Origin: Streptomyces lincolnensis
GTDB lineage: Bacteria; Actinomycetota; Actinomycetes; Streptomycetales; Streptomycetaceae
Assembly (NCBI RefSeq): GCF_001685355.1
Contig: NZ_CP016438.1
Coordinates: 7,192,001-7,256,000, forward strand
Length of the DNA stretch: 64,000 nt
Direction of reading: 5' to 3'
Below the pieces are notes generated by a model, which saw only the letters and a program-made list of their open reading frames with translations, was not told the DNA's origin and did not search any database. Positions 1-64,000 of this stretch are shown one piece after another; positions within the stretch are counted from its first letter, which is position 1, and the number at the start of each line of letters is the position of its first letter. Both the position numbers and the translations under genes were made by a program.

Positions 1-908
1 ACGCCCGCGACTTCGCCGCGCACATCCACCGCGAGGTCTACGAGGACTTCATGGTCAATGTCCTCGCGATGGATGTCGTCCCCGGCCGCAAGACCGTCAA
101 GGAGCGGTTCGCCGGTGCTGTCAACACCCTCACGCTCGAAGGCATGATGGGCGACGGCAAGGCCCTCCAGATGGCCACCAGCCACGAGTTGGGCCAGAAC
201 TTCGCCAAGGCCTTCAACACCTCGTACCTGTCGAAGGACGGCACCCAGGAACTGGTCTGGCAGACCTCCTGGGGCTCGACCACCCGCATGATCGGCGCCC
301 TGGTGATGATGCACGGCGACGACAACGGACTGCGTGTCCCGCCGCGACTGGCCCAGACCCAGGTGGTGGTTCTCGCCATCAAGGGCGACGAACAGGTTCT
401 GGCCAAGGTCCGCGAGGTCGGCGACCGGCTGAAGGCGGCGGGCGTCCGGGTCCAGGTCGACGACCGGGTGGACACCCCCTTCGGCCGCCGCGCCGTCGAC
501 TGGGAACTCAAGGGCGTCCCCGTACGGATCGAGATCGGGCCCCGTGACCTGGAGAACGGCACCGCGATGCTGGCCCGCCGGATCCCCGGCGGCAAGGAGC
601 CGGTCTCCCTGGACTCGTTGGTGGCCCTGCTTCCCGGGATCCTGGAGGAGGACCAGGCGCTCCTGCTGGCCCAGGCCCGGGAGCGCCGCGCGTCCCGGAC
701 GACCGAGGTGGCGACGGTCGACGAGGCCGTCGAGGTGGCCGTCGCCGGCGGCTGGGCACGCATCCCCTGGGCGGTCCTCGGCGAAGAGGGCGAGGCCAGG
801 CTGGGGGAACACGCGGCGACCGTACGGTGTCTGGTCACCGAGGACGGGGCGGTGCCCGACGCCGACGACGCTCCCGGTAACGTCGCGATCGTCGCGCGCG
901 CTTACTGA
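1..908 (+). CDS. proS: Prolyl-tRNA synthetase, C-terminal part (5' truncated by window edge)
   Basis: This is the last 301 residues of a class II prolyl-tRNA synthetase, which charges tRNA-Pro in the cytosol. The reading frame is open from base 3, and the first ATG (51) is internal. The visible part has the end of the catalytic domain, including GMMGDGKALQMATSHELGQN and QTSWGSTTRMIGALVMMHGD, and then the anticodon-binding domain beginning near RVPPRLAQTQVVV. It ends in ARAY, as the archaeal/eukaryotic-like (short, no editing insert) ProRS type does. The C-terminal zinc-module cysteines of eukaryotic forms are missing. It is followed by 261 bases before the next gene. The family call is firm; whether it is the only proS in the genome cannot be seen. 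Confidence 0.95.
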   Translation, partial: ARDFAAHIHREVYEDFMVNVLAMDVVPGRKTVKERFAGAVNTLTLEGMMGDGKALQMATSHELGQNFAKAFNTSYLSKDGTQELVWQTSWGSTTRMIGALVMMHGDDNGLRVPPRLAQTQVVVLAIKGDEQVLAKVREVGDRLKAAGVRVQVDDRVDTPFGRRAVDWELKGVPVRIEIGPRDLENGTAMLARRIPGGKEPVSLDSLVALLPGILEEDQALLLAQARERRASRTTEVATVDEAVEVAVAGGWARIPWAVLGEEGEARLGEHAATVRCLVTEDGAVPDADDAPGNVAIVARAY

Positions 909-1169
909 GGTGACGGCCTTCCGGCGGGAGAGCGGCCGAAACGCCCCTTGCGCACCGGCCGACCACAGCCGCACCGGCGCGTGGACACGATCTACGCGCC
1001 GGGTCGTACTTCACACTACGCACCAGCTTGTGACGAGCTGCGAGGCTTCTCCGCAGATCAGCGCACCCGCCCTCGTCAGGACGCATCAGCGGCAACTGAC
1101 GGGTACGTGCAAATTATTTGGGATGCCCCGGAATAGGAACACAGCGGCACCCTGGCTCGTTGTCATTAC

Positions 1170-1772
1170 GTGAGCACGACACAGACACCACCTGTTCTCG
1201 CCGCAGAGCTGGCACAGGCGTGGGCCGACATTCAGCGGTACCACCCCGAGCTGCCGGACCTTGCCGCGCCAGAGTCCCTGATCGGGGAGTCGTCGTCCGC
1301 GTGCGGTCACGAACTCTCCTTCGAGCGACTGCTTCACGAGGCAGTCCATGGCATCGCCGCTTCGCGCGGCATCCGCGACACCTCCCGTGCCGGCCGCTAC
1401 CACAACCGCAGATTCCTCGCGATCGCCGAGGAGCTGGGCCTGGACCACCCCGAGGAGCCGCACCCCAGCAGCGGCTTCTCACTGGTCACGCTCACCCCCG
1501 AGGCGAAGCGTCGTTACCGCCCGACCATCGAACACCTCCAGCGCGCCCTCAAGGCGCACACCGCGGCGACCGCGGCCGACACGGCCCGCTCCTTCCGCGG
1601 TCCGGCCGCCCGGCACGGCTCCTCCGGGGGCGGCGTCCGGGTCAAGGCGGTCTGCGACTGCGGCCGCAATGTCCGCGTCGTCCCCTCGGTCCTGGCCCAG
1701 GCCCCGATCGTCTGCGGCGGCTGCGGGAAGCCGTTCCGCATCCCGGAGGTCGTGGGCGCGGCGGCGAGCTGA
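1170..1772 (+). CDS. SprT-like zincin-family hypothetical protein with C-terminal zinc ribbon
   Basis: The product has 200 residues. It carries a metallopeptidase-type HEAVH (HExxH) motif at residues 56-60 in a helix-like context, followed by a basic R/H/N stretch (AGRYHNRRF). Near residues 162-187 a CDC...CGGC set looks like a zinc ribbon. This arrangement resembles SprT-like proteins, but I cannot tell whether it is an active protease. The start is a GTG at 1170; no good ribosome-binding site precedes it. The upstream 261 bases probably hold its promoter, although I could not fix one. It stands alone between proS and rpsP. Confidence 0.75.
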   Translation: MSTTQTPPVLAAELAQAWADIQRYHPELPDLAAPESLIGESSSACGHELSFERLLHEAVHGIAASRGIRDTSRAGRYHNRRFLAIAEELGLDHPEEPHPSSGFSLVTLTPEAKRRYRPTIEHLQRALKAHTAATAADTARSFRGPAARHGSSGGGVRVKAVCDCGRNVRVVPSVLAQAPIVCGGCGKPFRIPEVVGAAAS

Positions 1773-2102
1773 GGCGGCCGATCCAGCACCGGCATCTCGT
1801 GGCTGCCGGTCGAGGACGACGCCTCGGGCGGGGTGCTCCCGTGATCGGGCGGCACCCCGCGAGCGCCCGGCCGTGCACCCGGCCTGTGTCCAGCACAGCG
1901 CCGGGTGCCGCTCAGGCGTGCCTCACCGTGGGCTCGGTCCGAGGCGACCCGCCGGGTGTGGCACAATGGCTAGCTGTACTCGACAGCCGCACAGGACCCC
2001 TCTCTCCTCCGGCTGACGCGTCCATCGGGCACTCGGGTACCGCAACCCCACGCGGCAATCTCGCCGTGCCCAACCACGTCAAGACCAGGAGACACCACTT
2101 CC
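1773..2102 (+). other. Gene-free stretch: rpsP promoter and leader region
   Basis: These 330 bases have no convincing ORF. The part near 1958-1985 (GTGGCACAATGGCTAGCTGT) is less G+C-rich than its surroundings. It holds plausible -10 hexamers (CACAAT or TAGCTG) for the ribosomal-protein operon that starts at 2103. The leader from there to rpsP would be about 120 nt. I could not identify a -35 box with confidence. Confidence 0.4.
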
Positions 2103-2522
2103 GTGGCAGTCAAGATCAAGCTGAAGCGTCTGGGCAAGATCCGCGCGCCTCACTACCGCATCGTTGTCGCCGACTCCCGCACGCGCCGTGACGGCCGTGC
2201 GATCGAGGAGATCGGTCTGTACCACCCGGTGCAGAACCCCTCGCGCATCGAGGTCGACGCCGAGCGTGTGGCGTACTGGCTCTCCGTCGGCGCTCAGCCG
2301 ACCGAGCCCGTCCTCGCCATCCTGAAGAAGACCGGCGACTGGCAGAAGTTCAAGGGCGAGCCCGCCCCGGCTCCGCTGCTCCAGCCGGCCGAGAAGGCCG
2401 CGCGTCCGCTGTTCGAGGCTCTCGGCGGCGACGACGAGGGCAAGGGTGAGGCGATCACCCAGAAGAAGAAGGCTGAGAAGAAGGACGAGGCTCCCGCTGA
2501 GTCCGCGTCGACCGAGGCCTGA
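2103..2522 (+). CDS. rpsP: 30S ribosomal protein S16
   Basis: S16 is a small-subunit protein needed for 30S assembly. The N-terminus ([20 protein letters not shown] after a GTG start) is the classic S16 signature, and the core ends near residue 85. The chain then extends to 139 residues in a charged low-complexity tail rich in Glu, Lys and Ala, which is typical of high-G+C actinobacteria. An A/G-rich run (CAGGAGACACC) just upstream supplies the ribosome-binding site. The next gene starts 2 bases after the stop, so this heads a translation/RNA-modification operon. Confidence 0.97.
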
Positions 2523-2524
2523 GC

Positions 2525-2764
2525 ATGCTCGAGGAGGCTCTCGAGCACCTCGTGAAGGGCATCGTCGACAACCCTGACGATGTGCAGGTCGCCTCGCGCA
2601 ACCTGCGGCGCGGGCGGGTGCTGGAGGTCCGGGTCCACCCCGACGACCTCGGCAAGGTGATCGGCCGCAATGGCCGCACCGCACGCGCCCTGCGTACCGT
2701 CGTGGGCGCCATCGGCGGCCGCGGTGTCCGCGTCGACCTCGTCGACGTGGACCACGTCCGCTGA
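2525..2764 (+). CDS. khpA: KH-domain RNA-binding protein (KhpA family)
   Basis: A 79-residue protein made of one KH domain. The GxxG loop is visible as GKVIGRNGRTA around residues 41-51, followed by the helix ARALRTVVGAIGG. Proteins of this family bind RNA in the cytosol and are encoded between rpsP and rimM in many Gram-positive bacteria; the same placement is seen here. The ATG lies 2 bases after the rpsP stop, so translation is probably coupled. Confidence 0.93.
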   Translation: MLEEALEHLVKGIVDNPDDVQVASRNLRRGRVLEVRVHPDDLGKVIGRNGRTARALRTVVGAIGGRGVRVDLVDVDHVR

Positions 2765-2859
2765 CGCCAAACGCAGCACCGGCTCGGGCCGGGGAGGGCC
2801 ACTGGGCCGTCCCCGGCCCGACGTCGTAAGGACGGCCGTATGACAGGAGATCTAGAGAA

Positions 2860-3402
2860 GTGCAGCTGGTAGTCGCTCGCATCGGCCGGGCCCACGGCAT
2901 CAAGGGCGAGGTCACCGTCGAGGTCCGTACCGACGAACCTGAGCTCAGGCTCGCCCCCGGCGCCGTCCTGGCCACCGAGCCGGCCGCCACCGGCCCGCTC
3001 ACCATCGAGACGGGCCGCGTCCACAGCGGTCGCCTCCTGCTGCGCTTCGAGGGCGTCCGTGACCGGACCGCCGCCGAAGCGCTGCGCAACACCCTCCTCA
3101 TCGCCGAGGTCGACCCGGAGGAGCTGCCCGAGGAGGAGGACGAGTACTACGACCACCAGCTCATGGATCTCGACGTCGTGACCAAGGACGGCGTCGAGGT
3201 GGGCCGGATCACCGAGATCTCGCACCTGCCCTCCCAGGACCTCTTCATCGTCGAGCGGTCCGACGGCAGCGAGGTGATGATCCCGTTCGTCGAGAAGATC
3301 GTCACCGAGATCGACCTGGAGGAGCAGAGGGCGGTCATCGACCCGCCCCCCGGTCTCATCGACGACCAGGCGGAGATCGCCTCGTCGCGGGAAGAGTCGT
3401 AG
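2860..3402 (+). CDS. rimM: 16S rRNA processing/ribosome maturation factor RimM
   Basis: RimM binds S19 in the 30S head and assists 16S rRNA maturation. The N-terminal RimM domain ([20 protein letters not shown]) is followed by a PRC-barrel region with [12 protein letters not shown] and [11 protein letters not shown]. The 180-residue length is normal for actinobacteria. A GTG start at 2860 is preceded by GACAGGAGATC, a good ribosome-binding site. A 95-base gap separates it from the KH gene, and the next gene (trmD) starts 3 bases after its stop. Confidence 0.96.
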
Positions 3403-3405
3403 CGG

Positions 3406-4239
3406 ATGCGCCTCGACGTCGTCACGATCTTCCCCGAGTACCTCGACCCCCTGAACGTCTCCCTCGTCGGCAAGGCACGCGCGCGTGGACAGCTGGACGT
3501 GCGGGTGCACGATCTGCGCGCCTGGACCTACGACCGTCACAACACCGTCGACGACACCCCGTACGGCGGCGGCCCCGGCATGGTCATGAAGACCGAGCCC
3601 TGGGGCGACGCGCTGGACTCCGTGCTGGCCGACGGCTACGAGGCGGGCTCCCACGCGCCCGCCCTCATCGTCCCCACGCCGAGCGGCCGGCCGTTCACCC
3701 AGGAACTCGCCGTGGAGCTCTCCGAGCGGCCCTGGCTGGTCTTCACGCCCGCCCGCTACGAGGGCATCGACCGCCGGGTCATCGACGAGTACGCGACCCG
3801 GATGCCGGTCTACGAGGTCTCCATCGGCGACTACGTCCTCGCCGGCGGGGAGGCGGCCGTACTGGTCGTCACGGAGGCCGTGGCGCGGCTGCTGCCCGGT
3901 GTCCTGGGCAACGCCGAGTCCCACCGGGACGACTCCTTCGCGCCCGGGGCCATGGCCAACCTCCTGGAGGGGCCCGTCTACACCAAGCCGCCCGAGTGGC
4001 GCGGCCGTGAAATCCCGGACGTGCTGCTCAGCGGGCACCACGGGAAGATCGCCCGCTGGCGGCGCGACGAGGCGCTCAGGCGGACGGCCGCCAACCGGCC
4101 CGACCTGATCGAGACGTGCGACCCCAAGGCCTTCGACAAGAAGGACCGCGAGATGCTCTCCATCCTGGGCTGGGCGCCGGACCCCGAGGGGGAGCCGCAC
4201 GGCCGATTTTGGCGCAGGCCAGAGGGCATGGAACAATAG
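3406..4239 (+). CDS. trmD: tRNA (guanine37-N1)-methyltransferase
   Basis: TrmD methylates G37 of tRNAs with AdoMet, which prevents +1 frameshifting. It opens MRLDVVTIFPEYLDPLNVSL. It contains YGGGPGMVMKTEP near residue 52 and the trefoil-knot cofactor segment with YEGIDRRVIDEY and SIGDYVLAGGEAA. The 277 residues are slightly longer than the E. coli enzyme, as is usual in actinobacteria. It sits directly after rimM, 3 bases downstream, and before rplS in the conserved rpsP-rimM-trmD-rplS order. Confidence 0.97.
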   Translation: MRLDVVTIFPEYLDPLNVSLVGKARARGQLDVRVHDLRAWTYDRHNTVDDTPYGGGPGMVMKTEPWGDALDSVLADGYEAGSHAPALIVPTPSGRPFTQELAVELSERPWLVFTPARYEGIDRRVIDEYATRMPVYEVSIGDYVLAGGEAAVLVVTEAVARLLPGVLGNAESHRDDSFAPGAMANLLEGPVYTKPPEWRGREIPDVLLSGHHGKIARWRRDEALRRTAANRPDLIETCDPKAFDKKDREMLSILGWAPDPEGEPHGRFWRRPEGMEQ

Positions 4240-4371
4240 GTCGCTGTTGTGCGCCGTCCGGCGTGCGCCCCTGCCACAGGGGGACACGACGCCCGCCCCG
4301 ACGTGGACAGCATCCTTCAGAAACCTATCTCCCGTTGATGACCTGTGGCATCAGCGAAGAAAGCAGACGCC

Positions 4372-4722
4372 ATGTCCAACCTGCTCGAAACCGTCGACTC
4401 CGCGTCGCTGCGCAGCGACGTCCCGGCCTTCCGCCCGGGTGACACCGTCAACGTCCACGTCCGCGTCATCGAGGGCAACCGCTCCCGTGTGCAGCAGTTC
4501 AAGGGCGTAGTCATCCGTCGCCAGGGCGCCGGTGTCCGCGAGACCTTCACGGTCCGCAAGGTCTCCTTCTCCGTCGGCGTCGAGCGCACCTTCCCGGTGC
4601 ACACCCCGATCGTCGAGAAGATCGAGCTCGTCACGAAGGGCGACGTGCGTCGCGCCAAGCTGTACTACCTGCGCGAGCTGCGCGGCAAGGCCGCGAAGAT
4701 CAAGGAGAAGCGCGAGAACTGA
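4372..4722 (+). CDS. rplS: 50S ribosomal protein L19
   Basis: L19 sits at the 30S-50S interface. The protein is 116 residues from the ATG at 4372 ([20 protein letters not shown]). An in-frame GTG 27 bases upstream would add nine residues not found in L19, so I reject it. The motifs [39 protein letters not shown] and [18 protein letters not shown] are diagnostic. The 132-base trmD-rplS gap holds a small CCCCTG-CCA-CAGGGG hairpin (4267-4281), possibly a leader structure. Confidence 0.97.
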
Positions 4723-4745
4723 TCTCGCCTTCAGGGGTCCGCCAA

Positions 4746-4768
4746 GGGGCCGGATAGCATCTGGCCCC
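4746..4768 (+). terminator. GGGGCC/GGCCCC hairpin overlapping a putative sipW -10 box
   Basis: A six-base inverted repeat (GGGGCC at 4746-4751 and GGCCCC at 4763-4768) follows rplS. Its loop contains TAGCAT at 4754-4759, which could be a -10 element ten bases before the sipW ATG. The sequence may work as a terminator, a promoter or both. The call rests on sequence alone. Confidence 0.35.
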
Positions 4769-4769
4769 G

Positions 4770-5501
4770 ATGGACACCGAAGCACAGCCGACGGAGCGCG
4801 ACCGCTCCTCCCGCCCTTCCGAAGCCGAGCAGCACTCGGCCGCGGAGGGACCGGAGGACCGGTCGCGTTCCGCGTTGGTGTCCCGGGTCGCGGAATGGGT
4901 CCCCGGCGGGCGGATCACCCTGACGCTGCTGGTCTGCCTGCTCTTCCTGCTGCTGCTCAGCACGTTCGTGGCGCAGCCCTTCCAGATTCCCAGCGGATCC
5001 ATGGAAAAGGGATTGAGGATCGGGGACCGCGTTCTCGTAAATAAGTTGGCGTACCGTTTCGGTGCCGAACCGGTCCGCGGTGACGTGGTGGTCTTCGACG
5101 GAACTGGGTATTTCGGGGATGCGGACTACGTCAAACGCGTCGTGGGCGTGGGGGGAGACCACGTGGTCTGCTGTGACAAGGAGGGGAGGATCGAGGTGAA
5201 CGGCCGGTCCGTCGACGAGTCGACGTTCCTGTACCCCGGCGACAGCCCGTCCTCGGTGCCTTTCGACGTCGTCGTGCCCGCGGGCACCCTGTTCGTCCTC
5301 GGCGACCACCGCAGCGACTCCAGCGACTCCCGCGACCACCTGGGCTCACCCGGCGGCGGCATGATCCCCGTGGGCGACGTCATCGGCCGGGCCGACTGGA
5401 TCGTCTGGCCCACCGACCACACCGCCCGCCTGCACCGCCCCGACGCCTACGCGCGCGTGCCCGCCCCCGGCGCGCGGACCTCGGCGGGCGCCCATGGGTA
5501 A
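4770..5501 (+). CDS. sipW: Type I signal peptidase SipW
   Basis: First of four tandem leader peptidases that cut Sec and Tat signal peptides at the outer face of the membrane. An acidic cytoplasmic N-tail of about 48 residues is followed by a membrane anchor (ITLTLLVCLLFLLLLSTFVA). The catalytic Ser77 lies in IPSGSM and the catalytic Lys122 in YVKRVVGVGGD. The late box reads GDHRSDSSDSRDH. It has 243 residues and no C-terminal anchor. The order and sizes match the sipW-X-Y-Z cluster described in S. lividans. It overlaps sipX by 8 bases. Confidence 0.93.
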   Translation: MDTEAQPTERDRSSRPSEAEQHSAAEGPEDRSRSALVSRVAEWVPGGRITLTLLVCLLFLLLLSTFVAQPFQIPSGSMEKGLRIGDRVLVNKLAYRFGAEPVRGDVVVFDGTGYFGDADYVKRVVGVGGDHVVCCDKEGRIEVNGRSVDESTFLYPGDSPSSVPFDVVVPAGTLFVLGDHRSDSSDSRDHLGSPGGGMIPVGDVIGRADWIVWPTDHTARLHRPDAYARVPAPGARTSAGAHG

Positions 5502-6594
5502 CCGCGGCAAACCGCGCGGCGCGTCGAGCAGCGCGGCCGACAACCTGCTGCCCACAGGGGCCCGACGCACCTCCGCCGCCGGTCCGGCCGGCGGGCGCAG
5601 CCGTGCCGAGCGGCGCAAGCTCCAGCGCAAGGTCAAGCGCCGCCGCAGGCGCTCCGCGATCAAGGAGATACCCCTCCTCGTCGGCGTCGCGGTCCTGATA
5701 GCCCTCGTCCTGAAGACCTTCCTCGTCCAGGCGTTCGTGATCCCGTCCGGCTCGATGGAGCAGACGATCCAGATCGGCGACCGCGTCCTGGTCGACAAGT
5801 TCACCCCGTGGTTCGGCTCCAGGCCGACGCGCGGGGACGTCGTCGTGTTCAAGGATCCCGGCGGCTGGCTCCAGGACGAGCAGACGACCACGAAGAAGGA
5901 CGACCCCGTCGTCGTCAAGCAGGTCAAGGAAGGTCTCACCTTCATCGGTCTGCTGCCGTCCGACAACGAGAAGGACCTGATCAAGCGGGTCGTCGGGGTC
6001 GGCGGCGACCGCGTCAAGTGCTGCGACACCGAGGGGCGGGTCACCGTCAACGGCGTTCCCCTGAGCGAGACGGACTACCTCTATCCCGGAAACGCCCCCT
6101 CCACGACCGAGTTCGACATCACCGTCCCGCAGGGACGGCTGTGGGTCATGGGCGACCACCGCGCCAACTCCGCGGACTCCCGCGCCCACCAGGACACCGA
6201 CTACGGCGGCACGGTCTCCGAGGACTCGGTGGTCGGCCGGGCCATGGTCATCGCCTGGCCGTTCGGTCACTGGACCTCGCTGAAGGAGCCGAAAACCTAC
6301 GCTTCCGTCGCCGACTCGGCATCCGGGGCGACCGCCGCCGCTCCGGCGTCGCTTAGGGTTGCACCCGACAATCCGAATCGATCGATTCAACTCCCGAGCC
6401 CTGCGGAACTCCCGCTCGTTATGGGAGTGGTGGGCCTGCGCCGTGTCTGGGGCAGGCAGCGGCGCAGAGTAAGGAGTTGGCGTGGGGGATGTGGCGGTAG
6501 GCGCACGGTCCGGGCACGATGGCGAGGAACACCGCGGGGGCTCCGCGGAGACCCCCGTCGAGGCCGCGGACGGCGCCGTGACCTCCGGGAATGA
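5494..6594 (+). CDS. sipX: Type I signal peptidase SipX
   Basis: Second leader peptidase of the cluster. A very basic N-tail (residues 35-57, many Arg/Lys) precedes the anchor LLVGVAVLIALVLKTFLVQA. The catalytic residues are Ser87 (IPSGSM) and Lys164 (LIKRVVGVGGD), and the conserved late box is GDHRANSADSRAH. The frame runs 366 codons and overlaps the start of sipY by 113 bases. The last 40 or so residues are Arg/Gly-rich and lie in that overlap, so the real C-terminus is uncertain. A short hydrophobic run (LPLVMGVVGL, near residue 310) could be a weak C-terminal membrane segment. Confidence 0.9.
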   Translation: MGNRGKPRGASSSAADNLLPTGARRTSAAGPAGGRSRAERRKLQRKVKRRRRRSAIKEIPLLVGVAVLIALVLKTFLVQAFVIPSGSMEQTIQIGDRVLVDKFTPWFGSRPTRGDVVVFKDPGGWLQDEQTTTKKDDPVVVKQVKEGLTFIGLLPSDNEKDLIKRVVGVGGDRVKCCDTEGRVTVNGVPLSETDYLYPGNAPSTTEFDITVPQGRLWVMGDHRANSADSRAHQDTDYGGTVSEDSVVGRAMVIAWPFGHWTSLKEPKTYASVADSASGATAAAPASLRVAPDNPNRSIQLPSPAELPLVMGVVGLRRVWGRQRRRVRSWRGGCGGRRTVRARWRGTPRGLRGDPRRGRGRRRDLRE

Positions 6595-7444
6595 CCCCGG
6601 GGCGCCCGAGGACGGCACGGCGACCGAGCACAGCCGGACGGACGACCAGGGGTCCGGCTCGGCCCCCAAGCCGAAGAAGCCGCGCTCCTTCTGGAAGGAG
6701 CTGCCCATCCTGATCGGCATCGCGCTCGTGCTCGCGCTGCTGATCAAGACGTTCCTGGTGCAGGCGTTCTCGATCCCGTCCGACTCGATGCAGAACACCC
6801 TCCAGGAGGGTGACCGCGTCCTGGTCGACAAGCTGACCCCGTGGTTCGGCTCCGAGCCCGAGCGCGGCGAGGTGGTTGTCTTCCACGACCCCACCAACTG
6901 GCTGGTGGGCGAGGTGCCGCCGGAGCCGAACGCCGTGCAGACGGTCCTCAGCTGGGTCGGCCTGATGCCGTCCGCCGAGGAGAAGGACCTGATCAAGCGC
7001 GTCATCGGCGTCGGCGGCGACACCGTCTCGTGCGAGGGCAGCGGCCCGGTGAAGGTCAACGGCAAGGCGCTGAACGAGGCCTCGTACGTCTACCCCGGCA
7101 ACACCCCCTGCAGCGTCGACGACCAGGGCGGCCAGTTCACGGTGAAGGTGCCCAAGGGCTTCATCTGGGTGATGGGCGACCACCGGCAGAACTCGCGGGA
7201 CTCGCGCTACAACCAGAACGACAAGTTCCACGGCATGGTGCCGGTCAAGGAGGTCGTCGGGCGTGCCGTCGTGAAGGCATGGCCGATCAACCGCTGGGGC
7301 ACGCTGCCGGTCCCGGACACCTTCGGCCAGGACGGCCTGAACGCCGCCGCACTCACCGTCGCGCCGAACGCCCTCGCCCTCGTCGGCGTGGTGCCGGTGG
7401 CGCTGTGGCGCCGTAAGAAGGCCGGGGCCGACGAGAAGCGCTGA
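6482..7444 (+). CDS. sipY: Type I signal peptidase SipY
   Basis: Third leader peptidase, 320 residues. The GTG at 6482 has an AAGGAG ribosome-binding site at 6471-6476, five bases away. That favours it over a GTG at 6578, which would avoid most of the overlap with sipX. The N-tail of about 70 residues is acidic and proline-rich. The anchor is LPILIGIALVLALLIKTFLV. Ser102 is in IPSDSM and Lys172 in LIKRVIGVGGD, and the late box is GDHRQNSRDSRYN. A second hydrophobic segment near the end (ALTVAPNALALVGVVPVALW), followed by RRKK, fits a C-terminal membrane anchor. Confidence 0.93.
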   Translation: MGDVAVGARSGHDGEEHRGGSAETPVEAADGAVTSGNDPGAPEDGTATEHSRTDDQGSGSAPKPKKPRSFWKELPILIGIALVLALLIKTFLVQAFSIPSDSMQNTLQEGDRVLVDKLTPWFGSEPERGEVVVFHDPTNWLVGEVPPEPNAVQTVLSWVGLMPSAEEKDLIKRVIGVGGDTVSCEGSGPVKVNGKALNEASYVYPGNTPCSVDDQGGQFTVKVPKGFIWVMGDHRQNSRDSRYNQNDKFHGMVPVKEVVGRAVVKAWPINRWGTLPVPDTFGQDGLNAAALTVAPNALALVGVVPVALWRRKKAGADEKR

Positions 7445-7540
7445 GCGCCCTCGGCCGTCCGGCTCGGCCGGGCGGTCCCCCGGATCGTCAAACCTTGCTA
7501 AAGCCTCGTCCGGCGGATGACCTTGGTCGGCCCGGGAGGG

Positions 7541-7570
7541 CTGACCCGGTCAGGTACCGCCGGGTAGGGT
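7541..7570 (+). promoter_or_regulatory. Putative sipZ promoter (CTGACC-18-TAGGGT), leaderless
   Basis: CTGACC (7541-7546) and TAGGGT (7565-7570) are spaced 18 bases apart. The ATG of sipZ follows 8 bases after the -10 box, so the mRNA would start at or next to the start codon. A separate promoter for sipZ agrees with reports that it is not co-transcribed with sipW-X-Y in S. lividans. Confidence 0.5.
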
Positions 7571-7578
7571 GCGGACCC

Positions 7579-8358
7579 ATGGGTGGCGAGAGCACGACAC
7601 GTACAGCCCCGCGCAGCGGTGGCACTGGCACGGGCCCGGTGGGCAGCCGGACCGGACGCATTCTGTCCGGGGTGGCGGTCGCACTGGGCTTTGTGCTGTT
7701 CGCCGCGGGATTCGCCTGGGGAGCGGTGCTCTACCGGCCCTACACCGTGCCCACCAGCTCGATGACGCCGACGATCGACGCCGGTGACCGGGTGCTGGCC
7801 GAGCGCGTGGACGGCACCGAGGTACGCCGGGGCGACGTGGTCGTCTTCAAGGACACCTCCTGGGTGACCAACGCCTTCGTCGTCAAGCGGGTGGTCGCCG
7901 TCGGCGGGGACACCGTGGCCTGCTGCACCGAGGGCAAGCTGACCGTGAACGGCAAGCAGATCGACGAACCGTATCTGCCCGCCGGCACCGCGGCCGAGAT
8001 CTCGAACTTCCCGACCGTGACCGTGCCCAAGGGCCGGCTGTTCCTCCTCGGGGACGAGCGCCAGGGCTCCCTGGACTCCACGGCCCACCTGACCGACGCG
8101 GCCCAGGGCACGGTGGCACAGAACGCCGTGTCGGCCCGCGTGGACGCCGTCGCGTGGCCCATGAACGGCATGCTGGAGCGGCCCACCGGCTTCGAGGCGC
8201 TCGGCGCCCTCTCCACGCCCGGCCCGCTGCGCATGATCCTCACGCTGATCGTCGTGGGCGGGGTGCTCGTCCTCGGCGGCGGCGCGTACGGCCCGGTCGC
8301 CAAGCGGGTCGGGGGCCGCCGGTCCCCGAGCCGGACGGAGCCCGCGGGTGCCCACTGA
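7579..8358 (+). CDS. sipZ: Type I signal peptidase SipZ
   Basis: Fourth leader peptidase, 259 residues from the ATG at 7579; an in-frame ATG 84 bases upstream lies ahead of the promoter and is rejected. The N-terminal anchor spans about residues 29-51. The catalytic Ser61 is in VPTSSMTPTI and Lys103 in VVKRVVAVGGD. The late box is altered (GDERQGSLDSTAH instead of GDHR...), so substrate choice may differ from its neighbours. A C-terminal membrane segment (MILTLIVVGGVLVLGGGAY) is followed by basic residues. The Nudix gene overlaps its 3' end by 11 bases. Confidence 0.92.
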   Translation: MGGESTTRTAPRSGGTGTGPVGSRTGRILSGVAVALGFVLFAAGFAWGAVLYRPYTVPTSSMTPTIDAGDRVLAERVDGTEVRRGDVVVFKDTSWVTNAFVVKRVVAVGGDTVACCTEGKLTVNGKQIDEPYLPAGTAAEISNFPTVTVPKGRLFLLGDERQGSLDSTAHLTDAAQGTVAQNAVSARVDAVAWPMNGMLERPTGFEALGALSTPGPLRMILTLIVVGGVLVLGGGAYGPVAKRVGGRRSPSRTEPAGAH

Positions 8359-8869
8359 GGCCGTGGACACCGGCTCCTTCGAGGGCGGCGGGCTGCGCAG
8401 GGTCGCCCGGGTGGTGCTGCTCGACCCGCGGGACCGCATCCTCCTGCTGCACGGTCACGAGCCGGGCGATCCGGCCGACGACTGGTGGTTCACGCCCGGC
8501 GGCGGGCTGGAGGGCGACGAGACTCGTGAAGAGGCCGCCCTCAGGGAACTCGCCGAGGAGACCGGCATCACCGAGGTCGAGCTCGGCCCGGTGCTGTGGC
8601 GGCGGATGTGCTCCTTCCCGTTCGCGGGCCGCCGCTGGGACCAGGACGAGTGGTACTACCTGGCCCGTACCACTCGGACGGCCACCGCGCCCGCGGGCCT
8701 CACCGAACTGGAACGGCGCAGCGTCGCCGGAGCGCGCTGGTGGACGTGTCGGGAACTGAGCCGGTCACATGAGACGGTGTATCCGACCAGACTCGCCGAG
8801 CTGTTGCAGAGGCTGCTCGACGAAGGTCCTCCGGCCGGGCCCGTGACCCTGGACACCGAGATCGTCTAG
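8348..8869 (+). CDS. Nudix hydrolase (MutT-like)
   Basis: A 173-residue Nudix hydrolase with a complete Nudix box (GGLEGDETREEAALRELAEE, then TGI). Such enzymes cleave nucleoside diphosphate derivatives, and the substrate cannot be read from sequence. The GTG at 8348 overlaps the sipZ stop, so it is probably translated with sipZ. The same sipZ-mutT order is known in S. lividans. Confidence 0.88.
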   Translation: MPTEAVDTGSFEGGGLRRVARVVLLDPRDRILLLHGHEPGDPADDWWFTPGGGLEGDETREEAALRELAEETGITEVELGPVLWRRMCSFPFAGRRWDQDEWYYLARTTRTATAPAGLTELERRSVAGARWWTCRELSRSHETVYPTRLAELLQRLLDEGPPAGPVTLDTEIV

Positions 8870-8925
8870 GGGCTCATGGGACTGGAGCACAATGGTGGGA
8901 CCGCACGGCTGAAGGGGAACATGCC

Positions 8926-9234
8926 ATGAGCGCCGAGGACCTCGAGAAGTACGAGACCGAGATGGAGCTCAAGCTCTACCGGGAGTACCGCGATGTCGTC
9001 GGTCTGTTCAAATACGTGATCGAGACCGAGCGGCGCTTCTACCTCACGAACGACTACGAGATGCAGGTCCACTCGGTCCAGGGTGAGGTGTTCTTCGAGG
9101 TGTCGATGGCGGACGCCTGGGTGTGGGACATGTATCGGCCGGCTCGGTTCGTGAAACAGGTGCGGGTACTCACGTTCAAGGACGTGAACATCGAGGAGCT
9201 GAACAAGAGCGATCTGGAGCTCCCGGGAGGCTGA
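8926..9234 (+). CDS. DUF2469 family protein
   Basis: A 102-residue acidic protein starting MSAEDLEKYETEMELKLYRE. It is a small, highly conserved actinobacterial family of unknown function, usually found beside YraN/UPF0102 as here. It contains aromatic-rich segments (VIETERRFYLTNDYEMQVHS, WVWDMYRPARFVKQVR) and no catalytic motif I recognise. The ATG at 8926 is preceded by AAGGGGAAC. Confidence 0.88.
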   Translation: MSAEDLEKYETEMELKLYREYRDVVGLFKYVIETERRFYLTNDYEMQVHSVQGEVFFEVSMADAWVWDMYRPARFVKQVRVLTFKDVNIEELNKSDLELPGG

Positions 9235-9352
9235 GCGACGGGTGAGTGTCCCTCGCCGGGGTGACGGAGTTGTCCACAACCGGTGAGTAACCCACCAAGA
9301 TCAACTCGGTGGGCCGGGGTGCGTGATCGTTGGCGCCGGAGGTGGTGCCGAC

Positions 9353-9715
9353 ATGAACGCACGAAGCGCACTCGGCAAGTACGGCGAGACCCTGGCCGCG
9401 CGGCGGCTGGTCGAGGCCGGTATGACGGTCCTGGAGCGCAACTGGCGCTGCGGCAGGACGGGCGAGATCGACATCGTGGCCCGGGACGGCGACGTCCTGG
9501 TCGTCTGCGAGGTCAAGACACGGCGCGCGGGTCCCTTCGAGCACCCGATGGCCGCCGTGACCCCGGAGAAGGCCGAACGCCTGCGGGGCCTCGCCGAACG
9601 CTGGATCCACGCCCACGGAGGCGCACCGCCGGGAGGCGTCCGCATCGACCTGGTCGGCGTCGTGCTGCCCAGCCGCGGCGCGCCCCTCGTCGAGCACGCG
9701 CGGGGGGTGGCCTGA
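9353..9715 (+). CDS. UPF0102/YraN family endonuclease-like protein
   Basis: A 120-residue protein of the YraN/UPF0102 family. It has a restriction-endonuclease-like core: G(K)YGE near the start, [19 protein letters not shown] in the middle (the D...EVK metal-site pattern) and RIDLVGV near the end. Its cellular role is not established. I choose the ATG at 9353, which has GGAGGTG upstream, over a GTG at 9323. It lies one base before the ComM-like gene and near dprA, a common grouping. Confidence 0.9.
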
Positions 9716-9716
9716 C

Positions 9717-11342
9717 ATGGGGTTCGCACGTACCTGCTCCGTCGCGCTCGTCGGCGTCGAGGGCGTGGTGGTCGAGGTCCAGGCCGACCTCGAACCGGGG
9801 GTCGCGGCGTTCACGCTGGTCGGGCTGCCGGACAAGAGCCTGACGGAGAGCCGGGACCGGGTTCGGGCGGCGGTGGTGAACTCCGGGGCGGAGTGGCCGC
9901 AGAAGAAGCTGACCGTGGGACTCAGCCCGGCGTCCGTGCCCAAGGCGGGCTCCGGATTCGATCTCGCCGTCGCGTGTGCGGTGCTCGGCGCCGCCGAGCG
10001 GATCGATCCCCGGGTGCTCGCCGACATCGTGATGATCGGGGAGCTGGGCCTGGACGGACGGGTGCGGCCGGTCCGGGGCATCCTGCCGGCCGTGCTCGCC
10101 GCGGCGGACTCCGGATACGAACAGGTGGTTGTCCCCGAGTGCGCCGCCGCCGAGGCCTCGTTGGTGCCGGGTGTGTCCGTGCTGGGGGTCCGCAGCCTGC
10201 GCCAGCTCATCGCTGTCCTCGCGGACGAACCCGTGCCCGAGGAGGAGCCGGAGGACGCGAGCCGTCCCGCCCCGCTCCTCGCCGGCCTGCGCGTGCCGGG
10301 GACGGGCGCGGCCACCGGGATGCACAGCATGGGAGCCGCCCAGCTCGACCACGGCCACGACCTCTCCGACGTCGTCGGCCAGATCTCCGCTCGTACGGCG
10401 GTGGAGGTCTCCGCGGCGGGCGGGCACCACCTGTTCCTGGAAGGGCCCCCGGGCGCCGGGAAGACGATGCTGGCGGAGCGCCTGCCCGCCATCCTGCCCA
10501 GGCTCAGCCGGCAGGAGTCGCTGGAGGTCACCGCGGTGCACTCGGTGGCGGGCCTGCTGCCTCCGGGCAAGCCGCTGATCGACGTCGCCCCGTACTGCGC
10601 GCCGCACCACTCGGCGACGATGCAGGCGCTGGTCGGCGGCGGCCAGGGCATCGCACGGCCCGGTGCGGTCTCGCTCTCCCATCGGGGGGTTCTCTTCCTG
10701 GACGAGACCCCCGAGTTCAACAGCCAGGCCCTGGACGCCCTGCGACAACCCCTGGAGGCGGGGCACGTGGTGATCGCGCGCAGTGCGGGCGTCGTGCGCT
10801 TCCCGGCGAGGTTCCTGATGGTGCTCGCGGCCAATCCCTGCCCGTGCGGCCGCTTCTCCGTCGCCAACGACCTGTGCGAGTGCCCGCCCTCGGCGATCCG
10901 GCGCTACCAGGCCAGGCTGTCCGGCCCGCTCCTCGACCGGGTCGACCTCCGGGTCGAGGTGGACCGCGTCACACGCGCCGAACTGACGGGACGCGCGGCT
11001 CGCGGGGAGTCCACGGCGACGGTGGCCGACCGGGTGCGGGAGGCCAGGGCACGGGCGGCGGCCCGGCTGGAGGGGACTCCGTGGCGCAGCAACAGCGAGG
11101 TGCCCGGCCGTGAGCTGCGCAGTCGGTGGCACTCCGTGTCCGGGGCCATGGACGAGGCGGAGCGGAACCTGGAGCGGGGCGTGCTGACCGCCCGGGGGAT
11201 CGACCGGGTCCTGCGGGTGGCCTGGACCGTCGCCGACCTCGTCGGCCACGACCGCCCGGACGCGACGGACGTGGCCCTCGCCCTGCAACTGCGCACGGGG
11301 GTGCCGCGCGGTGTCCCCATGGCCATCGGGGCGCTGACATGA
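9717..11342 (+). CDS. YifB/ComM-like Mg-chelatase-subunit AAA+ ATPase
   Basis: A 541-residue protein with three parts: an N-terminal Lon-type S5 fold domain (ARTCSVALVGVEGVVVEV; SPASVPKAGSGFDLAVA), a Mg-chelatase-type AAA+ core with Walker A GPPGAGKT (about residue 243) and Walker B VLFLDETPEF, and a C-terminal Mg-chelatase extension. The NPCPCG and CECPP motifs are typical of YifB/ComM. In naturally competent bacteria ComM is a helicase that helps integrate incoming DNA; its role in Streptomyces is unproven. Its stop overlaps the dprA start (ATGA). Confidence 0.92.
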   Translation: MGFARTCSVALVGVEGVVVEVQADLEPGVAAFTLVGLPDKSLTESRDRVRAAVVNSGAEWPQKKLTVGLSPASVPKAGSGFDLAVACAVLGAAERIDPRVLADIVMIGELGLDGRVRPVRGILPAVLAAADSGYEQVVVPECAAAEASLVPGVSVLGVRSLRQLIAVLADEPVPEEEPEDASRPAPLLAGLRVPGTGAATGMHSMGAAQLDHGHDLSDVVGQISARTAVEVSAAGGHHLFLEGPPGAGKTMLAERLPAILPRLSRQESLEVTAVHSVAGLLPPGKPLIDVAPYCAPHHSATMQALVGGGQGIARPGAVSLSHRGVLFLDETPEFNSQALDALRQPLEAGHVVIARSAGVVRFPARFLMVLAANPCPCGRFSVANDLCECPPSAIRRYQARLSGPLLDRVDLRVEVDRVTRAELTGRAARGESTATVADRVREARARAAARLEGTPWRSNSEVPGRELRSRWHSVSGAMDEAERNLERGVLTARGIDRVLRVAWTVADLVGHDRPDATDVALALQLRTGVPRGVPMAIGALT

Positions 11343-12499
11343 GCGTCGACGACGCTCCGGACACCGAAGCGCTCGGGCGGGTCTTCCTCGCTCGGGTGAT
11401 CGAGCCCGGTGACGAGGTCGCCGGGCGCTGGGTGCGCGAGTTCGGGGTGGGGGAGGTGGTGCGGAGGCTCCGGGCGGGCGAGGACGCTCTGCCAGGGGTG
11501 AGCGGACAGCGGTGGGCCGGACTGGTGGCCCGGGCCGGGCGGGCCGAGCCGGAGCGGGATCTCGCCGAGGCGCGGGACGCCGGGGTGCGGTTCGTGGCGC
11601 CCGGGGACGGCGAGTGGCCGGGGCAGCTCGACGATCTGGGGGACGCGCGTCCCCTGGGGCTGTGGGTGCGGGGCCGGGCCAGTCTGCGGATGTGGGCGCT
11701 GCGGTCGGTGGCCGTCGTGGGCGCCCGCGCCTGCACCGAGTACGGCGCCCACATGGCGGCCACCCTCGCCGCCGGCCTCGCCGAGCGCGGCTGGGTCGTG
11801 GTGTCCGGCGGTGCCTACGGGGTCGACGGCGCGGCCCATCGCGGTGCCCTCGGGGCCGGCGGCGCCACCGTCGCCGTCCTCGCCTGCGGTGTCGACCGGC
11901 CCTACCCGCGCGGACACACGCAGTTGATCACCAGGATCGCGGAACAGGGGCTGGTGGTGGGGGAGTTGCCGCCCGGCGACCATCCGACGCCCAGCAGATT
12001 CGTGCTGCGCAACCGAGTGATCGCGGCGCTCACCCGGGGCACCGTGGTCGTCGAGGCGGCCCACAGGAGCGGTTCGCTCGTCACGGCACGGGCGGCACAG
12101 CGGTTGGGCCGTCACACGATAGGGGTGCCCGGGCCGGCCACCAGTGGACTGTCGGCAGGTGTGCACGAACTCCTGCGGCAGGACGCGGTGCTGGTCACCG
12201 ACGCCGCCGACGTCGTCGAACTGGTCGGCGACATGGGGGAACTGGCCCCGGACCGCCGTGGGCCCGTGCTCCCCCGCGACCTGCTGGACGCACCCGCCCG
12301 ACGGGTCCTGGCCGCGCTGCCCGGCCCTCGGGCGGCGACCGTGGAGGAGATCGCGCGCGGTGCGCTCACCACCCCGGACGACGCGATCGCGAGGCTGTAC
12401 GAACTCCGATCGCTTGGTTACGTCGAACGACACGGCGACGGCTGGAAGTTGACACGCCAGGCGATGATCTCCGTACGGGGAGGTCGACGTGAGTGTTGA
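11339..12499 (+). CDS. dprA: DNA-processing protein DprA
   Basis: 386 residues from the ATG at 11339, which overlaps the preceding stop as ATGA. DprA binds single-stranded DNA and loads RecA. The Rossmann core is clear: VAVVGARACTEYGAH, then VVVSGGAYGVDGAAHRGAL, LACGVDRPYPRGH and FVLRNRVIAALTRGTVVVEA. A C-terminal winged-helix-like region (PGPRAATVEEIARGALTTPD) follows. It sits next to the ComM-like gene, and the pair is probably one transcription unit. Confidence 0.95.
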   Translation: MSVDDAPDTEALGRVFLARVIEPGDEVAGRWVREFGVGEVVRRLRAGEDALPGVSGQRWAGLVARAGRAEPERDLAEARDAGVRFVAPGDGEWPGQLDDLGDARPLGLWVRGRASLRMWALRSVAVVGARACTEYGAHMAATLAAGLAERGWVVVSGGAYGVDGAAHRGALGAGGATVAVLACGVDRPYPRGHTQLITRIAEQGLVVGELPPGDHPTPSRFVLRNRVIAALTRGTVVVEAAHRSGSLVTARAAQRLGRHTIGVPGPATSGLSAGVHELLRQDAVLVTDAADVVELVGDMGELAPDRRGPVLPRDLLDAPARRVLAALPGPRAATVEEIARGALTTPDDAIARLYELRSLGYVERHGDGWKLTRQAMISVRGGRREC

Positions 12500-12790
12500 C
12501 CGGGGGTGTTCCGCCGTCCGGGGGAACCCTGACGCCCTTGTGAATTACCGCAGTTGGCGCGATTGAGCCATCACGCGGAGCGAGGGACACGACTCGGTGG
12601 AGCGGTCAGCGGAACGTATCTGCGCATCGGTCGGGGCCCCTTCTTCGCTCACCGCGACACTCCAGTCACGCTACGCTCACGAAGATTCCGACGCGGACCA
12701 CCAACTCGGCATCGAACCGACAGCTCACCCAGGCAGCACCGCTCCACGGCAATTCACGGCACTTCACGGCAGAACGGCACAAGGCGACGA

Positions 12791-13633
12791 ATGCCCCAGC
12801 ACACCTCCGGGTCCGACCGGGCGGCGATCCCTCCAGCTGCCCGCGAGGGTGGCAGCGTGCGGCCGCCCGCTCCTTCGACGCTCGACGAGCTGTGGCGGTC
12901 GTACAAGTCGACGGGGGACGAGCGGCTGCGCGAGCAGCTGATCCTGCACTACTCACCGCTCGTGAAGTACGTGGCGGGACGCGTCAGCGTCGGGCTGCCG
13001 CCCAATGTGGAACAGGCCGACTTCGTCTCGTCGGGGGTGTTCGGGCTGATCGACGCGATCGAGAAGTTCGACATCGACCGGGAGATCAAGTTCGAGACCT
13101 ACGCGATCACCCGGATCCGGGGCGCGATGATCGACGAGCTGCGGGCGCTGGACTGGATCCCGCGGTCGGTACGGCAGAAGGCCCGCAACGTCGAGCGGGC
13201 GTACGCGACGCTGGAGGCGAAGCTCAGGCGGACCCCGAGCGAGGGTGAGGTGGCCGCCGAGATGGGCATCGCGGTGGACGACCTGCACGCCGTCTTCAGC
13301 CAGTTGTCGCTGGCCAACGTGGTGGCCCTGGAGGAACTGCTGCACGCCGGCGGTGAGGGCGGCGACCGGCTGAGCCTCATGGACACGCTGGAGGACACCG
13401 CCGCCGACAACCCCGTCGAGGTGGCCGAGGACCGGGAGCTCAGGCGGTTCCTGGCACGGGCGATCAACACGCTTCCCGAGCGGGAGAAGACCGTCGTGAC
13501 GCTGTACTACTACGAGGGACTCACGCTCGCCGAGATCGGGAACGTGCTGGGTGTCACCGAGAGTCGGGTCAGTCAGATCCACACCAAATCCGTGCTCCAG
13601 TTGCGGGCGAAACTGGCGAGCTTTGGTCGGTGA
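12791..13633 (+). CDS. whiG: RNA polymerase sigma factor WhiG
   Basis: A 280-residue group 3 (FliA-like) sigma factor that commits aerial hyphae to sporulation in Streptomyces. Region 2 reads [20 protein letters not shown]...[20 protein letters not shown]. Region 3 includes [15 protein letters not shown]. Region 4 contains [20 protein letters not shown] and the helix-turn-helix [13 protein letters not shown]. The ATG at 12791 gives the length known for S. coelicolor WhiG; the open frame upstream is G+C-driven. The 291 bases upstream contain no gene and presumably hold the promoter. No anti-sigma gene is adjacent. Confidence 0.95.
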
Positions 13634-13703
13634 CCTGGCCGAATGAAGTCCGGTGGGGTGCAGTGACTCCCGTCCGGGGTGGTCCGTCCGTAGAGTGTTT
13701 GAC

Positions 13704-14285
13704 GTGCCAAGGATTCGAGCGGCCTCCGTGGCCGAGCACCGGTCGATGCAGCGAGCCGCCCTGCTGGACGCGGCTCGTTCCCTGCTGTCCGAGGGCGGGA
13801 CGGAGGCGCTGACCTTCCCCGCCCTCGCCGAGCGGACGGGTCTCGCGCGCTCGTCCGTGTACGAGTACTTCCGATCGCGGGCCGCCGTGGTCGAGGAACT
13901 GTGCGAGGTCGACTTCCCGGTCTGGGTGGCGGAGGTCGAGGCGGCGATGGCCGCGGCCCAGGGGCCGGAGGCCAAGGTCGAGGCGTATGTGCGCCAGCAG
14001 CTGACGCTGGTCGGGGACCGGCGGCACCGGGCCGTGGTGGCGATCTCCGCGAGTGAGCTGGACGCGGGCGCCAGGGAGAAGATCCGGGCGGCGCACGGCG
14101 GGCTCGTCGCGATGATCGTCGAGGCGCTCGGGGACATGGGGCACGGGCAGCCCCGGATGGCGGCGATGCTGCTGCAAGGGGTCGTGGACGCGGCTGTGCG
14201 GCGGATCGAGCTGGGGGCCGCGGAGGAGCCGTCCGTGATCGTCGAGGCCGCGGTTTCCATGGTGCTGCGAGGGGTTCGGGGCTGA
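13704..14285 (+). CDS. TetR family transcriptional regulator
   Basis: 193 residues. The TetR helix-turn-helix lies near residues 22-55 (LTFPALAERTGLARSSVYEY, then FRSRAAVVEEL), and the rest is a helical ligand domain. I choose the GTG at 13704: a TAGAGT (13691-13696) lies seven bases upstream and could be a -10 box for a leaderless message. An upstream in-frame ATG (13653) lies ahead of that box. The target is unknown; the neighbours, whiG and an M23 peptidase on the other strand, give no clear hint. Confidence 0.85.
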   Translation: MPRIRAASVAEHRSMQRAALLDAARSLLSEGGTEALTFPALAERTGLARSSVYEYFRSRAAVVEELCEVDFPVWVAEVEAAMAAAQGPEAKVEAYVRQQLTLVGDRRHRAVVAISASELDAGAREKIRAAHGGLVAMIVEALGDMGHGQPRMAAMLLQGVVDAAVRRIELGAAEEPSVIVEAAVSMVLRGVRG

Positions 14286-14311
14286 GGGGCGGCCGGGCAC
14301 GGCCATCGCGG

Positions 14312-14923
14312 CTACGGCAGAGGAACCCCCAGCACCGGCAGCAGCCTCGATGGGCCCCGGTGCAGCAGCCAGGGCGGCAGCAGGGACAGCGGGTCCAGAT
14401 AGGCGTCGCCTCTCAGCAGGCCCCAGTGCACGCAGGTGGCCGTGCAGTGTGAGCCCGTCGGCTCGACCGTTCCGATCACCTGGCCCGCGGTCACCTCGTC
14501 GCCCTTCTTCACCGACGCCCCCACCGGTTCGTACGTCGTGCGCAGGTCCGTGCCCGTCAGGGCCACCGAGACGACCCCCTTGCCCGCCACCCGGCCCGCG
14601 AAGGACACCCGGCCCGGGGCCACCGCCCGTACCGGAGCGCCGGCGGGGGCTGCCAGGTCGACGCCCCGGTGGCCCCGGGCGTAGGTCGTCGCCGGGGGTT
14701 CCCAGCCCCGCAGGACCGGTGGGCGGGTACCGACGGGCCAGGCGCGGCCGACTGCCGGCACGGAGGTGTCCGTGGCCGTCGGGCCGAGGAACAGGGGCTC
14801 GGCGCCCGGCCGGGGCGCACTGATCAGCACCGTCAGCAGGAACAGCAGGAACAGCAGGCCCAGGCCCAGCCCCGGACCGCACCGTTTCGCTCGTACTCCT
14901 CGCATCGATCGCATCGCTCGCAT
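14312..14923 (-). CDS. M23-family (LytM-type) peptidase domain protein
   Basis: 203 residues. A basic start and hydrophobic segment (GLGLGLLFLLFLLTVLI) give an N-terminal anchor or signal peptide. The outer part is a small M23 domain: GHRGVDLAAPAGAPVRAVAP supplies the H...D metal site, and CVHWGLLRGDAYLDPL is the second site. There the usual HxH is CxH, as in many actinobacterial members, so catalysis is uncertain. It could act on or bind peptidoglycan. The ATG at 14923 is preceded by GAGGGA. Confidence 0.85.
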   Translation of the reverse strand: MRAMRSMRGVRAKRCGPGLGLGLLFLLFLLTVLISAPRPGAEPLFLGPTATDTSVPAVGRAWPVGTRPPVLRGWEPPATTYARGHRGVDLAAPAGAPVRAVAPGRVSFAGRVAGKGVVSVALTGTDLRTTYEPVGASVKKGDEVTAGQVIGTVEPTGSHCTATCVHWGLLRGDAYLDPLSLLPPWLLHRGPSRLLPVLGVPLP

Positions 14924-15020
14924 GCCAGAACCGTCCCTCGTCGCACCCGATCCGGGCCGGGGCCTGTGGACAACTCCCCGGTTGTGGACAGCGGCGTCAC
15001 CCGGTGCCTCGCGGGTCCCG

Positions 15021-15026
15021 TACACT
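15021..15026 (+). promoter_or_regulatory. Candidate -10 box for rpsB
   Basis: TACACT at 15021-15026 matches an actinobacterial -10 box in the 273-base gap before rpsB. It would leave a leader of about 165 nt, long enough for ribosomal-protein feedback control. I did not find a convincing -35 element. Confidence 0.35.
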
Positions 15027-15196
15027 TCTTCTGGCGATCCGGGTCACCGGGTCGACTTCGCACGCCCCGACATCACGCCGTCTCGCGGTCGATGTCAGCG
15101 CCTCTCGGTCCCTAGCGGCAAGGCGCGCAGTGGGCGTCAGGCGCGGGAGCCATCCGGCACCCGCGGCACAACCGAGAACAATCAAGGAGAACGGCC

Positions 15197-16153
15197 ATGG
15201 CCGTCGTCACGATGCGGGAGCTGCTGGAAAGCGGCGTCCACTTCGGTCACCAGACCCGTCGTTGGAACCCGAAGATGAAGCGCTTCATCTTCACGGAGCG
15301 CAACGGCATCTACATCATCGACCTGCTCCAGTCGCTGTCGTACATCGACCGCGCCTACGAGTTCGTCAAGGAGACCGTCGCCCACGGCGGCACGGTCATG
15401 TTCGTCGGCACGAAGAAGCAGGCGCAGGAGGCGATCGCCGAGCAGGCGACCCGCGTCGGCATGCCCTTCGTCAACCAGCGCTGGCTGGGCGGCATGCTCA
15501 CCAACTTCTCGACCGTCTACAAGCGTCTGCAGCGCCTCAAGGAGCTTGAGCAGATCGACTTCGAGGACGTCGCCGCGTCGGGTCTCACCAAGAAGGAGCT
15601 TCTCGTGCTCTCGCGCGAGAAGGCCAAGCTGGAGAAGACCCTCGGTGGTATCCGCGAGATGTCCAAGGTTCCCAGCGCCGTCTGGATCGTGGACACCAAG
15701 AAGGAGCACATCGCGGTCGGTGAGGCCCGGAAGCTCAACATCCCGGTCGTCGCCATCCTCGACACCAACTGCGACCCCGACGAGGTCGACTACAAGATCC
15801 CGGGCAACGACGACGCGATCCGCTCCGTCACGCTGCTCACCCGTGTGATCGCGGACGCGGTCGCCGAGGGCCTCATCTCCCGCTCCGGTGTCGCCACCGA
15901 GGGCAAGGGCGACAAGGCCGCGGGCGAGCCGCTGGCCGCGTGGGAGCGCGACCTGCTCGAGGGCGAGAAGAAGGCCGACGAGGCCGAGGCCCCCGCCGCT
16001 GCCGAGGCGCCTGCCGCTGAGGCCGCCGCCGAGGCTCCTGCCGAGGCCGCTGCTGAGGCCCCCGCCGAGGCTCCTGCCGAGGTTGCTGCCGAGGCCCCCG
16101 CCGCCGAGGCTCCGGCCGCTGAGGCCCCCGCCGCGGACGCCGAGCAGGCCTGA
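15197..16153 (+). CDS. rpsB: 30S ribosomal protein S2
   Basis: S2 binds the 30S body and helps recruit S1. The first 255 or so residues are canonical: [54 protein letters not shown] and [20 protein letters not shown]. The C-terminus is a long Ala/Pro/Glu tail with repeats such as [18 protein letters not shown], giving 318 residues against about 240 in E. coli; such tails are common in Streptomyces. The ATG has AAGGAG upstream. It is followed by a strong hairpin and tsf. Confidence 0.97.
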
Positions 16154-16175
16154 CCCCTCATCACCTTCGGGTTCT

Positions 16176-16208
16176 GGACGGCGGGGGCCCACGAAGCCCC
16201 CGCCGTCC
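16176..16208 (+). terminator. Perfect 13-bp hairpin between rpsB and tsf
   Basis: GGACGGCGGGGGC (16176-16188), a 7-base loop and GCCCCCGCCGTCC (16196-16208) form a perfect stem just after rpsB. No T-run follows. It may stop part of the transcripts so that tsf is made in a different amount from S2, or it may protect the rpsB message. Confidence 0.7.
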
Positions 16209-16250
16209 GGCGCCCGTAGATCTTCAGACTTCGAGAGAGATTCCAGAATC

Positions 16251-17087
16251 ATGGCGAACTACACCGCCGCCGACGTCAAGAAGCTCCGGGAGCTCACCGG
16301 CGCCGGCATGATGGACTGCAAGAAGGCGCTGGACGAGGCCGAGGGCAACGTCGACAAGGCCGTCGAGGCGCTCCGTATCAAGGGCCAGAAGGGCGTCGCC
16401 AAGCGCGAGGGCCGCTCCGCCGAGAACGGCGCCGTGGTCTCCGTCATCGCCGACGACAACACCTCCGGTGTCATCGTCGAGCTGAAGTGCGAGACGGACT
16501 TCGTCGCCAAGGGTGACAAGTTCCAGGCCGCTGCCGCCCAGATCGCGCAGCACGTCGCCGCGACCTCCCCGGCCGACCTCGACGCCCTGCTCGCCTCCGA
16601 GATCGAGGCCGGCAAGACCGTCCAGGCGTTCGTGGACGAGGCCAACGCCAACCTCGGCGAGAAGATCGTCCTGGACCGCTTCGCGCAGTTCGCCGACGGC
16701 TTCGTGTACGCCTACATGCACCGCACCATGCCCGACCTGCCCCCGCAGATCGGTGTCCTGGTCGAGCTGGACAAGGCCGACGCCGACCTCGCCAAGGGTG
16801 TCGCCCAGCACATCGCCGCCTTCGCGCCGAAGTACCTCGCCAAGGAGGACGTGCCGGCCGAGGTCGTCGAGTCCGAGCGTCGTATCGCCGAGGAGACCAC
16901 CCGCGCCGAGGGCAAGCCCGAGGCCGCGATCGCCAAGATCGTCGAGGGTCGCGTCAACGGCTTCTTCAAGGACGCCACGCTGCTCGGCCAGCCGTACGCG
17001 CTCGACCCCAAGAAGTCGGTCCAGAAGGTTCTGGACGAGGCGGGTGTCACCCTGAAGCGCTTCTCGCGCATCAAGGTCGGCATCTGA
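16251..17087 (+). CDS. tsf: Translation elongation factor Ts
   Basis: EF-Ts is the nucleotide exchange factor for EF-Tu. The ATG at 16251 starts MANYTAADVKKLRELTGAGM, and the UBA-like N-terminus is followed by MDCKKALDEAEGNVDKAVE. The core motif VELKCETDFVAKGDKF is present near residue 76. Its 278 residues are usual for Streptomyces. It is the second gene of the rpsB-tsf unit. Confidence 0.97.
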   Translation: MANYTAADVKKLRELTGAGMMDCKKALDEAEGNVDKAVEALRIKGQKGVAKREGRSAENGAVVSVIADDNTSGVIVELKCETDFVAKGDKFQAAAAQIAQHVAATSPADLDALLASEIEAGKTVQAFVDEANANLGEKIVLDRFAQFADGFVYAYMHRTMPDLPPQIGVLVELDKADADLAKGVAQHIAAFAPKYLAKEDVPAEVVESERRIAEETTRAEGKPEAAIAKIVEGRVNGFFKDATLLGQPYALDPKKSVQKVLDEAGVTLKRFSRIKVGI

Positions 17088-17276
17088 GTCCGTGCCGCGA
17101 TCGGCGCGCGACCCCGATAGGGTCGGGTGCAGTCGTCCGGTACGCCGTCACGCGCGCGCGTGACGGACGACAGCAGATCTGACGAGGAGGCCATTGCCGC
17201 GCATGGGTTGCGACCGACACCCCACCGGCAGTGGCCTTCTTCGTATGTGCACCACGTGAAAGAGGCGGGATCCTCC

Positions 17277-18035
17277 ATGACCACCAAGCCCCAGAAGAGC
17301 GACGACGGCAAAGTACGCGGCCGGTTTCTGCTGAAGCTGTCCGGAGAGGCATTCGCCGGTGGCGGGGGTCTCGGTGTCGACCCCGACGTGGTGCACAAGA
17401 TCGCGCGAGAGATCGCGGCCGTCGTGCGCGACGGCGCCCAGATCGCGGTCGTCATCGGCGGCGGCAACTTCTTCCGTGGTGCCGAGCTCCAGCAGCGCGG
17501 CATGGACCGGGCCCGCTCGGACTACATGGGCATGCTCGGCACCGTGATGAACTGCCTCGCCCTCCAGGACTTCCTGGAGAAGGAGGGCATCGACAGCCGG
17601 GTGCAGACCGCCATCACCATGGGCCAGGTCGCCGAGCCGTACATCCCGCTGCGGGCCGTGCGCCACCTGGAGAAGGGCCGTGTGGTCATCTTCGGCGCCG
17701 GTATGGGCATGCCGTACTTCTCCACCGACACCACCGCCGCCCAGCGCGCCCTGGAGATCGACGCCGAGGCGCTGCTGATGGGCAAGAACGGCGTGGACGG
17801 GGTCTACGACTCCGACCCGAAGGCCAACCCGGACGCGGTCAAGTTCGATGCCCTCGGCTACGGCGAGGTCATCACCCGCGACCTCAAGGTCGCCGACGCC
17901 ACCGCCGTCACGCTGTGCCGCGACAACAAGCTCCCGATCGTGGTCTTCGAGCTTCTGACGGAGGGCAATATCGCGCGCGCCGTCAAGGGTGAGAAGATCG
18001 GCACGCTTGTGGGTGACCAAGTCAGCCAGGGCTGA
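17277..18035 (+). CDS. pyrH: Uridylate kinase (UMP kinase)
   Basis: The hexameric bacterial UMP kinase phosphorylates UMP to UDP in pyrimidine synthesis. From the ATG at 17277 the 252 residues include [51 protein letters not shown] and [20 protein letters not shown], all family signatures. Open frame upstream of 17277 is not conserved. A TAGGGT at 17118-17123 could be a promoter in the 189-base gap after tsf. frr follows 130 bases downstream. Confidence 0.96.
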
Positions 18036-18165
18036 TGACCCTGACCGGGGGATGGACAATGTTCTGCCGGTCGGGAACCGTGCAGGAAGAAGACGCGACG
18101 CAGCCGGCCGCCGCCCCACCAAGGAACCGCAGCCGGGCCTCACTCAAGACACGCAGGAGCAAGTG

Positions 18166-18723
18166 GTGATCGAAGAGACCCTCCTCGAGGCCGAGGAGAA
18201 GATGGAGAAGGCCGTCGTGGTCGCCAAGGAGGACTTCGCCGCGATCCGCACCGGCCGTGCGCACCCGGCGATGTTCAACAAGATCGTGGCCGACTACTAC
18301 GGTGCGCCGACGCCGATCAACCAGCTGGCTTCGTTCTCCGTGCCGGAGCCGCGCATGGCCGTGGTGACCCCGTTCGACAAGAGCGCGCTGCGCAACATCG
18401 AGCAGGCGATCCGCGACTCCGACCTGGGCGTCAACCCCAGCAACGACGGCAACATCATCCGGGTGGTGTTCCCCGAGCTCACCGAGGAGCGCCGCCGCGA
18501 CTACATCAAGGTCGCCAAGGCCAAGGCCGAGGACGCGCGCGTGTCCATCCGCTCGGTCCGCCGCAAGGCCAAGGACGCGATCGACAAGCTGGTCAAGGAC
18601 GGCGAGATCGGTGAGGACGAGGGCCGCCGTGCGGAGAAGGAACTCGACGACGCGACGCACAAGTACGTCGCTCAGGTGGACGAGCTCCTGAAGCACAAGG
18701 AAGCGGAGCTTCTCGAGGTCTGA
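18166..18723 (+). CDS. frr: Ribosome recycling factor
   Basis: RRF splits post-termination ribosomes together with EF-G. From the GTG at 18166, with AGGAG at 18155-18159, the product has 185 residues. It contains [20 protein letters not shown], the hinge region and [20 protein letters not shown], all typical. Its stop TGA overlaps the cdsA ATG by one base, so the two genes are translationally coupled. Confidence 0.96.
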
Positions 18724-19886
18724 TGAACGACTCTTCCTGGGGGGCGCCGCCACAATCCGGGTACTGGGGGCCGTCCGACCAGGGGCCTGTCCAGGGGGCT
18801 GCCCCGGCGGGTCCCGCGTACGATGCGCCCAAGGCGCAGCAGACTCGCCCCATGCCCATCGTGCCCGACGGACCCGCCGTACCCCGATACGGCGACGACC
18901 AGGATGACGACCGGGGGGCCGCTCGGCTGAGCGGCCCCTTGTTCCGAGACGACACGTTCAGAGACGACACGTTCCGCAACGACACCCCGTCGGCGCAGCC
19001 CCGTGCGGCGGCGCCGCAGAATCCGGAGCCCATGCCCGACGCCTCGCAGCCGGCGTCCGCGCCGCAGAAGAAGAGCGCGGGCCGTGATCTGGGTGCGGCC
19101 ATAGGGGTCGGTGTCGGGCTCGGTGCGGTGATCGTCGCTTCGCTCTTCGTCGTCAAGGCCGCGTTCGTCGGCGTGATAACGGTCGCCGTCGTGGTGGGCC
19201 TGTGGGAGCTGACCAAGCGGCTGGAGGAGCGCAAGGGCATCCGGGCGCCGCTCGTGCCGTTGGCGCTCGGCGGTGCGGCGATGATCGTCGCCGGGTACGT
19301 CCGGGGGGCCGAGGGCGCGTGGGTCGCCATGGCGCTCACGGCGCTCGGGGTGCTGGTCTGGCGGATGACGGAACCGCCGGAGGGCTATCTCAAGGACGTC
19401 ACGGCGGGTGTCTTCGCCGCCTTCTACGTCCCGTTCCTGGCCACCTTCGTCGCCATGATGCTCACCGCCGACGACGGGGCGAGCCGCGTTCTGACGTTCC
19501 TGCTCCTCACGGTCGTGAGCGACACGGGCGCGTACGCCGTCGGCTGGCGCTTCGGCAAGCACAAGCTCGCTCCGCGCATCAGCCCCGGCAAGACCCGTGA
19601 GGGGCTGCTCGGCGCGGTGTCGTTCGCCATGGTGGCGGGCGCGCTGTGCATGGAGTTCCTGATCGACGACGGCACGTGGTGGCAGGGCCTGCTCCTGGGC
19701 CTCGCGGTCGCGGCCAGCGCCACGCTCGGTGACCTCGGCGAGTCGATGATCAAGCGGGACCTGGGCATCAAGGACATGGGCACCCTGCTTCCCGGCCACG
19801 GCGGCATCATGGACCGGCTGGACTCGTTGTTGCCTACGGCGCCTGTGGTGTGGCTGTTGCTTGTGGTCTTTGTTGGTTCCGGTTGA
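18723..19886 (+). CDS. cdsA: Phosphatidate cytidylyltransferase, 3' end replaced by a duplicated copy
   Basis: CdsA makes CDP-diacylglycerol from phosphatidate and CTP in the membrane. A disordered N-tail of about 115 residues, typical of Streptomyces, is followed by several membrane segments. The family signature is complete: GDLGESMIKRDLGIKDMG, then LPGHGGIMDRLDSLLPTAPV. The last 26 codons are unusual. They match a second copy 122 bases downstream: 49 bases are identical, and then 30 differ mostly at third positions, with this copy using AT-ended codons (CTT, TTT, GTT, GGT). This looks like a 3' end supplied by an integrated element. The protein itself stays full length (387 residues). Confidence 0.95.
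   Translation: MNDSSWGAPPQSGYWGPSDQGPVQGAAPAGPAYDAPKAQQTRPMPIVPDGPAVPRYGDDQDDDRGAARLSGPLFRDDTFRDDTFRNDTPSAQPRAAAPQNPEPMPDASQPASAPQKKSAGRDLGAAIGVGVGLGAVIVASLFVVKAAFVGVITVAVVVGLWELTKRLEERKGIRAPLVPLALGGAAMIVAGYVRGAEGAWVAMALTALGVLVWRMTEPPEGYLKDVTAGVFAAFYVPFLATFVAMMLTADDGASRVLTFLLLTVVSDTGAYAVGWRFGKHKLAPRISPGKTREGLLGAVSFAMVAGALCMEFLIDDGTWWQGLLLGLAVAASATLGDLGESMIKRDLGIKDMGTLLPGHGGIMDRLDSLLPTAPVVWLLLVVFVGSG
19808..19886 (+). repeat. cdsA 3'-end direct repeat, copy 1 (in the gene)
   Basis: Bases 19808-19856 are identical to 19930-19978 (49 of 49). The 30 bases to the stop codon encode the same peptide as copy 2 apart from one Val/Leu change, but with AT-ended codons foreign to this chromosome. I read this copy as the one brought in on an element's attachment site. 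Confidence 0.85.
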
Positions 19887-19929
19887 CGGGGCCACGGCGC
19901 CGCGCCGCGGTAGCGGCACATGGATACGG

Positions 19930-20008
19930 CATGGACCGGCTGGACTCGTTGTTGCCTACGGCGCCTGTGGTGTGGCTGCTGCTGGTGCTCTTCGTGGGAT
20001 CCGGCTGA
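19930..20008 (+). repeat. cdsA 3'-end direct repeat, copy 2 (displaced original end)
   Basis: This second copy encodes MDRLDSLLPTAPVVWLLL and then VLFVGSG and a stop, with normal high-G+C codons (CTG CTG GTG CTC TTC GTG). It is no longer joined to a cdsA body. Only 43 bases separate it from copy 1, so whatever once lay between has been lost or was never large. Confidence 0.8.
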
Positions 20009-20147
20009 CCGGTCCCGGACACGGTGTGTGCGGCCCCCGTCCTGGTGCAGGGCGGGGGCTCGTTGCCGTGGCTCTCCGGGCGGTCCGGTGGGACGATTTC
20101 CCTGGAGACCCTCGCAGGGGGGATCACCCTGGAAGGGGGCGGGCTTC

Positions 20148-20597
20148 ATGTCCGACTTCCGTGAATCGATCGACATCGACCGCAGCCCCGAGGACGTCTG
20201 GGACTACGTCGTCGACTTCTCCCACCTTCCCGACTGGCAGGCGAGCGCGGTCTCGGCGCAGTCGCTCACCGAAGGGCCGGTCGGCGTCGGGTCCCGGGTG
20301 CGTGTCGTCCGGCACATCGGCCGCCGGGAGATCCCGATGACCATGGAGTACACCGAGTACGACCCGCCGCACGCCTGGGCTCTCCAGGGCGTCGACGGCC
20401 CCATCCGCGGTCACGTCCACGGCGAGATCGACCCCATCGACGACGGCCGCCACTCCCGGCTCACCATCGAGCTGGACTTCGAGGGCAAGGGCATCGGCAA
20501 GGTCCTGCTGCCCCTCGTCGTCCGCCCCCAGATCCGCAAGGAGCTGCCGCACAACGAGCGGACACTGAAGGAGCGGCTGGAACACGGGGTGGCGTAG
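20148..20597 (+). CDS. SRPBCC (START-like) family protein
   Basis: 149 residues from the ATG at 20148, preceded by GGAAGGGGGCGGG. The start SDFRESIDIDRSPEDVWDYV and the pattern VVDFSHLPDWQ are typical of SRPBCC/polyketide-cyclase-like helix-grip proteins, which bind hydrophobic ligands. The actual ligand is unknown. The gene lies between the two integration scars and in uninterrupted chromosomes would sit between cdsA and rlmN. Confidence 0.85.
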   Translation: MSDFRESIDIDRSPEDVWDYVVDFSHLPDWQASAVSAQSLTEGPVGVGSRVRVVRHIGRREIPMTMEYTEYDPPHAWALQGVDGPIRGHVHGEIDPIDDGRHSRLTIELDFEGKGIGKVLLPLVVRPQIRKELPHNERTLKERLEHGVA

Positions 20598-20598
20598 A

Positions 20599-20622
20599 CC
20601 CCGCGCCGCCGTGGTCGCGGGG
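20599..20622 (+). terminator. Hairpin after the SRPBCC gene
   Basis: CCCCGCG (20599-20605) and CGCGGGG (20616-20622) pair across a 10-base loop immediately after the stop codon and are followed by CTGTTCTG. This is a plausible terminator for the cdsA-SRPBCC unit and lies just left of the integrated element. Confidence 0.55.
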
Positions 20623-20652
20623 CTGTTCTGAGCCGGACGGGGCATCCGTGTG

Positions 20653-20694
20653 GATCTGCGACACTGGTACAGCCATGCCTAAGCCCGGAGAACT
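20653..20694 (+). repeat. attL: left copy of the rlmN 5'-end repeat
   Basis: This copy differs from the right copy at two adjacent bases only (GGTACAGCC here, GGTCTAGCC there). It includes the original rlmN start region (ATG at 20675, encoding MPKPGEL) now followed by element sequence. The former chromosomal rlmN promoter therefore reads into a short dead ORF. Confidence 0.85.
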
Positions 20695-21038
20695 GGCAGC
20701 GGTTTCCATGCGGCAGGCTTCCTACCTGCAGGAATGGCAGGGACGAAGCTGTCGGGATTGGCTCCTGGGCCGTCCCTGGGCCGTCAATCGCTCGCGGCAT
20801 TGGCGAAACGACATACTGAACGCGATCGCCGACATCGCTTCAGATCTCCCAGCAAAGTTTGGGTGGTACCACTTTGAAAAGTGTCGACTGACCAAACTCG
20901 GAACTTTGATGAGACACGAGATTTGCGAACCACCTACCAGTTTTCGTACGTGCCGCTAGGGTGGTACCACCAACGCATCTAAGGATGCGTTTGGGTGGGG
21001 CCAAAGTTGCCTTCCGGGCAGCGGCCTCGAACGTGAGT
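20695..21038. other. Element left end: paired arm repeats, two operator-like palindromes, hairpin, no gene
   Basis: No credible gene lies here. The octamer GGGCCGTC occurs at 20767-20774 and 20778-20785, 11 bases apart. GTGGTACCAC lies at 20863-20872 and the perfect palindrome GGTGGTACCACC at 20960-20971. An 8-bp hairpin (AACGCATC/GATGCGTT, 20972-20991) follows directly. These look like recombinase arm sites and repressor operators whose promoter now serves nothing. Confidence 0.55.
20863..20971. promoter_or_regulatory. Pair of GTGGTACCAC operator-like palindromes
   Basis: Two palindromes, 98 bases centre to centre, share the core GTGGTACCAC; the second extends to twelve bases. The GT...AC ends fit the general form of GntR-family operators. 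The only intact DNA-binding protein of the element is the GntR-type protein at 23724-24191, so it is the natural candidate. Confidence 0.5.
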
Positions 21039-21073
21039 GGGGTCCCCGCTGCCGACTTAGCCTCAGGGACCCC
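21039..21073 (-). terminator. Inverted repeat downstream of the 62-aa gene
   Basis: GGGGTCCC (21039-21046) and GGGACCCC (21066-21073) pair across 19 bases, seven bases beyond the stop codon of the small minus-strand gene. The location fits a terminator, although the loop is long. Confidence 0.35.
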
Positions 21074-21079
21074 GGTGGA

Positions 21080-21268
21080 CTACTGGCCGTGCAGAAGTCG
21101 GGTCAGGAGTGCCGCGATGGTGGCTGCTACCACCGCCACGAGCACTTCCCAGCCCATCCGCTTCGCACGGCCGTAGTTCTGACCGGCACGTGCGAGCGTG
21201 AGCCATCTCCTGACCCACTCGGCGACCGCTGACCGCAGTGCCGCAGCGCGGCGCCATGGAGTGGTCAT
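21080..21268 (-). CDS. Small single-span membrane protein of the element
   Basis: 62 residues from the ATG at 21268. It has a very good ribosome-binding site (AAGGAG, complement of 21275-21280, six bases from the start) and is followed by an inverted repeat. The N-half is basic and amphipathic (TPWRRAAALRSAVAEWVRRW), and the C-half has one membrane segment (VLVAVVAATIAALL). No family is recognised. Small membrane proteins (Spd type) occur in actinomycete conjugative elements, but I see no specific similarity. Confidence 0.55.
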   Translation of the reverse strand: MTTPWRRAAALRSAVAEWVRRWLTLARAGQNYGRAKRMGWEVLVAVVAATIAALLTRLLHGQ

Positions 21269-21476
21269 GTCGTTCTCCTTCCGAACAACGAGCCTGCGCC
21301 GACCACCCGAGCGGATGTCGGTGCGAGCACGGCTCAATCGCCCGCAGGACGGAAGGAGTTCCGACAAACAGCGTCCGCACTGAGTAAATCGGAACTGCAA
21401 GCGCTGCGTGGGCGGAACCCTGAAATCCGGCGAACTCCGTTCTGCTGTCCCGCGCATGAGTTCGGGAGGAGCGGAA

Positions 21477-22395
21477 TTAGCGGTTGCCGGTCGTGCGCAG
21501 AGCAGCGTCGACGGCCTTTCGGGTCCGCTCCTGGCTGGAAGGCATCAGGTGTGCGTACACCCGCAGTGTCAGCGCCGGATCGGTGTGCCCCAGGTATTGG
21601 CTGACGGCCTTGACGTTCCCCCCCCAGCGTCCAGCCGAACTGACGCGTAGAAGTGCCTCAGCGCGTGCATGCCGTGCTCGCGCGCCGACTCGTACTTACC
21701 GTCGCTTCCGGCATCCGAAATGAGGCCAGCCACCGCCAGCGCAGGCTTCCACTCCTGGATGTTGAAGTTGCTGCGCCACACGGCCCCGCTCGCGGCGTTC
21801 GTGAACAGGAGGCGGCCGACACTTTCGGCCCGTCCGGCTTCCGCCACGGCAGCGTGATCTCAACCGGTTTGCAGACGTCCATGTGGGCGCGAAGGGCCAC
21901 CGCGACCGATGACGGCAGCGGTACATCCCGCTCTTTGTTGCACTTCGGCGGGGCGAACACGGCTTTCCCTCGGATGAGCTTCACCTGTCGGACCACCCGC
22001 AGGATGCCGCCCTCGAAGTCGAGCGCGTCCTCAGCGAGTCCCACAATTTCGCCCTGTCGGAGTCCGCATCCCGCTCCCGTGTCCACCATGGTCCGATACC
22101 GCTCGGGGAGCGCCGCGCGGACCGCGTGCACCTGGGTAGGCAGCCATGGCGTGACGCGGCGCTGCTCGGCCGCCGGCGGACGGACGGACTTCGCGGCGCA
22201 CGGGTTCCGGGGCAACAGGCCGTCGTCCACGGCCGCGCTCAGCACAGCACGAACGTCGCCGTAGATGTTGCGCGCGTACGCGCCGCTCACCGCGGGGTCG
22301 GCCTCCAGAGCGCTCGTGAGTTCGCGGATGTGCTCGGGTCGGAACGAGTCCAGCGGTCGGGTGCCGACGACGGGGAACGCGTGCAGGCGCAGCAG
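21477..22395 (-). pseudogene. Tyrosine recombinase (integrase), truncated and twice frameshifted
   Basis: Three reading frames must be joined to make the protein. Reading leftward they are: HIRELTSALEADPAVSGAYA through the Arg box (GAGCGLRQGEIVGLAEDALD); then, after a shift near 21830, FTNAASGAVWRSNFN and the HxxR box (HGMHALRHFYASVRLDAGG); then, after a shift at a run of eight C (21618-21625), AVSQYLGHTDPALTLRVYAH with the active Tyr. The N-terminal arm-binding domain is cut off near 22395, where other sequence begins. It lies close to attL, as expected for the integrase of this element. It is not functional as read. Confidence 0.88.
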
Positions 22396-22406
22396 ACCAC
22401 CGCATC

Positions 22407-22667
22407 ATGGACGGCAAGATCCGCAATGCCCTGATGAACTACCGCCCGCTCTTCACCAGTCACCCCGAGATCGGGTTCCGGTTGCATGACGCGACCCTCT
22501 ACAACTCGCTCTTCCGGGCGGATGACGAGATGTTGGTGAACACCCATGTTTACGGCATCGGCGCGTACCTGGCCCCCGTCCTGCATCTGCGCCGACTGCC
22601 TGGGGGAGGGCTCTTCGACACCTATGCGAATAGCATCGAACAGACCTGGGAGGCGCGCGCCAGGTGA
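22407..22667 (+). pseudogene. 3' fragment of a HTH/DUF5919-type regulator gene
   Basis: An 86-codon frame (FRLHDATLYNSLFRADDEML, NTHVYGIGAYLAPVLHLRR, GGGLFDTYANSIEQTWEA) that I recognise as the C-terminal end of XRE-type regulators with a DUF5919-like domain. These are usually encoded just before a Nudix gene, as here. The DNA-binding N-terminus is missing: its place is taken by the truncated end of the integrase gene on the other strand. The ATG at 22407 is probably internal to the old gene. I infer a deletion at about 22395-22407. Confidence 0.65.
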
Positions 22668-22695
22668 CGGACCACGACATCACGGGAGCTTGAGC

Positions 22696-23169
22696 ATGGG
22701 CCGCATCGACTACCTTCACGACAGCGACGCCCCGCCGGCCAACTCGGTCGTGCCATCCGTCGTGGCGTTCGTCCAGAACGACGTCGGGCAAGTGCTCATG
22801 ATCCAGCGCTAGGACAACGGCCGGTGGGCACTGCCCGGCGGCGGACACGATGTCGGCGAGTCCATCAGCGACACCGTCGTGCGTGAGGTCTGGGAAGAGA
22901 CCGGTATCAAGGCCGAGGTCATCGACATGTCCGGGATCTACACCGACCCCGGGCACGTGATGCTCTACGACGACGGCGAGGCGCGCCAGCAGTTCACTAT
23001 CTGCTTCCGTGCGCGGCCGGTCGGTGGCGACGTCCGCACGAGCAACGAGACGACACAGGTCCGCTGGGTTGCCCCGGCGGACCTGTCGGAACTCGACATC
23101 CACGCGACCATGCGGCTCAGAATCGAGCACGCGATGGACCGGACGCGGTCGGTGCCCTACATCGGCTGA
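22696..23169 (+). pseudogene. Nudix hydrolase with in-frame amber stop
   Basis: The frame from the ATG at 22696 is continuous with a normal Nudix protein of about 157 residues except for a TAG at 22810-22812 (codon 39). After it the Nudix box is perfect (GGGHDVGESISDTVVREVWE, then ETGI). A single-base change from a sense codon would explain it. The pSAM2 immunity protein Pif is a Nudix protein encoded in a similar setting. An internal restart looks unlikely because no ribosome-binding site precedes the Nudix box. It ends 13 bases inside the convergent HD gene. Confidence 0.85.
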
Positions 23170-23727
23170 CGCTTGGCGTCGGCGACCCGCTCAAGCACGC
23201 GCGCCGTGCTTGCAAGGATCTCCGGCTCAGCGCGGCGGATGAACGTACCGATGAGGCTTTCCGGCCCGTAGCGTCCCGCGATCTCGTTCACTCGGTCCAC
23301 GGGGTTCGTAAGCGTGCCGTCCGGCGTCGTGTTCATGTCGCAGTAGCAGAGCGCGTCATTGAGGTCTGCGCTCTCTCGCGGGAACTCGCCCTCCAGCTCT
23401 TCGCGGAGTCCTCGCGCTTCCATCCATCCATGCGCACGAGTGGTGCGCCACCAGGTGCACAAGCCGCTCGTCGGCGCGAGCCACGTCCCGGAGGTACCGG
23501 GCCCCGTCCAGCGGGTGGAAGCCGGTCTTCGCGAGATCGGGCGAGTAGCCGATGTCATGCAGCACCGCGGCTGCCTCCGGCAGCTCGGCGTCGGCACCGA
23601 GGATGGGCGCGATGGTCCGTGCCCTCTCTGCCACCCCCACCGAGTGCTTCCACCTGCGAGGCAGCGGGTCAGCGAGCAACGATTCAGCGAGAGGGTATGC
23701 CCACTCGACCAGTCCCGTGGTGCTCAA
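23157..23727 (-). pseudogene. HD-domain phosphohydrolase, frameshifted by a 4-bp repeat gain
   Basis: Two frames make one HD protein of about 188 residues. The first has HSVGVAERARTIAPILGADA and AAVLHDIGYSPDLAKTG (the HD pair) and VAHHSCAWM; the second has ARGLREELEGEFPRESADLN to the end. The break is at about 23419-23432, where ATGG is present three times on the coding strand. Two copies would restore the frame. The TTG start at 23727 overlaps the stop of the GntR gene, so the two were translationally coupled. Confidence 0.85.
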
Positions 23728-24191
23728 GGTGAGGAACGCTCCTCTCGGTCTGGCAGCGCCAGCACCGTCCGTGGTTTCCCTTGATGACTTGCCGAAAGCA
23801 GTCCGGCAGCTTCCAGCTTGTCCAGGGCCTTGCTCACCGTGGGCCGCGAGCTGTCGAACCGCACGGCCAGCGCGGAAGCGCTGGGGAACAGCGCTCCGAC
23901 CTCAAGTCCGTCAGTCGTGATCACTTCGGCGATCCGGTGCGCCAGGGGACGGCGGTCCTCTCGCCGGTCCGACCTGATCACTCTCCACCGACCACCGGGC
24001 ACCGGCTCTGCGATCCCCTGCTCCTGGAGGGCGTCGAACGTCCGAAGCGCGACGCCCCGCGAGACTCCGTGATCACGCATGAGCTCTGCGGCTGACGGCA
24101 ACTCCGTCATCTCGGGGTCCGACTCGATCTTGGCTCGCACTGCATCCGCGATCTTCAGGAAGGTCCCCCGAGGGCTCACCTGCTGTGACAC
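23724..24191 (-). CDS. GntR-type regulator with two winged-helix DNA-binding domains
   Basis: 155 residues, intact, from a GTG at 24191. It consists of two winged helices: residues about 10-72 (FLKIADAVRAKIESDPEMTE; MRDHGVSRGVALRTFDALQE) and about 82-148 (HRIAEVITTDGLEVGALFPS; FDSSRPTVSKALDKLEAAGL). There is no effector-binding domain. KorSA of pSAM2 is also GntR-type and represses the element's own genes, so this is likely the element's master repressor. Candidate operators are the GTGGTACCAC palindromes at the left end. Confidence 0.88.
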   Translation of the reverse strand: MSQQVSPRGTFLKIADAVRAKIESDPEMTELPSAAELMRDHGVSRGVALRTFDALQEQGIAEPVPGGRWRVIRSDRREDRRPLAHRIAEVITTDGLEVGALFPSASALAVRFDSSRPTVSKALDKLEAAGLLSASHQGKPRTVLALPDREERSSP

Positions 24192-24373
24192 TCACTCTCC
24201 CTCTCCGCCCAGCCTCGTCAGGGTTAAGCCTCCCACGATGACGGCATGCTGCCGATGGCCTGTGACTAGTCGCTGTTCATGGCTCTGTGAGCGTCCTGGG
24301 GTTGGTTCTCAACCGTGGGGGCATGACGTTGAGGCCTCGTGTTTCGTCAGGTGGTCAGCTCCAGAACCTTCCG

Positions 24374-26221
24374 TCATCGCTTCACCCGCCCACGAACGGC
24401 AAGCACAGCGAGACCGAGGAGAATCGGTTCGGAGAAGCGGGAGGCCATTTCAATGTAGTCGCCAGTGGTAGTGAGGTCCTGACCGCTTGAGCGGAAAACT
24501 ACTGAATTGAGGGTGACCTTTAGTGATTTCTCGAACCGTTCGGAAGTGAACCGTTCGCTGCTAGGGTTCTTCGGATCTGTTTTGTCGATTTCGAAAGTGA
24601 CTTTCCCCCCGCTCGACGGGACTATGCCGACAGCCTCCTGTTTTGGCGATTCTTGGGGCAATCCAAATGCCATCATGAGTAAAATTGTGGTCAGCATCGC
24701 TAGGATGAGCCACCCTAGCGCGCGCGACGCACGTAGCCCGTAACCTGATAGAAGCCAGTACAGTTGCAACAGCCAACGCTCAGATGTACTCCATTTGCGA
24801 CTGAGGCGTCTCATCTCCATTTCCCCATAATAGAAGTCTGCGGCGCCGGGCTCATCCTTTGCGTCCTCACGTGACTTCCGTAGTTGCCGATAGATCATTG
24901 CTAATGCGTCGTACTGAGGAACGACTCTATCTATGGGCCCGTCGCCCCAGATGCGGTGGGATGTGCTTCTGCCTGAAAAGGCACGCCGGCGTCGCTCCTC
25001 TTCGATGACTTGGCGGCTCGTGTGACGAAACGGCGGCATCATGGAGAAGCGGCGAGGGCTCCGATTGAAATACCAGCGGCCTTCAAGGCGTAGTTGGTCG
25101 AGATGGATTGCTCCACTGAAGGTGCAGTCCGTAAGTGAAAGGCTCGCGACTGTCAACATTGCACAGTCGACACCTCTGAGTGACGTCAGCGAAGCGATTG
25201 ATGTAATGGAGCCAGTTCTGAAGTCTATGGTCGAAGGTGCGCCAATGACGTCGACTGGCTGATTGAGGACCGCATGTGTCAGGTCTATGCTGGCCCGCGC
25301 CACTTGGACTGAGGCGTGCGCACCGAACAGGGTGTGCCGCATACGTACCCTGCTCGCATCTACGATGAGTAGGACTGGATGCTCGAAATGCGTGTTCGAT
25401 AGATCTAAAAGTTGTTCACAGTAGATTGGGCCGAACCTCGAAATCTCTACGAATCGTGCACCATCGAAAATTGCATCAGTACTCGCTTTGACATCCCGGA
25501 AGTCGGCAGTGCTTGGGAACTCTGATTCGTTGAACTCAACGACATCATTGAAGGTGGCGCCCTTGAATATGGCGGCATTCTGGAAAGTTGCCCTATGGAA
25601 GGATGCTTCTGTGGAAAATTTCGCACCCCCGAAGAGGGCCCAATCCAGGAATTGAACCCCGTCGAAGTTCGCCTTCTTGAAGTGTGTGTCTTGGAAAAAG
25701 GCGTCTTTGGTGAACGTTGCGTTTTCGAAGTTTGCCCAGTCCGAGAATTCTACCCCGTCAAATAAGGCGCTCTCGTGGAACTTGACTTGGTCAAACATTG
25801 CCGAATCCCTGAAGTGGGCTGCGGTGAAATCGACGCCCCCGAGGAACTCGACGTCGTCGAACACGGCCATTCCCTCAAACTCTGAGGCGGCAAACGAGAT
25901 GTGGCTACGGAAGGCTCCCGTCATCCTTATGGCGTTGCCGGTGAACTTGCAGTGATGGAAGCTAGCTTCGGTGTTGCCCATGCTGAGAACGGCAGAGATA
26001 TGCCGGAAAAGATCCGGATCAATCGTCGTTCCTTGATAGCTCACCCTGGGTCGTTCGTGCATGGAATTGAAATGCCTGCCGCGTTCGATTTCTGAAAGAT
26101 GCGAAAGGCATTTCGTGTAAGGCTCGACAACCTCGCCTCGGCACGGAGAATTGCTGTCCGCGTTTTCTTCAGTTTGGGAACACTCGGTCCATTGGCGAGA
26201 CGGCGGCGCGGGGTCGGTCAT
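24374..26221 (-). CDS. Pentapeptide-repeat protein with two C-terminal membrane segments
   Basis: About 615 residues from the ATG at 26221. Residues about 85-265 follow a five-residue periodicity with central Phe ([47 protein letters not shown]), which folds as a right-handed quadrilateral beta-helix. A charged linker follows, then a membrane segment ([20 protein letters not shown]) near residues 495-515, an outer loop and a last hydrophobic segment ([12 protein letters not shown]) before a basic end. The segment-loop-segment plan recalls two-span channel modules, but there is no canonical filter motif. The DNA is close to half G+C, so it was acquired. The start codon is uncertain; the GGTGGAG site is only one or two bases from it. 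Function unknown. Confidence 0.82.
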
Positions 26222-26594
26222 TCTCCACCGGTACCGTACTTGTGGTGCGTCTGTCCGTGACATTGCAATTTTGTGAGCGAACGGGGAGCTCGGCAGGTCA
26301 TCGGCCTCCACGAAGTCCGGCTCGTCATGGCTTGGCCTTTGCGAATCTCGTGCCTCTTCAGGTCCTCCCCACGAGGCCCTCAGGTCGGGTAGCCCGCAGG
26401 TCAGAGGGGAGTGGATCGGTGAGGCCGGTACAGCGGATCCCCGGGTACCGGGTGCGAGATTCTCAGGTCCAGCGTCGTCCCAGGTCACCCGCCTGTTGCC
26501 GGGCCGTCTGTGGGCCGTCCGAGGGGGGCGACGACGACCAACAACGACGGTCAATGACCACCTCCGGAGCCGACGGCCGCAGGTCACACCATTC
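26222..26594. other. Element right end: CAGGTC repeats and paired arm repeats, no gene
   Basis: This 373-base stretch has long open frames on both strands but no recognisable protein. The hexamer CAGGTC occurs seven times in one orientation (26294, 26359, 26381, 26397, 26464, 26481 and 26580). GGGCCGTC occurs at 26501-26508 and 26512-26519, with the same 11-base spacing as at the left end. It probably holds recombinase/excisionase sites, and the promoters of the pentapeptide gene (leftward) and of rlmN (rightward). Confidence 0.5.
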
Positions 26595-26636
26595 GATCTG
26601 CGACACTGGTCTAGCCATGCCTAAGCCCGGAGAACT
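26595..26636 (+). repeat. attR: right copy of the rlmN 5'-end repeat
   Basis: 42 bases, 40 identical to attL. It rebuilds the start of rlmN (ATG at 26617), so the gene keeps its reading frame but takes its promoter region from the element. Confidence 0.85.
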
Positions 26637-27723
26637 CACCTTTGTCGCGCCGCGCGGAGTCCAGAAGCCGCCGCGGCACCTTGCCGATCTCACGCCTGCC
26701 GAGCGCAAGGAGGCGGTGGCCGAGATCGGGGAGAAGCCGTTTCGTGCCAAGCAGCTCTCGCAGCACTACTTCGCGCGGTACGCGCACGACCCGGCGGAGT
26801 GGACCGACATCCCGGCCGGTTCGAGAGGCAAGCTCCAGGAGGCGCTGCTTCCCGAGCTGATGACCGTCGTACGGCATCTGTCGACCGATGAGGGCACCAC
26901 CCGCAAGACGCTGTGGCGGATGTTCGACGGGACGCTGGTCGAGTCGGTGCTCATGCGGTACCCGGACCGGGTGACCATGTGCATCAGCTCGCAGGCGGGA
27001 TGCGGGATGAACTGCCCGTTCTGCGCGACCGGACAGGCGGGGCTGGACCGGAACCTGTCGACGGCCGAGATCGTGCACCAGATCGTGGACGGGATGCGGG
27101 CGCTCAGGGACGGGGAGGTCCCCGGTGGGCCCGCCCGGCTCTCCAACATCGTCTTCATGGGGATGGGCGAGCCGCTCGCCAACTACAAGCGGGTCGTCGG
27201 TGCCGTCAGGGCGCTCACCGACCCCGCGCCCGACGGACTCGGGCTCTCGCAGCGCGGGATCACCGTCTCGACGGTCGGACTGGTCCCGGCGATCCACCGG
27301 TTCGCCGACGAGGGCTTCAAGTGCCGGCTCGCGATCTCGCTGCATGCCCCCGACGACGAGCTGCGCGACACCCTCGTCCCCGTGAACACGCGGTGGAAGG
27401 TGCGCGAGGTGCTCGACGCCGGCTTCGAGTACGTGGAGAAGTCGGGGCGCCGGCTGTCCATCGAGTACGCGCTGATCCGCGACATCAACGACCAGGCCTG
27501 GCGGGGCGACCGGCTCGGACGGCTGCTCAAGGGCAGGCCCGTGCACGTCAACCTCATCCCGCTGAACCCGACCCCGGGCTCGAAGTGGACCGCCTCCCGC
27601 CCCGAGGACGAGAAGGCGTTCGTCGAGGCCATCGCCGCCCATGGTGTGCCGGTGACGATCCGGGACACCCGTGGTCAGGAGATCGACGGGGCGTGTGGTC
27701 AGCTGGCGGCCACCGAGCGGTAA
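26617..27723 (+). CDS. rlmN: 23S rRNA (A2503-C2)/tRNA (A37-C2) dual-specificity methyltransferase
   Basis: A radical SAM methyltransferase of 368 residues that adds a C2 methyl group to A2503 of 23S rRNA and to A37 of some tRNAs. The 4Fe-4S motif CGMNCPFC is seen in [45 protein letters not shown] and [15 protein letters not shown] are family signatures, and the methyl-carrying Cys is in DGACGQLA near the end. The start at 26617 lies inside the right attachment repeat; the integration left the protein complete but changed everything upstream. Confidence 0.97.
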
Positions 27724-27753
27724 TCTTCACCTGTACGAACATCTTCATATCCG

Positions 27754-27842
27754 ACAGGGGAGCGCCACAGCGCTGAGAGTGCGGCAGGAGCCGCAGACCC
27801 TCTGAACCTCGCCCAGGTCATTCTGGGTAGGAAGTTCGGTCA
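27754..27842 (+). ncRNA. TPP riboswitch (THI element)
   Basis: Between rlmN and the transporter gene the conserved blocks of the thiamine pyrophosphate aptamer appear in order: ACAGGGGAGC, CTGAGAGTGCGGCAG, GCAGACCCTCTGAACCT and then TTCTGGGTAGGAAGTTC. The transporter GTG follows about six bases after the last block, so TPP binding would most simply hide the ribosome-binding site (AGGAAG) and block translation. Confidence 0.92.
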
Positions 27843-27847
27843 TCACC

Positions 27848-28957
27848 GTGAACACCAAGAAGTACTGTGCTGTCGTCGTGGGCCTGGGCCTGGTCACGCT
27901 GTCCGCGTGCGGCTCGTCCGACGGCGGCTCCGGCACCGACTCCAAGACCGTCACCCTGGTGAGCCACGACTCGTGGGCCGTGTCGAAGAACGTCCTCGCG
28001 GACTTCGAGAAGCGGTCCGGCTACCGGGTCAGGGTCCTCAAGGACGGCGACGCCGGGCAGGCCGTGAACAAGGCCATCCTGACCAAGGACAACCCCCAGG
28101 GCGACGTCTTCTTCGGCGTCGACAACACCCTGCTCTCGCGGGCGCTGGACAACGGTCTGTTCCAGTCGTACGAGGCGAAGGGCTCCGATCTGGTCCTGCC
28201 CGAGTACCGGGTCGACCAGGACAAGCACCGGGTCACACCCGTCGACACCGGCGACATCTGCGTCAACTACGACAAGGCGTACTTCAGCGAGCACAAGCTG
28301 AACCCGCCCACCTCGTTCGACGACCTGATCAAGCCCGCGTACAAGAACCTCCTCGTCACCGAGAACGCCTCCACCTCCTCGCCGGGGCTGGGATTCCTCC
28401 TCGGGAGCGCCGCGAAGTACGGCGATGGGGGCACCTCCCGCTCGAGCGAAGCCGAGAGTGGGGGAGGTTGGCAGGACTACTGGAAGAAGCTCAAGGCCAA
28501 CGGCGTGAAGGTCGTCGACGGCTGGGAGCAGGCCTACAACGAGGAGTTCTCCGGCTCCTCCACCGGGAAGAAGGCCGGCGGTGACCGGCCGCTCGTCGTG
28601 TCGTACGCCTCCTCGCCGCCCGCCGAGGTGATCTACGCCGACCCGAAGCCGACGACCGCGCCCACCGGCGTCGCCGAGGGCACCTGCTTCCGGCAGGTCG
28701 AGTACGCGGGGCTGCTGAGCAACGCGGCGAACGGCAAGGGCGGCAAGGCGCTCCTCGACTTCCTGCTCAGCAAGCAGTTCCAGGACGACATGCCGCTCAA
28801 CATGTTCGTCTACCCGGTGCGCGAGGCCGCCCAGGTGCCCCCGGAGTTCGTGAAGTTCGGGCCGCAGGCCAAGGACCCCGAGACCATGGACCCGGCGAGG
28901 ATCGCCGGCCATCGTGACGACTGGGTCAAGTCGTGGACCTCGCTCGTACTGAAGTAG
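27848..28957 (+). CDS. Thiamine ABC transporter substrate-binding lipoprotein
   Basis: 369 residues. A lipoprotein signal (VVVGLGLVTLSAC, Cys21) precedes a family 1 solute-binding fold of the ThiB type: TLVSHDSWAVSKNVLADFEK, FFGVDNTLLSRALDNGLF and DTGDICVNYDKAYF. It would capture thiamine or its phosphates outside the membrane, which agrees with the TPP riboswitch in front. Oddly, residues about 193-207 (DGGTSRSSEAESGGG) are encoded by a palindromic Streptomyces repeat inserted in frame. The 3' end overlaps the permease gene by 25 bases. Confidence 0.93.
   Translation: MNTKKYCAVVVGLGLVTLSACGSSDGGSGTDSKTVTLVSHDSWAVSKNVLADFEKRSGYRVRVLKDGDAGQAVNKAILTKDNPQGDVFFGVDNTLLSRALDNGLFQSYEAKGSDLVLPEYRVDQDKHRVTPVDTGDICVNYDKAYFSEHKLNPPTSFDDLIKPAYKNLLVTENASTSSPGLGFLLGSAAKYGDGGTSRSSEAESGGGWQDYWKKLKANGVKVVDGWEQAYNEEFSGSSTGKKAGGDRPLVVSYASSPPAEVIYADPKPTTAPTGVAEGTCFRQVEYAGLLSNAANGKGGKALLDFLLSKQFQDDMPLNMFVYPVREAAQVPPEFVKFGPQAKDPETMDPARIAGHRDDWVKSWTSLVLK
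28427..28467. repeat. Dispersed palindromic repeat inserted inside the binding-protein gene
   Basis: GGGGGCACCTCCCGCTCGAG, then CGAAGCCGAGAGTGGGGGAG and G. The ends ACCTCCC and GGGGGAGGT can pair. I recall this sequence as a frequent intergenic repeat in Streptomyces genomes. Here it lies within a coding region and keeps the frame open. Confidence 0.75.
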
Positions 28958-30612
28958 CCCCGCCCGAAGCAGCCCCGCGACGCACGGGCAACGCGGCGCG
29001 GTTCGGCCTCGTCGCCGTGCCCGTCGCGTTCTTCGCGGTCTTCTTCGCCTACCCCGTCGCCGCGATCGTGGCGCGCGGTCTCCACGTCGACGGGGTCTGG
29101 CGGTTCGGCCGGATCGCGGAGGTGCTCGGACAGTCCGACGTCCGGCACGTCCTGTGGTTCACCACCTGGCAGGCGCTCGTCTCCACCGCGCTCACCCTGC
29201 TGGTGGCGCTGCCCGGCGCGTACGTCTTCGCGCGCTTCACCTTCCCCGGCAAGCAGGTCCTGCGGGCCGTCGTGACCGTGCCGTTCGTGCTGCCGACGGT
29301 CGTCGTCGGCACGGCGTTCCTCGCGCTGGTCGGGCGCGGCGGACTCCTCGACGAGCTGTGGGGCGTACGGCTGGACACCACCGTGTGGGCGATCCTGCTG
29401 GCGCACGTCTTCTTCAACTACGCGGTGGTCGTCCGGACCGTCGGCGGGCTCTGGGCCCAGCTGGACCCGCGGCAGGAGGAGGCCGCGCGGATGCTCGGCG
29501 CGTCCCGGCCGCGGGCCTTTCGGCAGGTGACCCTGCCCGCGCTCGCGCCCGCGGTGGCCGCGGCCGCGCTCATGGTGTTCCTGTTCACGTTCACCTCCTT
29601 CGGTGTGGTGCAGATCCTCGGCGGGCCGACCTTCTCCACGCTCGAAGTGGAGATCTACCGGCAGACCTCGGAGATCTTCGACCTGTCCACGGCCGCCGTC
29701 CTGACCATGGTCCAGTTCGTCGCGGTGGGCGCGGTCCTCGCCGTGCACGCGTGGACCGTACGGCGGCGGGAGAGCACGCTGCGGCTGGTGGACGCGGCTG
29801 TGACCGCGCGCCGGCCGCGCGGGGCCGGGCAATGGGCGCTGCTGGCCGGCGTGCTCGCCTCGATCGCCGTGCTGCTCCTGCTGCCGCTCGCCGTGCTGGT
29901 GCAGCGGTCGCTGGACGCGCCCGACCTCGCCTACTACCGGGCGCTGACCAGTGACGAGGGCGGTGTCTTCCTCGTCCCGCCGATCGACGCGATCGGCAAC
30001 TCGCTCCAGTACGCGGTCGCCGCCACCGCCATCGCCGTGCTGATCGGGGGTCTCGCCGCGGCCGCGTTGACCCGGCGGGACGCCGGCCGGTTCGTACGGG
30101 GCTTCGACGCGCTGCTGATGCTGCCGCTCGGGGTGTCCGCGGTGACCGTCGGATTCGGGTTCCTGATCGCGCTGGACGAGCCGCCGCTGGACCTCAGGTC
30201 CTCGTGGATCCTGGTGCCGCTCGCACAGGCACTGGTCGGCGTGCCCTTCGTCGTACGGACCATGCTGCCGGTGCTGCGGGCCGTGGACGAGCGGCTGCGG
30301 GAGGCGGCGGCCGTGCTCGGGGCGTCGCCGTGGCAGGTGTGGCGGGAGGTCGACCTGCCGATGGTGCGGCGGGCGCTGCTGATCGCGGCCGGGTTCGCCT
30401 TCGCGGTGTCGCTGGGGGAGTTCGGGGCCACGGTGTTCATCGCGCGGCCCGACAACCCCACGCTGCCGGTCGCCGTGGCGCGGCTGCTCGGGCGGCCCGG
30501 CGAGCTCAACTACGGGCAGGCGATGGCCCTGTCGACGATTCTGATGATCGTGTGTGCCGTGGCGCTCCTGGTGCTGGAACGGCTGCGGACCGACCGGACC
30601 GGGGAGTTCTAG
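28933..30612 (+). CDS. Thiamine-type ABC transporter permease (two fused domains)
   Basis: 559 residues, ThiP-like: two binding-protein-dependent permease domains in one chain. Each carries an EAA loop for the ATPase (EEAARMLGASRPRAFRQVTL in the first half, REAAAVLGASPWQVWREVDL in the second). About twelve membrane segments are visible. The GTG at 28933 lies inside the 3' end of the binding-protein gene, and the ATPase gene begins directly after its stop. Confidence 0.93.
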   Translation: MDLARTEVAPPEAAPRRTGNAARFGLVAVPVAFFAVFFAYPVAAIVARGLHVDGVWRFGRIAEVLGQSDVRHVLWFTTWQALVSTALTLLVALPGAYVFARFTFPGKQVLRAVVTVPFVLPTVVVGTAFLALVGRGGLLDELWGVRLDTTVWAILLAHVFFNYAVVVRTVGGLWAQLDPRQEEAARMLGASRPRAFRQVTLPALAPAVAAAALMVFLFTFTSFGVVQILGGPTFSTLEVEIYRQTSEIFDLSTAAVLTMVQFVAVGAVLAVHAWTVRRRESTLRLVDAAVTARRPRGAGQWALLAGVLASIAVLLLLPLAVLVQRSLDAPDLAYYRALTSDEGGVFLVPPIDAIGNSLQYAVAATAIAVLIGGLAAAALTRRDAGRFVRGFDALLMLPLGVSAVTVGFGFLIALDEPPLDLRSSWILVPLAQALVGVPFVVRTMLPVLRAVDERLREAAAVLGASPWQVWREVDLPMVRRALLIAAGFAFAVSLGEFGATVFIARPDNPTLPVAVARLLGRPGELNYGQAMALSTILMIVCAVALLVLERLRTDRTGEF

Positions 30613-31650
<1,038 letters not shown>

Positions 31651-31660
31651 GGTGCGAGAC

Positions 31661-32458
31661 ATGACACTGCTTGCGCATGACCGCTACTGCGACGAGATCG
31701 TCCACCAGGTCGGTCTTCTGAGGGGGGTGATGACCTCCGGGGCGGACCTCGCCGCCACCGTGCCGACCTGCCCGGACTGGTCGCTGGAGGAGCTCCTGCG
31801 GCACATGGGGGGCGCCCTGCGCTGGGTGGAGCTGCTGGTGCGGACGCGGGCCGAGGAGGAGATCCCCGAGGAGCGGGTGCCGCTGGGCGGCGGCCCCGAG
31901 GCGTGGGGCGACGCCGCCGCGCTGGACGCCTGGCTCGCCGAGACCGGCCGGATGCTCGTCGCCACGCTGCGCGAGGCCGGGCCCGACGCCAAGGTGTGGG
32001 CGTGGGCCGGGATCCCCAGCGCCGGGTTCTGGGCCCGTCGTATGACGCACGAACTCACCGTCCACCGCGCCGATGCCATGCTGGCCGCCGGGCTGCCCTA
32101 CGAGGTCGCCCCGGACGTGGCCGCCGACGCGATCGACGAGTGGCTCCAGATCGTGGAGTTCGTGCAGCGGACCGCGCCGCACGACGCGGCCAGGGAGCTG
32201 CGGGGACCCGGCCGCAGCATCCACCTCCACGCCACCGACACCGGACCCGGGATCAACGCCGAGTGGGTCGTCGAACTCACCGAGGACGTCCTCGTCTGGC
32301 GTCGCGGGCACGAGAAGGCGACGGTCGCGCTCCGGGGGCCGCTCACCGCCGTACTGCTCGCCTTCTACCGTCGACTGCCGCTGGACAGCGCGGAGGTGGA
32401 GGTGCTCGGTGATCGCGACCTGCTGGAGTTCTGGCTGGAGCGCGCGACCTTCGGCTGA
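31661..32458 (+). CDS. Maleylpyruvate isomerase family mycothiol-dependent enzyme
   Basis: 265 residues. The N-terminal DinB-like mycothiol-dependent domain is clear: VPTCPDWSLEELLRHMGGAL and, later, FWARRMTHELTVHRADAMLA with the metal-binding His residues. A C-terminal MDMPI-type domain follows. Proteins of this group use mycothiol, the actinobacterial thiol; the substrate is not known. A TAGGGT (31648-31653) seven bases before the ATG suggests a separate, leaderless message rather than operon membership. Confidence 0.85.
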   Translation: MTLLAHDRYCDEIVHQVGLLRGVMTSGADLAATVPTCPDWSLEELLRHMGGALRWVELLVRTRAEEEIPEERVPLGGGPEAWGDAAALDAWLAETGRMLVATLREAGPDAKVWAWAGIPSAGFWARRMTHELTVHRADAMLAAGLPYEVAPDVAADAIDEWLQIVEFVQRTAPHDAARELRGPGRSIHLHATDTGPGINAEWVVELTEDVLVWRRGHEKATVALRGPLTAVLLAFYRRLPLDSAEVEVLGDRDLLEFWLERATFG

Positions 32459-32461
32459 GCC

Positions 32462-32490
32462 GGGGGCGGTCATGACGGTGGCCCGCCCCC
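32462..32490. terminator. Hairpin between convergent genes
   Basis: GGGGGCGG (32462-32469) and CCGCCCCC (32483-32490) pair across 13 bases, between the isomerase-like gene and the LAETG protein gene that converge here. It could serve both. Confidence 0.55.
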
Positions 32491-32524
32491 GCGACGGGGA
32501 CGGGCCACAGCCTGTGATGCGGGG

Positions 32525-33217
32525 TCAGCGACCGTTGCCGGCACCGCGACGGCGCATGCCGAAGAACACGGCACCGCCACCGATGGCGACCAGGGCCACC
32601 GCGACGCCGGCGATGATCGGCGTGTTGGAGTTCGATCCGGTCTCGGCGAGGTTGGAGTCACCGGCCCCGGCCGCCGGGGACGGGGCGTTGCTCGGAACGT
32701 TGCCCGCCGGGGAGGGGCTGTCCGGGGCCGACGGGGTCGGGGTGCCGGGCTCCTCGGCCGGGGTCGAGGGCGCGTCCGACGGGGTCGGGGTGGGCGTCGG
32801 GGCCGGGGTGTCCTCGGTCTTGCAGGCCGTGGAGGGGGTCTTCAGGTTCGGCGTGATGTCCTCGTCCACGTAGGACGCGGCCTTCACGTGGATGCGGTAC
32901 TCGGCGTTCGGCTGCCAGTCCTCTGCGAAGGTGATCGTGGTGCCCTCGCGGGTGCCCTTGACCACCTGCTCGCCGACCTTCTTGACGTCGGCGCCGTTGT
33001 TCTCCAGGAACACGGAGACGGTGGCCGGGATGCCCGCGGGGTCCACGTCCGTGACGGTGATGACACCCTTGTCACCGTCGCACTTGGCTTCGGCGGAGAA
33101 CTCGTTGATGTTGCAGGCAAGCGCGTTGCCGGAGGCACCGAGCGCGATCGCGGCCGTGGCGGTGGCGACACCGAGGATGCGCGCGGAGCGTGCGACGGTA
33201 CGGCGAGTTATGGACAC
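32525..33217 (-). CDS. LAETG-anchored cell-surface protein
   Basis: 230 residues with a signal peptide ([21 protein letters not shown]). The exported domain of about 100 residues has three Cys ([24 protein letters not shown]). A Pro/Thr/Ser/Glu-rich stalk leads to the sorting signal LAETG, a membrane segment ([20 protein letters not shown]) and RRR. LAETG/LAxTG is the signal of class E sortases, so the protein should be linked to peptidoglycan. No class E sortase is in this window. The GTG start has AAAGGAC upstream, and a perfect 12-bp palindrome lies just ahead of it. Confidence 0.88.
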
Positions 33218-33231
33218 TTTTGTCCTTTACG

Positions 33232-33243
33232 AGTTGCGCAACT
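33232..33243 (-). promoter_or_regulatory. Perfect palindrome AGTTGCGCAACT upstream of the LAETG protein gene
   Basis: A 12-base perfect palindrome ends 15 bases before the start codon and directly before the ribosome-binding site. Its position fits an operator or an mRNA structure. Confidence 0.4.
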
Positions 33244-33363
33244 GCGGGGGGTGGGTGGGGCGTTGATGGGACACCAACACCCCAGGAGATTCACAGGTCT
33301 ATAAGTGCCACATAAGTACTGTCAACGTGGAAGCGGCCTGGGAGCGGTTGCTTTGCTCTCTTA

Positions 33364-34485
33364 TTAACCTCCGAGGCGTTTCAACGCCTCGGGAGCCTCC
33401 TCGATCCGGTCGACCAGGGCGATGCGGGCCTCCATCGACCGTTCCCGCGCCAGCGCCCGCAGGAGCGGCCACGTCGGCAGCTTCTCCGTCCAGTGGACAC
33501 GGTCGACCAGGACCATCGGCGTGGGCTCACCCCGCGACTCGTAGTAGTTCGGCGTCGCGTTGTCGAAGATCTCCTGTACGGTGCCGGCGGCGCCCGGCAG
33601 GAACACCACACCCGCGGTGGAGCGGGCCAACAGGCCGTCCTCGCGGGTGGCGTTGGCGAAGTACTTGGCGATGTGCGAGGCGAAGGCGTTCGGCGGCTCG
33701 TGGCCGTAGAACCAGGTCGGGATGCCGACCGATCCGCCGCCCCGGGGCCAGCGGCCGCGGACCTCGAAGGCGGCCCGCGCCCACTCCGTGATCGAGGGCG
33801 TGAACGACGGCGCCTTGGCGAGGAGTTCACAGGCCTCGTCCAGCATGGCGTCCTCGAACGGGGCCGCGTACGCGCCGAGGTTCGCGGCCTCCATCGCGCC
33901 CGGGCCGCCGCCCGTGGCCACCGTGAACCCGGCGCGGGCCAGCTCCCGGCCCAGACGCGCGGCGCCGGCGTACTGCCGCGTGCCGCGGGCCATCGCGTGA
34001 CCGCCCATCACGCCCACCACCCGGGCGCCGCGCAGGAGTTCGTCGAGCGCGTCGGAGACGGAGTCGTCGTGGACGGAGCGCAGCATCGACGCGTAGATGT
34101 CGCCGTCGGCCCTGGTCCGTCGGAACCAGGCGTAGGCGAGGGCGTCCGGTGTCTCCTCGTAGCCCTTGTCGAGGCCGGTGAACAACTCGCCCGGTGTGTA
34201 GAGGAGACCGCGGTACGGGTCGAAGGGGAGCTCTGGGACGGGCGGGAAGACCAGGGCGCCGTCCGCGCGGATCTTCGCCGCCGCGTTCTCCCGCATCGGG
34301 CAGCCGAGGAACACGGCGCCGGCGGTGTCGGTGGCGAGCAACTCCCGTGTCCGGTCGGTCAGATCGACGGCCTGGACGCGGAATCCGGTGAGGGTGCCGC
34401 GGGACGAGACGGTCGCGTCGAACTCCTCAAGCGTCTCGATCTCACGGTCGTCGTGGTGGGCCGCATGGGCGGGGCTCGTCTGCAC
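33364..34485 (-). CDS. LOG/TIGR00730-like Rossmann-fold nucleotide-binding protein
   Basis: 373 residues. The centre has the lysine-decarboxylase-like (LOG) fold: VVGVMGGHAMARG, FTVATGGGPGAMEAANLGAY and VVFLPGAAGTVQEIFDNATP, the last matching the PGGxGTxxE motif with two substitutions. LOG enzymes release free cytokinin-type bases from nucleotides. The long N-terminal extension of about 150 residues is unusual for simple LOG proteins, and the substitutions make the activity uncertain. The GTG at 34485 gives MQTSPAHAAHHDD. Confidence 0.82.
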   Translation of the reverse strand: MQTSPAHAAHHDDREIETLEEFDATVSSRGTLTGFRVQAVDLTDRTRELLATDTAGAVFLGCPMRENAAAKIRADGALVFPPVPELPFDPYRGLLYTPGELFTGLDKGYEETPDALAYAWFRRTRADGDIYASMLRSVHDDSVSDALDELLRGARVVGVMGGHAMARGTRQYAGAARLGRELARAGFTVATGGGPGAMEAANLGAYAAPFEDAMLDEACELLAKAPSFTPSITEWARAAFEVRGRWPRGGGSVGIPTWFYGHEPPNAFASHIAKYFANATREDGLLARSTAGVVFLPGAAGTVQEIFDNATPNYYESRGEPTPMVLVDRVHWTEKLPTWPLLRALARERSMEARIALVDRIEEAPEALKRLGG

Positions 34486-34512
34486 CCGCCCATGCTATGC
34501 GCGCATGCGGGG

Positions 34513-34935
34513 TCAGCCCTGGGCCTGCTCCGCCGCGGGATCCATCCAGACGACCTCCCAGGTGTGGCCGTCGAGGTCGTCGAAGGAGCGGTTGTACATG
34601 AAGCCGTGGTCCTGGGTCTCGGCCGCGGGAGTCGCGCCCGCCGCGAACGCCTTCTCGACCACGTCGTCGACCTCTCCCCGGGTCTCCGCGCTCAGGCCCA
34701 GCATCATCTGACTGGTCTTCGTGGCATCGGAGATCTCCTTCTTCGTGAACTCCGAGTAGCGCTGCCGGGTGTGCAGCATCGCGACGATGGCGTCCGTGAT
34801 CTGGAAGGTGGCCGTGTTCTCGTCGCTGTACTGCGCGTTCGGCGCGAAGCCGAGGGCCGCGTAGAACTTCTTGGAGGCTTCGAGGTCGGTCACGGGCAGG
34901 CTGACGAAGATCATCTTCTGGTACGTCGCGGTCAT
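34513..34935 (-). CDS. VOC (glyoxalase/bleomycin-resistance) family protein
   Basis: 140 residues from the ATG at 34935 (MTATYQKMIFVSLPVTDLEA). The paired beta-alpha-beta-beta-beta modules are visible: FVSLPVTDLEASKKFYAALG and, near the end, GFMYNRSFDDLDGHTWEVVW with the metal-site Glu/His. It resembles the PhnB/YaeR-like group. The substrate is unknown. Confidence 0.9.
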   Translation of the reverse strand: MTATYQKMIFVSLPVTDLEASKKFYAALGFAPNAQYSDENTATFQITDAIVAMLHTRQRYSEFTKKEISDATKTSQMMLGLSAETRGEVDDVVEKAFAAGATPAAETQDHGFMYNRSFDDLDGHTWEVVWMDPAAEQAQG

Positions 34936-35030
34936 CGGTCTCTCCCGTCGGGGTGCGTGCTGTTCGGTGGGTAGACGGGTCACCCCGGCAGAACTCATCG
35001 GTCGTACCGAGGTTCTTTTCGGACGGGTGC

Positions 35031-36413
35031 TCAGGAGGTCAGAGGGAGTGCAGCCAGTTCGGCCACGACCAGGGTGAGGGGGCCGAACAGGGCCAGCAGC
35101 GCGCCGGCGCGGACGGCGGCGGCGCCGCGCAGCATCGTGGCGGGGGCACCGAGCCGCAGCAGGGCCTCGGTGGTGTCGGCGCGGGCGTGCTTGGCCTCCA
35201 CCGCGGCGGTCAGGAGCGTCGCGAGGGTGCAGCCGACGACCAGGAGCAGGCCGAGGGTGGTCAGGGGGCCGAACTCCGCGCCGTCCGGGCCGTCGAGGGC
35301 CGTCATGGCGTACGCGCCCGATGCCACCGCGCAGACGACGCCCAGGGGGCGGCCGATACGGGTCGACTCCGTCATCAGGACGCGGCCCGCGAGGAGGCGC
35401 AGGGCGCCGGGGCGGGCGGTCTGGAGGAGCCGGCCGCACAGGTGGGTGAGGCCGGGCCCGGCCAGCGCCAGGCCGGTGGCGGTGAGGAGCCAGCCGATGA
35501 GCACGGAGGGGGCACCGCCCGCCAGGCCGCCGGGGAGGGGGGTGGTGGGGGTGCCTCCGGAGCGGGTGGCGTAGGCCTCCACGGCCAGGCCCGCGGCGAG
35601 TACGGCGATGCCCCAGGGGAGACCCTTCGGAGGATCTGCGGGGGGCGCGGGGAGGGTGTCGGGGGGCAGGACGGGGCTTGCTTGACCCTCGGTCTGCGCC
35701 GGGGGGTGGGGTTCGCTCGCCCGCGCTTGCGGGGGGCCGTCCTTCCCCGGACCGTCCTTCCCCGGACCGTCCTTCCCCGGGCGGGCCGTGGCCCGCAGAC
35801 GGGCGCCGAACCGTCCGTACGCGCCGAAGGTTTCGCGTGCCTTTCCGCTGCCGTACGCCCCGAAGCGGCCGAAGGTGCGGGTGCCCGGTGGGGTGGGGCG
35901 GTCGTCCCGGGGACGCAGGGTCAGGGCCACCGACAGGGACGCGATCACCGGGGTCAGGGACAGCAGGGTCAGTGCGGCCGGCAACGGCAGGGGCGAGTCC
36001 GCGGCCAGGAACTCCGCCGCCGCTCCGTCGAAGGGCATGCCCGTGAGGTCGCCCCGGAGATGGAGGAAGAAGAGCAGGGCGAGCATGGAGCCGAGGGTGC
36101 AGGCGAGAGCCGTGGTGGTGGCCGAGACGGCCATCAGGCGGGCCGGTCCGAGACCGATCGCGGAGAGGCCGGTGCGGGGGCTGGTGGCCGGGTCGGTGCG
36201 GGCGACGGCGACCGCGAAGTAGACCGTCGCGGCGAGCGGGGTGGCGCACCAGGCGAGGCGGAGGAGGGACCCGGAGCCGGCGTCCGGGTTGCTCATGGCG
36301 TAGCCGAGGGTGCACAGCAGGAGGAAGCCCGTGCCCGCCGAGGCCGCGGCCACCAGGAGCCGGCGGAGCTGTACGGCCGGGTGGGCCCCGCGGGTCAGAC
36401 GGAGAGCGAGCAC
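35031..36413 (-). CDS. Multi-span membrane protein, probable ABC exporter permease
   Basis: 460 residues with about eight hydrophobic segments (for example GTGFLLLCTLGYAM and LLLVVGCTLATLLTAAV). A proline/glycine-rich insert in the middle includes three tandem PGKDG units. It is encoded next to, and overlaps by 19 bases, an ABC ATPase gene, so it is most likely the membrane partner of that ATPase. The FtsX-like arrangement is weak and I cannot name a substrate. Confidence 0.7.
   Translation of the reverse strand: MLALRLTRGAHPAVQLRRLLVAAASAGTGFLLLCTLGYAMSNPDAGSGSLLRLAWCATPLAATVYFAVAVARTDPATSPRTGLSAIGLGPARLMAVSATTTALACTLGSMLALLFFLHLRGDLTGMPFDGAAAEFLAADSPLPLPAALTLLSLTPVIASLSVALTLRPRDDRPTPPGTRTFGRFGAYGSGKARETFGAYGRFGARLRATARPGKDGPGKDGPGKDGPPQARASEPHPPAQTEGQASPVLPPDTLPAPPADPPKGLPWGIAVLAAGLAVEAYATRSGGTPTTPLPGGLAGGAPSVLIGWLLTATGLALAGPGLTHLCGRLLQTARPGALRLLAGRVLMTESTRIGRPLGVVCAVASGAYAMTALDGPDGAEFGPLTTLGLLLVVGCTLATLLTAAVEAKHARADTTEALLRLGAPATMLRGAAAVRAGALLALFGPLTLVVAELAALPLTS
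35737..35780 (-). repeat. 15-bp tandem repeat, three copies (codes PGKDG units)
   Basis: CCGTCCTTCCCCGGA is repeated at 35737, 35752 and 35767, and only the end of the last copy changes. It adds five residues per unit to the middle loop of the permease-like protein, so copy number can vary without a frameshift. Confidence 0.8.
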
Positions 36414-37135
36414 GTGGCCCGGCCTTCCGTCTCGGCGACCGGGGGGAGATGGACCGTGTTCACCCGTCGGCCGTCCAGCAGCGAGAGCGTGCGGTCCGCC
36501 AGGGCGGCCGTATCGGCGTCGTGGGTGGCGAGGACGACCGTGATGCCGTGCGAGCGGGCCGCCGTGGTGAGGGTGCGCAGGACGTGGCCGCGGTCGGCGC
36601 GGTGCAGCGGGGCCGTCGGCTCGTCGGCGAACAGGACCGTGGGGGCGGGGGCCAGGGCGCGCGCGATGCAGACGCGCTGGCGTTCGGACTGGCGCAGTTC
36701 GTGCGGGCGTTTGCGGGTCTTGTCACCGATGTCGAGGCGCTCCAGCCACTCCAGCGCGGCGGTCTTGGCGCGGCGGCGGCCGACGCCGCGCAGCATCAGG
36801 GGCAGGGCCGCGTTCTCCCAGACGTTCAGCTCGGGGACCAGCACCGGCGCCGGGTCGATCCAGCCGAAGCGGTCGCGGCGCACCCGTTCGCGGGCCATCG
36901 GGCCCAGGGTGTGCAGGGGCACGCTGTTGAACCAGACCTCGCCGCGCTGCGCCGGGACCAGGCCGGACAGGCACCGCAGCAGTGCCGTCTTGCCGCTGCC
37001 GCGCGGGCCGCCCACGGCCAGGATCTCGCCCTCGCGGACGCCGAGCGAGACCCCGGCGATGCCGGGTGAGCCGTCGCGGTGGGTGAAGTGCAGGGACCGT
37101 GCCCAGAGCACGTCGTTGTCCGGCGGAGCCTCCAT
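36395..37135 (-). CDS. ABC transporter ATP-binding protein
   Basis: 246 residues from the ATG at 37135. Walker A GPRGSGKT (about residue 43), Walker B VLFADEPTAPLH and switch region VVLATHDADTAA are present. The signature reads LRQSERQRVCIARALA instead of LSGGQ, a marked deviation. It resembles the LolD/MacB group and should power the adjacent multi-span protein. Its stop overlaps the start of that gene. Confidence 0.88.
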   Translation of the reverse strand: MEAPPDNDVLWARSLHFTHRDGSPGIAGVSLGVREGEILAVGGPRGSGKTALLRCLSGLVPAQRGEVWFNSVPLHTLGPMARERVRRDRFGWIDPAPVLVPELNVWENAALPLMLRGVGRRRAKTAALEWLERLDIGDKTRKRPHELRQSERQRVCIARALAPAPTVLFADEPTAPLHRADRGHVLRTLTTAARSHGITVVLATHDADTAALADRTLSLLDGRRVNTVHLPPVAETEGRATCSLSV

Positions 37136-37326
37136 GGGCGTACACCTCGTTCTGGTTCCGTTGTGCCTTGCAATCCCCCGTGCGGGGGAACGAAAGCAGG
37201 GCCGATCGGTTACCAGGCACGCTAGGGAGCCGGGGCGGTGAGGCCGGACAGCACGCGGCCCGGGGTGCTTCCCTGTCACTCGGACGGGCGCACCCCGGGC
37301 CGTGCGGTCGGCTGAACCGCCGGGGG

Positions 37327-38691
37327 CTAGAGCTTCGTCCACGCCTCCGTCAGCGTCGCGCGCAGGATCTGCTCGATCTCGTCGAAGGTCTCCTGGTTGG
37401 AGATCAGCGGCGGGGCGAGCTGGACGACCGGGTCGCCGCGGTCGTCGGCGCGGCAGTACAGGCCGTTGTCGTACAGCGCCTTCGACAGGAAGCCGTACAG
37501 GACCCGCTCGGTCTCCTCCTCGTCGAAGGACTCCTTCGTCACCTTGTCCTTCACGAGCTCGATGCCGTAGAAGAAGCCGTTGCCGCGGACGTCGCCGACG
37601 ATCGGCAGGTCGTGCAGTTTCTCCAGGGTGGCGCGGAAGGCGCCCTCGTTGTCGAGGACGTGCTGGTTGAGGTTCTCGCGCTCGAAGAGGTCGAGGTTGG
37701 CGAGGCCGACCGCGGCGGAGACCGGGTGGCCGCCGAAGGTGTAGCCGTGCAGGAAGACGTTGTCCTCCTTGTAGAACGGCTCGGCGAGGCGGTCGGAGAT
37801 GATGCAGGCGCCGATCGGGGAGTAGCCCGAGGTCATGCCCTTGGCGCAGGTGATCATGTCCGGGACGTAGTCGAACTTGTCGCAGGCGAACAGAGTGCCG
37901 AGGCGGCCGAAGGCGCAGATGACCTCGTCCGAGACGAGCAGCACGTCGTACTGGTCGCAGATCTCGCGGACCCGCCGGAAGTAGCCGGGCGGGGGCGGGA
38001 AGCAGCCGCCCGCGTTCTGCACCGGCTCCAGGAAGACCGCGGCGACCGTGTCCGCGCCCTCCATGAGGATCTGCTGCTCGATCTGGTCGGCGGCCCAGCG
38101 GCCGAAGGCCTCGGGGTCGTCGCCGAAGAGGGGCGCCCGGTAGATGTTGGTGTTCGGGACCTTGTGGGCGCCCGGCACCAGCGGCTCGAAGGGGGCCTTC
38201 AGGGCGGGCAGGCCGGTGATGGACAGGGCGCCCTGCGGGGTGCCGTGGTAGGCGACCGCGCGCGAGATGACCTTGTGCTTGGTGGGCTTGCCGGTCAGCT
38301 TGAAGTACTGCTTGGCGAGCTTCCAGGCGGTCTCGACCGCCTCGCCGCCGCCGGTGGTGAAGAAGACCTTGTTCAGGTCGCCCGGCGCGTGGTGCGCGAG
38401 GCGCTCCGCGAGCTCCACGGCCTTGGGGTGGGCGTAGGACCACACCGGGAAGAACGCCAGGTCCTGGGCCTGCTTGAAGGCGGCCTCGGCGAGCTCCGTG
38501 CGGCCGTGTCCGGCCTGGACCACGAACAGGCCCGCGAGACCGTCGAGGTAGCGCTTGCCCTTGTCGTCGTAGATGTAGGTGCCCTCGCCCCGGACGATCG
38601 TCGGGACCGGGGAGTTCTCGTACGAGGACATGCGGGTGAAGTGCATCCACAGGTGGTCGTACGCGGTGCGGCTGAGGTCCTTGGAGCTCAC
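37327..38691 (-). CDS. Class III PLP aminotransferase, putative putrescine/polyamine aminotransferase
   Basis: 454 residues of the omega-aminotransferase type: HLWMHFTRMSSYENSPVPTI, FFTTGGGEAVETAWKLAKQY, LLVSDEVICAFGRLG and the PLP-lysine segment CAKGMTSGYSPIGA. It would move an amino group from a diamine or omega-amino acid to pyruvate or 2-oxoglutarate. The divergent Lrp regulator and aldehyde dehydrogenase that follow suggest putrescine to 4-aminobutanal to GABA. In S. coelicolor the equivalent locus is linked to polyamine use. Confidence 0.9.
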   Translation of the reverse strand: MSSKDLSRTAYDHLWMHFTRMSSYENSPVPTIVRGEGTYIYDDKGKRYLDGLAGLFVVQAGHGRTELAEAAFKQAQDLAFFPVWSYAHPKAVELAERLAHHAPGDLNKVFFTTGGGEAVETAWKLAKQYFKLTGKPTKHKVISRAVAYHGTPQGALSITGLPALKAPFEPLVPGAHKVPNTNIYRAPLFGDDPEAFGRWAADQIEQQILMEGADTVAAVFLEPVQNAGGCFPPPPGYFRRVREICDQYDVLLVSDEVICAFGRLGTLFACDKFDYVPDMITCAKGMTSGYSPIGACIISDRLAEPFYKEDNVFLHGYTFGGHPVSAAVGLANLDLFERENLNQHVLDNEGAFRATLEKLHDLPIVGDVRGNGFFYGIELVKDKVTKESFDEEETERVLYGFLSKALYDNGLYCRADDRGDPVVQLAPPLISNQETFDEIEQILRATLTEAWTKL

Positions 38692-38710
38692 GGTTATCGG
38701 GTCCTCACGG

Positions 38711-39235
38711 TTATCGGGTGCCCCACATGTAGGTCTGCTTCTTGAGCTTCAGATAGACGAAGCTCTCGGTCGAGCGCACTCCGGGGATGGCCCGGATGCG
38801 TCCGTTGATGACGTCCAGGAGGTGGTCGTCGTCCTCGCAGACGATCTCCACCATCAGGTCGAAGGAGCCCGCGGTCATCACCACGTACTCGCATTCGGAC
38901 ATGGCGCTCAGCGCGTCCGCCATGGGCTCGACGTCGCCCTCGACATGGATGCCGACCATCGCCTGGCGGCGGAAGCCCACGGTGAGCGGGTCCGTGACGG
39001 CGACGATCTGCATCACGCCCTGGTCGAGCAGCTTCTGGACGCGCTGGCGCACGGCCGCCTCGGAGAGGCCGACGGCCTTGCCGATCGCGGCGTACGGCCG
39101 GCGGCCGTCCTCCTGGAGCTGCTCGATGATGGCGAGGGAGACGGCGTCCAGGTGAGGAGTGCCGTGACTGGACGCGCGGATCTCCCGTGCGTCCCTGGGG
39201 TCTGCGCTTCGACTGGCCACGACGTCACTGTGCAC
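38711..39235 (-). CDS. Lrp/AsnC family transcriptional regulator
   Basis: 174 residues from a GTG at 39235; a TTG at 39256 is possible. The N-terminal helix-turn-helix (AIIEQLQEDGRRPYAAIGKA; VGLSEAAVRQRVQKLLDQGV) is followed by a RAM ligand domain (AMVGIHVEGDVEPMADALSA; LDVINGRIRAIPGVRSTESF). It lies just after the aminotransferase promoter side and divergent from the dehydrogenase. The S. coelicolor counterpart (called EpuRI, if memory serves) controls polyamine genes; I infer the same here. Confidence 0.88.
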   Translation of the reverse strand: MHSDVVASRSADPRDAREIRASSHGTPHLDAVSLAIIEQLQEDGRRPYAAIGKAVGLSEAAVRQRVQKLLDQGVMQIVAVTDPLTVGFRRQAMVGIHVEGDVEPMADALSAMSECEYVVMTAGSFDLMVEIVCEDDDHLLDVINGRIRAIPGVRSTESFVYLKLKKQTYMWGTR

Positions 39236-39295
39236 GACGTCTCGACACTTCCGCAAGGCTGTATCGATGAAATTCGTTGTTCACGAGACCGAGAC

Positions 39296-39310
39296 CTGCG
39301 GATTTCGCAG
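39296..39310. promoter_or_regulatory. CTGCG-N5-CGCAG inverted repeat, putative Lrp operator
   Basis: A perfect 5-5-5 inverted repeat with an AT-richer centre (GATTT) lies in the divergent region between the Lrp gene and the dehydrogenase gene. This shape is what Lrp/AsnC dimers bind. Confidence 0.45.
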
Positions 39311-39405
39311 CTATGGCGGGATCAGGGGTGTTGAAAACGTGGAGCACCGGATTAGGGTGGGTGTCTCAGTCAATGGACACCTCGACCTGACACAGGAGGC
39401 CGGCA

Positions 39406-40845
39406 GTGAGCACCGAGCTGCGTCGTCTGCGCAACCACATCAACGGTGAGTTCCGGGACGCCGCCGACGGACGGACCACGGACGTGGTCAACCCCGTGAC
39501 GGGCGAGGCGTACGCGACCGCGCCGCTGTCCGGGCAGGCGGACGTGGACGCGGCGATGGCCGCCGCTGCCGCCGCCTTCCCCGGCTGGCGCGACACGACT
39601 CCCGCCGAGCGCCAGAAGGCCCTGCTGAAGATCGCCGACGCGTTCGAGGAGCGCGCCGAGGAGCTCATCGCGGCCGAGGTGGAGAACACGGGCAAGCCGA
39701 TCGGGCTCACGCGGTCCGAGGAGATCCCGCCGATGGTCGACCAGATCCGCTTCTTCGCGGGCGCGGCCCGGATGCTGGAGGGGCGCTCCGCGGGCGAGTA
39801 CATGGAGGGCCTCACCTCGATCGTGCGGCGTGAGCCCGTCGGCGTCTGCGCGCAGGTCGCGCCGTGGAACTACCCCATGATGATGGCCGTGTGGAAGTTC
39901 GCGCCGGCGCTCGCGGCGGGCAACACGGTGGTGCTGAAGCCGTCGGACACGACGCCGGCGTCGACGGTGCTGATCGCGGAGATCATCGGCGGGATCCTGC
40001 CGAAGGGCGTCTTCAACGTCATCACCGGTGACCGGGACACCGGCCGGCTGATGGTCGAGCACCCGACGCCGGCGATGGCCTCCATCACCGGGTCGGTGCG
40101 GGCGGGCATGTCGGTCGCCGAGTCCGCGTCCAGGGACCTGAAGCGGGTCCACCTGGAACTCGGCGGCAAGGCTCCGGTGGTGGTGTTCGAGGACACCGAC
40201 ATCGCCAAGGCCGTCGAGGACATCTCCGTCGCGGGGTACTTCAACGCCGGGCAGGACTGCACGGCGGCCACGCGGGTGCTGGTGCAGTCGTCGATCCACG
40301 ACGAGTTCGTGGCCGCGCTGGCCAAGGCCGCCGCCGACACGAAGACCGGGCAGCCGGACGACGAGGACGTGCTGTACGGGCCGCTGAACAACCCCAACCA
40401 GCTGAAGCAGGTCTCCGGGTTCATCGAGCGGCTGCCCGCGCACGCCAAGGTCGAGGCCGGCGGTCACCAGGTCGGTGAGAAGGGGTACTTCTACGCGCCC
40501 ACCGTCGTGTCCGGGCTGAAGCAGGACGACGAGATCATCCAGAACGAGGTCTTCGGGCCGGTCATCACGGTCCAGTCCTTCACGGACGAGGAGCAGGCGG
40601 TGGAGTGGGCCAACGGCGTCGACTACGCGTTGGCGTCCTCCGTCTGGACCAAGGACCACGGGCGCGCCATGCGGATGTCCAAGAAGCTGGACTTCGGATG
40701 CGTGTGGATCAACACGCACATCCCGCTGGTCGCGGAGATGCCGCACGGCGGGTTCAAGAAGTCCGGGTACGGCAAGGACCTGTCGGCGTACGGCTTCGAC
40801 GACTACACGCGGATCAAGCACGTGATGACGTCGCTGGACGCGTGA
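39406..40845 (+). CDS. Gamma-aminobutyraldehyde dehydrogenase-like aldehyde dehydrogenase
   Basis: 479 residues of the NAD(P)-dependent aldehyde dehydrogenase family: VAPWNYPMMMAVWKFAPALA, catalytic Glu in HLELGGKAPVVVF and catalytic Cys in NAGQDCTAATR. It resembles enzymes that oxidise 4-aminobutanal to GABA. The GTG at 39406 has CAGGAGG upstream. It is divergent from the Lrp and aminotransferase genes, consistent with one catabolic unit. A second, related gene lies at 50873-52411. Confidence 0.92.
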   Translation: MSTELRRLRNHINGEFRDAADGRTTDVVNPVTGEAYATAPLSGQADVDAAMAAAAAAFPGWRDTTPAERQKALLKIADAFEERAEELIAAEVENTGKPIGLTRSEEIPPMVDQIRFFAGAARMLEGRSAGEYMEGLTSIVRREPVGVCAQVAPWNYPMMMAVWKFAPALAAGNTVVLKPSDTTPASTVLIAEIIGGILPKGVFNVITGDRDTGRLMVEHPTPAMASITGSVRAGMSVAESASRDLKRVHLELGGKAPVVVFEDTDIAKAVEDISVAGYFNAGQDCTAATRVLVQSSIHDEFVAALAKAAADTKTGQPDDEDVLYGPLNNPNQLKQVSGFIERLPAHAKVEAGGHQVGEKGYFYAPTVVSGLKQDDEIIQNEVFGPVITVQSFTDEEQAVEWANGVDYALASSVWTKDHGRAMRMSKKLDFGCVWINTHIPLVAEMPHGGFKKSGYGKDLSAYGFDDYTRIKHVMTSLDA

Positions 40846-40972
40846 GGCACCGCCCTTCGCCGGGCTTTGCCATCTCTTTACAACCCACCCTGTGTCCGCC
40901 TCGTCTCTCCCGTCGATCTGTGACCCGCCCGCCGACCCGGTGGGCGGACGGACCGACGAGAGGGAACGATTC

Positions 40973-41362
40973 ATGCGCCGAACCGTGCTGAGCGTCTTGG
41001 CACTTGCGGGGACCGCCGTACTGGTGGGCACAGGGCCCGCGTTCGCCGACGGGGCGTCGACCCCGACCCCGGTTCCCGCCACCACCCCGAGCGCCTCCGC
41101 GGAACCGTCCGCGGTCCCGGAGCCCACCAAGGCGCCGTCGGAGGCGCCGACCGACGCCCCGAGCACCGAGCCGACCCTCGCCCCGTCCCCGGGCGATCAG
41201 GTGTCCGTCGTGCCGAGCGGCGCGCCCGACACCGGTGCCGCGTCCGAGGCGAACGGGTCCGGGGGCAACGGCGGTCTGATCGGCGGGGGCGCCGCCGCGG
41301 CGTGCGCGGTGGGCGGCGCGGCCTTCTATGTCGTACGGCGCCGGAGGGCGGCCGGGGCATGA
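40973..41362 (+). CDS. Small exported protein with sorting-like C-terminus, probable sortase F substrate
   Basis: 129 residues: a signal peptide (TVLSVLALAGTAVLVGTGPA), a stalk almost entirely of Pro, Ser, Thr, Ala and Glu, then APDTGA, a Gly-rich spacer, a membrane segment (GGAAAACAVGGAAFYVV) and RRRR. PDTG departs from LPXTG by having Ala in place of Leu. Its stop overlaps the start of the sortase gene, so it is probably that enzyme's substrate. Confidence 0.75.
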   Translation: MRRTVLSVLALAGTAVLVGTGPAFADGASTPTPVPATTPSASAEPSAVPEPTKAPSEAPTDAPSTEPTLAPSPGDQVSVVPSGAPDTGAASEANGSGGNGGLIGGGAAAACAVGGAAFYVVRRRRAAGA

Positions 41363-42042
41363 CCTCGCCCTCCAGGCGGGCCGCGGTCCGCCGCCCCGGG
41401 ATCTGCGTCGTCGCCGTGGCGACGGCCGCCCTGCTGGTGAGCTGCGGCGGGTCGGGAGGCCCGACCGCGGCCGGCGGCTCGGCGGGCACGCGGGCGACGG
41501 ACGAACGCCCCACCGGCACGCCGTCGTCGGCGGACCCGGGCGCCTCCGTCAAGTCGCCGCAGGCGCGGGGGCGTTCCGTTCCCGTCGGGCTGCGGATCCC
41601 GGCGATCGGGGTCGACACCCCGGTGATGCGGCTGGGGCTGGCCCCGGACGGGAGTGTGCGGGTGCCGCCGATCACCGCGGACGACCGGGCCGGCTGGTAC
41701 GAGCACTCGCCGACGCCCGGGCAGACCGGTCCGTCGGTGATCCTCGGCCATGTCACCGTCGGGAAGTACGGGGACGGGGTGTTCCGGCACCTGGACCGGC
41801 TGCGCCGGGGGGAACGGATCGAGGCGCGCCTGGAGAACGGCACGACGGCCGAGTTCGCCGTCACCGACGTACGGACCGTCGCCAAGGCGGACTTTCCCGC
41901 CGAGGACGTGTACGGGAACGTGAACCGGCCGGAGTTGCGTCTCATCACGTGCGGCGGGCCCCTTGCCGAGGACGGCTACCGCGACAACGTGATCGTGTTC
42001 GCCGTGTCGACCTCGGCGACGAGTTCCGCGGGAGAACGGTGA
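41359..42042 (+). CDS. Class F sortase
   Basis: 227 residues. An N-terminal hydrophobic segment ends LLVSCGG; a Pro/Ser/Thr-rich linker leads to the sortase barrel (VPVGLRIPAIGVDTPVMRLG). Catalytic residues are visible: His in VILGHVTVGK, Cys in LRLITCGG and Arg in DGYRDNVIVFAV. Class F enzymes are the actinobacterial sortases that attach proteins to peptidoglycan. Overlapping start and stop codons tie it to the substrate gene before and the sigma gene after. Confidence 0.92.
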   Translation: MTSPSRRAAVRRPGICVVAVATAALLVSCGGSGGPTAAGGSAGTRATDERPTGTPSSADPGASVKSPQARGRSVPVGLRIPAIGVDTPVMRLGLAPDGSVRVPPITADDRAGWYEHSPTPGQTGPSVILGHVTVGKYGDGVFRHLDRLRRGERIEARLENGTTAEFAVTDVRTVAKADFPAEDVYGNVNRPELRLITCGGPLAEDGYRDNVIVFAVSTSATSSAGER

Positions 42043-42533
42043 AACGGTCCCGTGAGAGGGCGGCGGCGTCCGAGCTGTTCGCCGCCCTCTATCCGCGCCT
42101 CGCCGGCTGGTGCCGTCGGCTGGTCGACGACGACGAGACGGCGCACGAGATCGCCTCGGAGGCCTTCACCCGGCTCTGGGGCCGCTGGACCGCGGTGACG
42201 GAGCCGCGGGGCTTCCTCTACGTCACCGCGGCCAACCTGGTCCGCGATCACTGGCGCAAGCTGGAGCGTGAACGGCGAGCGGTGCACCGGGTGACCGTCG
42301 AGGCCTCCGTACGTCCGCACGCCGAGCCGTCCGATCCCTCGGTGCGGTTGCTCGTGCAGTCGCTTCCGGAACGGCTGCGGATCCCGATCCTGCTGCACTA
42401 CTACGCTGACATGCCGATCCGGGAGGTGTCCGCGCTGACCGGGCGGAAGGAAGGAACCGTCAAGGCCGATCTGCACGCGGCCCGTGAACTGCTCCGTGCC
42501 CATCTGGGGAGAAGCCTTGATCACACACTCTGA
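42039..42533 (+). CDS. ECF-type RNA polymerase sigma factor
   Basis: 164 residues from the GTG at 42039. Region 2 (LFAALYPRLAGWCRRLVDDD; ETAHEIASEAFTRLWGRW) and region 4 (LPERLRIPILLHYYADMPIR; SALTGRKEGTVKADLHAARE) are both present. It overlaps the sortase stop by four bases and the next gene by 17, so it belongs to the sortase operon and may control cell-surface protein genes. Confidence 0.88.
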   Translation: MKRSRERAAASELFAALYPRLAGWCRRLVDDDETAHEIASEAFTRLWGRWTAVTEPRGFLYVTAANLVRDHWRKLERERRAVHRVTVEASVRPHAEPSDPSVRLLVQSLPERLRIPILLHYYADMPIREVSALTGRKEGTVKADLHAARELLRAHLGRSLDHTL

Positions 42534-42984
42534 CGAGAGCCCGGAGTTCGAGCCCGACGACCCCCTCGCCGTCATCCTGCGGCCCTCCTCCGACTACCTG
42601 GGCCCGCCCGCGGGCCGGTACGAGGCGATCCGCCGCCGTGCCGCCCGGCGCCGGCTCGTGCGTGCGGCGGTCGGGGTGGGCGGGGCGTGCGCGGTCGCCG
42701 CCCTCGTCGCGCTGCCGCTGCGGACGGCCTCGTCCGACGTGCCCGTGAGGCCGACGGTCCCGCTCGCCCCGCCGGTGAGCGGCAGCCCCTCGCAGGCGCC
42801 CACCCTGCCGGCCACACCCGCGCCCTCGCCCTCTTCCACGGCCACTCCCATGCCCTCCGATCCCAGCTCGGGCCTCGACCCCGGCGAGGACGTGTCGGGC
42901 ACTGTCCCGACGCCCACCACCGCTCCCACCGGCGCGCCGTCGGCCGTTCCGACCATCCAGTCCTCGCCGAGCGACGGACCCTAG
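42517..42984 (+). CDS. Single-span membrane protein, possible sigma-factor regulator
   Basis: 155 residues from a TTG at 42517, preceded by GGGGAGAAG and overlapping the sigma gene by 17 bases. A cytoplasmic acidic N-part (about 45 residues) is followed by RRRAARRR, one membrane segment (AAVGVGGACAVAALVALPL) and a long Pro/Ser/Thr outer tail. By position and topology it could be the anti-sigma factor, but it has no zinc-anti-sigma motif, so this is a guess. Confidence 0.65.
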   Translation: MITHSDESPEFEPDDPLAVILRPSSDYLGPPAGRYEAIRRRAARRRLVRAAVGVGGACAVAALVALPLRTASSDVPVRPTVPLAPPVSGSPSQAPTLPATPAPSPSSTATPMPSDPSSGLDPGEDVSGTVPTPTTAPTGAPSAVPTIQSSPSDGP

Positions 42985-42990
42985 TTTTTT

Positions 42991-43019
42991 TTGAACATGT
43001 TCAACTGCGGGCGTACGCT
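42991..43019 (+). promoter_or_regulatory. Promoter TTGAAC-17-TACGCT overlapped by a perfect 14-bp palindrome
   Basis: TTGAAC (42991-42996) and TACGCT (43014-43019) are 17 bases apart. The perfect palindrome TTGAACATGTTCAA (42991-43004) covers the -35 box. The ATG of the next gene is six bases after the -10 box, so the message is probably leaderless and the palindrome is a good repressor site. Confidence 0.6.
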
Positions 43020-43025
43020 GCCGCC

Positions 43026-43550
43026 ATGAGCGACAGAGCCGCCCTGCTCAAGGGCATCCGCGCGTGGTTGGCCGTGTTCGTCGTCTGCCTGGTGCTGAGC
43101 GGTGCCACGGCCTTCCCCCTGGTCCACGAACTGCGCTGGACCGAGGATCTGCTCAGGGCCCTGTCCGTGCCCGAGCACCTCCCCGCGCTCATGCGGTGGA
43201 TCGAGCACGTCCGCGAGGGACTCGACACGGTCGACGCCGAGTACCCCTTCGTGCTCTACGGCACGGACTGGCTGGCCTTCGCCCACCTCGTCATCGCCGT
43301 CGCCTTCTACGGCCCCTACCGCGACCCGGTCCGCAACATCTGGGTGATCGAGTTCGGGATGATCGCCTGCGCCGGGATCGTGCCGCTCGCGCTGGTCTGC
43401 GGACCGATACGCCAGATTCCCTTCTGGTGGAGCGTGATCGACATGTCGTTCGGCGTGGTCGGGGTGATCCCCCTGTATGCCGTACGCAAGAAGATCAAGC
43501 GGCTGGAGGCCCTGACGGCCCCGAACCTCCGGCCGGCGTTCGCCGCCTGA
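43026..43550 (+). CDS. Conserved four-span membrane protein
   Basis: 174 residues with about four membrane segments (AWLAVFVVCLVLSGATAF; WLAFAHLVIAVAFYGPY; EFGMIACAGIVPLALVCGP; VIDMSFGVVGVIPLY). I do not recognise a function. A strong promoter with an operator-like palindrome sits just upstream, so expression is likely repressed until a signal arrives; no repressor gene is adjacent. Confidence 0.75.
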   Translation: MSDRAALLKGIRAWLAVFVVCLVLSGATAFPLVHELRWTEDLLRALSVPEHLPALMRWIEHVREGLDTVDAEYPFVLYGTDWLAFAHLVIAVAFYGPYRDPVRNIWVIEFGMIACAGIVPLALVCGPIRQIPFWWSVIDMSFGVVGVIPLYAVRKKIKRLEALTAPNLRPAFAA

Positions 43551-43559
43551 GCGAGGCCG

Positions 43560-44726
43560 CTACTTCAGGGCCGCCCGGGCTATCCGCTCGGTGACCGGGT
43601 TCATGCCCTCGCTCTTCGCGTCCGTCGCGCCGACGGAGACGACCAGCGTGCGGGAGAGGTCGCGGGTCGCGGCGACGACCGTGCCGTAGCCGTACCGGGC
43701 GCCGGACTTGAGCCAGTAGACGCGGCCCTCGAACGCGAAGCGCTGGAGGCCGGCGCTCATGGTGGCGCCCTTGATCCGCGACGGGACGGTGAACATCTCC
43801 TTCAGCTGCGGACGGGGGACCAGATCGCCGCGGAACAGGTGGTGCACCAGCCGCTCCAGGTCGGCGGTGGTGGAGATCATGTCGCCGGCCGCCCAGCGGT
43901 CCGCCTGGTTCCACTCGGTGACGTCCAGGAACTCCGTCGAGCCGTCCGCCCGCTTCACGGCTTGGTAGCCGCGGTTGTGCGGGCCGTGGATCGCCGGGTC
44001 GGTGCCGGGGAAGTACGTGTCCCGCATTCCGGCCGGGCGCAGCACCCGGCGGGTGGCCTCCGAGGCGTACGAGTGCCCGGTCACCTTCTCGATCAGCAGG
44101 CCGAGGACCGTGTAGTTGATGTTCAGGTAGTGCTGCTCGCGGCCCGGACGGAACTCCGGGCCCTTCGCCATCGCCGACGCCACGACCTTCCGGGGCGGCA
44201 GGGTGTCGAAGCGGTGCGCGTACACCTCCTCGAAGGTGTCCCCGAGACCGTCACCGGGCTGGATGCCGCTGGTGTGGTTCAGTAGCTGCCGTACGGTGAT
44301 CGGCTCGAACGTACGGGGGAACAGGCCCGGGAGATAGCGCTGGACGGGCGCGTTCAGGTTCACCGCTCCCTGAGCGGCGAGCTGGAGGACGACGGCCGCC
44401 GTCACCACCTTCGTCGTCGAACCGGCACGGAAACGGGCGTCCGGGTCCGCCGCACGGCCGCTCGCCAGATCGTGCGCGCCCGCGCTGCCGCGCCATCCGC
44501 CGTCCGTGCCGCCGACCCGGACGAGGGCGAAGGTCCCGTCCTTGTCCGGGAGGTTCTTGAGAGCCGTCTCCAGGGCCGCGGTGTCCGGACCCGTCTTCGT
44601 GCCCTTCGCGGAGACGGATGTCTGGGCCGGTGCCGGCGAGGCGAAGGCCGGGGCGGCCAGCGGGACCGCACCCAGGGCGAGGACGAGGGAGGCGGCGAGG
44701 ACGGTCGTGCGGCGGCGGGTGTGCAC
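43560..44726 (-). CDS. Beta-lactamase-fold serine hydrolase (D-alanyl-D-alanine carboxypeptidase-like)
   Basis: 388 residues from the GTG at 44726, with GGAG upstream. A signal peptide (TTVLAASLVLALGAVPLAAP) is followed by a class C/S12 fold: catalytic SxxK in RAGSTTKVVTAAVV, the YxN motif in YLNINYTVLGLLIE and a late HxG-like segment (LKSGARYGYGTVV). It is secreted and may trim cell-wall peptides or act as an esterase. It converges with the four-span protein gene, 9 bases away. Confidence 0.9.
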   Translation of the reverse strand: MHTRRRTTVLAASLVLALGAVPLAAPAFASPAPAQTSVSAKGTKTGPDTAALETALKNLPDKDGTFALVRVGGTDGGWRGSAGAHDLASGRAADPDARFRAGSTTKVVTAAVVLQLAAQGAVNLNAPVQRYLPGLFPRTFEPITVRQLLNHTSGIQPGDGLGDTFEEVYAHRFDTLPPRKVVASAMAKGPEFRPGREQHYLNINYTVLGLLIEKVTGHSYASEATRRVLRPAGMRDTYFPGTDPAIHGPHNRGYQAVKRADGSTEFLDVTEWNQADRWAAGDMISTTADLERLVHHLFRGDLVPRPQLKEMFTVPSRIKGATMSAGLQRFAFEGRVYWLKSGARYGYGTVVAATRDLSRTLVVSVGATDAKSEGMNPVTERIARAALK

Positions 44727-45027
44727 GCGGCGGCTCCGATGGTCGGCAGGATCGGTGATCGGCAGGAACGATGGTCGGCAGGATCGGTGAAGGCGTTCGT
44801 GATCATTCTTCGGCCGTCCGCCGCCCCGCGGATCCTCACTGAGGAGGGCACCCGCCCTGGCTCGACCCCGAGCAACCTCCGTACCGGGCAAGGGGGTTGT
44901 CAGGGGCGGCCCCCTAGGGGCACCCCGGGTCCGGGAAAAACTGTTATCCCGCGGTCCTTCACACCGTCTCCGCAGGTGTGATCTCCGACATTGCCAACAG
45001 CGGGGCCCCGGCTGAGAGGGTGCGGCC
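44727..45027. other. Gene-free divergent region with 22-bp direct repeats
   Basis: The stretch between the divergent serine hydrolase and sigma factor genes holds a 22-base perfect direct repeat (CGATGGTCGGCAGGATCGGT and GA) at 44737-44758 and 44769-44790, a period of 32 bases. It presumably contains both promoters. I found no clear -35/-10 pair. Confidence 0.6.
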
Positions 45028-46704
45028 ATGAGGACGTACGCCGAGGCCGGCCGGAGCTGGCGCGACACCATCGCGGCCGCACAGGCCGGCGACCGGCGGG
45101 CGCTGGACGAGCTGGTCGAGGGCTGGCTGCCGCTGGTCTACAACATCGTCGGCCGGGCCCTGAACGGTCACGCCGACGTCGACGACGTCGTCCAGGAGAC
45201 CATGCTCCGGGCCGTCGACAACCTCGGCTCCCTGCGCGACCCGGACAGCTTCCGGTCCTGGCTGGTGGCGATCGCCATGCGCCAGATCCGGGACCGGGCC
45301 CGCCGCCGGACCCCCGCCCCGCTGGCCGACCCGGAGCCCTCTCAGGCCGCGGACTTCGCCGAGCTGACCGTCCTCAGGCTCCAGCTGGAGGGACAGCGGC
45401 GCGAGGTCACGGAGGCGGTGCGCTGGCTCGACGACGAGGACCGGCAACTGCTGTCCCTGTGGTGGCTGGAGGTCGCCGGCGAACTCACCCGGCGCGAACT
45501 CGCCGCGGCCGTCGGCATCAGCCGGCAGCACGCCGCCGTCCGCGTGCAGCGGATGAAGGAACGCCTGGAGACCTCCCGCGGCATCGTGCGCGCCCTGGAC
45601 GGCGCCTGCCCCGACCTGCGCGACATGACCGGACGCTGGAACGGCCGGCCCGACTCCGTCTGGCGCAAGCGGCTGGCCCGGCACATCCGCGGCTGCGGCT
45701 ACTGCGGCGGCACCCGCGAGAGAGTCGTACCGGCGGAGCGCCTGCTCGTCGGGATCGCGCTCGTCCCGATCCCGGTGGGCTTCACGCTCTCCCTGGCCCT
45801 CGGCGGCAAGACCGCAGCGGCGGCCACCGCCGTGAGCACCTCCGTCGGCTGGTCCGCCAAGGTGCTGAGCGCGCTCACCAAGCCGGCCGTCGCCATGACG
45901 GCGGGCGCCACCATCGTCGCGGGCGGCGCCTACGTCGTCACCCAGCCCCCGGACGCCCCGCCCCCGCGCGCCGCCACCCCCACGGCGACGACGCCCGCCC
46001 CCGCCCCGCCGCCGGACCCCGCCCCCGCCCCGACGCCCTCGGCCTCCCCGTCGGCGACCCCGACGAAGAAGGCCGACCTCTACGGCACGGTCGTCGACGC
46101 CGTCGACCGGGCACCCGACCCGGACGCCAGGCCCGCGGTCCTGCCGCACCGGCCCGAGACCGGCATCACCAGCACGGGCGGCGCGCACGCCGTGATGAAC
46201 CACCGCGGGGACGGTGTCACGCTCACCGGCCGGGGCTATGTCCTCGTCCGCTGGCAGATATCCCCGCAGTACCGTGCCGGCTCCCTCGTCATGCCGACCT
46301 GGACCGGCCTCAAGGGCCGGCTCTTCCACGTGGCCTCGGGCGGCGGCCGCCGTATGGACGACCCCGTCAGCGCCACCGACCCCTCCGCCACCGGCATGGG
46401 CAGCGCGACCGTCGGCTACGCCGTCCCGCCGCCCGGCACCCAGCAGATGTGGCAGAACGAGTACTTCTACGTCGACGGCGCGGTCACCCTCACCGTGAAC
46501 GAGCGCGGCGCCGACTACGGGCTGAGCGTCTTCCCGACGACCTGGGACAGGGCGCGGGAGGACATCGGGACCGGACCCCCCGAGGGCGCGAAGCGCTACG
46601 GCCTCGTCCGCGACACCGGCGAGGACGACACCCCGGTGCCGCAGTACGTCACCCGCGCGACCCCGGCCGACCCGGCGACGGTTCCCCGGGACTCCCGCGT
46701 GTAG
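45028..46704 (+). CDS. ECF sigma factor fused to a zinc-binding motif, membrane segments and an exported domain
   Basis: 558 residues in one chain. Residues about 12-95 are sigma region 2 (DELVEGWLPLVYNIVGRALN; DVDDVVQETMLRAVDNLGSL) and about 130-185 region 4 (LDDEDRQLLSLWWLEVAGEL; AAAVGISRQHAAVRVQRMKE). His219-x3-Cys223-x2-Cys226 (HIRGCGYC) matches the zinc-anti-sigma pattern. Two hydrophobic segments follow (about 237-260 and 289-306), then a Pro/Ala/Thr linker and an outer domain of about 200 residues. It is a membrane-held sigma factor that may carry its own anti-sigma element, as in the ECF groups with long C-terminal extensions. Release would need proteolysis or a conformational signal. 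Confidence 0.88.
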   Translation: MRTYAEAGRSWRDTIAAAQAGDRRALDELVEGWLPLVYNIVGRALNGHADVDDVVQETMLRAVDNLGSLRDPDSFRSWLVAIAMRQIRDRARRRTPAPLADPEPSQAADFAELTVLRLQLEGQRREVTEAVRWLDDEDRQLLSLWWLEVAGELTRRELAAAVGISRQHAAVRVQRMKERLETSRGIVRALDGACPDLRDMTGRWNGRPDSVWRKRLARHIRGCGYCGGTRERVVPAERLLVGIALVPIPVGFTLSLALGGKTAAAATAVSTSVGWSAKVLSALTKPAVAMTAGATIVAGGAYVVTQPPDAPPPRAATPTATTPAPAPPPDPAPAPTPSASPSATPTKKADLYGTVVDAVDRAPDPDARPAVLPHRPETGITSTGGAHAVMNHRGDGVTLTGRGYVLVRWQISPQYRAGSLVMPTWTGLKGRLFHVASGGGRRMDDPVSATDPSATGMGSATVGYAVPPPGTQQMWQNEYFYVDGAVTLTVNERGADYGLSVFPTTWDRAREDIGTGPPEGAKRYGLVRDTGEDDTPVPQYVTRATPADPATVPRDSRV

Positions 46705-46723
46705 CCGGTCTCTCAGCCGTCTC

Positions 46724-47410
46724 TCAGCCCTCGTCGCGCAGGGCGCACAGGGTGTCGATGCGGTTCGTCGTGATCGAGTCGACGCCCATGTCGACGAGGC
46801 GGCGCATGGAGCGGCGGGTGTCGGGGGTCCAGACGGAGAGAAGGTAGCCGTCGGTGTGGACGCGTTCGGCGAGGGCGCGATCGACCAAGGGGAAACGGTA
46901 GTTGAGCCAGCGCGGGCGGACCGCCGCCAGCAGGGCCGGCCGGGGCGGGGCCAGGCTGGTCCAGGTCAGGGCGATCTCGGCGGCCGCGTCCGCCCTGCGC
47001 ACGGCGAGCATGGCCGGGGCGCCCGCGCAGTAGTACACGCGGTCGTCCGCCCGGCACTCCCGCACCACGTCCACCACCCGCTGGGCCGCCCGCACATCGG
47101 GCGTCCCCGGCAGGTCCAGCATCACCCGGCCGCCGTCGGTCGCCTTCAGCGCCTCCGCCAGGGTCGGCACCCGGCCGTCCGTGAGCCCGCGCACCTCGTC
47201 CGACGACAGCGACAGCAACGGCCGGTCGTGCTCCCACAACCGCTTCAGCGTGTCGTCGTGCAACAGGACGGGCACGCCGTCCCGGGTGAGCCGTACGTCG
47301 ATCTCGACCGCGTCCGCGCCCCGTTCGAGCGCGGAACGCAGCGAGTCGATCGTGTTCTCACGGACGCGGTAGGGGTCGCCGCGGTGCGCCACGGCGGTCA
47401 GCTTCTGCAT
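46724..47410 (-). CDS. Glycerophosphodiester phosphodiesterase
   Basis: 228 residues with the GDPD barrel: AHRGDPYRVRENTIDSLRSA, then ADAVEIDVRLTRDGVPVLLH, giving the His/Arg, Glu-x-Asp and His active-site set. It hydrolyses glycerophosphodiesters to glycerol 3-phosphate and an alcohol. There is no signal peptide, so it acts in the cytosol. The final part contains VDMGVDSITTNRID, the usual barrel end. Confidence 0.92.
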   Translation of the reverse strand: MQKLTAVAHRGDPYRVRENTIDSLRSALERGADAVEIDVRLTRDGVPVLLHDDTLKRLWEHDRPLLSLSSDEVRGLTDGRVPTLAEALKATDGGRVMLDLPGTPDVRAAQRVVDVVRECRADDRVYYCAGAPAMLAVRRADAAAEIALTWTSLAPPRPALLAAVRPRWLNYRFPLVDRALAERVHTDGYLLSVWTPDTRRSMRRLVDMGVDSITTNRIDTLCALRDEG

Positions 47411-47443
47411 GCGCCCATTGTGCTGGTGGCCGGGTGAGCGCGG

Positions 47444-48511
47444 TCAGGGGGCGAGCCAGGCCGCGGTGTACGTGTCGATCTCGTCCCGGATCCGGGACTT
47501 GCCGGCCTCGTCGAGGAAGGAGGCGTCGACCGCGTTCTTCGCCAGCTCCGCCACCCCCCGCTCGTCGAGTTCCAACAGCCGGGCGGCCACCGCGTACTCG
47601 TTGTTGAGGTCGGTGCCGAACATCGGCGGGTCGTCGGAGTTGACGGTGACCAGCACTCCGGCCTTCACGAACTCCTTGATCGGGTGCTCGTCGAGGGTGC
47701 GCACCGCGCGGGTGGCGATGTTGGAGGTCGGGCACACCTCCAACGCGATCCGGTGCTCGGCGAGATGGGCGAGCAGCCTGTCGTCCTGGGCGGAGCTGGT
47801 GCCGTGCCCGATGCGCTCGGCCCGCAGGTGGGTCAGGGCGTCCCACACCGTCTGCGGCCCGGTGGTCTCACCGGCGTGCGGCACCGACCTGAGCCCCGCG
47901 GCGATGGCCCGGTCGAAGTACGGCTTGAACTGCGGCCGGGGCACGCCGATCTCGGGCCCGCCGAGGCCGAAGGAGACCAGCCCCTCCGGGCGCAGCCGCT
48001 CGTCGGTGGCGAGCCGCACCGTCTCCTCGGCCGACTCCAGACCCGCCTCGCCGGGGATGTCGAAGCACCAGCGCAGCACGGTCCCGAACTCGGCCTCGGC
48101 CGCCTTGCGGGCGTCCTCGATCGCGTCCATGAACGCCCGCTCGTCGATCCCGCGCCGGGTCGAGGAGAACGGCGTGATGGTCAGCTCGGCGTAGCGCACC
48201 TGCTGCCGGGCCAGGTCCCGGGCCACCTCGTACGTCAGCAGCCGTACGTCCTCCGGCGTGCGGATCAGGTCGACCACGGACAGGTACACGTCGATGAAGC
48301 GGGCGAAGTCCGTGAAGGTGAAGAAGTCGACCAGGGCCTCGGGGTCGGTGGGCACCTTGGTGTCGGGGTGCCGGGCGGCCAGTTCGGCGACGATGCGCGG
48401 GGAGGCGGATCCCACGTGGTGCACATGCAGTTCGGCTTTGGGCAGCGACGCGATGAAGGCGTGCAGATCGAGTGGGGCGGGGTCGACGAGCACGTCGAGG
48501 TGGTCGGTCAT
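47444..48511 (-). CDS. Adenosine deaminase family protein
   Basis: 355 residues from the ATG at 48511. Motifs are KAELHVHHVGSASP (metal His pair), SFGLGGPEIGVPRPQFKPYF, SVPHAGETTGPQTVW with the catalytic Glu, RIGHGTSSAQ, ALEVCPTSNIATRAV and VTVNSDDPPMFGTDL. The usual HxHLDGS reads HVHHVGS here, a known but uncommon variant, so the substrate may be a different purine or modified nucleoside. The gene ends 33 bases from the GDPD start on the same strand. Confidence 0.88.
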   Translation of the reverse strand: MTDHLDVLVDPAPLDLHAFIASLPKAELHVHHVGSASPRIVAELAARHPDTKVPTDPEALVDFFTFTDFARFIDVYLSVVDLIRTPEDVRLLTYEVARDLARQQVRYAELTITPFSSTRRGIDERAFMDAIEDARKAAEAEFGTVLRWCFDIPGEAGLESAEETVRLATDERLRPEGLVSFGLGGPEIGVPRPQFKPYFDRAIAAGLRSVPHAGETTGPQTVWDALTHLRAERIGHGTSSAQDDRLLAHLAEHRIALEVCPTSNIATRAVRTLDEHPIKEFVKAGVLVTVNSDDPPMFGTDLNNEYAVAARLLELDERGVAELAKNAVDASFLDEAGKSRIRDEIDTYTAAWLAP

Positions 48512-48699
48512 GGGGGCCTCCCCGGGGCAGGGCGCCGGGCACACGATGGGGTGCGGCGCGGTGATCGGCTGATCGATGCGGGCCCATCGTAGGACGAGGG
48601 AGCCGGAGGGGCCGCCGCGTTTTCCGCGGGGGACCGGCCTCCGAGGTGCGGTGGGCGAGGCCGTAGCATGGCGGCAGGAACGACTTGGGGGGACATGAC

Positions 48700-49401
48700 A
48701 TGACGGACGCAACGCAGCCGGGCGGAGAGGCCGGTGGCGGCCACGACCCCTGGGCGCCGCCGGAGCACAAGCCGTCGCTGGACAAGGCGCAGCCGCCCGC
48801 GCAGCAGCCGCCGTCCGTGCACGACCAGGCCACGGTCACCTCGATGCCGGCCGACGGCTTCGCCGCCCCCGGCACCGGCCCCGTGCCCGGTTACCCGCCG
48901 CCCGGCGCGACGGCCGCCACGGGTGCCACCGCCCCGGTCGGCGGCCCCGGTGTGCCGCCCCCGCCGGTCGCTCCCACCGGCCCCGCGGCCCCCGGCGGCT
49001 ACGGCTACCCGTCCTACGCGCCGCCGCCCGGCTACGGCGGCTGGCCCGGTATGCCGGCACAGCCGCAGAACGGCATGGGCATCGCGGCGATGGTGCTGGG
49101 CATCCTGTCCTGCTGCCTGTTCTGTCTGTACGGCGTCGTCTCGGTCGTGCTCGGCATCCTCGCCGTGGTCTTCGGGATCAAGGGACGCAAGCGGGCCGAG
49201 CAGGGTCTGGCCGACAACCACGGCCAGGCGCAGGCCGGTCTGATCACCGGCATCATCGGGATCATCCTCGGCGTCGCCGTGCTCGTCCTGCTCGCCATCG
49301 GCATCACGGCCGCCATCAACATGGACGACGAGTACGACTCCGACTCCGACTCCTACGGCGCGCTGCACAGCGTCTCCGCGCCCGTGCTGTCGCCCCGCTG
49401 A
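48700..49401 (+). CDS. DUF4190 membrane protein (paralogue 1)
   Basis: 233 residues. The first 125 are disordered and rich in Pro, Gly, Ala and Tyr. Then come two membrane segments of the DUF4190 type: GIAAMVLGILSCCLFCLYGV with VVSVVLGILAVVFG, and GLITGIIGIILGVAVLVLLA. A loop with KGRKRAEQG joins them. The ATG at 48700 has TTGGGGGGAC upstream. Function unknown; it is followed by a second member of the family. Confidence 0.82.
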   Translation: MTDATQPGGEAGGGHDPWAPPEHKPSLDKAQPPAQQPPSVHDQATVTSMPADGFAAPGTGPVPGYPPPGATAATGATAPVGGPGVPPPPVAPTGPAAPGGYGYPSYAPPPGYGGWPGMPAQPQNGMGIAAMVLGILSCCLFCLYGVVSVVLGILAVVFGIKGRKRAEQGLADNHGQAQAGLITGIIGIILGVAVLVLLAIGITAAINMDDEYDSDSDSYGALHSVSAPVLSPR

Positions 49402-49482
49402 TCCCACCCCTCAAGAACCCATCCCCCCAAGGTGATCGGGCCCACTACGATGCCCTGGCAGTCAACGAGGGGAGAGCAGTTC

Positions 49483-49983
49483 ATGTCCGACGCCCAACCC
49501 GGATCCGGGGGATTCGGGCCGCCGCCGTCGCAGCCGCCGCACCAGCCCGCGCAGGGAGCCGGTGGCTACGCCTATCCGCCGGCCGCACCCCAGTCCGCAC
49601 CCGGCTACGGCTACCCGAACGCGGGTCAGCCCTACCAGCAGAACCCCTCCTACCCGGTCGCGCCCCCGATGGGGGCCTACCCGCAGACGCCCGGTTACGC
49701 CATGGCGCCGCAGCCGGCCAACGGCATGGGCACGACCGGTCTGGTGCTGGGCATCATCGGCGTGGTGTGCAGCGTGGTCGTCGTCATGTGGTGGCTCGGT
49801 GTCATCCTCGGGATCCTCGCCATCATCTTCGGCGCGATCGGCCGGGGGAAGGCCAACCGGGGCGAGGCCACCAACAAGGGTGCGGCGACCGCGGGTCTCG
49901 TCTGCGGGATCATCGCCACCGTGATCCTGCCGCTGCTGCTCTTCCTCGTCTTCGCCAGCATCATGGGCGCGGCGGGACTGTGA
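49483..49983 (+). CDS. DUF4190 membrane protein (paralogue 2)
   Basis: 166 residues. It has a Pro/Tyr/Gln/Gly-rich N-half (YAYPPAAPQSAPGYGYPN), then MGTTGLVLGIIGVVCSVVVV, WWLGVILGILAIIFGAIGRG and a last segment (VCGIIATVILPLLLFLVF). This is the same plan as the preceding gene, from which it probably arose by duplication. A strong bidirectional hairpin ends the unit. Confidence 0.82.
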   Translation: MSDAQPGSGGFGPPPSQPPHQPAQGAGGYAYPPAAPQSAPGYGYPNAGQPYQQNPSYPVAPPMGAYPQTPGYAMAPQPANGMGTTGLVLGIIGVVCSVVVVMWWLGVILGILAIIFGAIGRGKANRGEATNKGAATAGLVCGIIATVILPLLLFLVFASIMGAAGL

Positions 49984-50037
49984 GGGATGCCCTCAGGGGC
50001 ACTGGAACGAAGCGTCACTGAATTCACGGTGACAGAG

Positions 50038-50070
50038 AAGCGGGGCCGGTCCGACGGACCGGCCCCGCTT
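50038..50070. terminator. Bidirectional terminator, perfect 15-bp stem
   Basis: AAGCGGGGCCGGTCC (50038-50052), loop GAC, GGACCGGCCCCGCTT (50056-50070). It lies between the converging DUF4190 and NADAR genes and ends in A/T on both sides, so it should stop transcription from either direction. Confidence 0.85.
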
Positions 50071-50094
50071 CGGTATCTCCGGCCGCCGGACACC

Positions 50095-50664
50095 TCACCG
50101 CTCCCGCAGCCGCCCCCGCGCCTCCATCAACGCGAAGCCCAGCAGGTTCGGCCCCCGCCAGCGCTCGGGATCCGCGGCCGCCTCGTCGTCCGCGGCGAGG
50201 CCGATGCCCCACACGCGGTCCACCGGACTGGCCTCCACCAGCACCCGGTCGCCCGTGCTCAGCAGGAACTCCCGCAGATCCGCGTGCGCGGCGAACTTGT
50301 GGACACCGCCCTCGACGACGATGCCGAACCGCTCGCGCGCCCATACGGCCTCGTCGAAACCCTGGACGAGCCGCCCGGCCTTCTTGGCCTCGGCGGGGTG
50401 GCCGGCCTCCAGCACCCGCCGCTCGGCCTCGGGATCTTCGAAAAGCCGCGCCTTGCCGGCCATCATCCAGTGCTCGGCGGTCGCATAGGCCACTCCGTCC
50501 ACGGTGAACGGCGACGGCCACCACTGACTCAGACAGCTCGCGCCGACCCGACCGTCCGGTCGCGGCCGGTGCCCCCAGAAGTGCAGATATTTGACCCGCG
50601 CACCCGCCCGGACCGCCCTGACCAGGGCATCCCGTGAGTCGATCATCCCCGTGGTTCCTTCCAT
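50095..50664 (-). CDS. NADAR (YbiA-like) family protein
   Basis: 189 residues. The NADAR signatures are present: LSQWWPSPFTVDGVAYATAE, then HWMMAGKARLFED, and at the end DRVWGIGLAADDEAAADPER with WRGPNLLGFALMEAR. YbiA-type members split reactive riboflavin intermediates, and others act on ADP-ribose derivatives. Start codons at 50664 (MEGTTGMIDSRD) and 50646 (MIDSRD) are both possible; the latter has AAGGA upstream. Confidence 0.87.
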   Translation of the reverse strand: MEGTTGMIDSRDALVRAVRAGARVKYLHFWGHRPRPDGRVGASCLSQWWPSPFTVDGVAYATAEHWMMAGKARLFEDPEAERRVLEAGHPAEAKKAGRLVQGFDEAVWARERFGIVVEGGVHKFAAHADLREFLLSTGDRVLVEASPVDRVWGIGLAADDEAAADPERWRGPNLLGFALMEARGRLRER

Positions 50665-50736
50665 GCACGCGAGTCTGGCAGGCGCCACCGACACTCCGTC
50701 CCCCCTTTTCGGGGGTCGCTCGACACCTGGTCGACA

Positions 50737-50772
50737 GATTCCGTCGCGTAACCAAAAGGCAACAACGGAATC
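50737..50772. promoter_or_regulatory. Inverted repeat GATTCCGT-N20-ACGGAATC ahead of the polyamine operon
   Basis: Perfect 8-base arms at 50737-50744 and 50765-50772 enclose an AT-richer spacer (CGCGTAACCAAAAGGCAACA). It lies about 100 bases before the dehydrogenase that opens the polyamine transport/oxidation cluster and is a likely operator or promoter element. Confidence 0.5.
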
Positions 50773-50872
50773 ACTTGTTGGACGCCCTTTGCTCTGTCAG
50801 GATCGGCACTCAAATCCAGCTGGAGCTACGCCAGCCCCGTCCCGGACCGGGGCGACGGCGGAGGAGAGCGAC

Positions 50873-52411
50873 ATGCACAAGCCGGGCACTGCCACCCCGG
50901 ACAGGTTCGCGGCCCAGGAGCGCTTCGCGGACGGCGCGCAGTTCATCGCGGGCCGCCCGGCGAAGGGCACCTCCGGCCGGACGCACACGATCGTCGACCC
51001 GGCGACCGGCGAGGACGTGTACACGTACGAACTGGCCGGCACCGCCGACGTGGACGCGGCCGTCGCCGCCGCCCGCGCCGCGTTCCCGGGCTGGTCCTCG
51101 GCCACCCCCGGGGAACGCTCCGACGCCCTGCACCGCTTCGCCGCCGTGCTCGCCGACCGTGCCGAGGAGCTGGCCCGCGCCGAGTCCCTCCAGTGCGGCA
51201 AGCCGCTCAAGCTGACCCGTGAGTTCGACGTCCCGGGCACCATCGACAACACCGCCTTCTTCGCCGGTGCCGCCCGCCATCTCCAGGGACAGTCGGCCGG
51301 CGAGTACTCCGGCGACCACACCTCCTACGTCCGCCGCGAGCCCATCGGCGTCGTCGGCTCCATCGCCCCCTGGAACTACCCCCTTCAGATGGCCGCCTGG
51401 AAGATCCTCCCGGCGATCGCCGCGGGCAACACGATCGTCCTGAAGCCCGCCGAACTCACCCCGCTCACCTCGCTGCTGTTCGCGCGGGCCGCGACCGACG
51501 CCGGCCTCCCGGACGGCGTGATCAACATCGTCACGGGCACCGGCAAGGAGGCCGGCGAGCACCTCGTCGGCCATCCCGACGTGGCCATGACCTCCTTCAC
51601 CGGGTCCACCGCCGTCGGCAGGCGCGTCGCCGAGATCGCCACGGCCACCGTCAAGCGACTCCACCTGGAGCTCGGCGGCAAGGCGCCCTTCCTGGTCTTC
51701 GACGACGCCGACCTGGAGGCGGCCGTCCACGGAGCGGTCGCGGGCGCGCTCATCAACACCGGGCAGGACTGCACGGCCGCCACGCGCGCGTATGTGCAGC
51801 GGCCCCTCTACGAGGCGTTCGTCGAGCGGACGGCCGCCCTCATGGAGACCGTCCGGCTCGGCGACCCGTTCGCCGCGGGCACCGACCTCGGCCCGCTGAT
51901 CTCGCACGTCCAGCGGGACCGGGTCGCCGGATTCGTCGACCGGGCGCGTGCCTACGCGCGCGTGGTGACCGGCGGCGAGGCTCCCCAGGGGGATCTGAAG
52001 AACGGCGCGTACTACCGCCCCACCCTGATCGCGGATGCCGCCCAGGACAGCGAGATCGTCCAGTCCGAGATCTTCGGACCGGTCCTCGTGGTCCTGCCCT
52101 TCGACAGCGACGACGACGGGATCCGGCTGGCGAACGACACCCCCTACGGCCTCGCGGCCTCCGCCTGGAGCCGTGACGTCTACCGGGCCAACCGCGCCAC
52201 CCGCGAGATCAGGGCGGGCTGTGTGTGGGTCAACGACCACATCCCGATCATCAGCGAGATGCCCCACGGCGGCTATCGGGCCTCCGGCTTCGGCAAGGAC
52301 ATGTCTGCGTACTCCTTCGAGGAGTACACCCAGATCAAGCACGTCATGTTCGACAACACCGCGGTGCCCCGCAAGGACTGGCACCGCACGATCTTCGGGG
52401 ACCGGCTGTAA
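50873..52411 (+). CDS. Second gamma-aminobutyraldehyde dehydrogenase-like aldehyde dehydrogenase
   Basis: 512 residues from the ATG at 50873, with GGAGGAGAG upstream. Family motifs are IAPWNYPLQMAAWKILPAIA, catalytic Glu in HLELGGKAPFLVF and catalytic Cys in NTGQDCTAATR. It is clearly a paralogue of the enzyme at 39406-40845, with a longer N-terminus. Being placed directly before polyamine transporter genes, it probably oxidises aminobutanal or its gamma-glutamyl form. Confidence 0.92.
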   Translation: MHKPGTATPDRFAAQERFADGAQFIAGRPAKGTSGRTHTIVDPATGEDVYTYELAGTADVDAAVAAARAAFPGWSSATPGERSDALHRFAAVLADRAEELARAESLQCGKPLKLTREFDVPGTIDNTAFFAGAARHLQGQSAGEYSGDHTSYVRREPIGVVGSIAPWNYPLQMAAWKILPAIAAGNTIVLKPAELTPLTSLLFARAATDAGLPDGVINIVTGTGKEAGEHLVGHPDVAMTSFTGSTAVGRRVAEIATATVKRLHLELGGKAPFLVFDDADLEAAVHGAVAGALINTGQDCTAATRAYVQRPLYEAFVERTAALMETVRLGDPFAAGTDLGPLISHVQRDRVAGFVDRARAYARVVTGGEAPQGDLKNGAYYRPTLIADAAQDSEIVQSEIFGPVLVVLPFDSDDDGIRLANDTPYGLAASAWSRDVYRANRATREIRAGCVWVNDHIPIISEMPHGGYRASGFGKDMSAYSFEEYTQIKHVMFDNTAVPRKDWHRTIFGDRL

Positions 52412-52490
52412 CCGATTTCCGGCTACCGCCGGGTGACGTATCCAGGCCGCCCGACCCGCGGCCGCCTCATCCCGAAAGGGCACCACGCGC

Positions 52491-53738
52491 ATGGAGCAGT
52501 ACGAGCCCGACAGCCTGTCCCCGGCCCAGGTGGCCGCCATGCGGCGCAGCTTCCGTAACGGGCGCGCCTCCCTCACCCGCCGTTCCCTGCTGCGTGCCTC
52601 CGCGGGCGGCGCGCTCGCGGTCGGCGGTGTCGGGGGCCTGAGCGCCTGCGGCATCCCCGCGGCGGGCAGCACCCAGGGCGGAGTCTCCGCGGACGACCGC
52701 TCGGCCAGGGAGAAGACGGTGAACTTCTCCAACTGGACCGAGTACATGGACGTCGACGACAGCGGCAAGCGCCATCCGACGCTGGACCAGTTCACCCGGC
52801 GCACCGGTATCAAGGTCAAGTACACCGAGGACATCAACGACAACAACGAGTTCTTCGGCAAGATCAAGCCGCAGCTCGCCGCGGGCCAGGACACCGGCCG
52901 CGACCTGATCGTCCTCACCGACTGGCTGGCCGCCCGCCTGATCCGCCTGGGCTGGGTCCAGAAGCTGGACGCCTCCCACCTGCCCCACGCGTACGCCAAC
53001 CTGTCCGCGCAGTTCCGCGACCCGGACTGGGATCCGGGCCGCGCCTACTCGTACGTCTGGCAGGGCATCTCCACGGTCATCGCCTACAACAGGAAGGCCC
53101 TGGACGGCGTCGAGGTGAAGTCCGTCTCCGACCTGCTCGACAACCCCAGGCTCAAGGGGCGCGTCGGCTTCCTGTCGGAGATGCGCGACAGCATCGGCAT
53201 GACCCTGCTCGACATGGGCAAGGACCCGGCGCACTTCACAGCCGACGACTTCGACGCGGCGATCGCCCGCATCCAGAAGGGCGTCGACAAGGGCCAGATC
53301 CGCCGCTTCACCGGCAACGACTACACCGCGGACCTGAGCAGCGGCGACTTCGCGGCCTGCATCGCCTGGGCCGGTGACGTCGTACAGCTGAAGGCGGACA
53401 GCCCGGACATCGACTTCATCATCCCGGACAGCGGCTACATGACGTCGACCGACAACCTGCTGGTCCCCAACAAGGCCCGCCACAAGACGAACGCCGAACG
53501 GCTCATCGACTTCTACTACGAGCCGAAGCCGGCCGCCGAGCTCGCCGCGTACATCAACTACGTGTGTCCCGTCGACGGGGTGAAGGCCGAGCTGGAGAAG
53601 ATCGACGCGGATGCGGCGAACAACCCGCTGATCATCCCCGACAAGGCCATGGCCGCGAAGTCCCACGCCTTCCGCTCGCTGAGCTCGAAGGAAGAGACCG
53701 AGTTCGAAGAGAAGTTCGCGAAGCTGACTGGGGCGTGA
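52491..53738 (+). CDS. Spermidine/putrescine ABC transporter substrate-binding lipoprotein
   Basis: 415 residues. The N-terminus has a twin-arginine motif (LTRRSLLRASAGG) and a lipobox ending in Cys53 (VGGLSAC), so it is exported folded by Tat and then lipid-anchored. The PotD-type fold is seen in VNFSNWTEYMDVDD, YSYVWQGISTVIAYNRKALD and FVNYV-like late motifs (AAYINYVCPVDG). It delivers polyamines to the permeases encoded two genes on. Its stop overlaps the ATPase GTG. Confidence 0.93.
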   Translation: MEQYEPDSLSPAQVAAMRRSFRNGRASLTRRSLLRASAGGALAVGGVGGLSACGIPAAGSTQGGVSADDRSAREKTVNFSNWTEYMDVDDSGKRHPTLDQFTRRTGIKVKYTEDINDNNEFFGKIKPQLAAGQDTGRDLIVLTDWLAARLIRLGWVQKLDASHLPHAYANLSAQFRDPDWDPGRAYSYVWQGISTVIAYNRKALDGVEVKSVSDLLDNPRLKGRVGFLSEMRDSIGMTLLDMGKDPAHFTADDFDAAIARIQKGVDKGQIRRFTGNDYTADLSSGDFAACIAWAGDVVQLKADSPDIDFIIPDSGYMTSTDNLLVPNKARHKTNAERLIDFYYEPKPAAELAAYINYVCPVDGVKAELEKIDADAANNPLIIPDKAMAAKSHAFRSLSSKEETEFEEKFAKLTGA

Positions 53739-54916
53739 CCATCGTGACGAACAAGACCACAGAGGGCGGCGGCGATGTCCGCCTCGCCGGCATCGGCAAG
53801 ACCTACGGCTCCTTCACCGCCGTCCACCCGCTCGACCTGACCGTGCCGCAGGGCTCCTTCTTCGCCCTGCTCGGCGCCTCCGGCTGCGGAAAGACCACGA
53901 CCCTGCGCATGATCGCGGGGCTGGAGGAGCCCACGAGCGGCACCGTCCACCTCGGTGACCAGGAAGTCACCCGGCTCCCGCCCTACAAGCGGCCGGTGAA
54001 CACGGTCTTCCAGTCCTACGCCCTCTTCCCGCACCTCGACATCTTCGAGAACGTCGCCTTCGGTCTGCGCCGGCGCGGCATCAAGTCGGTGAAGAAGCAG
54101 GTCGGGGAGATGCTCGACCTGGTGCAGCTCGGCGAGCAGGCGCGCAAGAAGCCGCACCAGCTCTCGGGCGGCCAGCAGCAGCGGGTGGCCGTGGCGCGTG
54201 CGCTGATCAACCACCCCAAGGTGCTGCTCCTCGACGAGCCCCTCGGCGCCCTCGACCTCAAGCTGCGCCGTCAGATGCAGCTGGAGCTCAAGCGGATCCA
54301 GACCGAGGTCGGCATCACCTTCATCCATGTCACGCACGACCAGGAGGAGGCCATGACCATGGCCGACACGGTCGCCGTGATGAACGCGGGCCGCGTCGAA
54401 CAGCTCGGCTCGCCCGCCGACCTGTACGAGAACCCGAACACCACCTTCGTCGCCAACTTCCTCGGCACGTCGAACCTGATCGAGGCCGAGGTCGACTCCC
54501 GGAGCGGCGACGACATCGTGCTGAAGGCGGGCGGCGGCAAGCTCGTGCTCCCCGAGGCGCGCTGTTCCGCGCCCACGACGACCGGCGGCAAGGTGCTGGT
54601 GGGGGTCCGCCCCGAGAAGATCACCCTCACCCATGCCGACGAGGCGGGCGAGATCTCCGCGGGCCGCAACCGGATCACCGGGAGGATCGCCGACTCCAGT
54701 TTCATCGGCGTCTCCACGCAGTACGTCATCGACAGCCCCGTCTGTCCCGAGTTCGAGGTCTACGCCCAGAACATCGACCGGGACGCCCGGCTGGTGCCCG
54801 GCGCCGAGGTCGTCCTGCACTGGAACCCGGCGCACACCTTCGGTCTGGACGCTGCCCAGTCCCTGCTTGCTGGGACAACGGGCTCCGCCGGTATCCAGGA
54901 AGAGGCGGCGGTCTGA
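53735..54916 (+). CDS. Spermidine/putrescine ABC transporter ATP-binding protein
   Basis: 393 residues from the GTG at 53735. Walker [11 protein letters not shown]-loop [12 protein letters not shown], signature [16 protein letters not shown], Walker [13 protein letters not shown] and switch His in [11 protein letters not shown] are standard. A TOBE-type C-domain ([10 protein letters not shown]) fits PotA. It overlaps both neighbours (GTGA before, ATG at the stop after), so the operon is tightly coupled. Confidence 0.94.
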
Positions 54917-55845
54917 TGGCGACGCTCACCGAGGCGCCGCCGCCTCTCACCCCGACGGCTCCCGAGAAGAAGCCCCCGCGCAGAAGAGGCCGCTTCACGC
55001 CGTACTGGCTGCTGCTGCCCGGCATCCTGTGGCTGCTGGTCTTCTTCGCGCTGCCGATGATCTACCAGGCCTCCACGTCCGTGCAGACGGGCTCCCTGGA
55101 GGAGGGCTACAAGGTCACCTGGCACTTCGTGACCTACTGGGACGCGCTGAGCGAGTACTGGCCGCAGTTCCTGCGCTCGGTCGCCTACGCGGCCGCCGCG
55201 ACGGTGCTGTGTCTGGTGCTCGGCTACCCGCTGGCGTACCTCATCGCCTTCCGCGCGGGCCGCTGGCGGAACCTGATCATGATCCTGGTGATCGCGCCGT
55301 TCTTCACCAGCTTCCTGATCCGCACCCTCGCCTGGAAGACGATCCTCGCGGACGGCGGCCCGGTCGTCGGCGCCCTCAACACGCTGCACGTCCTGGACGT
55401 CACCAACTGGCTCGGCTGGACGGCCGGCGACCGGGTGCTGGCCACACCGCTCGCCGTCGTGTGCGGTCTGACGTACAACTTCCTGCCGTTCATGATCCTG
55501 CCGCTCTACACGTCGCTGGAGCGCATCGACGGACGGCTGCACGAGGCGGCCGGCGACCTGTACGCCAGACCGATCACCGTCTTCCGCAAGGTCACCTTCC
55601 CGCTGTCGATGCCGGGCGTGGTCTCCGGGACGCTGCTGACCTTCATCCCGGCGGCCGGCGACTACGTCAACGCGGACCTGCTCGGCTCCACCGACACCCG
55701 CATGATCGGAAACGTCATCCAGTCCCAGTTCCTGCGGATTCTCGACTATCCGACGGCGGCGGCACTCTCCTTCATCCTCATGGCCGCGATCCTCGTCATG
55801 GTCACGGTCTACATCCGCAGGTCCGGCACGGAGGATCTGGTCTAG
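54916..55845 (+). CDS. Spermidine/putrescine ABC transporter permease 1 (PotB-like)
   Basis: 309 residues with six membrane segments. The N-terminal segment reads YWLLLPGILWLLVFFALPMI. The EAA loop LHEAAGDLYARPITVFRKVT contacts the ATPase. PotB-like features include IRTLAWKTILADGGPV. The ATG overlaps the stop of the ATPase gene. Confidence 0.93.
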   Translation: MATLTEAPPPLTPTAPEKKPPRRRGRFTPYWLLLPGILWLLVFFALPMIYQASTSVQTGSLEEGYKVTWHFVTYWDALSEYWPQFLRSVAYAAAATVLCLVLGYPLAYLIAFRAGRWRNLIMILVIAPFFTSFLIRTLAWKTILADGGPVVGALNTLHVLDVTNWLGWTAGDRVLATPLAVVCGLTYNFLPFMILPLYTSLERIDGRLHEAAGDLYARPITVFRKVTFPLSMPGVVSGTLLTFIPAAGDYVNADLLGSTDTRMIGNVIQSQFLRILDYPTAAALSFILMAAILVMVTVYIRRSGTEDLV

Positions 55846-56646
55846 ATGCCCTTCCTCAACTGGCTCAAGCGCCACTTCGTCGTCATCGCGGGACTGCTGA
55901 CCCTCGGCTATCTCCTGCTGCCGAACGTCGTCGTCACGGTGTTCTCCTTCAACAGACCGAAGGGGCGCTTCAACTACGAGTGGCAGCAGTTCTCCACGGA
56001 CGCCTGGAAGGACCCGTGCGGGGTCTCCGACCTGTGCGGCTCCCTGTCGGTCAGCCTCCAGATCGCCTTCTGGGCGACGCTCGGCGCGACCGCCCTCGGC
56101 ACGCTGATCGCCTTCGCGCTGGTCCGCTACCGCTTCCGCGCCCGGGGCGCCGTCAACTCGCTGATCTTCCTGCCGATGGCGATGCCCGAGGTCGTCATGG
56201 CGGCCTCGCTGCTCACCCTGTTCCTCAACATGGGCGCCCAGCTGGGCTTCTGGACGATCCTCATCGCCCACATCATGTTCTGCCTGAGCTTCGTCGTCAC
56301 GGCGGTGAAGGCGAGGGTGATGTCGATGGACCCACGGCTGGAACAAGCGGCCCAGGACCTGTACGCGGGCCCCTTCCAGACCTTCATCAGGGTCACACTC
56401 CCGATCGCCGCTCCCGGAATCGCGGCGGGCGCGCTGCTCGCCTTCGCGCTCTCCTTCGACGACTTCATCATCACCAACTTCAACGCGGGCTCGACCGTCA
56501 CCTTCCCCATGTTCGTCTGGGGTTCGGCCCAGCGCGGCACGCCCGTCCAGATCAACGTCATCGGTACGGCCATGTTCCTCGTCGCCGTGCTGCTGGTCCT
56601 GGCCTCCATGGTCATCAGCAATCGCCGCAACAGACAAAAGGCATAG
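55846..56646 (+). CDS. Spermidine/putrescine ABC transporter permease 2 (PotC-like)
   Basis: 266 residues, six membrane segments. PotC features are YLLLPNVVVTVFSFNRPKGR, LIFLPMAMPEVVMAASLLTL and the EAA-type loop LEQAAQDLYAGPFQTFIRVT, followed by SFDDFIITNFNAG. It starts directly after the stop of the PotB-like gene. Confidence 0.93.
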   Translation: MPFLNWLKRHFVVIAGLLTLGYLLLPNVVVTVFSFNRPKGRFNYEWQQFSTDAWKDPCGVSDLCGSLSVSLQIAFWATLGATALGTLIAFALVRYRFRARGAVNSLIFLPMAMPEVVMAASLLTLFLNMGAQLGFWTILIAHIMFCLSFVVTAVKARVMSMDPRLEQAAQDLYAGPFQTFIRVTLPIAAPGIAAGALLAFALSFDDFIITNFNAGSTVTFPMFVWGSAQRGTPVQINVIGTAMFLVAVLLVLASMVISNRRNRQKA

Positions 56647-56649
56647 GCC

Positions 56650-58050
56650 GTGAACCGGACCAAGGCACTGTCGGACGCCCAGCCGGTCCCGTACTGGCTG
56701 GACGACCCCGAAAAGCCCCGCCCCGAACCCGCGCTCACCGGCGCCGAGACCTGTGACCTGCTGGTCGTCGGCGGCGGCTACAGCGGACTGTGGACCGCGC
56801 TGAACGCCAAGGAGCGCGACCCGCGACGGGACGTCGTCCTGCTGGAGGGCCGCGAGGTGGGCTGGGCCGCCTCCGGCCGCAACGGCGGCTTCTGCGCCGC
56901 CTCCCTCACCCACGGTCTGGCCAACGGACTGACCCGCTGGCCCCGGGAGATCCACCGGCTCCAGGAGCTGGGCGCCCGCAACCTCGACGAGATCGAGAAG
57001 GCGGTCGCCCGGCACGACCTGGACTGCGACTTCGAGCGCACCGGTGAGATCGACGTGGCGACCGAGCCGTACCAGGCGAGGGAACTGCGCGACTGGTACG
57101 AGGAGATGCGGCGCCAGGGCCTCGCCGACGGCGTCGACCTCCTGGACGCCGAAGCGGTGCGGGAACAAGTCGACTCACCGACATTCGAGGCGGGCCTGTG
57201 GGACCGCCGGGGCGTGGCCATGCTCCACCCCGCCAAGCTCGCCTGGGGCCTGAAGCGGGCCTGCCTGCGCCTCGGCGTCCGCCTCTACGAGCACACCCCC
57301 GCGCTCGATCTGAAGCCCTACGGCGCCGGCATGGCCGTACGCACTCCCTACGGCTCGGTCCGTGCCCGCAAGGTGGCGCTCGGCACCAACATCTTCCCGA
57401 GCCTGGTCAGACGCGTCCGGGCGTACACCGTGCCGGTCTACGACTACGCGCTGATGACCGAGCCGCTGACCGCCGGGCAACGGGAGGCGATCGGCTGGCG
57501 CAACCGCCAGGGCTTCGGGGACAGCGCCAACCAGTTCCACTACTTCCGGCTGTCCGCCGACCACCGGATCCTGTGGGGCGGTTACGACGCCGTGTACCCC
57601 TACGGCGGCCGGGTGCGGGCCGAGTACGACGACCGACCGGAGACGTACGCCAAGCTCGCCGAGCACTTCTTCACCTGCTTCCCGCAACTGGAGGACGTCC
57701 GCTTCACGCACGCCTGGGGCGGCGCGATCGACACCTGCTCGCGCTTCTCGGCGTTCTTCGGCACCGCCCACCACGGCAAGGTGGCGTACGCGGCCGGGTA
57801 CACGGGCCTGGGTGTGGGCGCGACCCGTTTCGGCGCCGACGTGATGCTCGACCTGCTGGCGGGGGAGCGCACCGAGCGGACCTCGCTGGAGATGGTCCGC
57901 AGGAAGCCGCTGCCCTTCCCGCCGGAGCCCTTCGCCTGGACCGGCATCGCGCTCACCAAGTGGTCGCTGGCCCGGGCGGACGCTCATGGCGGCCGGCGCA
58001 ACCTGTGGCTGCGGACCATGGACCGGCTCGGGCTCGGCTTCGACAGCTGA
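56650..58050 (+). CDS. FAD-dependent amine oxidoreductase, gamma-glutamylputrescine oxidase-like
   Basis: 466 residues of the DadA/PuuB group. It has an N-terminal dinucleotide-binding motif (LLVVGGGYSGLWTALNAKE), VGWAASGRNGGFCAASLTHG (flavin region, typical of PuuB-like enzymes) and a late FAD segment (AYAAGYTGLGVGATRFGADV). It would oxidise an amine, most likely putrescine or gamma-glutamylputrescine, to the aldehyde used by the dehydrogenase at the head of this cluster. The GTG lies three bases after the permease stop. Confidence 0.9.
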   Translation: MNRTKALSDAQPVPYWLDDPEKPRPEPALTGAETCDLLVVGGGYSGLWTALNAKERDPRRDVVLLEGREVGWAASGRNGGFCAASLTHGLANGLTRWPREIHRLQELGARNLDEIEKAVARHDLDCDFERTGEIDVATEPYQARELRDWYEEMRRQGLADGVDLLDAEAVREQVDSPTFEAGLWDRRGVAMLHPAKLAWGLKRACLRLGVRLYEHTPALDLKPYGAGMAVRTPYGSVRARKVALGTNIFPSLVRRVRAYTVPVYDYALMTEPLTAGQREAIGWRNRQGFGDSANQFHYFRLSADHRILWGGYDAVYPYGGRVRAEYDDRPETYAKLAEHFFTCFPQLEDVRFTHAWGGAIDTCSRFSAFFGTAHHGKVAYAAGYTGLGVGATRFGADVMLDLLAGERTERTSLEMVRRKPLPFPPEPFAWTGIALTKWSLARADAHGGRRNLWLRTMDRLGLGFDS

Positions 58051-58175
58051 CGACCGCGCCCCTGGTGTGATCCGGTTCACTCGGACGGGGTGCCGGAACC
58101 CGCGTAATGCCTGCCGGGAGACCTCCCTCTCCTTCGTGACGCGACCCGCGTCCGAACACAAAGGGAGGTCCCCTC

Positions 58176-58625
58176 ATGACTGGGGCGAAGACGGCTGTGG
58201 AGTGGCTGGCATCCGTCGCACCGGATCCAGAGGCCTGCCGCTGGGAGTGGGAGCGCAACCCCCTCGGGGTCGCGCTGCTGCCCGCGGGCAAGGCCTGGGA
58301 CGTACTGATCCTGCGGGCCGAGCTCGGCTACCCGACGCTCGACGTCCTCACCCGCATCCTCGACCGGCCCGGCCCGGTGCTGGTCGACTTCGGTGACGCC
58401 CGGATGGGCTTCTTCGTGCCGCCGGGCACCGCGGCCCGCTGGGTCGGCACGGGTATCCGTACGGCCGGCGCCGGCACCTGGATCGTGGTGCCGTACCCGG
58501 GCCGGGTGGCCGGTGGCGGGGTCCGCTGGCTGGTGCCTCCGGACGGCTCCGGCACCCTCACCGACCCGGCACTGCTGGAACTGGCGATGCACGAGGCGGC
58601 GGCGGGCCTGGCCACGGAGGACTAG
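58176..58625 (+). CDS. Conserved hypothetical protein
   Basis: 149 residues from the ATG at 58176, with AAGGGAGG upstream, which is a strong site. It reads KTAVEWLASVAPDPEACRWE, LLPAGKAWDVLILRAELGYP and FFVPPGTAARWVGTGIRTAG, with no signal or membrane segment. The pattern recalls the N-terminal fold of primase-polymerase-like conserved Streptomyces proteins, but catalytic motifs are missing. Function unknown. Confidence 0.75.
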   Translation: MTGAKTAVEWLASVAPDPEACRWEWERNPLGVALLPAGKAWDVLILRAELGYPTLDVLTRILDRPGPVLVDFGDARMGFFVPPGTAARWVGTGIRTAGAGTWIVVPYPGRVAGGGVRWLVPPDGSGTLTDPALLELAMHEAAAGLATED

Positions 58626-58708
58626 GAACCGCCCCCGGCGGATCACCGGATCACGTCGGCCGCCCGTGCGGCCGACGCGGAGCGGGTCCTCGAAGGTCCC
58701 GTGGGCGG

Positions 58709-59545
58709 CTACCTCTGCGGCCGGCCGGGCGTCCCCCGCCCGAGGAACAGCCACAGCGACGAGAGCAGCACCGCACACAGACACCAACTGGCCACCACGT
58801 CCAGCGGCCAGTGGTAGCCGCGGCGGACCAGACCGAAGGACACGCCCAGGACGAGGGCGGCACACAGGGCGAGGAGCAGACGGCGGGCTGCCGTCGAGCG
58901 GAGCCAGGGGAGCAGCAGCAGAGTCGCGCCGCCGTAGGCGACGGCGGCCGTGGCGGTGTGCCCTGAGGGGTAGTAGCCGGTGGCGGGCGGCACGACAGGG
59001 GTGCCGGGACGGTCGGTGAGCTCCTTGAGGGGGACGACCAGCGCCGGGACCAGAACCATCAGGAGGGCCGCCGCGAGGGGCGCGACCCACCATCGGTCTG
59101 TACCCATACGGCGGGAGCGCCAGGCCGTGTACACCAGGGCCACCGCCAGGACCGGGACCGCGACCTGGATGTTGCCGAGGTCGGCGAGGAGTTCGGAGGC
59201 CCGGTCCGGATGGACCAGGGCACGGCTGAGGCCCTCGTCCACGCGCAGCAGCGGGCCGTCGGCCACGACCTGCCAGGTGATCAGCGCGAAGAGGAGGGCC
59301 GGAAGCCCGAGAAGGAAGAAGAGGGAGGTCGGCCGCCCCGGAACAGGGGGGGTGGTTCCGGGGCGGCCGAACGGATCGGATGGTCGCGCGCCCCGGGGGG
59401 TTTGGGGCGGGCGACTGTCCGATCGGTGAGGAGATCCGGAGCCGGAGGCTCCGTTTGTGTGCGCGAGGGCACGACCAGATCGAAGCTGGGGAGGCCCCGA
59501 CCTGAGATCGCCCGCGGTTTCCCGCGGACGGGGTGTATCTCTCAT
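58709..59545 (-). CDS. PAP2-family membrane phosphatase
   Basis: 278 residues from the ATG at 59545. A proline-rich, positively charged N-tail (about 75 residues) is followed by six membrane segments. The three phosphatase motifs are VPLKELTDRPG (KxxxxxxRP), YYPSGHTAT (PSGH) and VRRGYHWPLDVV (RxxxxHxxxD with SR changed to RR). It would dephosphorylate a lipid phosphate such as undecaprenyl or phosphatidate phosphate. TAGGTT, eight bases before the ATG, may be a -10 box for a leaderless mRNA. Confidence 0.88.
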   Translation of the reverse strand: MRDTPRPRETAGDLRSGPPQLRSGRALAHTNGASGSGSPHRSDSRPPQTPRGARPSDPFGRPGTTPPVPGRPTSLFFLLGLPALLFALITWQVVADGPLLRVDEGLSRALVHPDRASELLADLGNIQVAVPVLAVALVYTAWRSRRMGTDRWWVAPLAAALLMVLVPALVVPLKELTDRPGTPVVPPATGYYPSGHTATAAVAYGGATLLLLPWLRSTAARRLLLALCAALVLGVSFGLVRRGYHWPLDVVASWCLCAVLLSSLWLFLGRGTPGRPQR

Positions 59546-59758
59546 CTGGATAGAACCTACGACAGGCGATGGGCACAGGACAGGCGGAATCGAATCCTCC
59601 CATCCACCTCGCACACCTTCTTCACACGCTCTGCCTCTCGCCGCCGCAGCACCGGAATTTCGTGCGAAGTGTGGGGCTGGGGCGGGTGGGACGGAAGGGG
59701 AGACTCCGCATCCGACCTGCGGTGTTTCCCCTGGGGCCCCGATGCGGGCGAGGCCGGC

Positions 59759-61093
59759 TCAGATCCGGGCGAAGGCCTGCTCGATGATGTCGAGGCCCTC
59801 GTTCAGCAGGTCCTCGCCGATGACGAGCGGCGGCAGGAAGCGCAGCACGTTGCCGTAGGTGCCACAGGTCAGGACCAGCAGCCCCTCGGCGTGGCAGGCC
59901 TTGGCGAGCGCGGCGGTCGCCTCCGGGTTCGGCTCCTTGCCGGCGCGGTCCCTGACCAGCTCGATGGCGATCATCGCGCCACGGCCCCGGATGTCACCGA
60001 TGATGTCGAACTTCTCGGCCATGGCGGTCAGGCGGGCCTTCATCGTGGCCTCGATCGCCTTCGCCCTCGTGTTGAGGTCCAGCTCCTTCATCGTCTCGAT
60101 CGAGCCGAGCGCACCCGCGCAGGCGACCGGGTTGCCGCCGTAGGTGCCGCCCAGGCCGCCCGCGTGCGCGGCGTCCATGATCTCGGCGCGGCCGGTCACG
60201 GCGGCGAGCGGCAGACCGCCCGCGATGCCCTTGGCCGTGGTGATCAGGTCCGGGACGATGCCCTCGTCCTCGCACGCGAACCACTGGCCGGTGCGGCAGA
60301 AACCGGACTGGATCTCGTCGGCGACGAAGACGATGCCGTGGTCCGAGGCGAACTGCCTGAGTGCGGGCAGGAAGCCCTTCGCCGGCTCGATGAAGCCGCC
60401 CTCGCCGAGCACCGGCTCGATGATGATCGCGGCCACGTTCTCGGGGCCGACCTGCTTGGTGATCTGGTCGACGGCCTGCGCGGCGGCCTCCGGCCCCGCG
60501 TTGTCCGGACCGGTCGGCCAGCGGTAGCCGTACGCCATCGGCATCCGGTAGACCTCGGGCGCGAACGGACCGAAGCCGTGCTTGTACGGCATGTTCTTCG
60601 CCGTCAGCGCCATCGTGAGGTTGGTGCGCCCGTGGTAGCCGTGGTCGAAGACGACGACCGCCTGGCGCTTCGTGTACGCGCGGGCGATCTTCACGGCGTT
60701 CTCCACGGCCTCGGCACCGCTGTTGAACAGGGCCGACTTCTTGGCGTGGTCACCCGGGGTCAGCTCCGCGAGCGCCTCGGCGACCTCCACATAGCCCTCG
60801 TACGGCGTGACCATGAAACAGGTGTGGGTGAAGTCGGCGAGCTGCGCCGAGGCCCGGCGTACGACGGCCTCGGCGGAGGCGCCGACGGAGGTCACGGCGA
60901 TGCCGGAGCCGAAGTCGATCAGACGGTTGCCGTCGACGTCCTCGATGATGCCGCCGCCCGCGCGCGCGGTGAACACCGGCAGCACGGACCCCACGCCCTG
61001 CGCGACCGAGGCGAGACGGCGGGCCTGGAGTTCCTGCGACTTCGGGCCGGGGATGGCGGTGACGACGCGGCGCTCCTGCGGAACTGCGGTCAT
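59759..61093 (-). CDS. gabT: 4-aminobutyrate aminotransferase
   Basis: 444 residues from the ATG at 61093. GabT motifs are DFGSGIAVTSVGASAEAVVR, ALFNSGAEAVENAVKIARAY, FDHGYHGRTNLTMALTAKNM, FVADEIQSGFCRTG and the PLP-lysine segment TTAKGIAGGLPLAAVTGR. It transfers the amino group of GABA to 2-oxoglutarate, giving succinate semialdehyde, which completes the putrescine route encoded by the neighbouring genes. The 213 bases downstream, towards the PAP2 gene, hold no gene. Confidence 0.94.
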   Translation of the reverse strand: MTAVPQERRVVTAIPGPKSQELQARRLASVAQGVGSVLPVFTARAGGGIIEDVDGNRLIDFGSGIAVTSVGASAEAVVRRASAQLADFTHTCFMVTPYEGYVEVAEALAELTPGDHAKKSALFNSGAEAVENAVKIARAYTKRQAVVVFDHGYHGRTNLTMALTAKNMPYKHGFGPFAPEVYRMPMAYGYRWPTGPDNAGPEAAAQAVDQITKQVGPENVAAIIIEPVLGEGGFIEPAKGFLPALRQFASDHGIVFVADEIQSGFCRTGQWFACEDEGIVPDLITTAKGIAGGLPLAAVTGRAEIMDAAHAGGLGGTYGGNPVACAGALGSIETMKELDLNTRAKAIEATMKARLTAMAEKFDIIGDIRGRGAMIAIELVRDRAGKEPNPEATAALAKACHAEGLLVLTCGTYGNVLRFLPPLVIGEDLLNEGLDIIEQAFARI

Positions 61094-61292
61094 GAGGGGC
61101 TCCTGGGGTTCTGCGGGCACGTACCTTCTTCTCTCGCAGGCTAGGGCCGACCCCGGAAGGCGGGCATGCTCCATGTGGGCGTTGTCGGCGACGGCGATTG
61201 TCCGCGGTGGACATGGCGGTGAACACGCGGTGGACAGGGCGGACAGAAGCGGGCCCGGCCGCGTAAGCGGTGAACTCCCCGGGCGGGAGCGT

Positions 61293-61298
61293 TAGATT
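61293..61298 (+). promoter_or_regulatory. Putative -10 box for a leaderless message
   Basis: TAGATT lies eight bases before the ATG at 61307. This matches the arrangement seen at several other genes in the window (7579, 31661, 43026 and 59545). Confidence 0.4.
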
Positions 61299-61306
61299 GA
61301 CCGCTG

Positions 61307-63469
61307 ATGGTGGACGGAACGGCTGGTCAAGGGGCGAGGGCGATGGACAGCGACGGGACGCGGGACACCCGGGGTACGCATGCGAACCCTGTGCCACGTC
61401 CGGCAGGGCCCCCACGGATGCCGGAGACGCCCCCGCGGCCGGCCACCGCGCCCGGAACACCGCCGATGCCGGACGGGTCCGCCTTCCTCACCTGGCTGCG
61501 CACGCCCCGGCCGGAGGCCGCCCCGGGCGTGTGGCGGTTCGGGCACACGGCCCGGCCCGACGAGGAGCCCGAGCAGATCCCGACCCGGCAGCTGCTCAGC
61601 GGGGCGGTGATCGCCTTCCTGGTGGGCTGGCTGGTCTGGTCGCTGCTGTGGAACGGCTACCTCGGCGGCTGGTGGGTGCTGCCCCTGGAACTCTTCACCC
61701 CGGACTCCTGGCGGCACAGCGACGACCGCGTCGGCAACGCGATCCTCTGGTACAGCTACTACACGCTGATCGCCCTGACGATCATGCTCGTCGTCGGCCG
61801 GCTCGGCCGCTGGGGCGAGATCTGGCGCCGCTTCGGCCCGCCCGCCTGGAACCGGGCGGCACCGGCCGCCGAGCGCCCCGTGACACCGGAGCAGGACCCC
61901 GTCCAGTGGCCCGAGCTGCGGATGGCCGGAGCCGTCGACGCCGCCGAGCGGCTGGCCGCCGAGGCCCGGGCCGGGCTGATGCGGGACGTCGACCACGCCC
62001 GGATCACCCGCGCCTGGCAGGGCGTCCGCAGCGGCCGGCACAGCCTGGCCACCTTCACCGGCACCGTCCTGAACGAGGGCGCCGCCGCCTGTCTGCACCC
62101 CTCCGGCGCCCGCGACCTGCCGACCCGGCTCGCCCGCCACGATCTCGTGACCGGCCAGGTGCGCCTGGGCACCACGGCCGACGACGCCCGCAACCCGTAC
62201 GCCTACCGCGGCACCGGTCTCGGACTCGGCCCCGACCTGCTCGGCACCTCCTTGCTCGCGGTCGGACCGGCCGGCTCCGGCAAGACCGGCACGGTGGTCC
62301 GGCCGCTCGCCGAGTCGCTGTGCCTGCACGCCCTCGCCGGCCGCGCCGCCGTCGTCGTGGTCGGCGCCGCGGGCGCGGGGCTCGGCCCGACCGACGCCTA
62401 CGACGTCGTCGTACGCATCGGGAATCCGGAATCCGTCTACGACCTCGACCTGTACGGCGGGACGAGCGATCCGGACGAGGCGGCGGCCGTGCTCGCCGAG
62501 GCGCTCGTCGGGGACCTCGCCGAGCCCCACCAGGGCGGCGACACCCGCCGGTCCACCACCGTCCTCGCCCAGCTGCTCGGGCCGTTCCGGACGGTCCACG
62601 GCCGCTTCCCCTCCGTACCGGAGCTGCGGCAGCTGCTGGACGGCGCGCCGGGGCCGCTGGCCGCGCTGCGCACGGGGCTCCAGGAGGCCGGGCACGAGTC
62701 GCTGCTGCGGGAACTGGACGCGCGGGAACGGCAGATGGGGCATCCGGGGGACGTCGGGGGCGTGCTCGCGGATCGTGTCGCGCTGCTCGACCGGCCCGCC
62801 TTCGCCGGCTTCTTCGACACCTCCGGGCAGTCGCGGCCGTTCTCGCTGAAGGCGCTGGACCATCCCGTGCGGGTGCGGATCGACCTGCCGCAGCGCGGGC
62901 ACGCCGACGCCTCGCGGATGCTGGCGCGCCTGGTGCTCGCCCAGTTCACGGCGAGTGTCGCGGTGCGCGAGGACCGGTCGCTGTTCGCCTGCCTGGTCCT
63001 CGACGACGCCACCGGCGTGGTGACCCCGGAGGCCGTGCGGGGCATCCAGCGGCTGCGGTCGGGCAACGCCGGGGTCGTCCTGACGCTGCGCACCCTGGAC
63101 GACGTACCGAGGCCGCTGCGCGGGCCGCTGCTGGGCGCCATCGGGTGCCGGATGGCGCTGTCCGGGCTCACGCCGTGGGACGGGCAGGACTTCGCCGAGG
63201 TGTGGGGCAAGGAGTGGATCGAGGCACGGGACGTCACCGACCGGCAGATCATCGCCGAGACCCCGGCCGGCAAGGCGCTGCACGCGGTGCGCCGGGTGAT
63301 CACCGGGAAGGCGCCGACCGCGCGGGCGGTGACCGTACGGCAGGTCGAGCGGGAGCGGTGGTCGCCGTCCGAGCTGGCGCACGGGGTGCCGCCGGGGCAC
63401 GCGGTGCTCTCGCTGACCACGGTGAAGGGGGACCACGCGCCGCCGCTGCTGGTGGATCTGCGGGGTTGA
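61307..63469 (+). CDS. Large membrane-anchored ATP-binding protein
   Basis: 720 residues. A Pro/Arg-rich N-tail of about 95 residues precedes two membrane segments (LLSGAVIAFLVGWLVWSLLW; YTLIALTIMLVVG). The cytoplasmic part has a Walker A motif (AVGPAGSGKTG, about residue 322) and hydrophobic strands ending FACLVLDDATG that could be Walker B. The plan recalls VirD4/TraG-like or FtsK/HerA-like ATPases, but I cannot assign it; no secretion or conjugation genes are near. It lies between gabT and a PucR regulator. Confidence 0.75.
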   Translation: MVDGTAGQGARAMDSDGTRDTRGTHANPVPRPAGPPRMPETPPRPATAPGTPPMPDGSAFLTWLRTPRPEAAPGVWRFGHTARPDEEPEQIPTRQLLSGAVIAFLVGWLVWSLLWNGYLGGWWVLPLELFTPDSWRHSDDRVGNAILWYSYYTLIALTIMLVVGRLGRWGEIWRRFGPPAWNRAAPAAERPVTPEQDPVQWPELRMAGAVDAAERLAAEARAGLMRDVDHARITRAWQGVRSGRHSLATFTGTVLNEGAAACLHPSGARDLPTRLARHDLVTGQVRLGTTADDARNPYAYRGTGLGLGPDLLGTSLLAVGPAGSGKTGTVVRPLAESLCLHALAGRAAVVVVGAAGAGLGPTDAYDVVVRIGNPESVYDLDLYGGTSDPDEAAAVLAEALVGDLAEPHQGGDTRRSTTVLAQLLGPFRTVHGRFPSVPELRQLLDGAPGPLAALRTGLQEAGHESLLRELDARERQMGHPGDVGGVLADRVALLDRPAFAGFFDTSGQSRPFSLKALDHPVRVRIDLPQRGHADASRMLARLVLAQFTASVAVREDRSLFACLVLDDATGVVTPEAVRGIQRLRSGNAGVVLTLRTLDDVPRPLRGPLLGAIGCRMALSGLTPWDGQDFAEVWGKEWIEARDVTDRQIIAETPAGKALHAVRRVITGKAPTARAVTVRQVERERWSPSELAHGVPPGHAVLSLTTVKGDHAPPLLVDLRG

Positions 63470-63590
63470 GCGGTGCGGGGTGACCGTACAGTGAGGCAGA
63501 ATCGTCACAGGCCGTTCATACGTGGCGGCCAAAAGTGCACAAGGATCACGACGGTCTCACCTCCCGCGGTCACTCCTCCCTGAAGGCCTC

Positions 63591-64000
63591 ATGCCCCCCA
63601 CGCTCGCCTCGCTCGTCCACCACTCCGCGCTGAAGCTGACCGTGCGGGCGGGGGAGGACCGCCTGGACGTGCCGGTCCGCTGGGCGCACGTCAGCGAGCT
63701 CGCCGACCCCGTCCCCTACATGGAGGGCGGGGAACTGCTGCTGATCACCGCCCTCAAGCTGGACGCCGAGGACCCGGACGTGATGGCCCGGTACGTCAAG
63801 CGTCTGGTCGGGGCCGGGGTGGTCGGGCTCGGCTTCGCCGTCGGCGTCAACTACGACGAGATCCCGGCCGCCCTCGTGGCGGCGGCCGAGCAGGAGGGGC
63901 TGCCCCTGCTGGAGGTGCCGCGGCGCACACCCTTCCTCGCGATCAGCAAGGCCGTGTCGGCGGCGATCGCGGCCGACCAGTACCGGTCGGTGACGGCGGG
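63591..64000 (+). CDS. PucR-family transcriptional regulator (3' truncated by window edge)
   Basis: The frame is open from the ATG at 63591 to the end of the window (136 codons). The N-terminal PucR-type ligand domain is clear: VPVRWAHVSELADPVPYMEG, GELLLITALKLDAEDPDVMA and GVVGLGFAVGVNYDEIPAAL. The full protein should end in a PucR helix-turn-helix. Its place beside gabT suggests, but does not prove, control of GABA or polyamine genes. Confidence 0.85.
   Translation, partial: MPPTLASLVHHSALKLTVRAGEDRLDVPVRWAHVSELADPVPYMEGGELLLITALKLDAEDPDVMARYVKRLVGAGVVGLGFAVGVNYDEIPAALVAAAEQEGLPLLEVPRRTPFLAISKAVSAAIAADQYRSVTA

Follow-up and report, generated by a model that had tools for sequence, protein, structure and literature searches.

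The 3' end of cdsA stands twice in tandem in Streptomyces lincolnensis. How did the second end come to be there? The locus lies in the window, by which we mean the whole stretch of 64,000 nucleotides that was analysed (contig NZ_CP016438.1, positions 7,192,001 to 7,256,000). An earlier note on this DNA regarded the arrangement as the scar of a second integration event: a phage or element would have brought a replacement gene end and later been lost or collapsed. We give an even chance to a different reading, in which the window carries one member of a cassette family. These minimal cassettes would have no genes, integrate at specific sites, bring a replacement gene end and depend on a putative enzyme in trans.

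Results

The duplicated cdsA end

The features of the locus are as follows.

18723..19886, plus strand: cdsA, phosphatidate cytidylyltransferase, 387 aa (Pfam PF01148 CTP_transf_1, E 8.8e-68), ending in tail copy 1
19809..19886, plus strand: functional end of the gene (tail copy 1); it starts with 48 bp that, like the C in front of them, equal copy 2, and it differs from copy 2 in the last 30 nt
19887..19889, plus strand: three filler bases that separate the stop from the left-arm remnant; in other cdsA units this filler can reach about 70 nt
19890..19899, plus strand: GGCCACGGCG, left-arm remnant of the second gene fragment, equal to the native bases directly before copy 1 (GGCCACGGCGGCATC, then ATGGACC)
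19900..19930, plus strand: 31-nt module CCGCGCCGCGGTAGCGGCACATGGATACGGC, which replaces native GCATC and which other Streptomyces also have at era, tRNA-Lys, LuxR-type and palindrome sites
19904..19917, plus strand: hairpin GCCGC-GGTA-GCGGC inside the module, its middle pair swapping between C-G and G-C across the family
19931..20008, plus strand: tail copy 2, the displaced native cdsA end, running on into native downstream DNA

The two tails (19808-19893 and 19930-20015) align over 86 nt with 90% identity and a start-to-start distance of 122, and their run of identity begins one base ahead of the ATG (19809/19931) and continues for 48 nt from there; the 49 identical bases at an offset of 122 described before were thereby confirmed. 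Both copies encode MDRLDSLLPTAPVVWLLLV[V/L]FVGSG*, a near-identical peptide from differing codons, as had also been claimed. Within the last 30 nt copy 1 is T-rich (TTG CTT .. TTT GTT GGT .. GGT, in a window of 70% GC), whereas copy 2 reads CTG CTG .. TTC GTG GGA .. GGC. This T-richness is not a general property: by eye, L034 and partly L061 share it among the other 13 cdsA units. From the copy 1 stop (ending at 19886) to the copy 2 ATG (19931) there are 44 nt, and the gap of 43 bp given earlier holds if the C at 19930 is counted as repeat. No integrase gene lies between the tail copies (44 nt).

Within the S. lincolnensis genome, a 716-bp query over the site gave a single match and the tail matched these two copies only. 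The module consensus (at most 3 mismatches) was matched once in the window and not at all in 100 shuffles. Weaker module-like places, both with no duplicated flank, lie at about 6104233 (L173, of the palindrome type and located after a gene end) and 4754546 (L175) of contig C1 of this genome.

Recurrence at cdsA across Streptomyces

The spacer, composed of GGCCACGG and the 31-nt hairpin module and followed by a second cdsA tail, was present in 10 of the 392 Streptomyces genomes of our genus draw. The case that had been named as favouring a simple old duplication, a tandem in most Streptomyces, thus does not hold. A draw from the family gave the spacer in 3 of 394 genomes, two of them shared with the genus set; the 16 further genera in this draw did not have it. 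Among the 80 named Streptomyces cdsA loci that were the nearest returned by our search, six have a second tail copy at 120-142 bp, with a spacer conserved between them and the window. At 100 sites, some of them repeated loci, the best spacer matches near the cdsA end fell into two classes with no intermediates, one with 0-4 mismatches out of 41 and one with 14 or more; L034, which has 2 mismatches, was missed by this comparison. The duplication itself is real, but the structure is not a one-off.

We compared 14 distinct cdsA carriers, whose copies are spaced 120-191 bp apart. The left arm starts with GGCCA in 12 of these units and is slightly altered in L034 and L134. L034 also holds a third, decayed cdsA tail, and copy 2 of L115 reads MGR..VV. 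Between cdsA and rlmN, some 100-300 bp after the cdsA core, L066, L071 and L134 contain CCCCGCNGACGCGGGGG sequences, which we take to resemble CRISPR repeats and which are perhaps remnants.

Native flanks and tree placement

When compared with the downstream DNA of relatives that lack the unit, the DNA after copy 2 scored above the shuffle maximum in 12 of 14 carriers (L034 tied with the maximum and L113 fell below it), while no carrier had a native match after copy 1. That is, att-like direct repeats at the gene 3' end with native DNA past the distal repeat were found in 12 of 14 cases. On a tree of the gene part upstream of the tail (119 rows, fifteen redundant loci having been dropped beforehand), the 14 carriers require 13 changes, at least 12 of them forced by well-supported branches. 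Shuffled labels gave a mean of 13.4, and 237 of 500 label shuffles were as low as the observed value; the carriers therefore do not cluster on the cdsA tree. The five tree rows closest to the window (S. canus and others) are without the unit, and the empty site is closely shown by G306 against strain DH5 (L116/L095) and by G549 against CCM_MD2014 (L134/L066). Among the genomes compared we found no empty and occupied pair of strains of one species, which counts against the reading as a cassette.

Given the native flank after copy 2, its absence after copy 1 and the scattered tree, the unit is a 120-191-bp piece in an otherwise native site, and it was gained or lost many times. The earlier view of a replacement gene end in a native site is supported by these flanks and by the nearest relatives without the piece. 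Parsimony itself cannot tell gains from losses, but rarity together with scatter favours gains.

The same module at other gene ends

Tandem ends with the module were also found at era, which NCBIfam identifies as GTPase Era (scores of 346 and 357 bits, cut-off 237). The era end was matched in 186 of 187 genomes, 15 of which had at least two matches: ten short tandems and five with a weak fragment elsewhere. The module was present in eight of the ten genomes with tandem tails. The era loci with the module (L170, L202, L215-L220 and L222) have a copy spacing of 125-191 bp, and G243 carries a two-unit era array (L219) in addition to a cdsA unit (L115). The modules of these two loci differ in their 3' part (GAATCGATACAGC against ATGTCGATGCAGC). 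Tandem era ends without the module occur in G018 and G055 (L213 and L214, spacing 373 and 197 bp), which counts against the reading as a cassette. L213 and L214 share another spacer (GGCCGAGCGGTGCGAGGGCGGC), possibly a second cassette type at era.

Units at tRNA-Lys (anticodon ctt) were found in two genomes (L166, L169) with copy spacings of 191 and 230 bp. Both split the tRNA in the anticodon loop, a usual crossover place for tyrosine integrases, and copy 2 begins there. At a LuxR-type site in G784 (L154/L165), the module lies between duplicated ends with a copy spacing of 188 bp. Here an 84-aa frame fuses copy 1 to a fragment of another gene, with a GerE match below the curated cut-off; because of this fusion no intact target gene is seen at the site, which again counts against a cassette.

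Copy 2 starts directly after the module at cdsA, era and the LuxR-type site, and 15-16 bases later at tRNA-Lys. To the left of the module the bases resemble the native gene, best in L218; thus, copy 2 is a gene fragment in which a few bases were replaced by the module. Outside cdsA and the palindromes, a near-exact duplication straddled 5 of 20 modules against 9 of 1,304 random positions, in sets that consisted of loci returned by the tools and of places picked among the matches listed by a relaxed pattern, G784 and G710 having been re-fetched after the duplication had already been seen there. The link between module and duplication is not chance. In the remaining 15 of the 20 the duplicated flank is absent, a further point against the reading as a cassette. 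L209 shows no duplication. Left out of these counts were L171 and L135/L201, era sites whose second copy is cut or absent, and L168 (G049, contig C1, 3736500-3738700), where the 3' end of an ABC-transporter gene is duplicated and the module lies between the copies in reverse orientation.

These gene ends bear on an alternative that we hold to be unlikely, namely that a 31-nt mobile hairpin first enters the end of a gene on one of the chromosome copies, and that the gene is then restored by unequal exchange with an intact chromosome copy, yielding the tandem. It would explain why native sequence left of the module is kept in copy 2 (61 of 66 nt match the native gene in L218), why by eye the module takes the place of 5-7 native bases, and does so at various sites, why the copies match the host's own codons and why modules without a duplicated flank exist in palindromes; the tRNA-Lys repeat extends past the gene, as this model predicts. 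At cdsA, however, the DNA after the copy 1 stop is not native downstream DNA in any of the 14 units, and the common GGCCA start of the left arm is at odds with independent exchanges, which should differ.

Likeness of the two copies

Over positions 1-58 the cdsA copies are alike within genomes at 54.4 of 58 positions, compared with 49.9 when permuted (none of 20,000 permutations as high), and over positions 59-78 at 16.6 versus 15.5 of 20 (p 2.5e-4). The era copies are alike at 66-69 of 69 positions in seven of nine module loci, and the remaining two score 48 and 54. For 11 loci, including two that lack the module, the means were 64.5 of 69 within and 56.6 between genomes. That the copies share host-specific codons counts against the reading as a cassette: a fresh import should look more foreign, so the reading has to assume that the copies were homogenised later or that a step was templated by the host. 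Most simply, the unit would have inserted and the direct repeats would then have undergone conversion; a host-templated (ends-in) insertion also fits.

Hairpin structure

Stem pair 3 is G-C in 45, C-G in nine and neither in four of 58 distinct modules, that is, it co-varies. Fisher's test on the 57 modules with C or G on both sides gave p 6e-8, a value that is too small, because the modules are related and were found by patterns that fix most of the stem, with pair 3 left free. In single-strand folding, the tRNA-Lys form of the spacer with an outer stem folded somewhat better than its shuffles (z -1.86, 10 of 200 as good). The other four forms (z 0.65, -0.10, 0.26 and -1.15) folded no better than most shuffles. 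Over 11 loci we found no Rfam family covering the module; matches lay over the tRNA only (on its own strand, and below threshold on the opposite one).

An old tandem duplication that was passed down, frequently lost and subject to gene conversion, its spacer being a conserved regulatory or terminator hairpin, could account for the stem co-variation, for copies that are more alike within than between genomes and for the folding of the tRNA-Lys form. We consider it very unlikely in view of the scattered carriers with sisters that lack the unit, the same module at unrelated genes and the unremarkable folding of the other four forms.

Dispersed modules and palindromes

A relaxed module pattern matched up to 25 places per genome (25 in G275, 17 in G758, 15 in G786). 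Its reversed control also matched many genomes, mostly once; single matches are thus often chance, and we relied only on genomes with several copies or on matches inspected in their surroundings. Most of the dispersed modules read in context lie in intergenic palindromes, before CCCGCGCCCC. Within the 80 named loci and the window (1.67 Mb) there was no module inside a palindrome and one plain palindrome. L191 has a plain palindrome copy (AGTTC) together with a module-bearing one; because plain copies are few, chiefly L191, the base for the statement that the module replaces AGTTC is thin.

Two further results count against the reading as a cassette. Only one of 31 modules in palindromes and like sites has a duplicated flank, and in a stricter draw a module not followed by C was found in only 4 of 196 genomes, two of these being cdsA units. 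In one palindrome the copy spacing is 99 bp.

G289 has eight copies of a variant module with loop GCCA (L180-L182, L184, L194-L197), each followed by a GGGAAGGGGCGGG-like sequence. At L177, L183 and L198-L200, apparently one conserved intergenic place in five genomes, a module-like hairpin is flanked by CCGGGGG and ACCCGGG.

Search for a larger element, donor or enzyme

The cdsA tail was matched in 359 of the 392 genomes of the genus draw, with at least two matches in 36 genomes besides S. lincolnensis; re-searching these 36 gave seven tandem tails and 29 short, weak second matches only. This search scored two candidates per genome and is incomplete: it gave eight of the ten spacer carriers as double, showed a single match in G183 and missed G304 altogether. 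Between cdsA tail copies, where the earlier note had suggested looking for full-length elements, no kb-scale element was found in the genomes searched (392 of the genus draw, 394 of the family draw), nor was one found at era in 187 genomes. A 9-kb spacing in G168 (L112) was rejected as an element: the assembly (contamination 6) contains a 9.0-kb stretch twice in tandem, and both rows of copies lie within it. One repeat of the stretch has three tail copies and the second has two, which could reflect assembly, contamination or variation in unit number.

Spacer and module patterns gave no matches in the IMG/VR viral contigs. Similarity searches for a source of the cdsA tail among phages and plasmids returned no match, ordinary cdsA ends or weak matches. 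No autonomous relative, ICE or IME, that shares these att sites was found at cdsA or era in the genomes drawn, or in IMG/VR or the phage and plasmid collections. The genomes and collections searched yielded no recombinase or donor element, which counts against the reading as a cassette. As a candidate mobiliser, the Y1/RAYT transposase appears unlikely, since its presence does not track the modules: of ten genomes that bear modules, seven have PF01797, whereas no match was found in G740, G784 and G739. The literature that we searched, with most subscription journals outside its scope, does not name the module, which does not show that the module is undescribed.

The lost or collapsed element of the earlier note, a larger ICE or phage that inserted at cdsA and lost its middle so that attL and attR were left close together, would provide a replacement gene end and a native right flank. 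CIMEs, elements without their former integration and transfer genes that have kept attL and attR, have been described (PMC5704250). Even so, we judge a collapsed element to be quite unlikely here: units in scattered lineages share one small size (120-191 bp) and one 41-bp spacer, no intermediate or full-size version was seen at cdsA or, in 187 genomes, at era, and the patterns are absent from IMG/VR.

Discussion

A recurring structure with a scattered distribution, native right flanks and the same module at several genes has been observed. The distribution strongly suggests that the units are mobile. In the reading as a cassette, the piece at cdsA would measure about 122 bp and begin with an alternative ending of the gene that reaches to the stop, followed by a short filler, the left-arm remnant and the module abutting the native tail. 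Insertion at the cdsA 3' end would keep the gene whole with the ending of the cassette, and the native ending would be pushed downstream as copy 2, left behind and free to decay, as may be seen in the third tail of L034 and in copy 2 of L115. The era and tRNA-Lys cassettes and the rearranged LuxR-type fragment would use the same module. A putative recombinase, acting in trans or coming with a donor element, would recognise this module, and the copies would have become alike afterwards as the direct repeats recombined. The module may be cut by an integrase, by a HUH enzyme or by nothing at all; we entertain all three.

CIMEs are the nearest known kind. As there, direct repeats of a gene 3' end flank DNA free of integration genes, the upstream copy restores the gene and arrays occur (era in G243). 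CIMEs are kb in size, whereas the units with the module measure 99-230 bp, are gene-less, use one hairpin module across targets and have no autonomous relative that we found. Actinomycete ICEs (AICEs, e.g. pSAM2) and prophages integrate at gene or tRNA 3' ends. The units resemble them in target type, with a split tRNA anticodon loop and protein-gene ends, and in the restored gene end, but they are far too small and are without an integrase, replication or transfer gene. REP elements with RAYT (Y1) transposases and MITE-like repeats are likewise short dispersed hairpins, with many per genome and intergenic palindromes; in contrast to these, the units have gene-end duplications, and in 3 of 10 module-carrying genomes no Y1 transposase was found. 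The layout of integron cassettes with attC hairpins, small units that end in a folded site and are sometimes tandem, is similar, but the units target fixed gene ends.

Tentatively, and with more doubt than confidence, we propose a minimal class of mobile DNA. Its gene-less units, about 100-230 bp long, would each combine an extra 3' end of a conserved gene with a shared 31-nt hairpin read by a putative trans enzyme; they would spread across Streptomyces at several conserved genes and survive because each insertion repairs its gene. If the units move, they would in our judgement be among the smallest integrating DNAs known in bacteria and would form a natural tag set for a putative recombinase in an antibiotic-producing genus. 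The units also indicate that inserts too small to look like elements repeatedly remake the 3' ends of conserved genes (cdsA, era, tRNA-Lys).

The neighbourhood of cdsA holds another insert. At the 5' end of rlmN (window 20653-26636), 5.9 kb are flanked by 42-bp direct repeats (95%). Inside are a pentapeptide-repeat protein and, on the minus strand in seemingly broken frames, a partial match to a tyrosine integrase (PF00589, 27.7 bits). This insert is a separate, conventional integration, and calling the cdsA event a second integration was fair insofar as the two adjoin.
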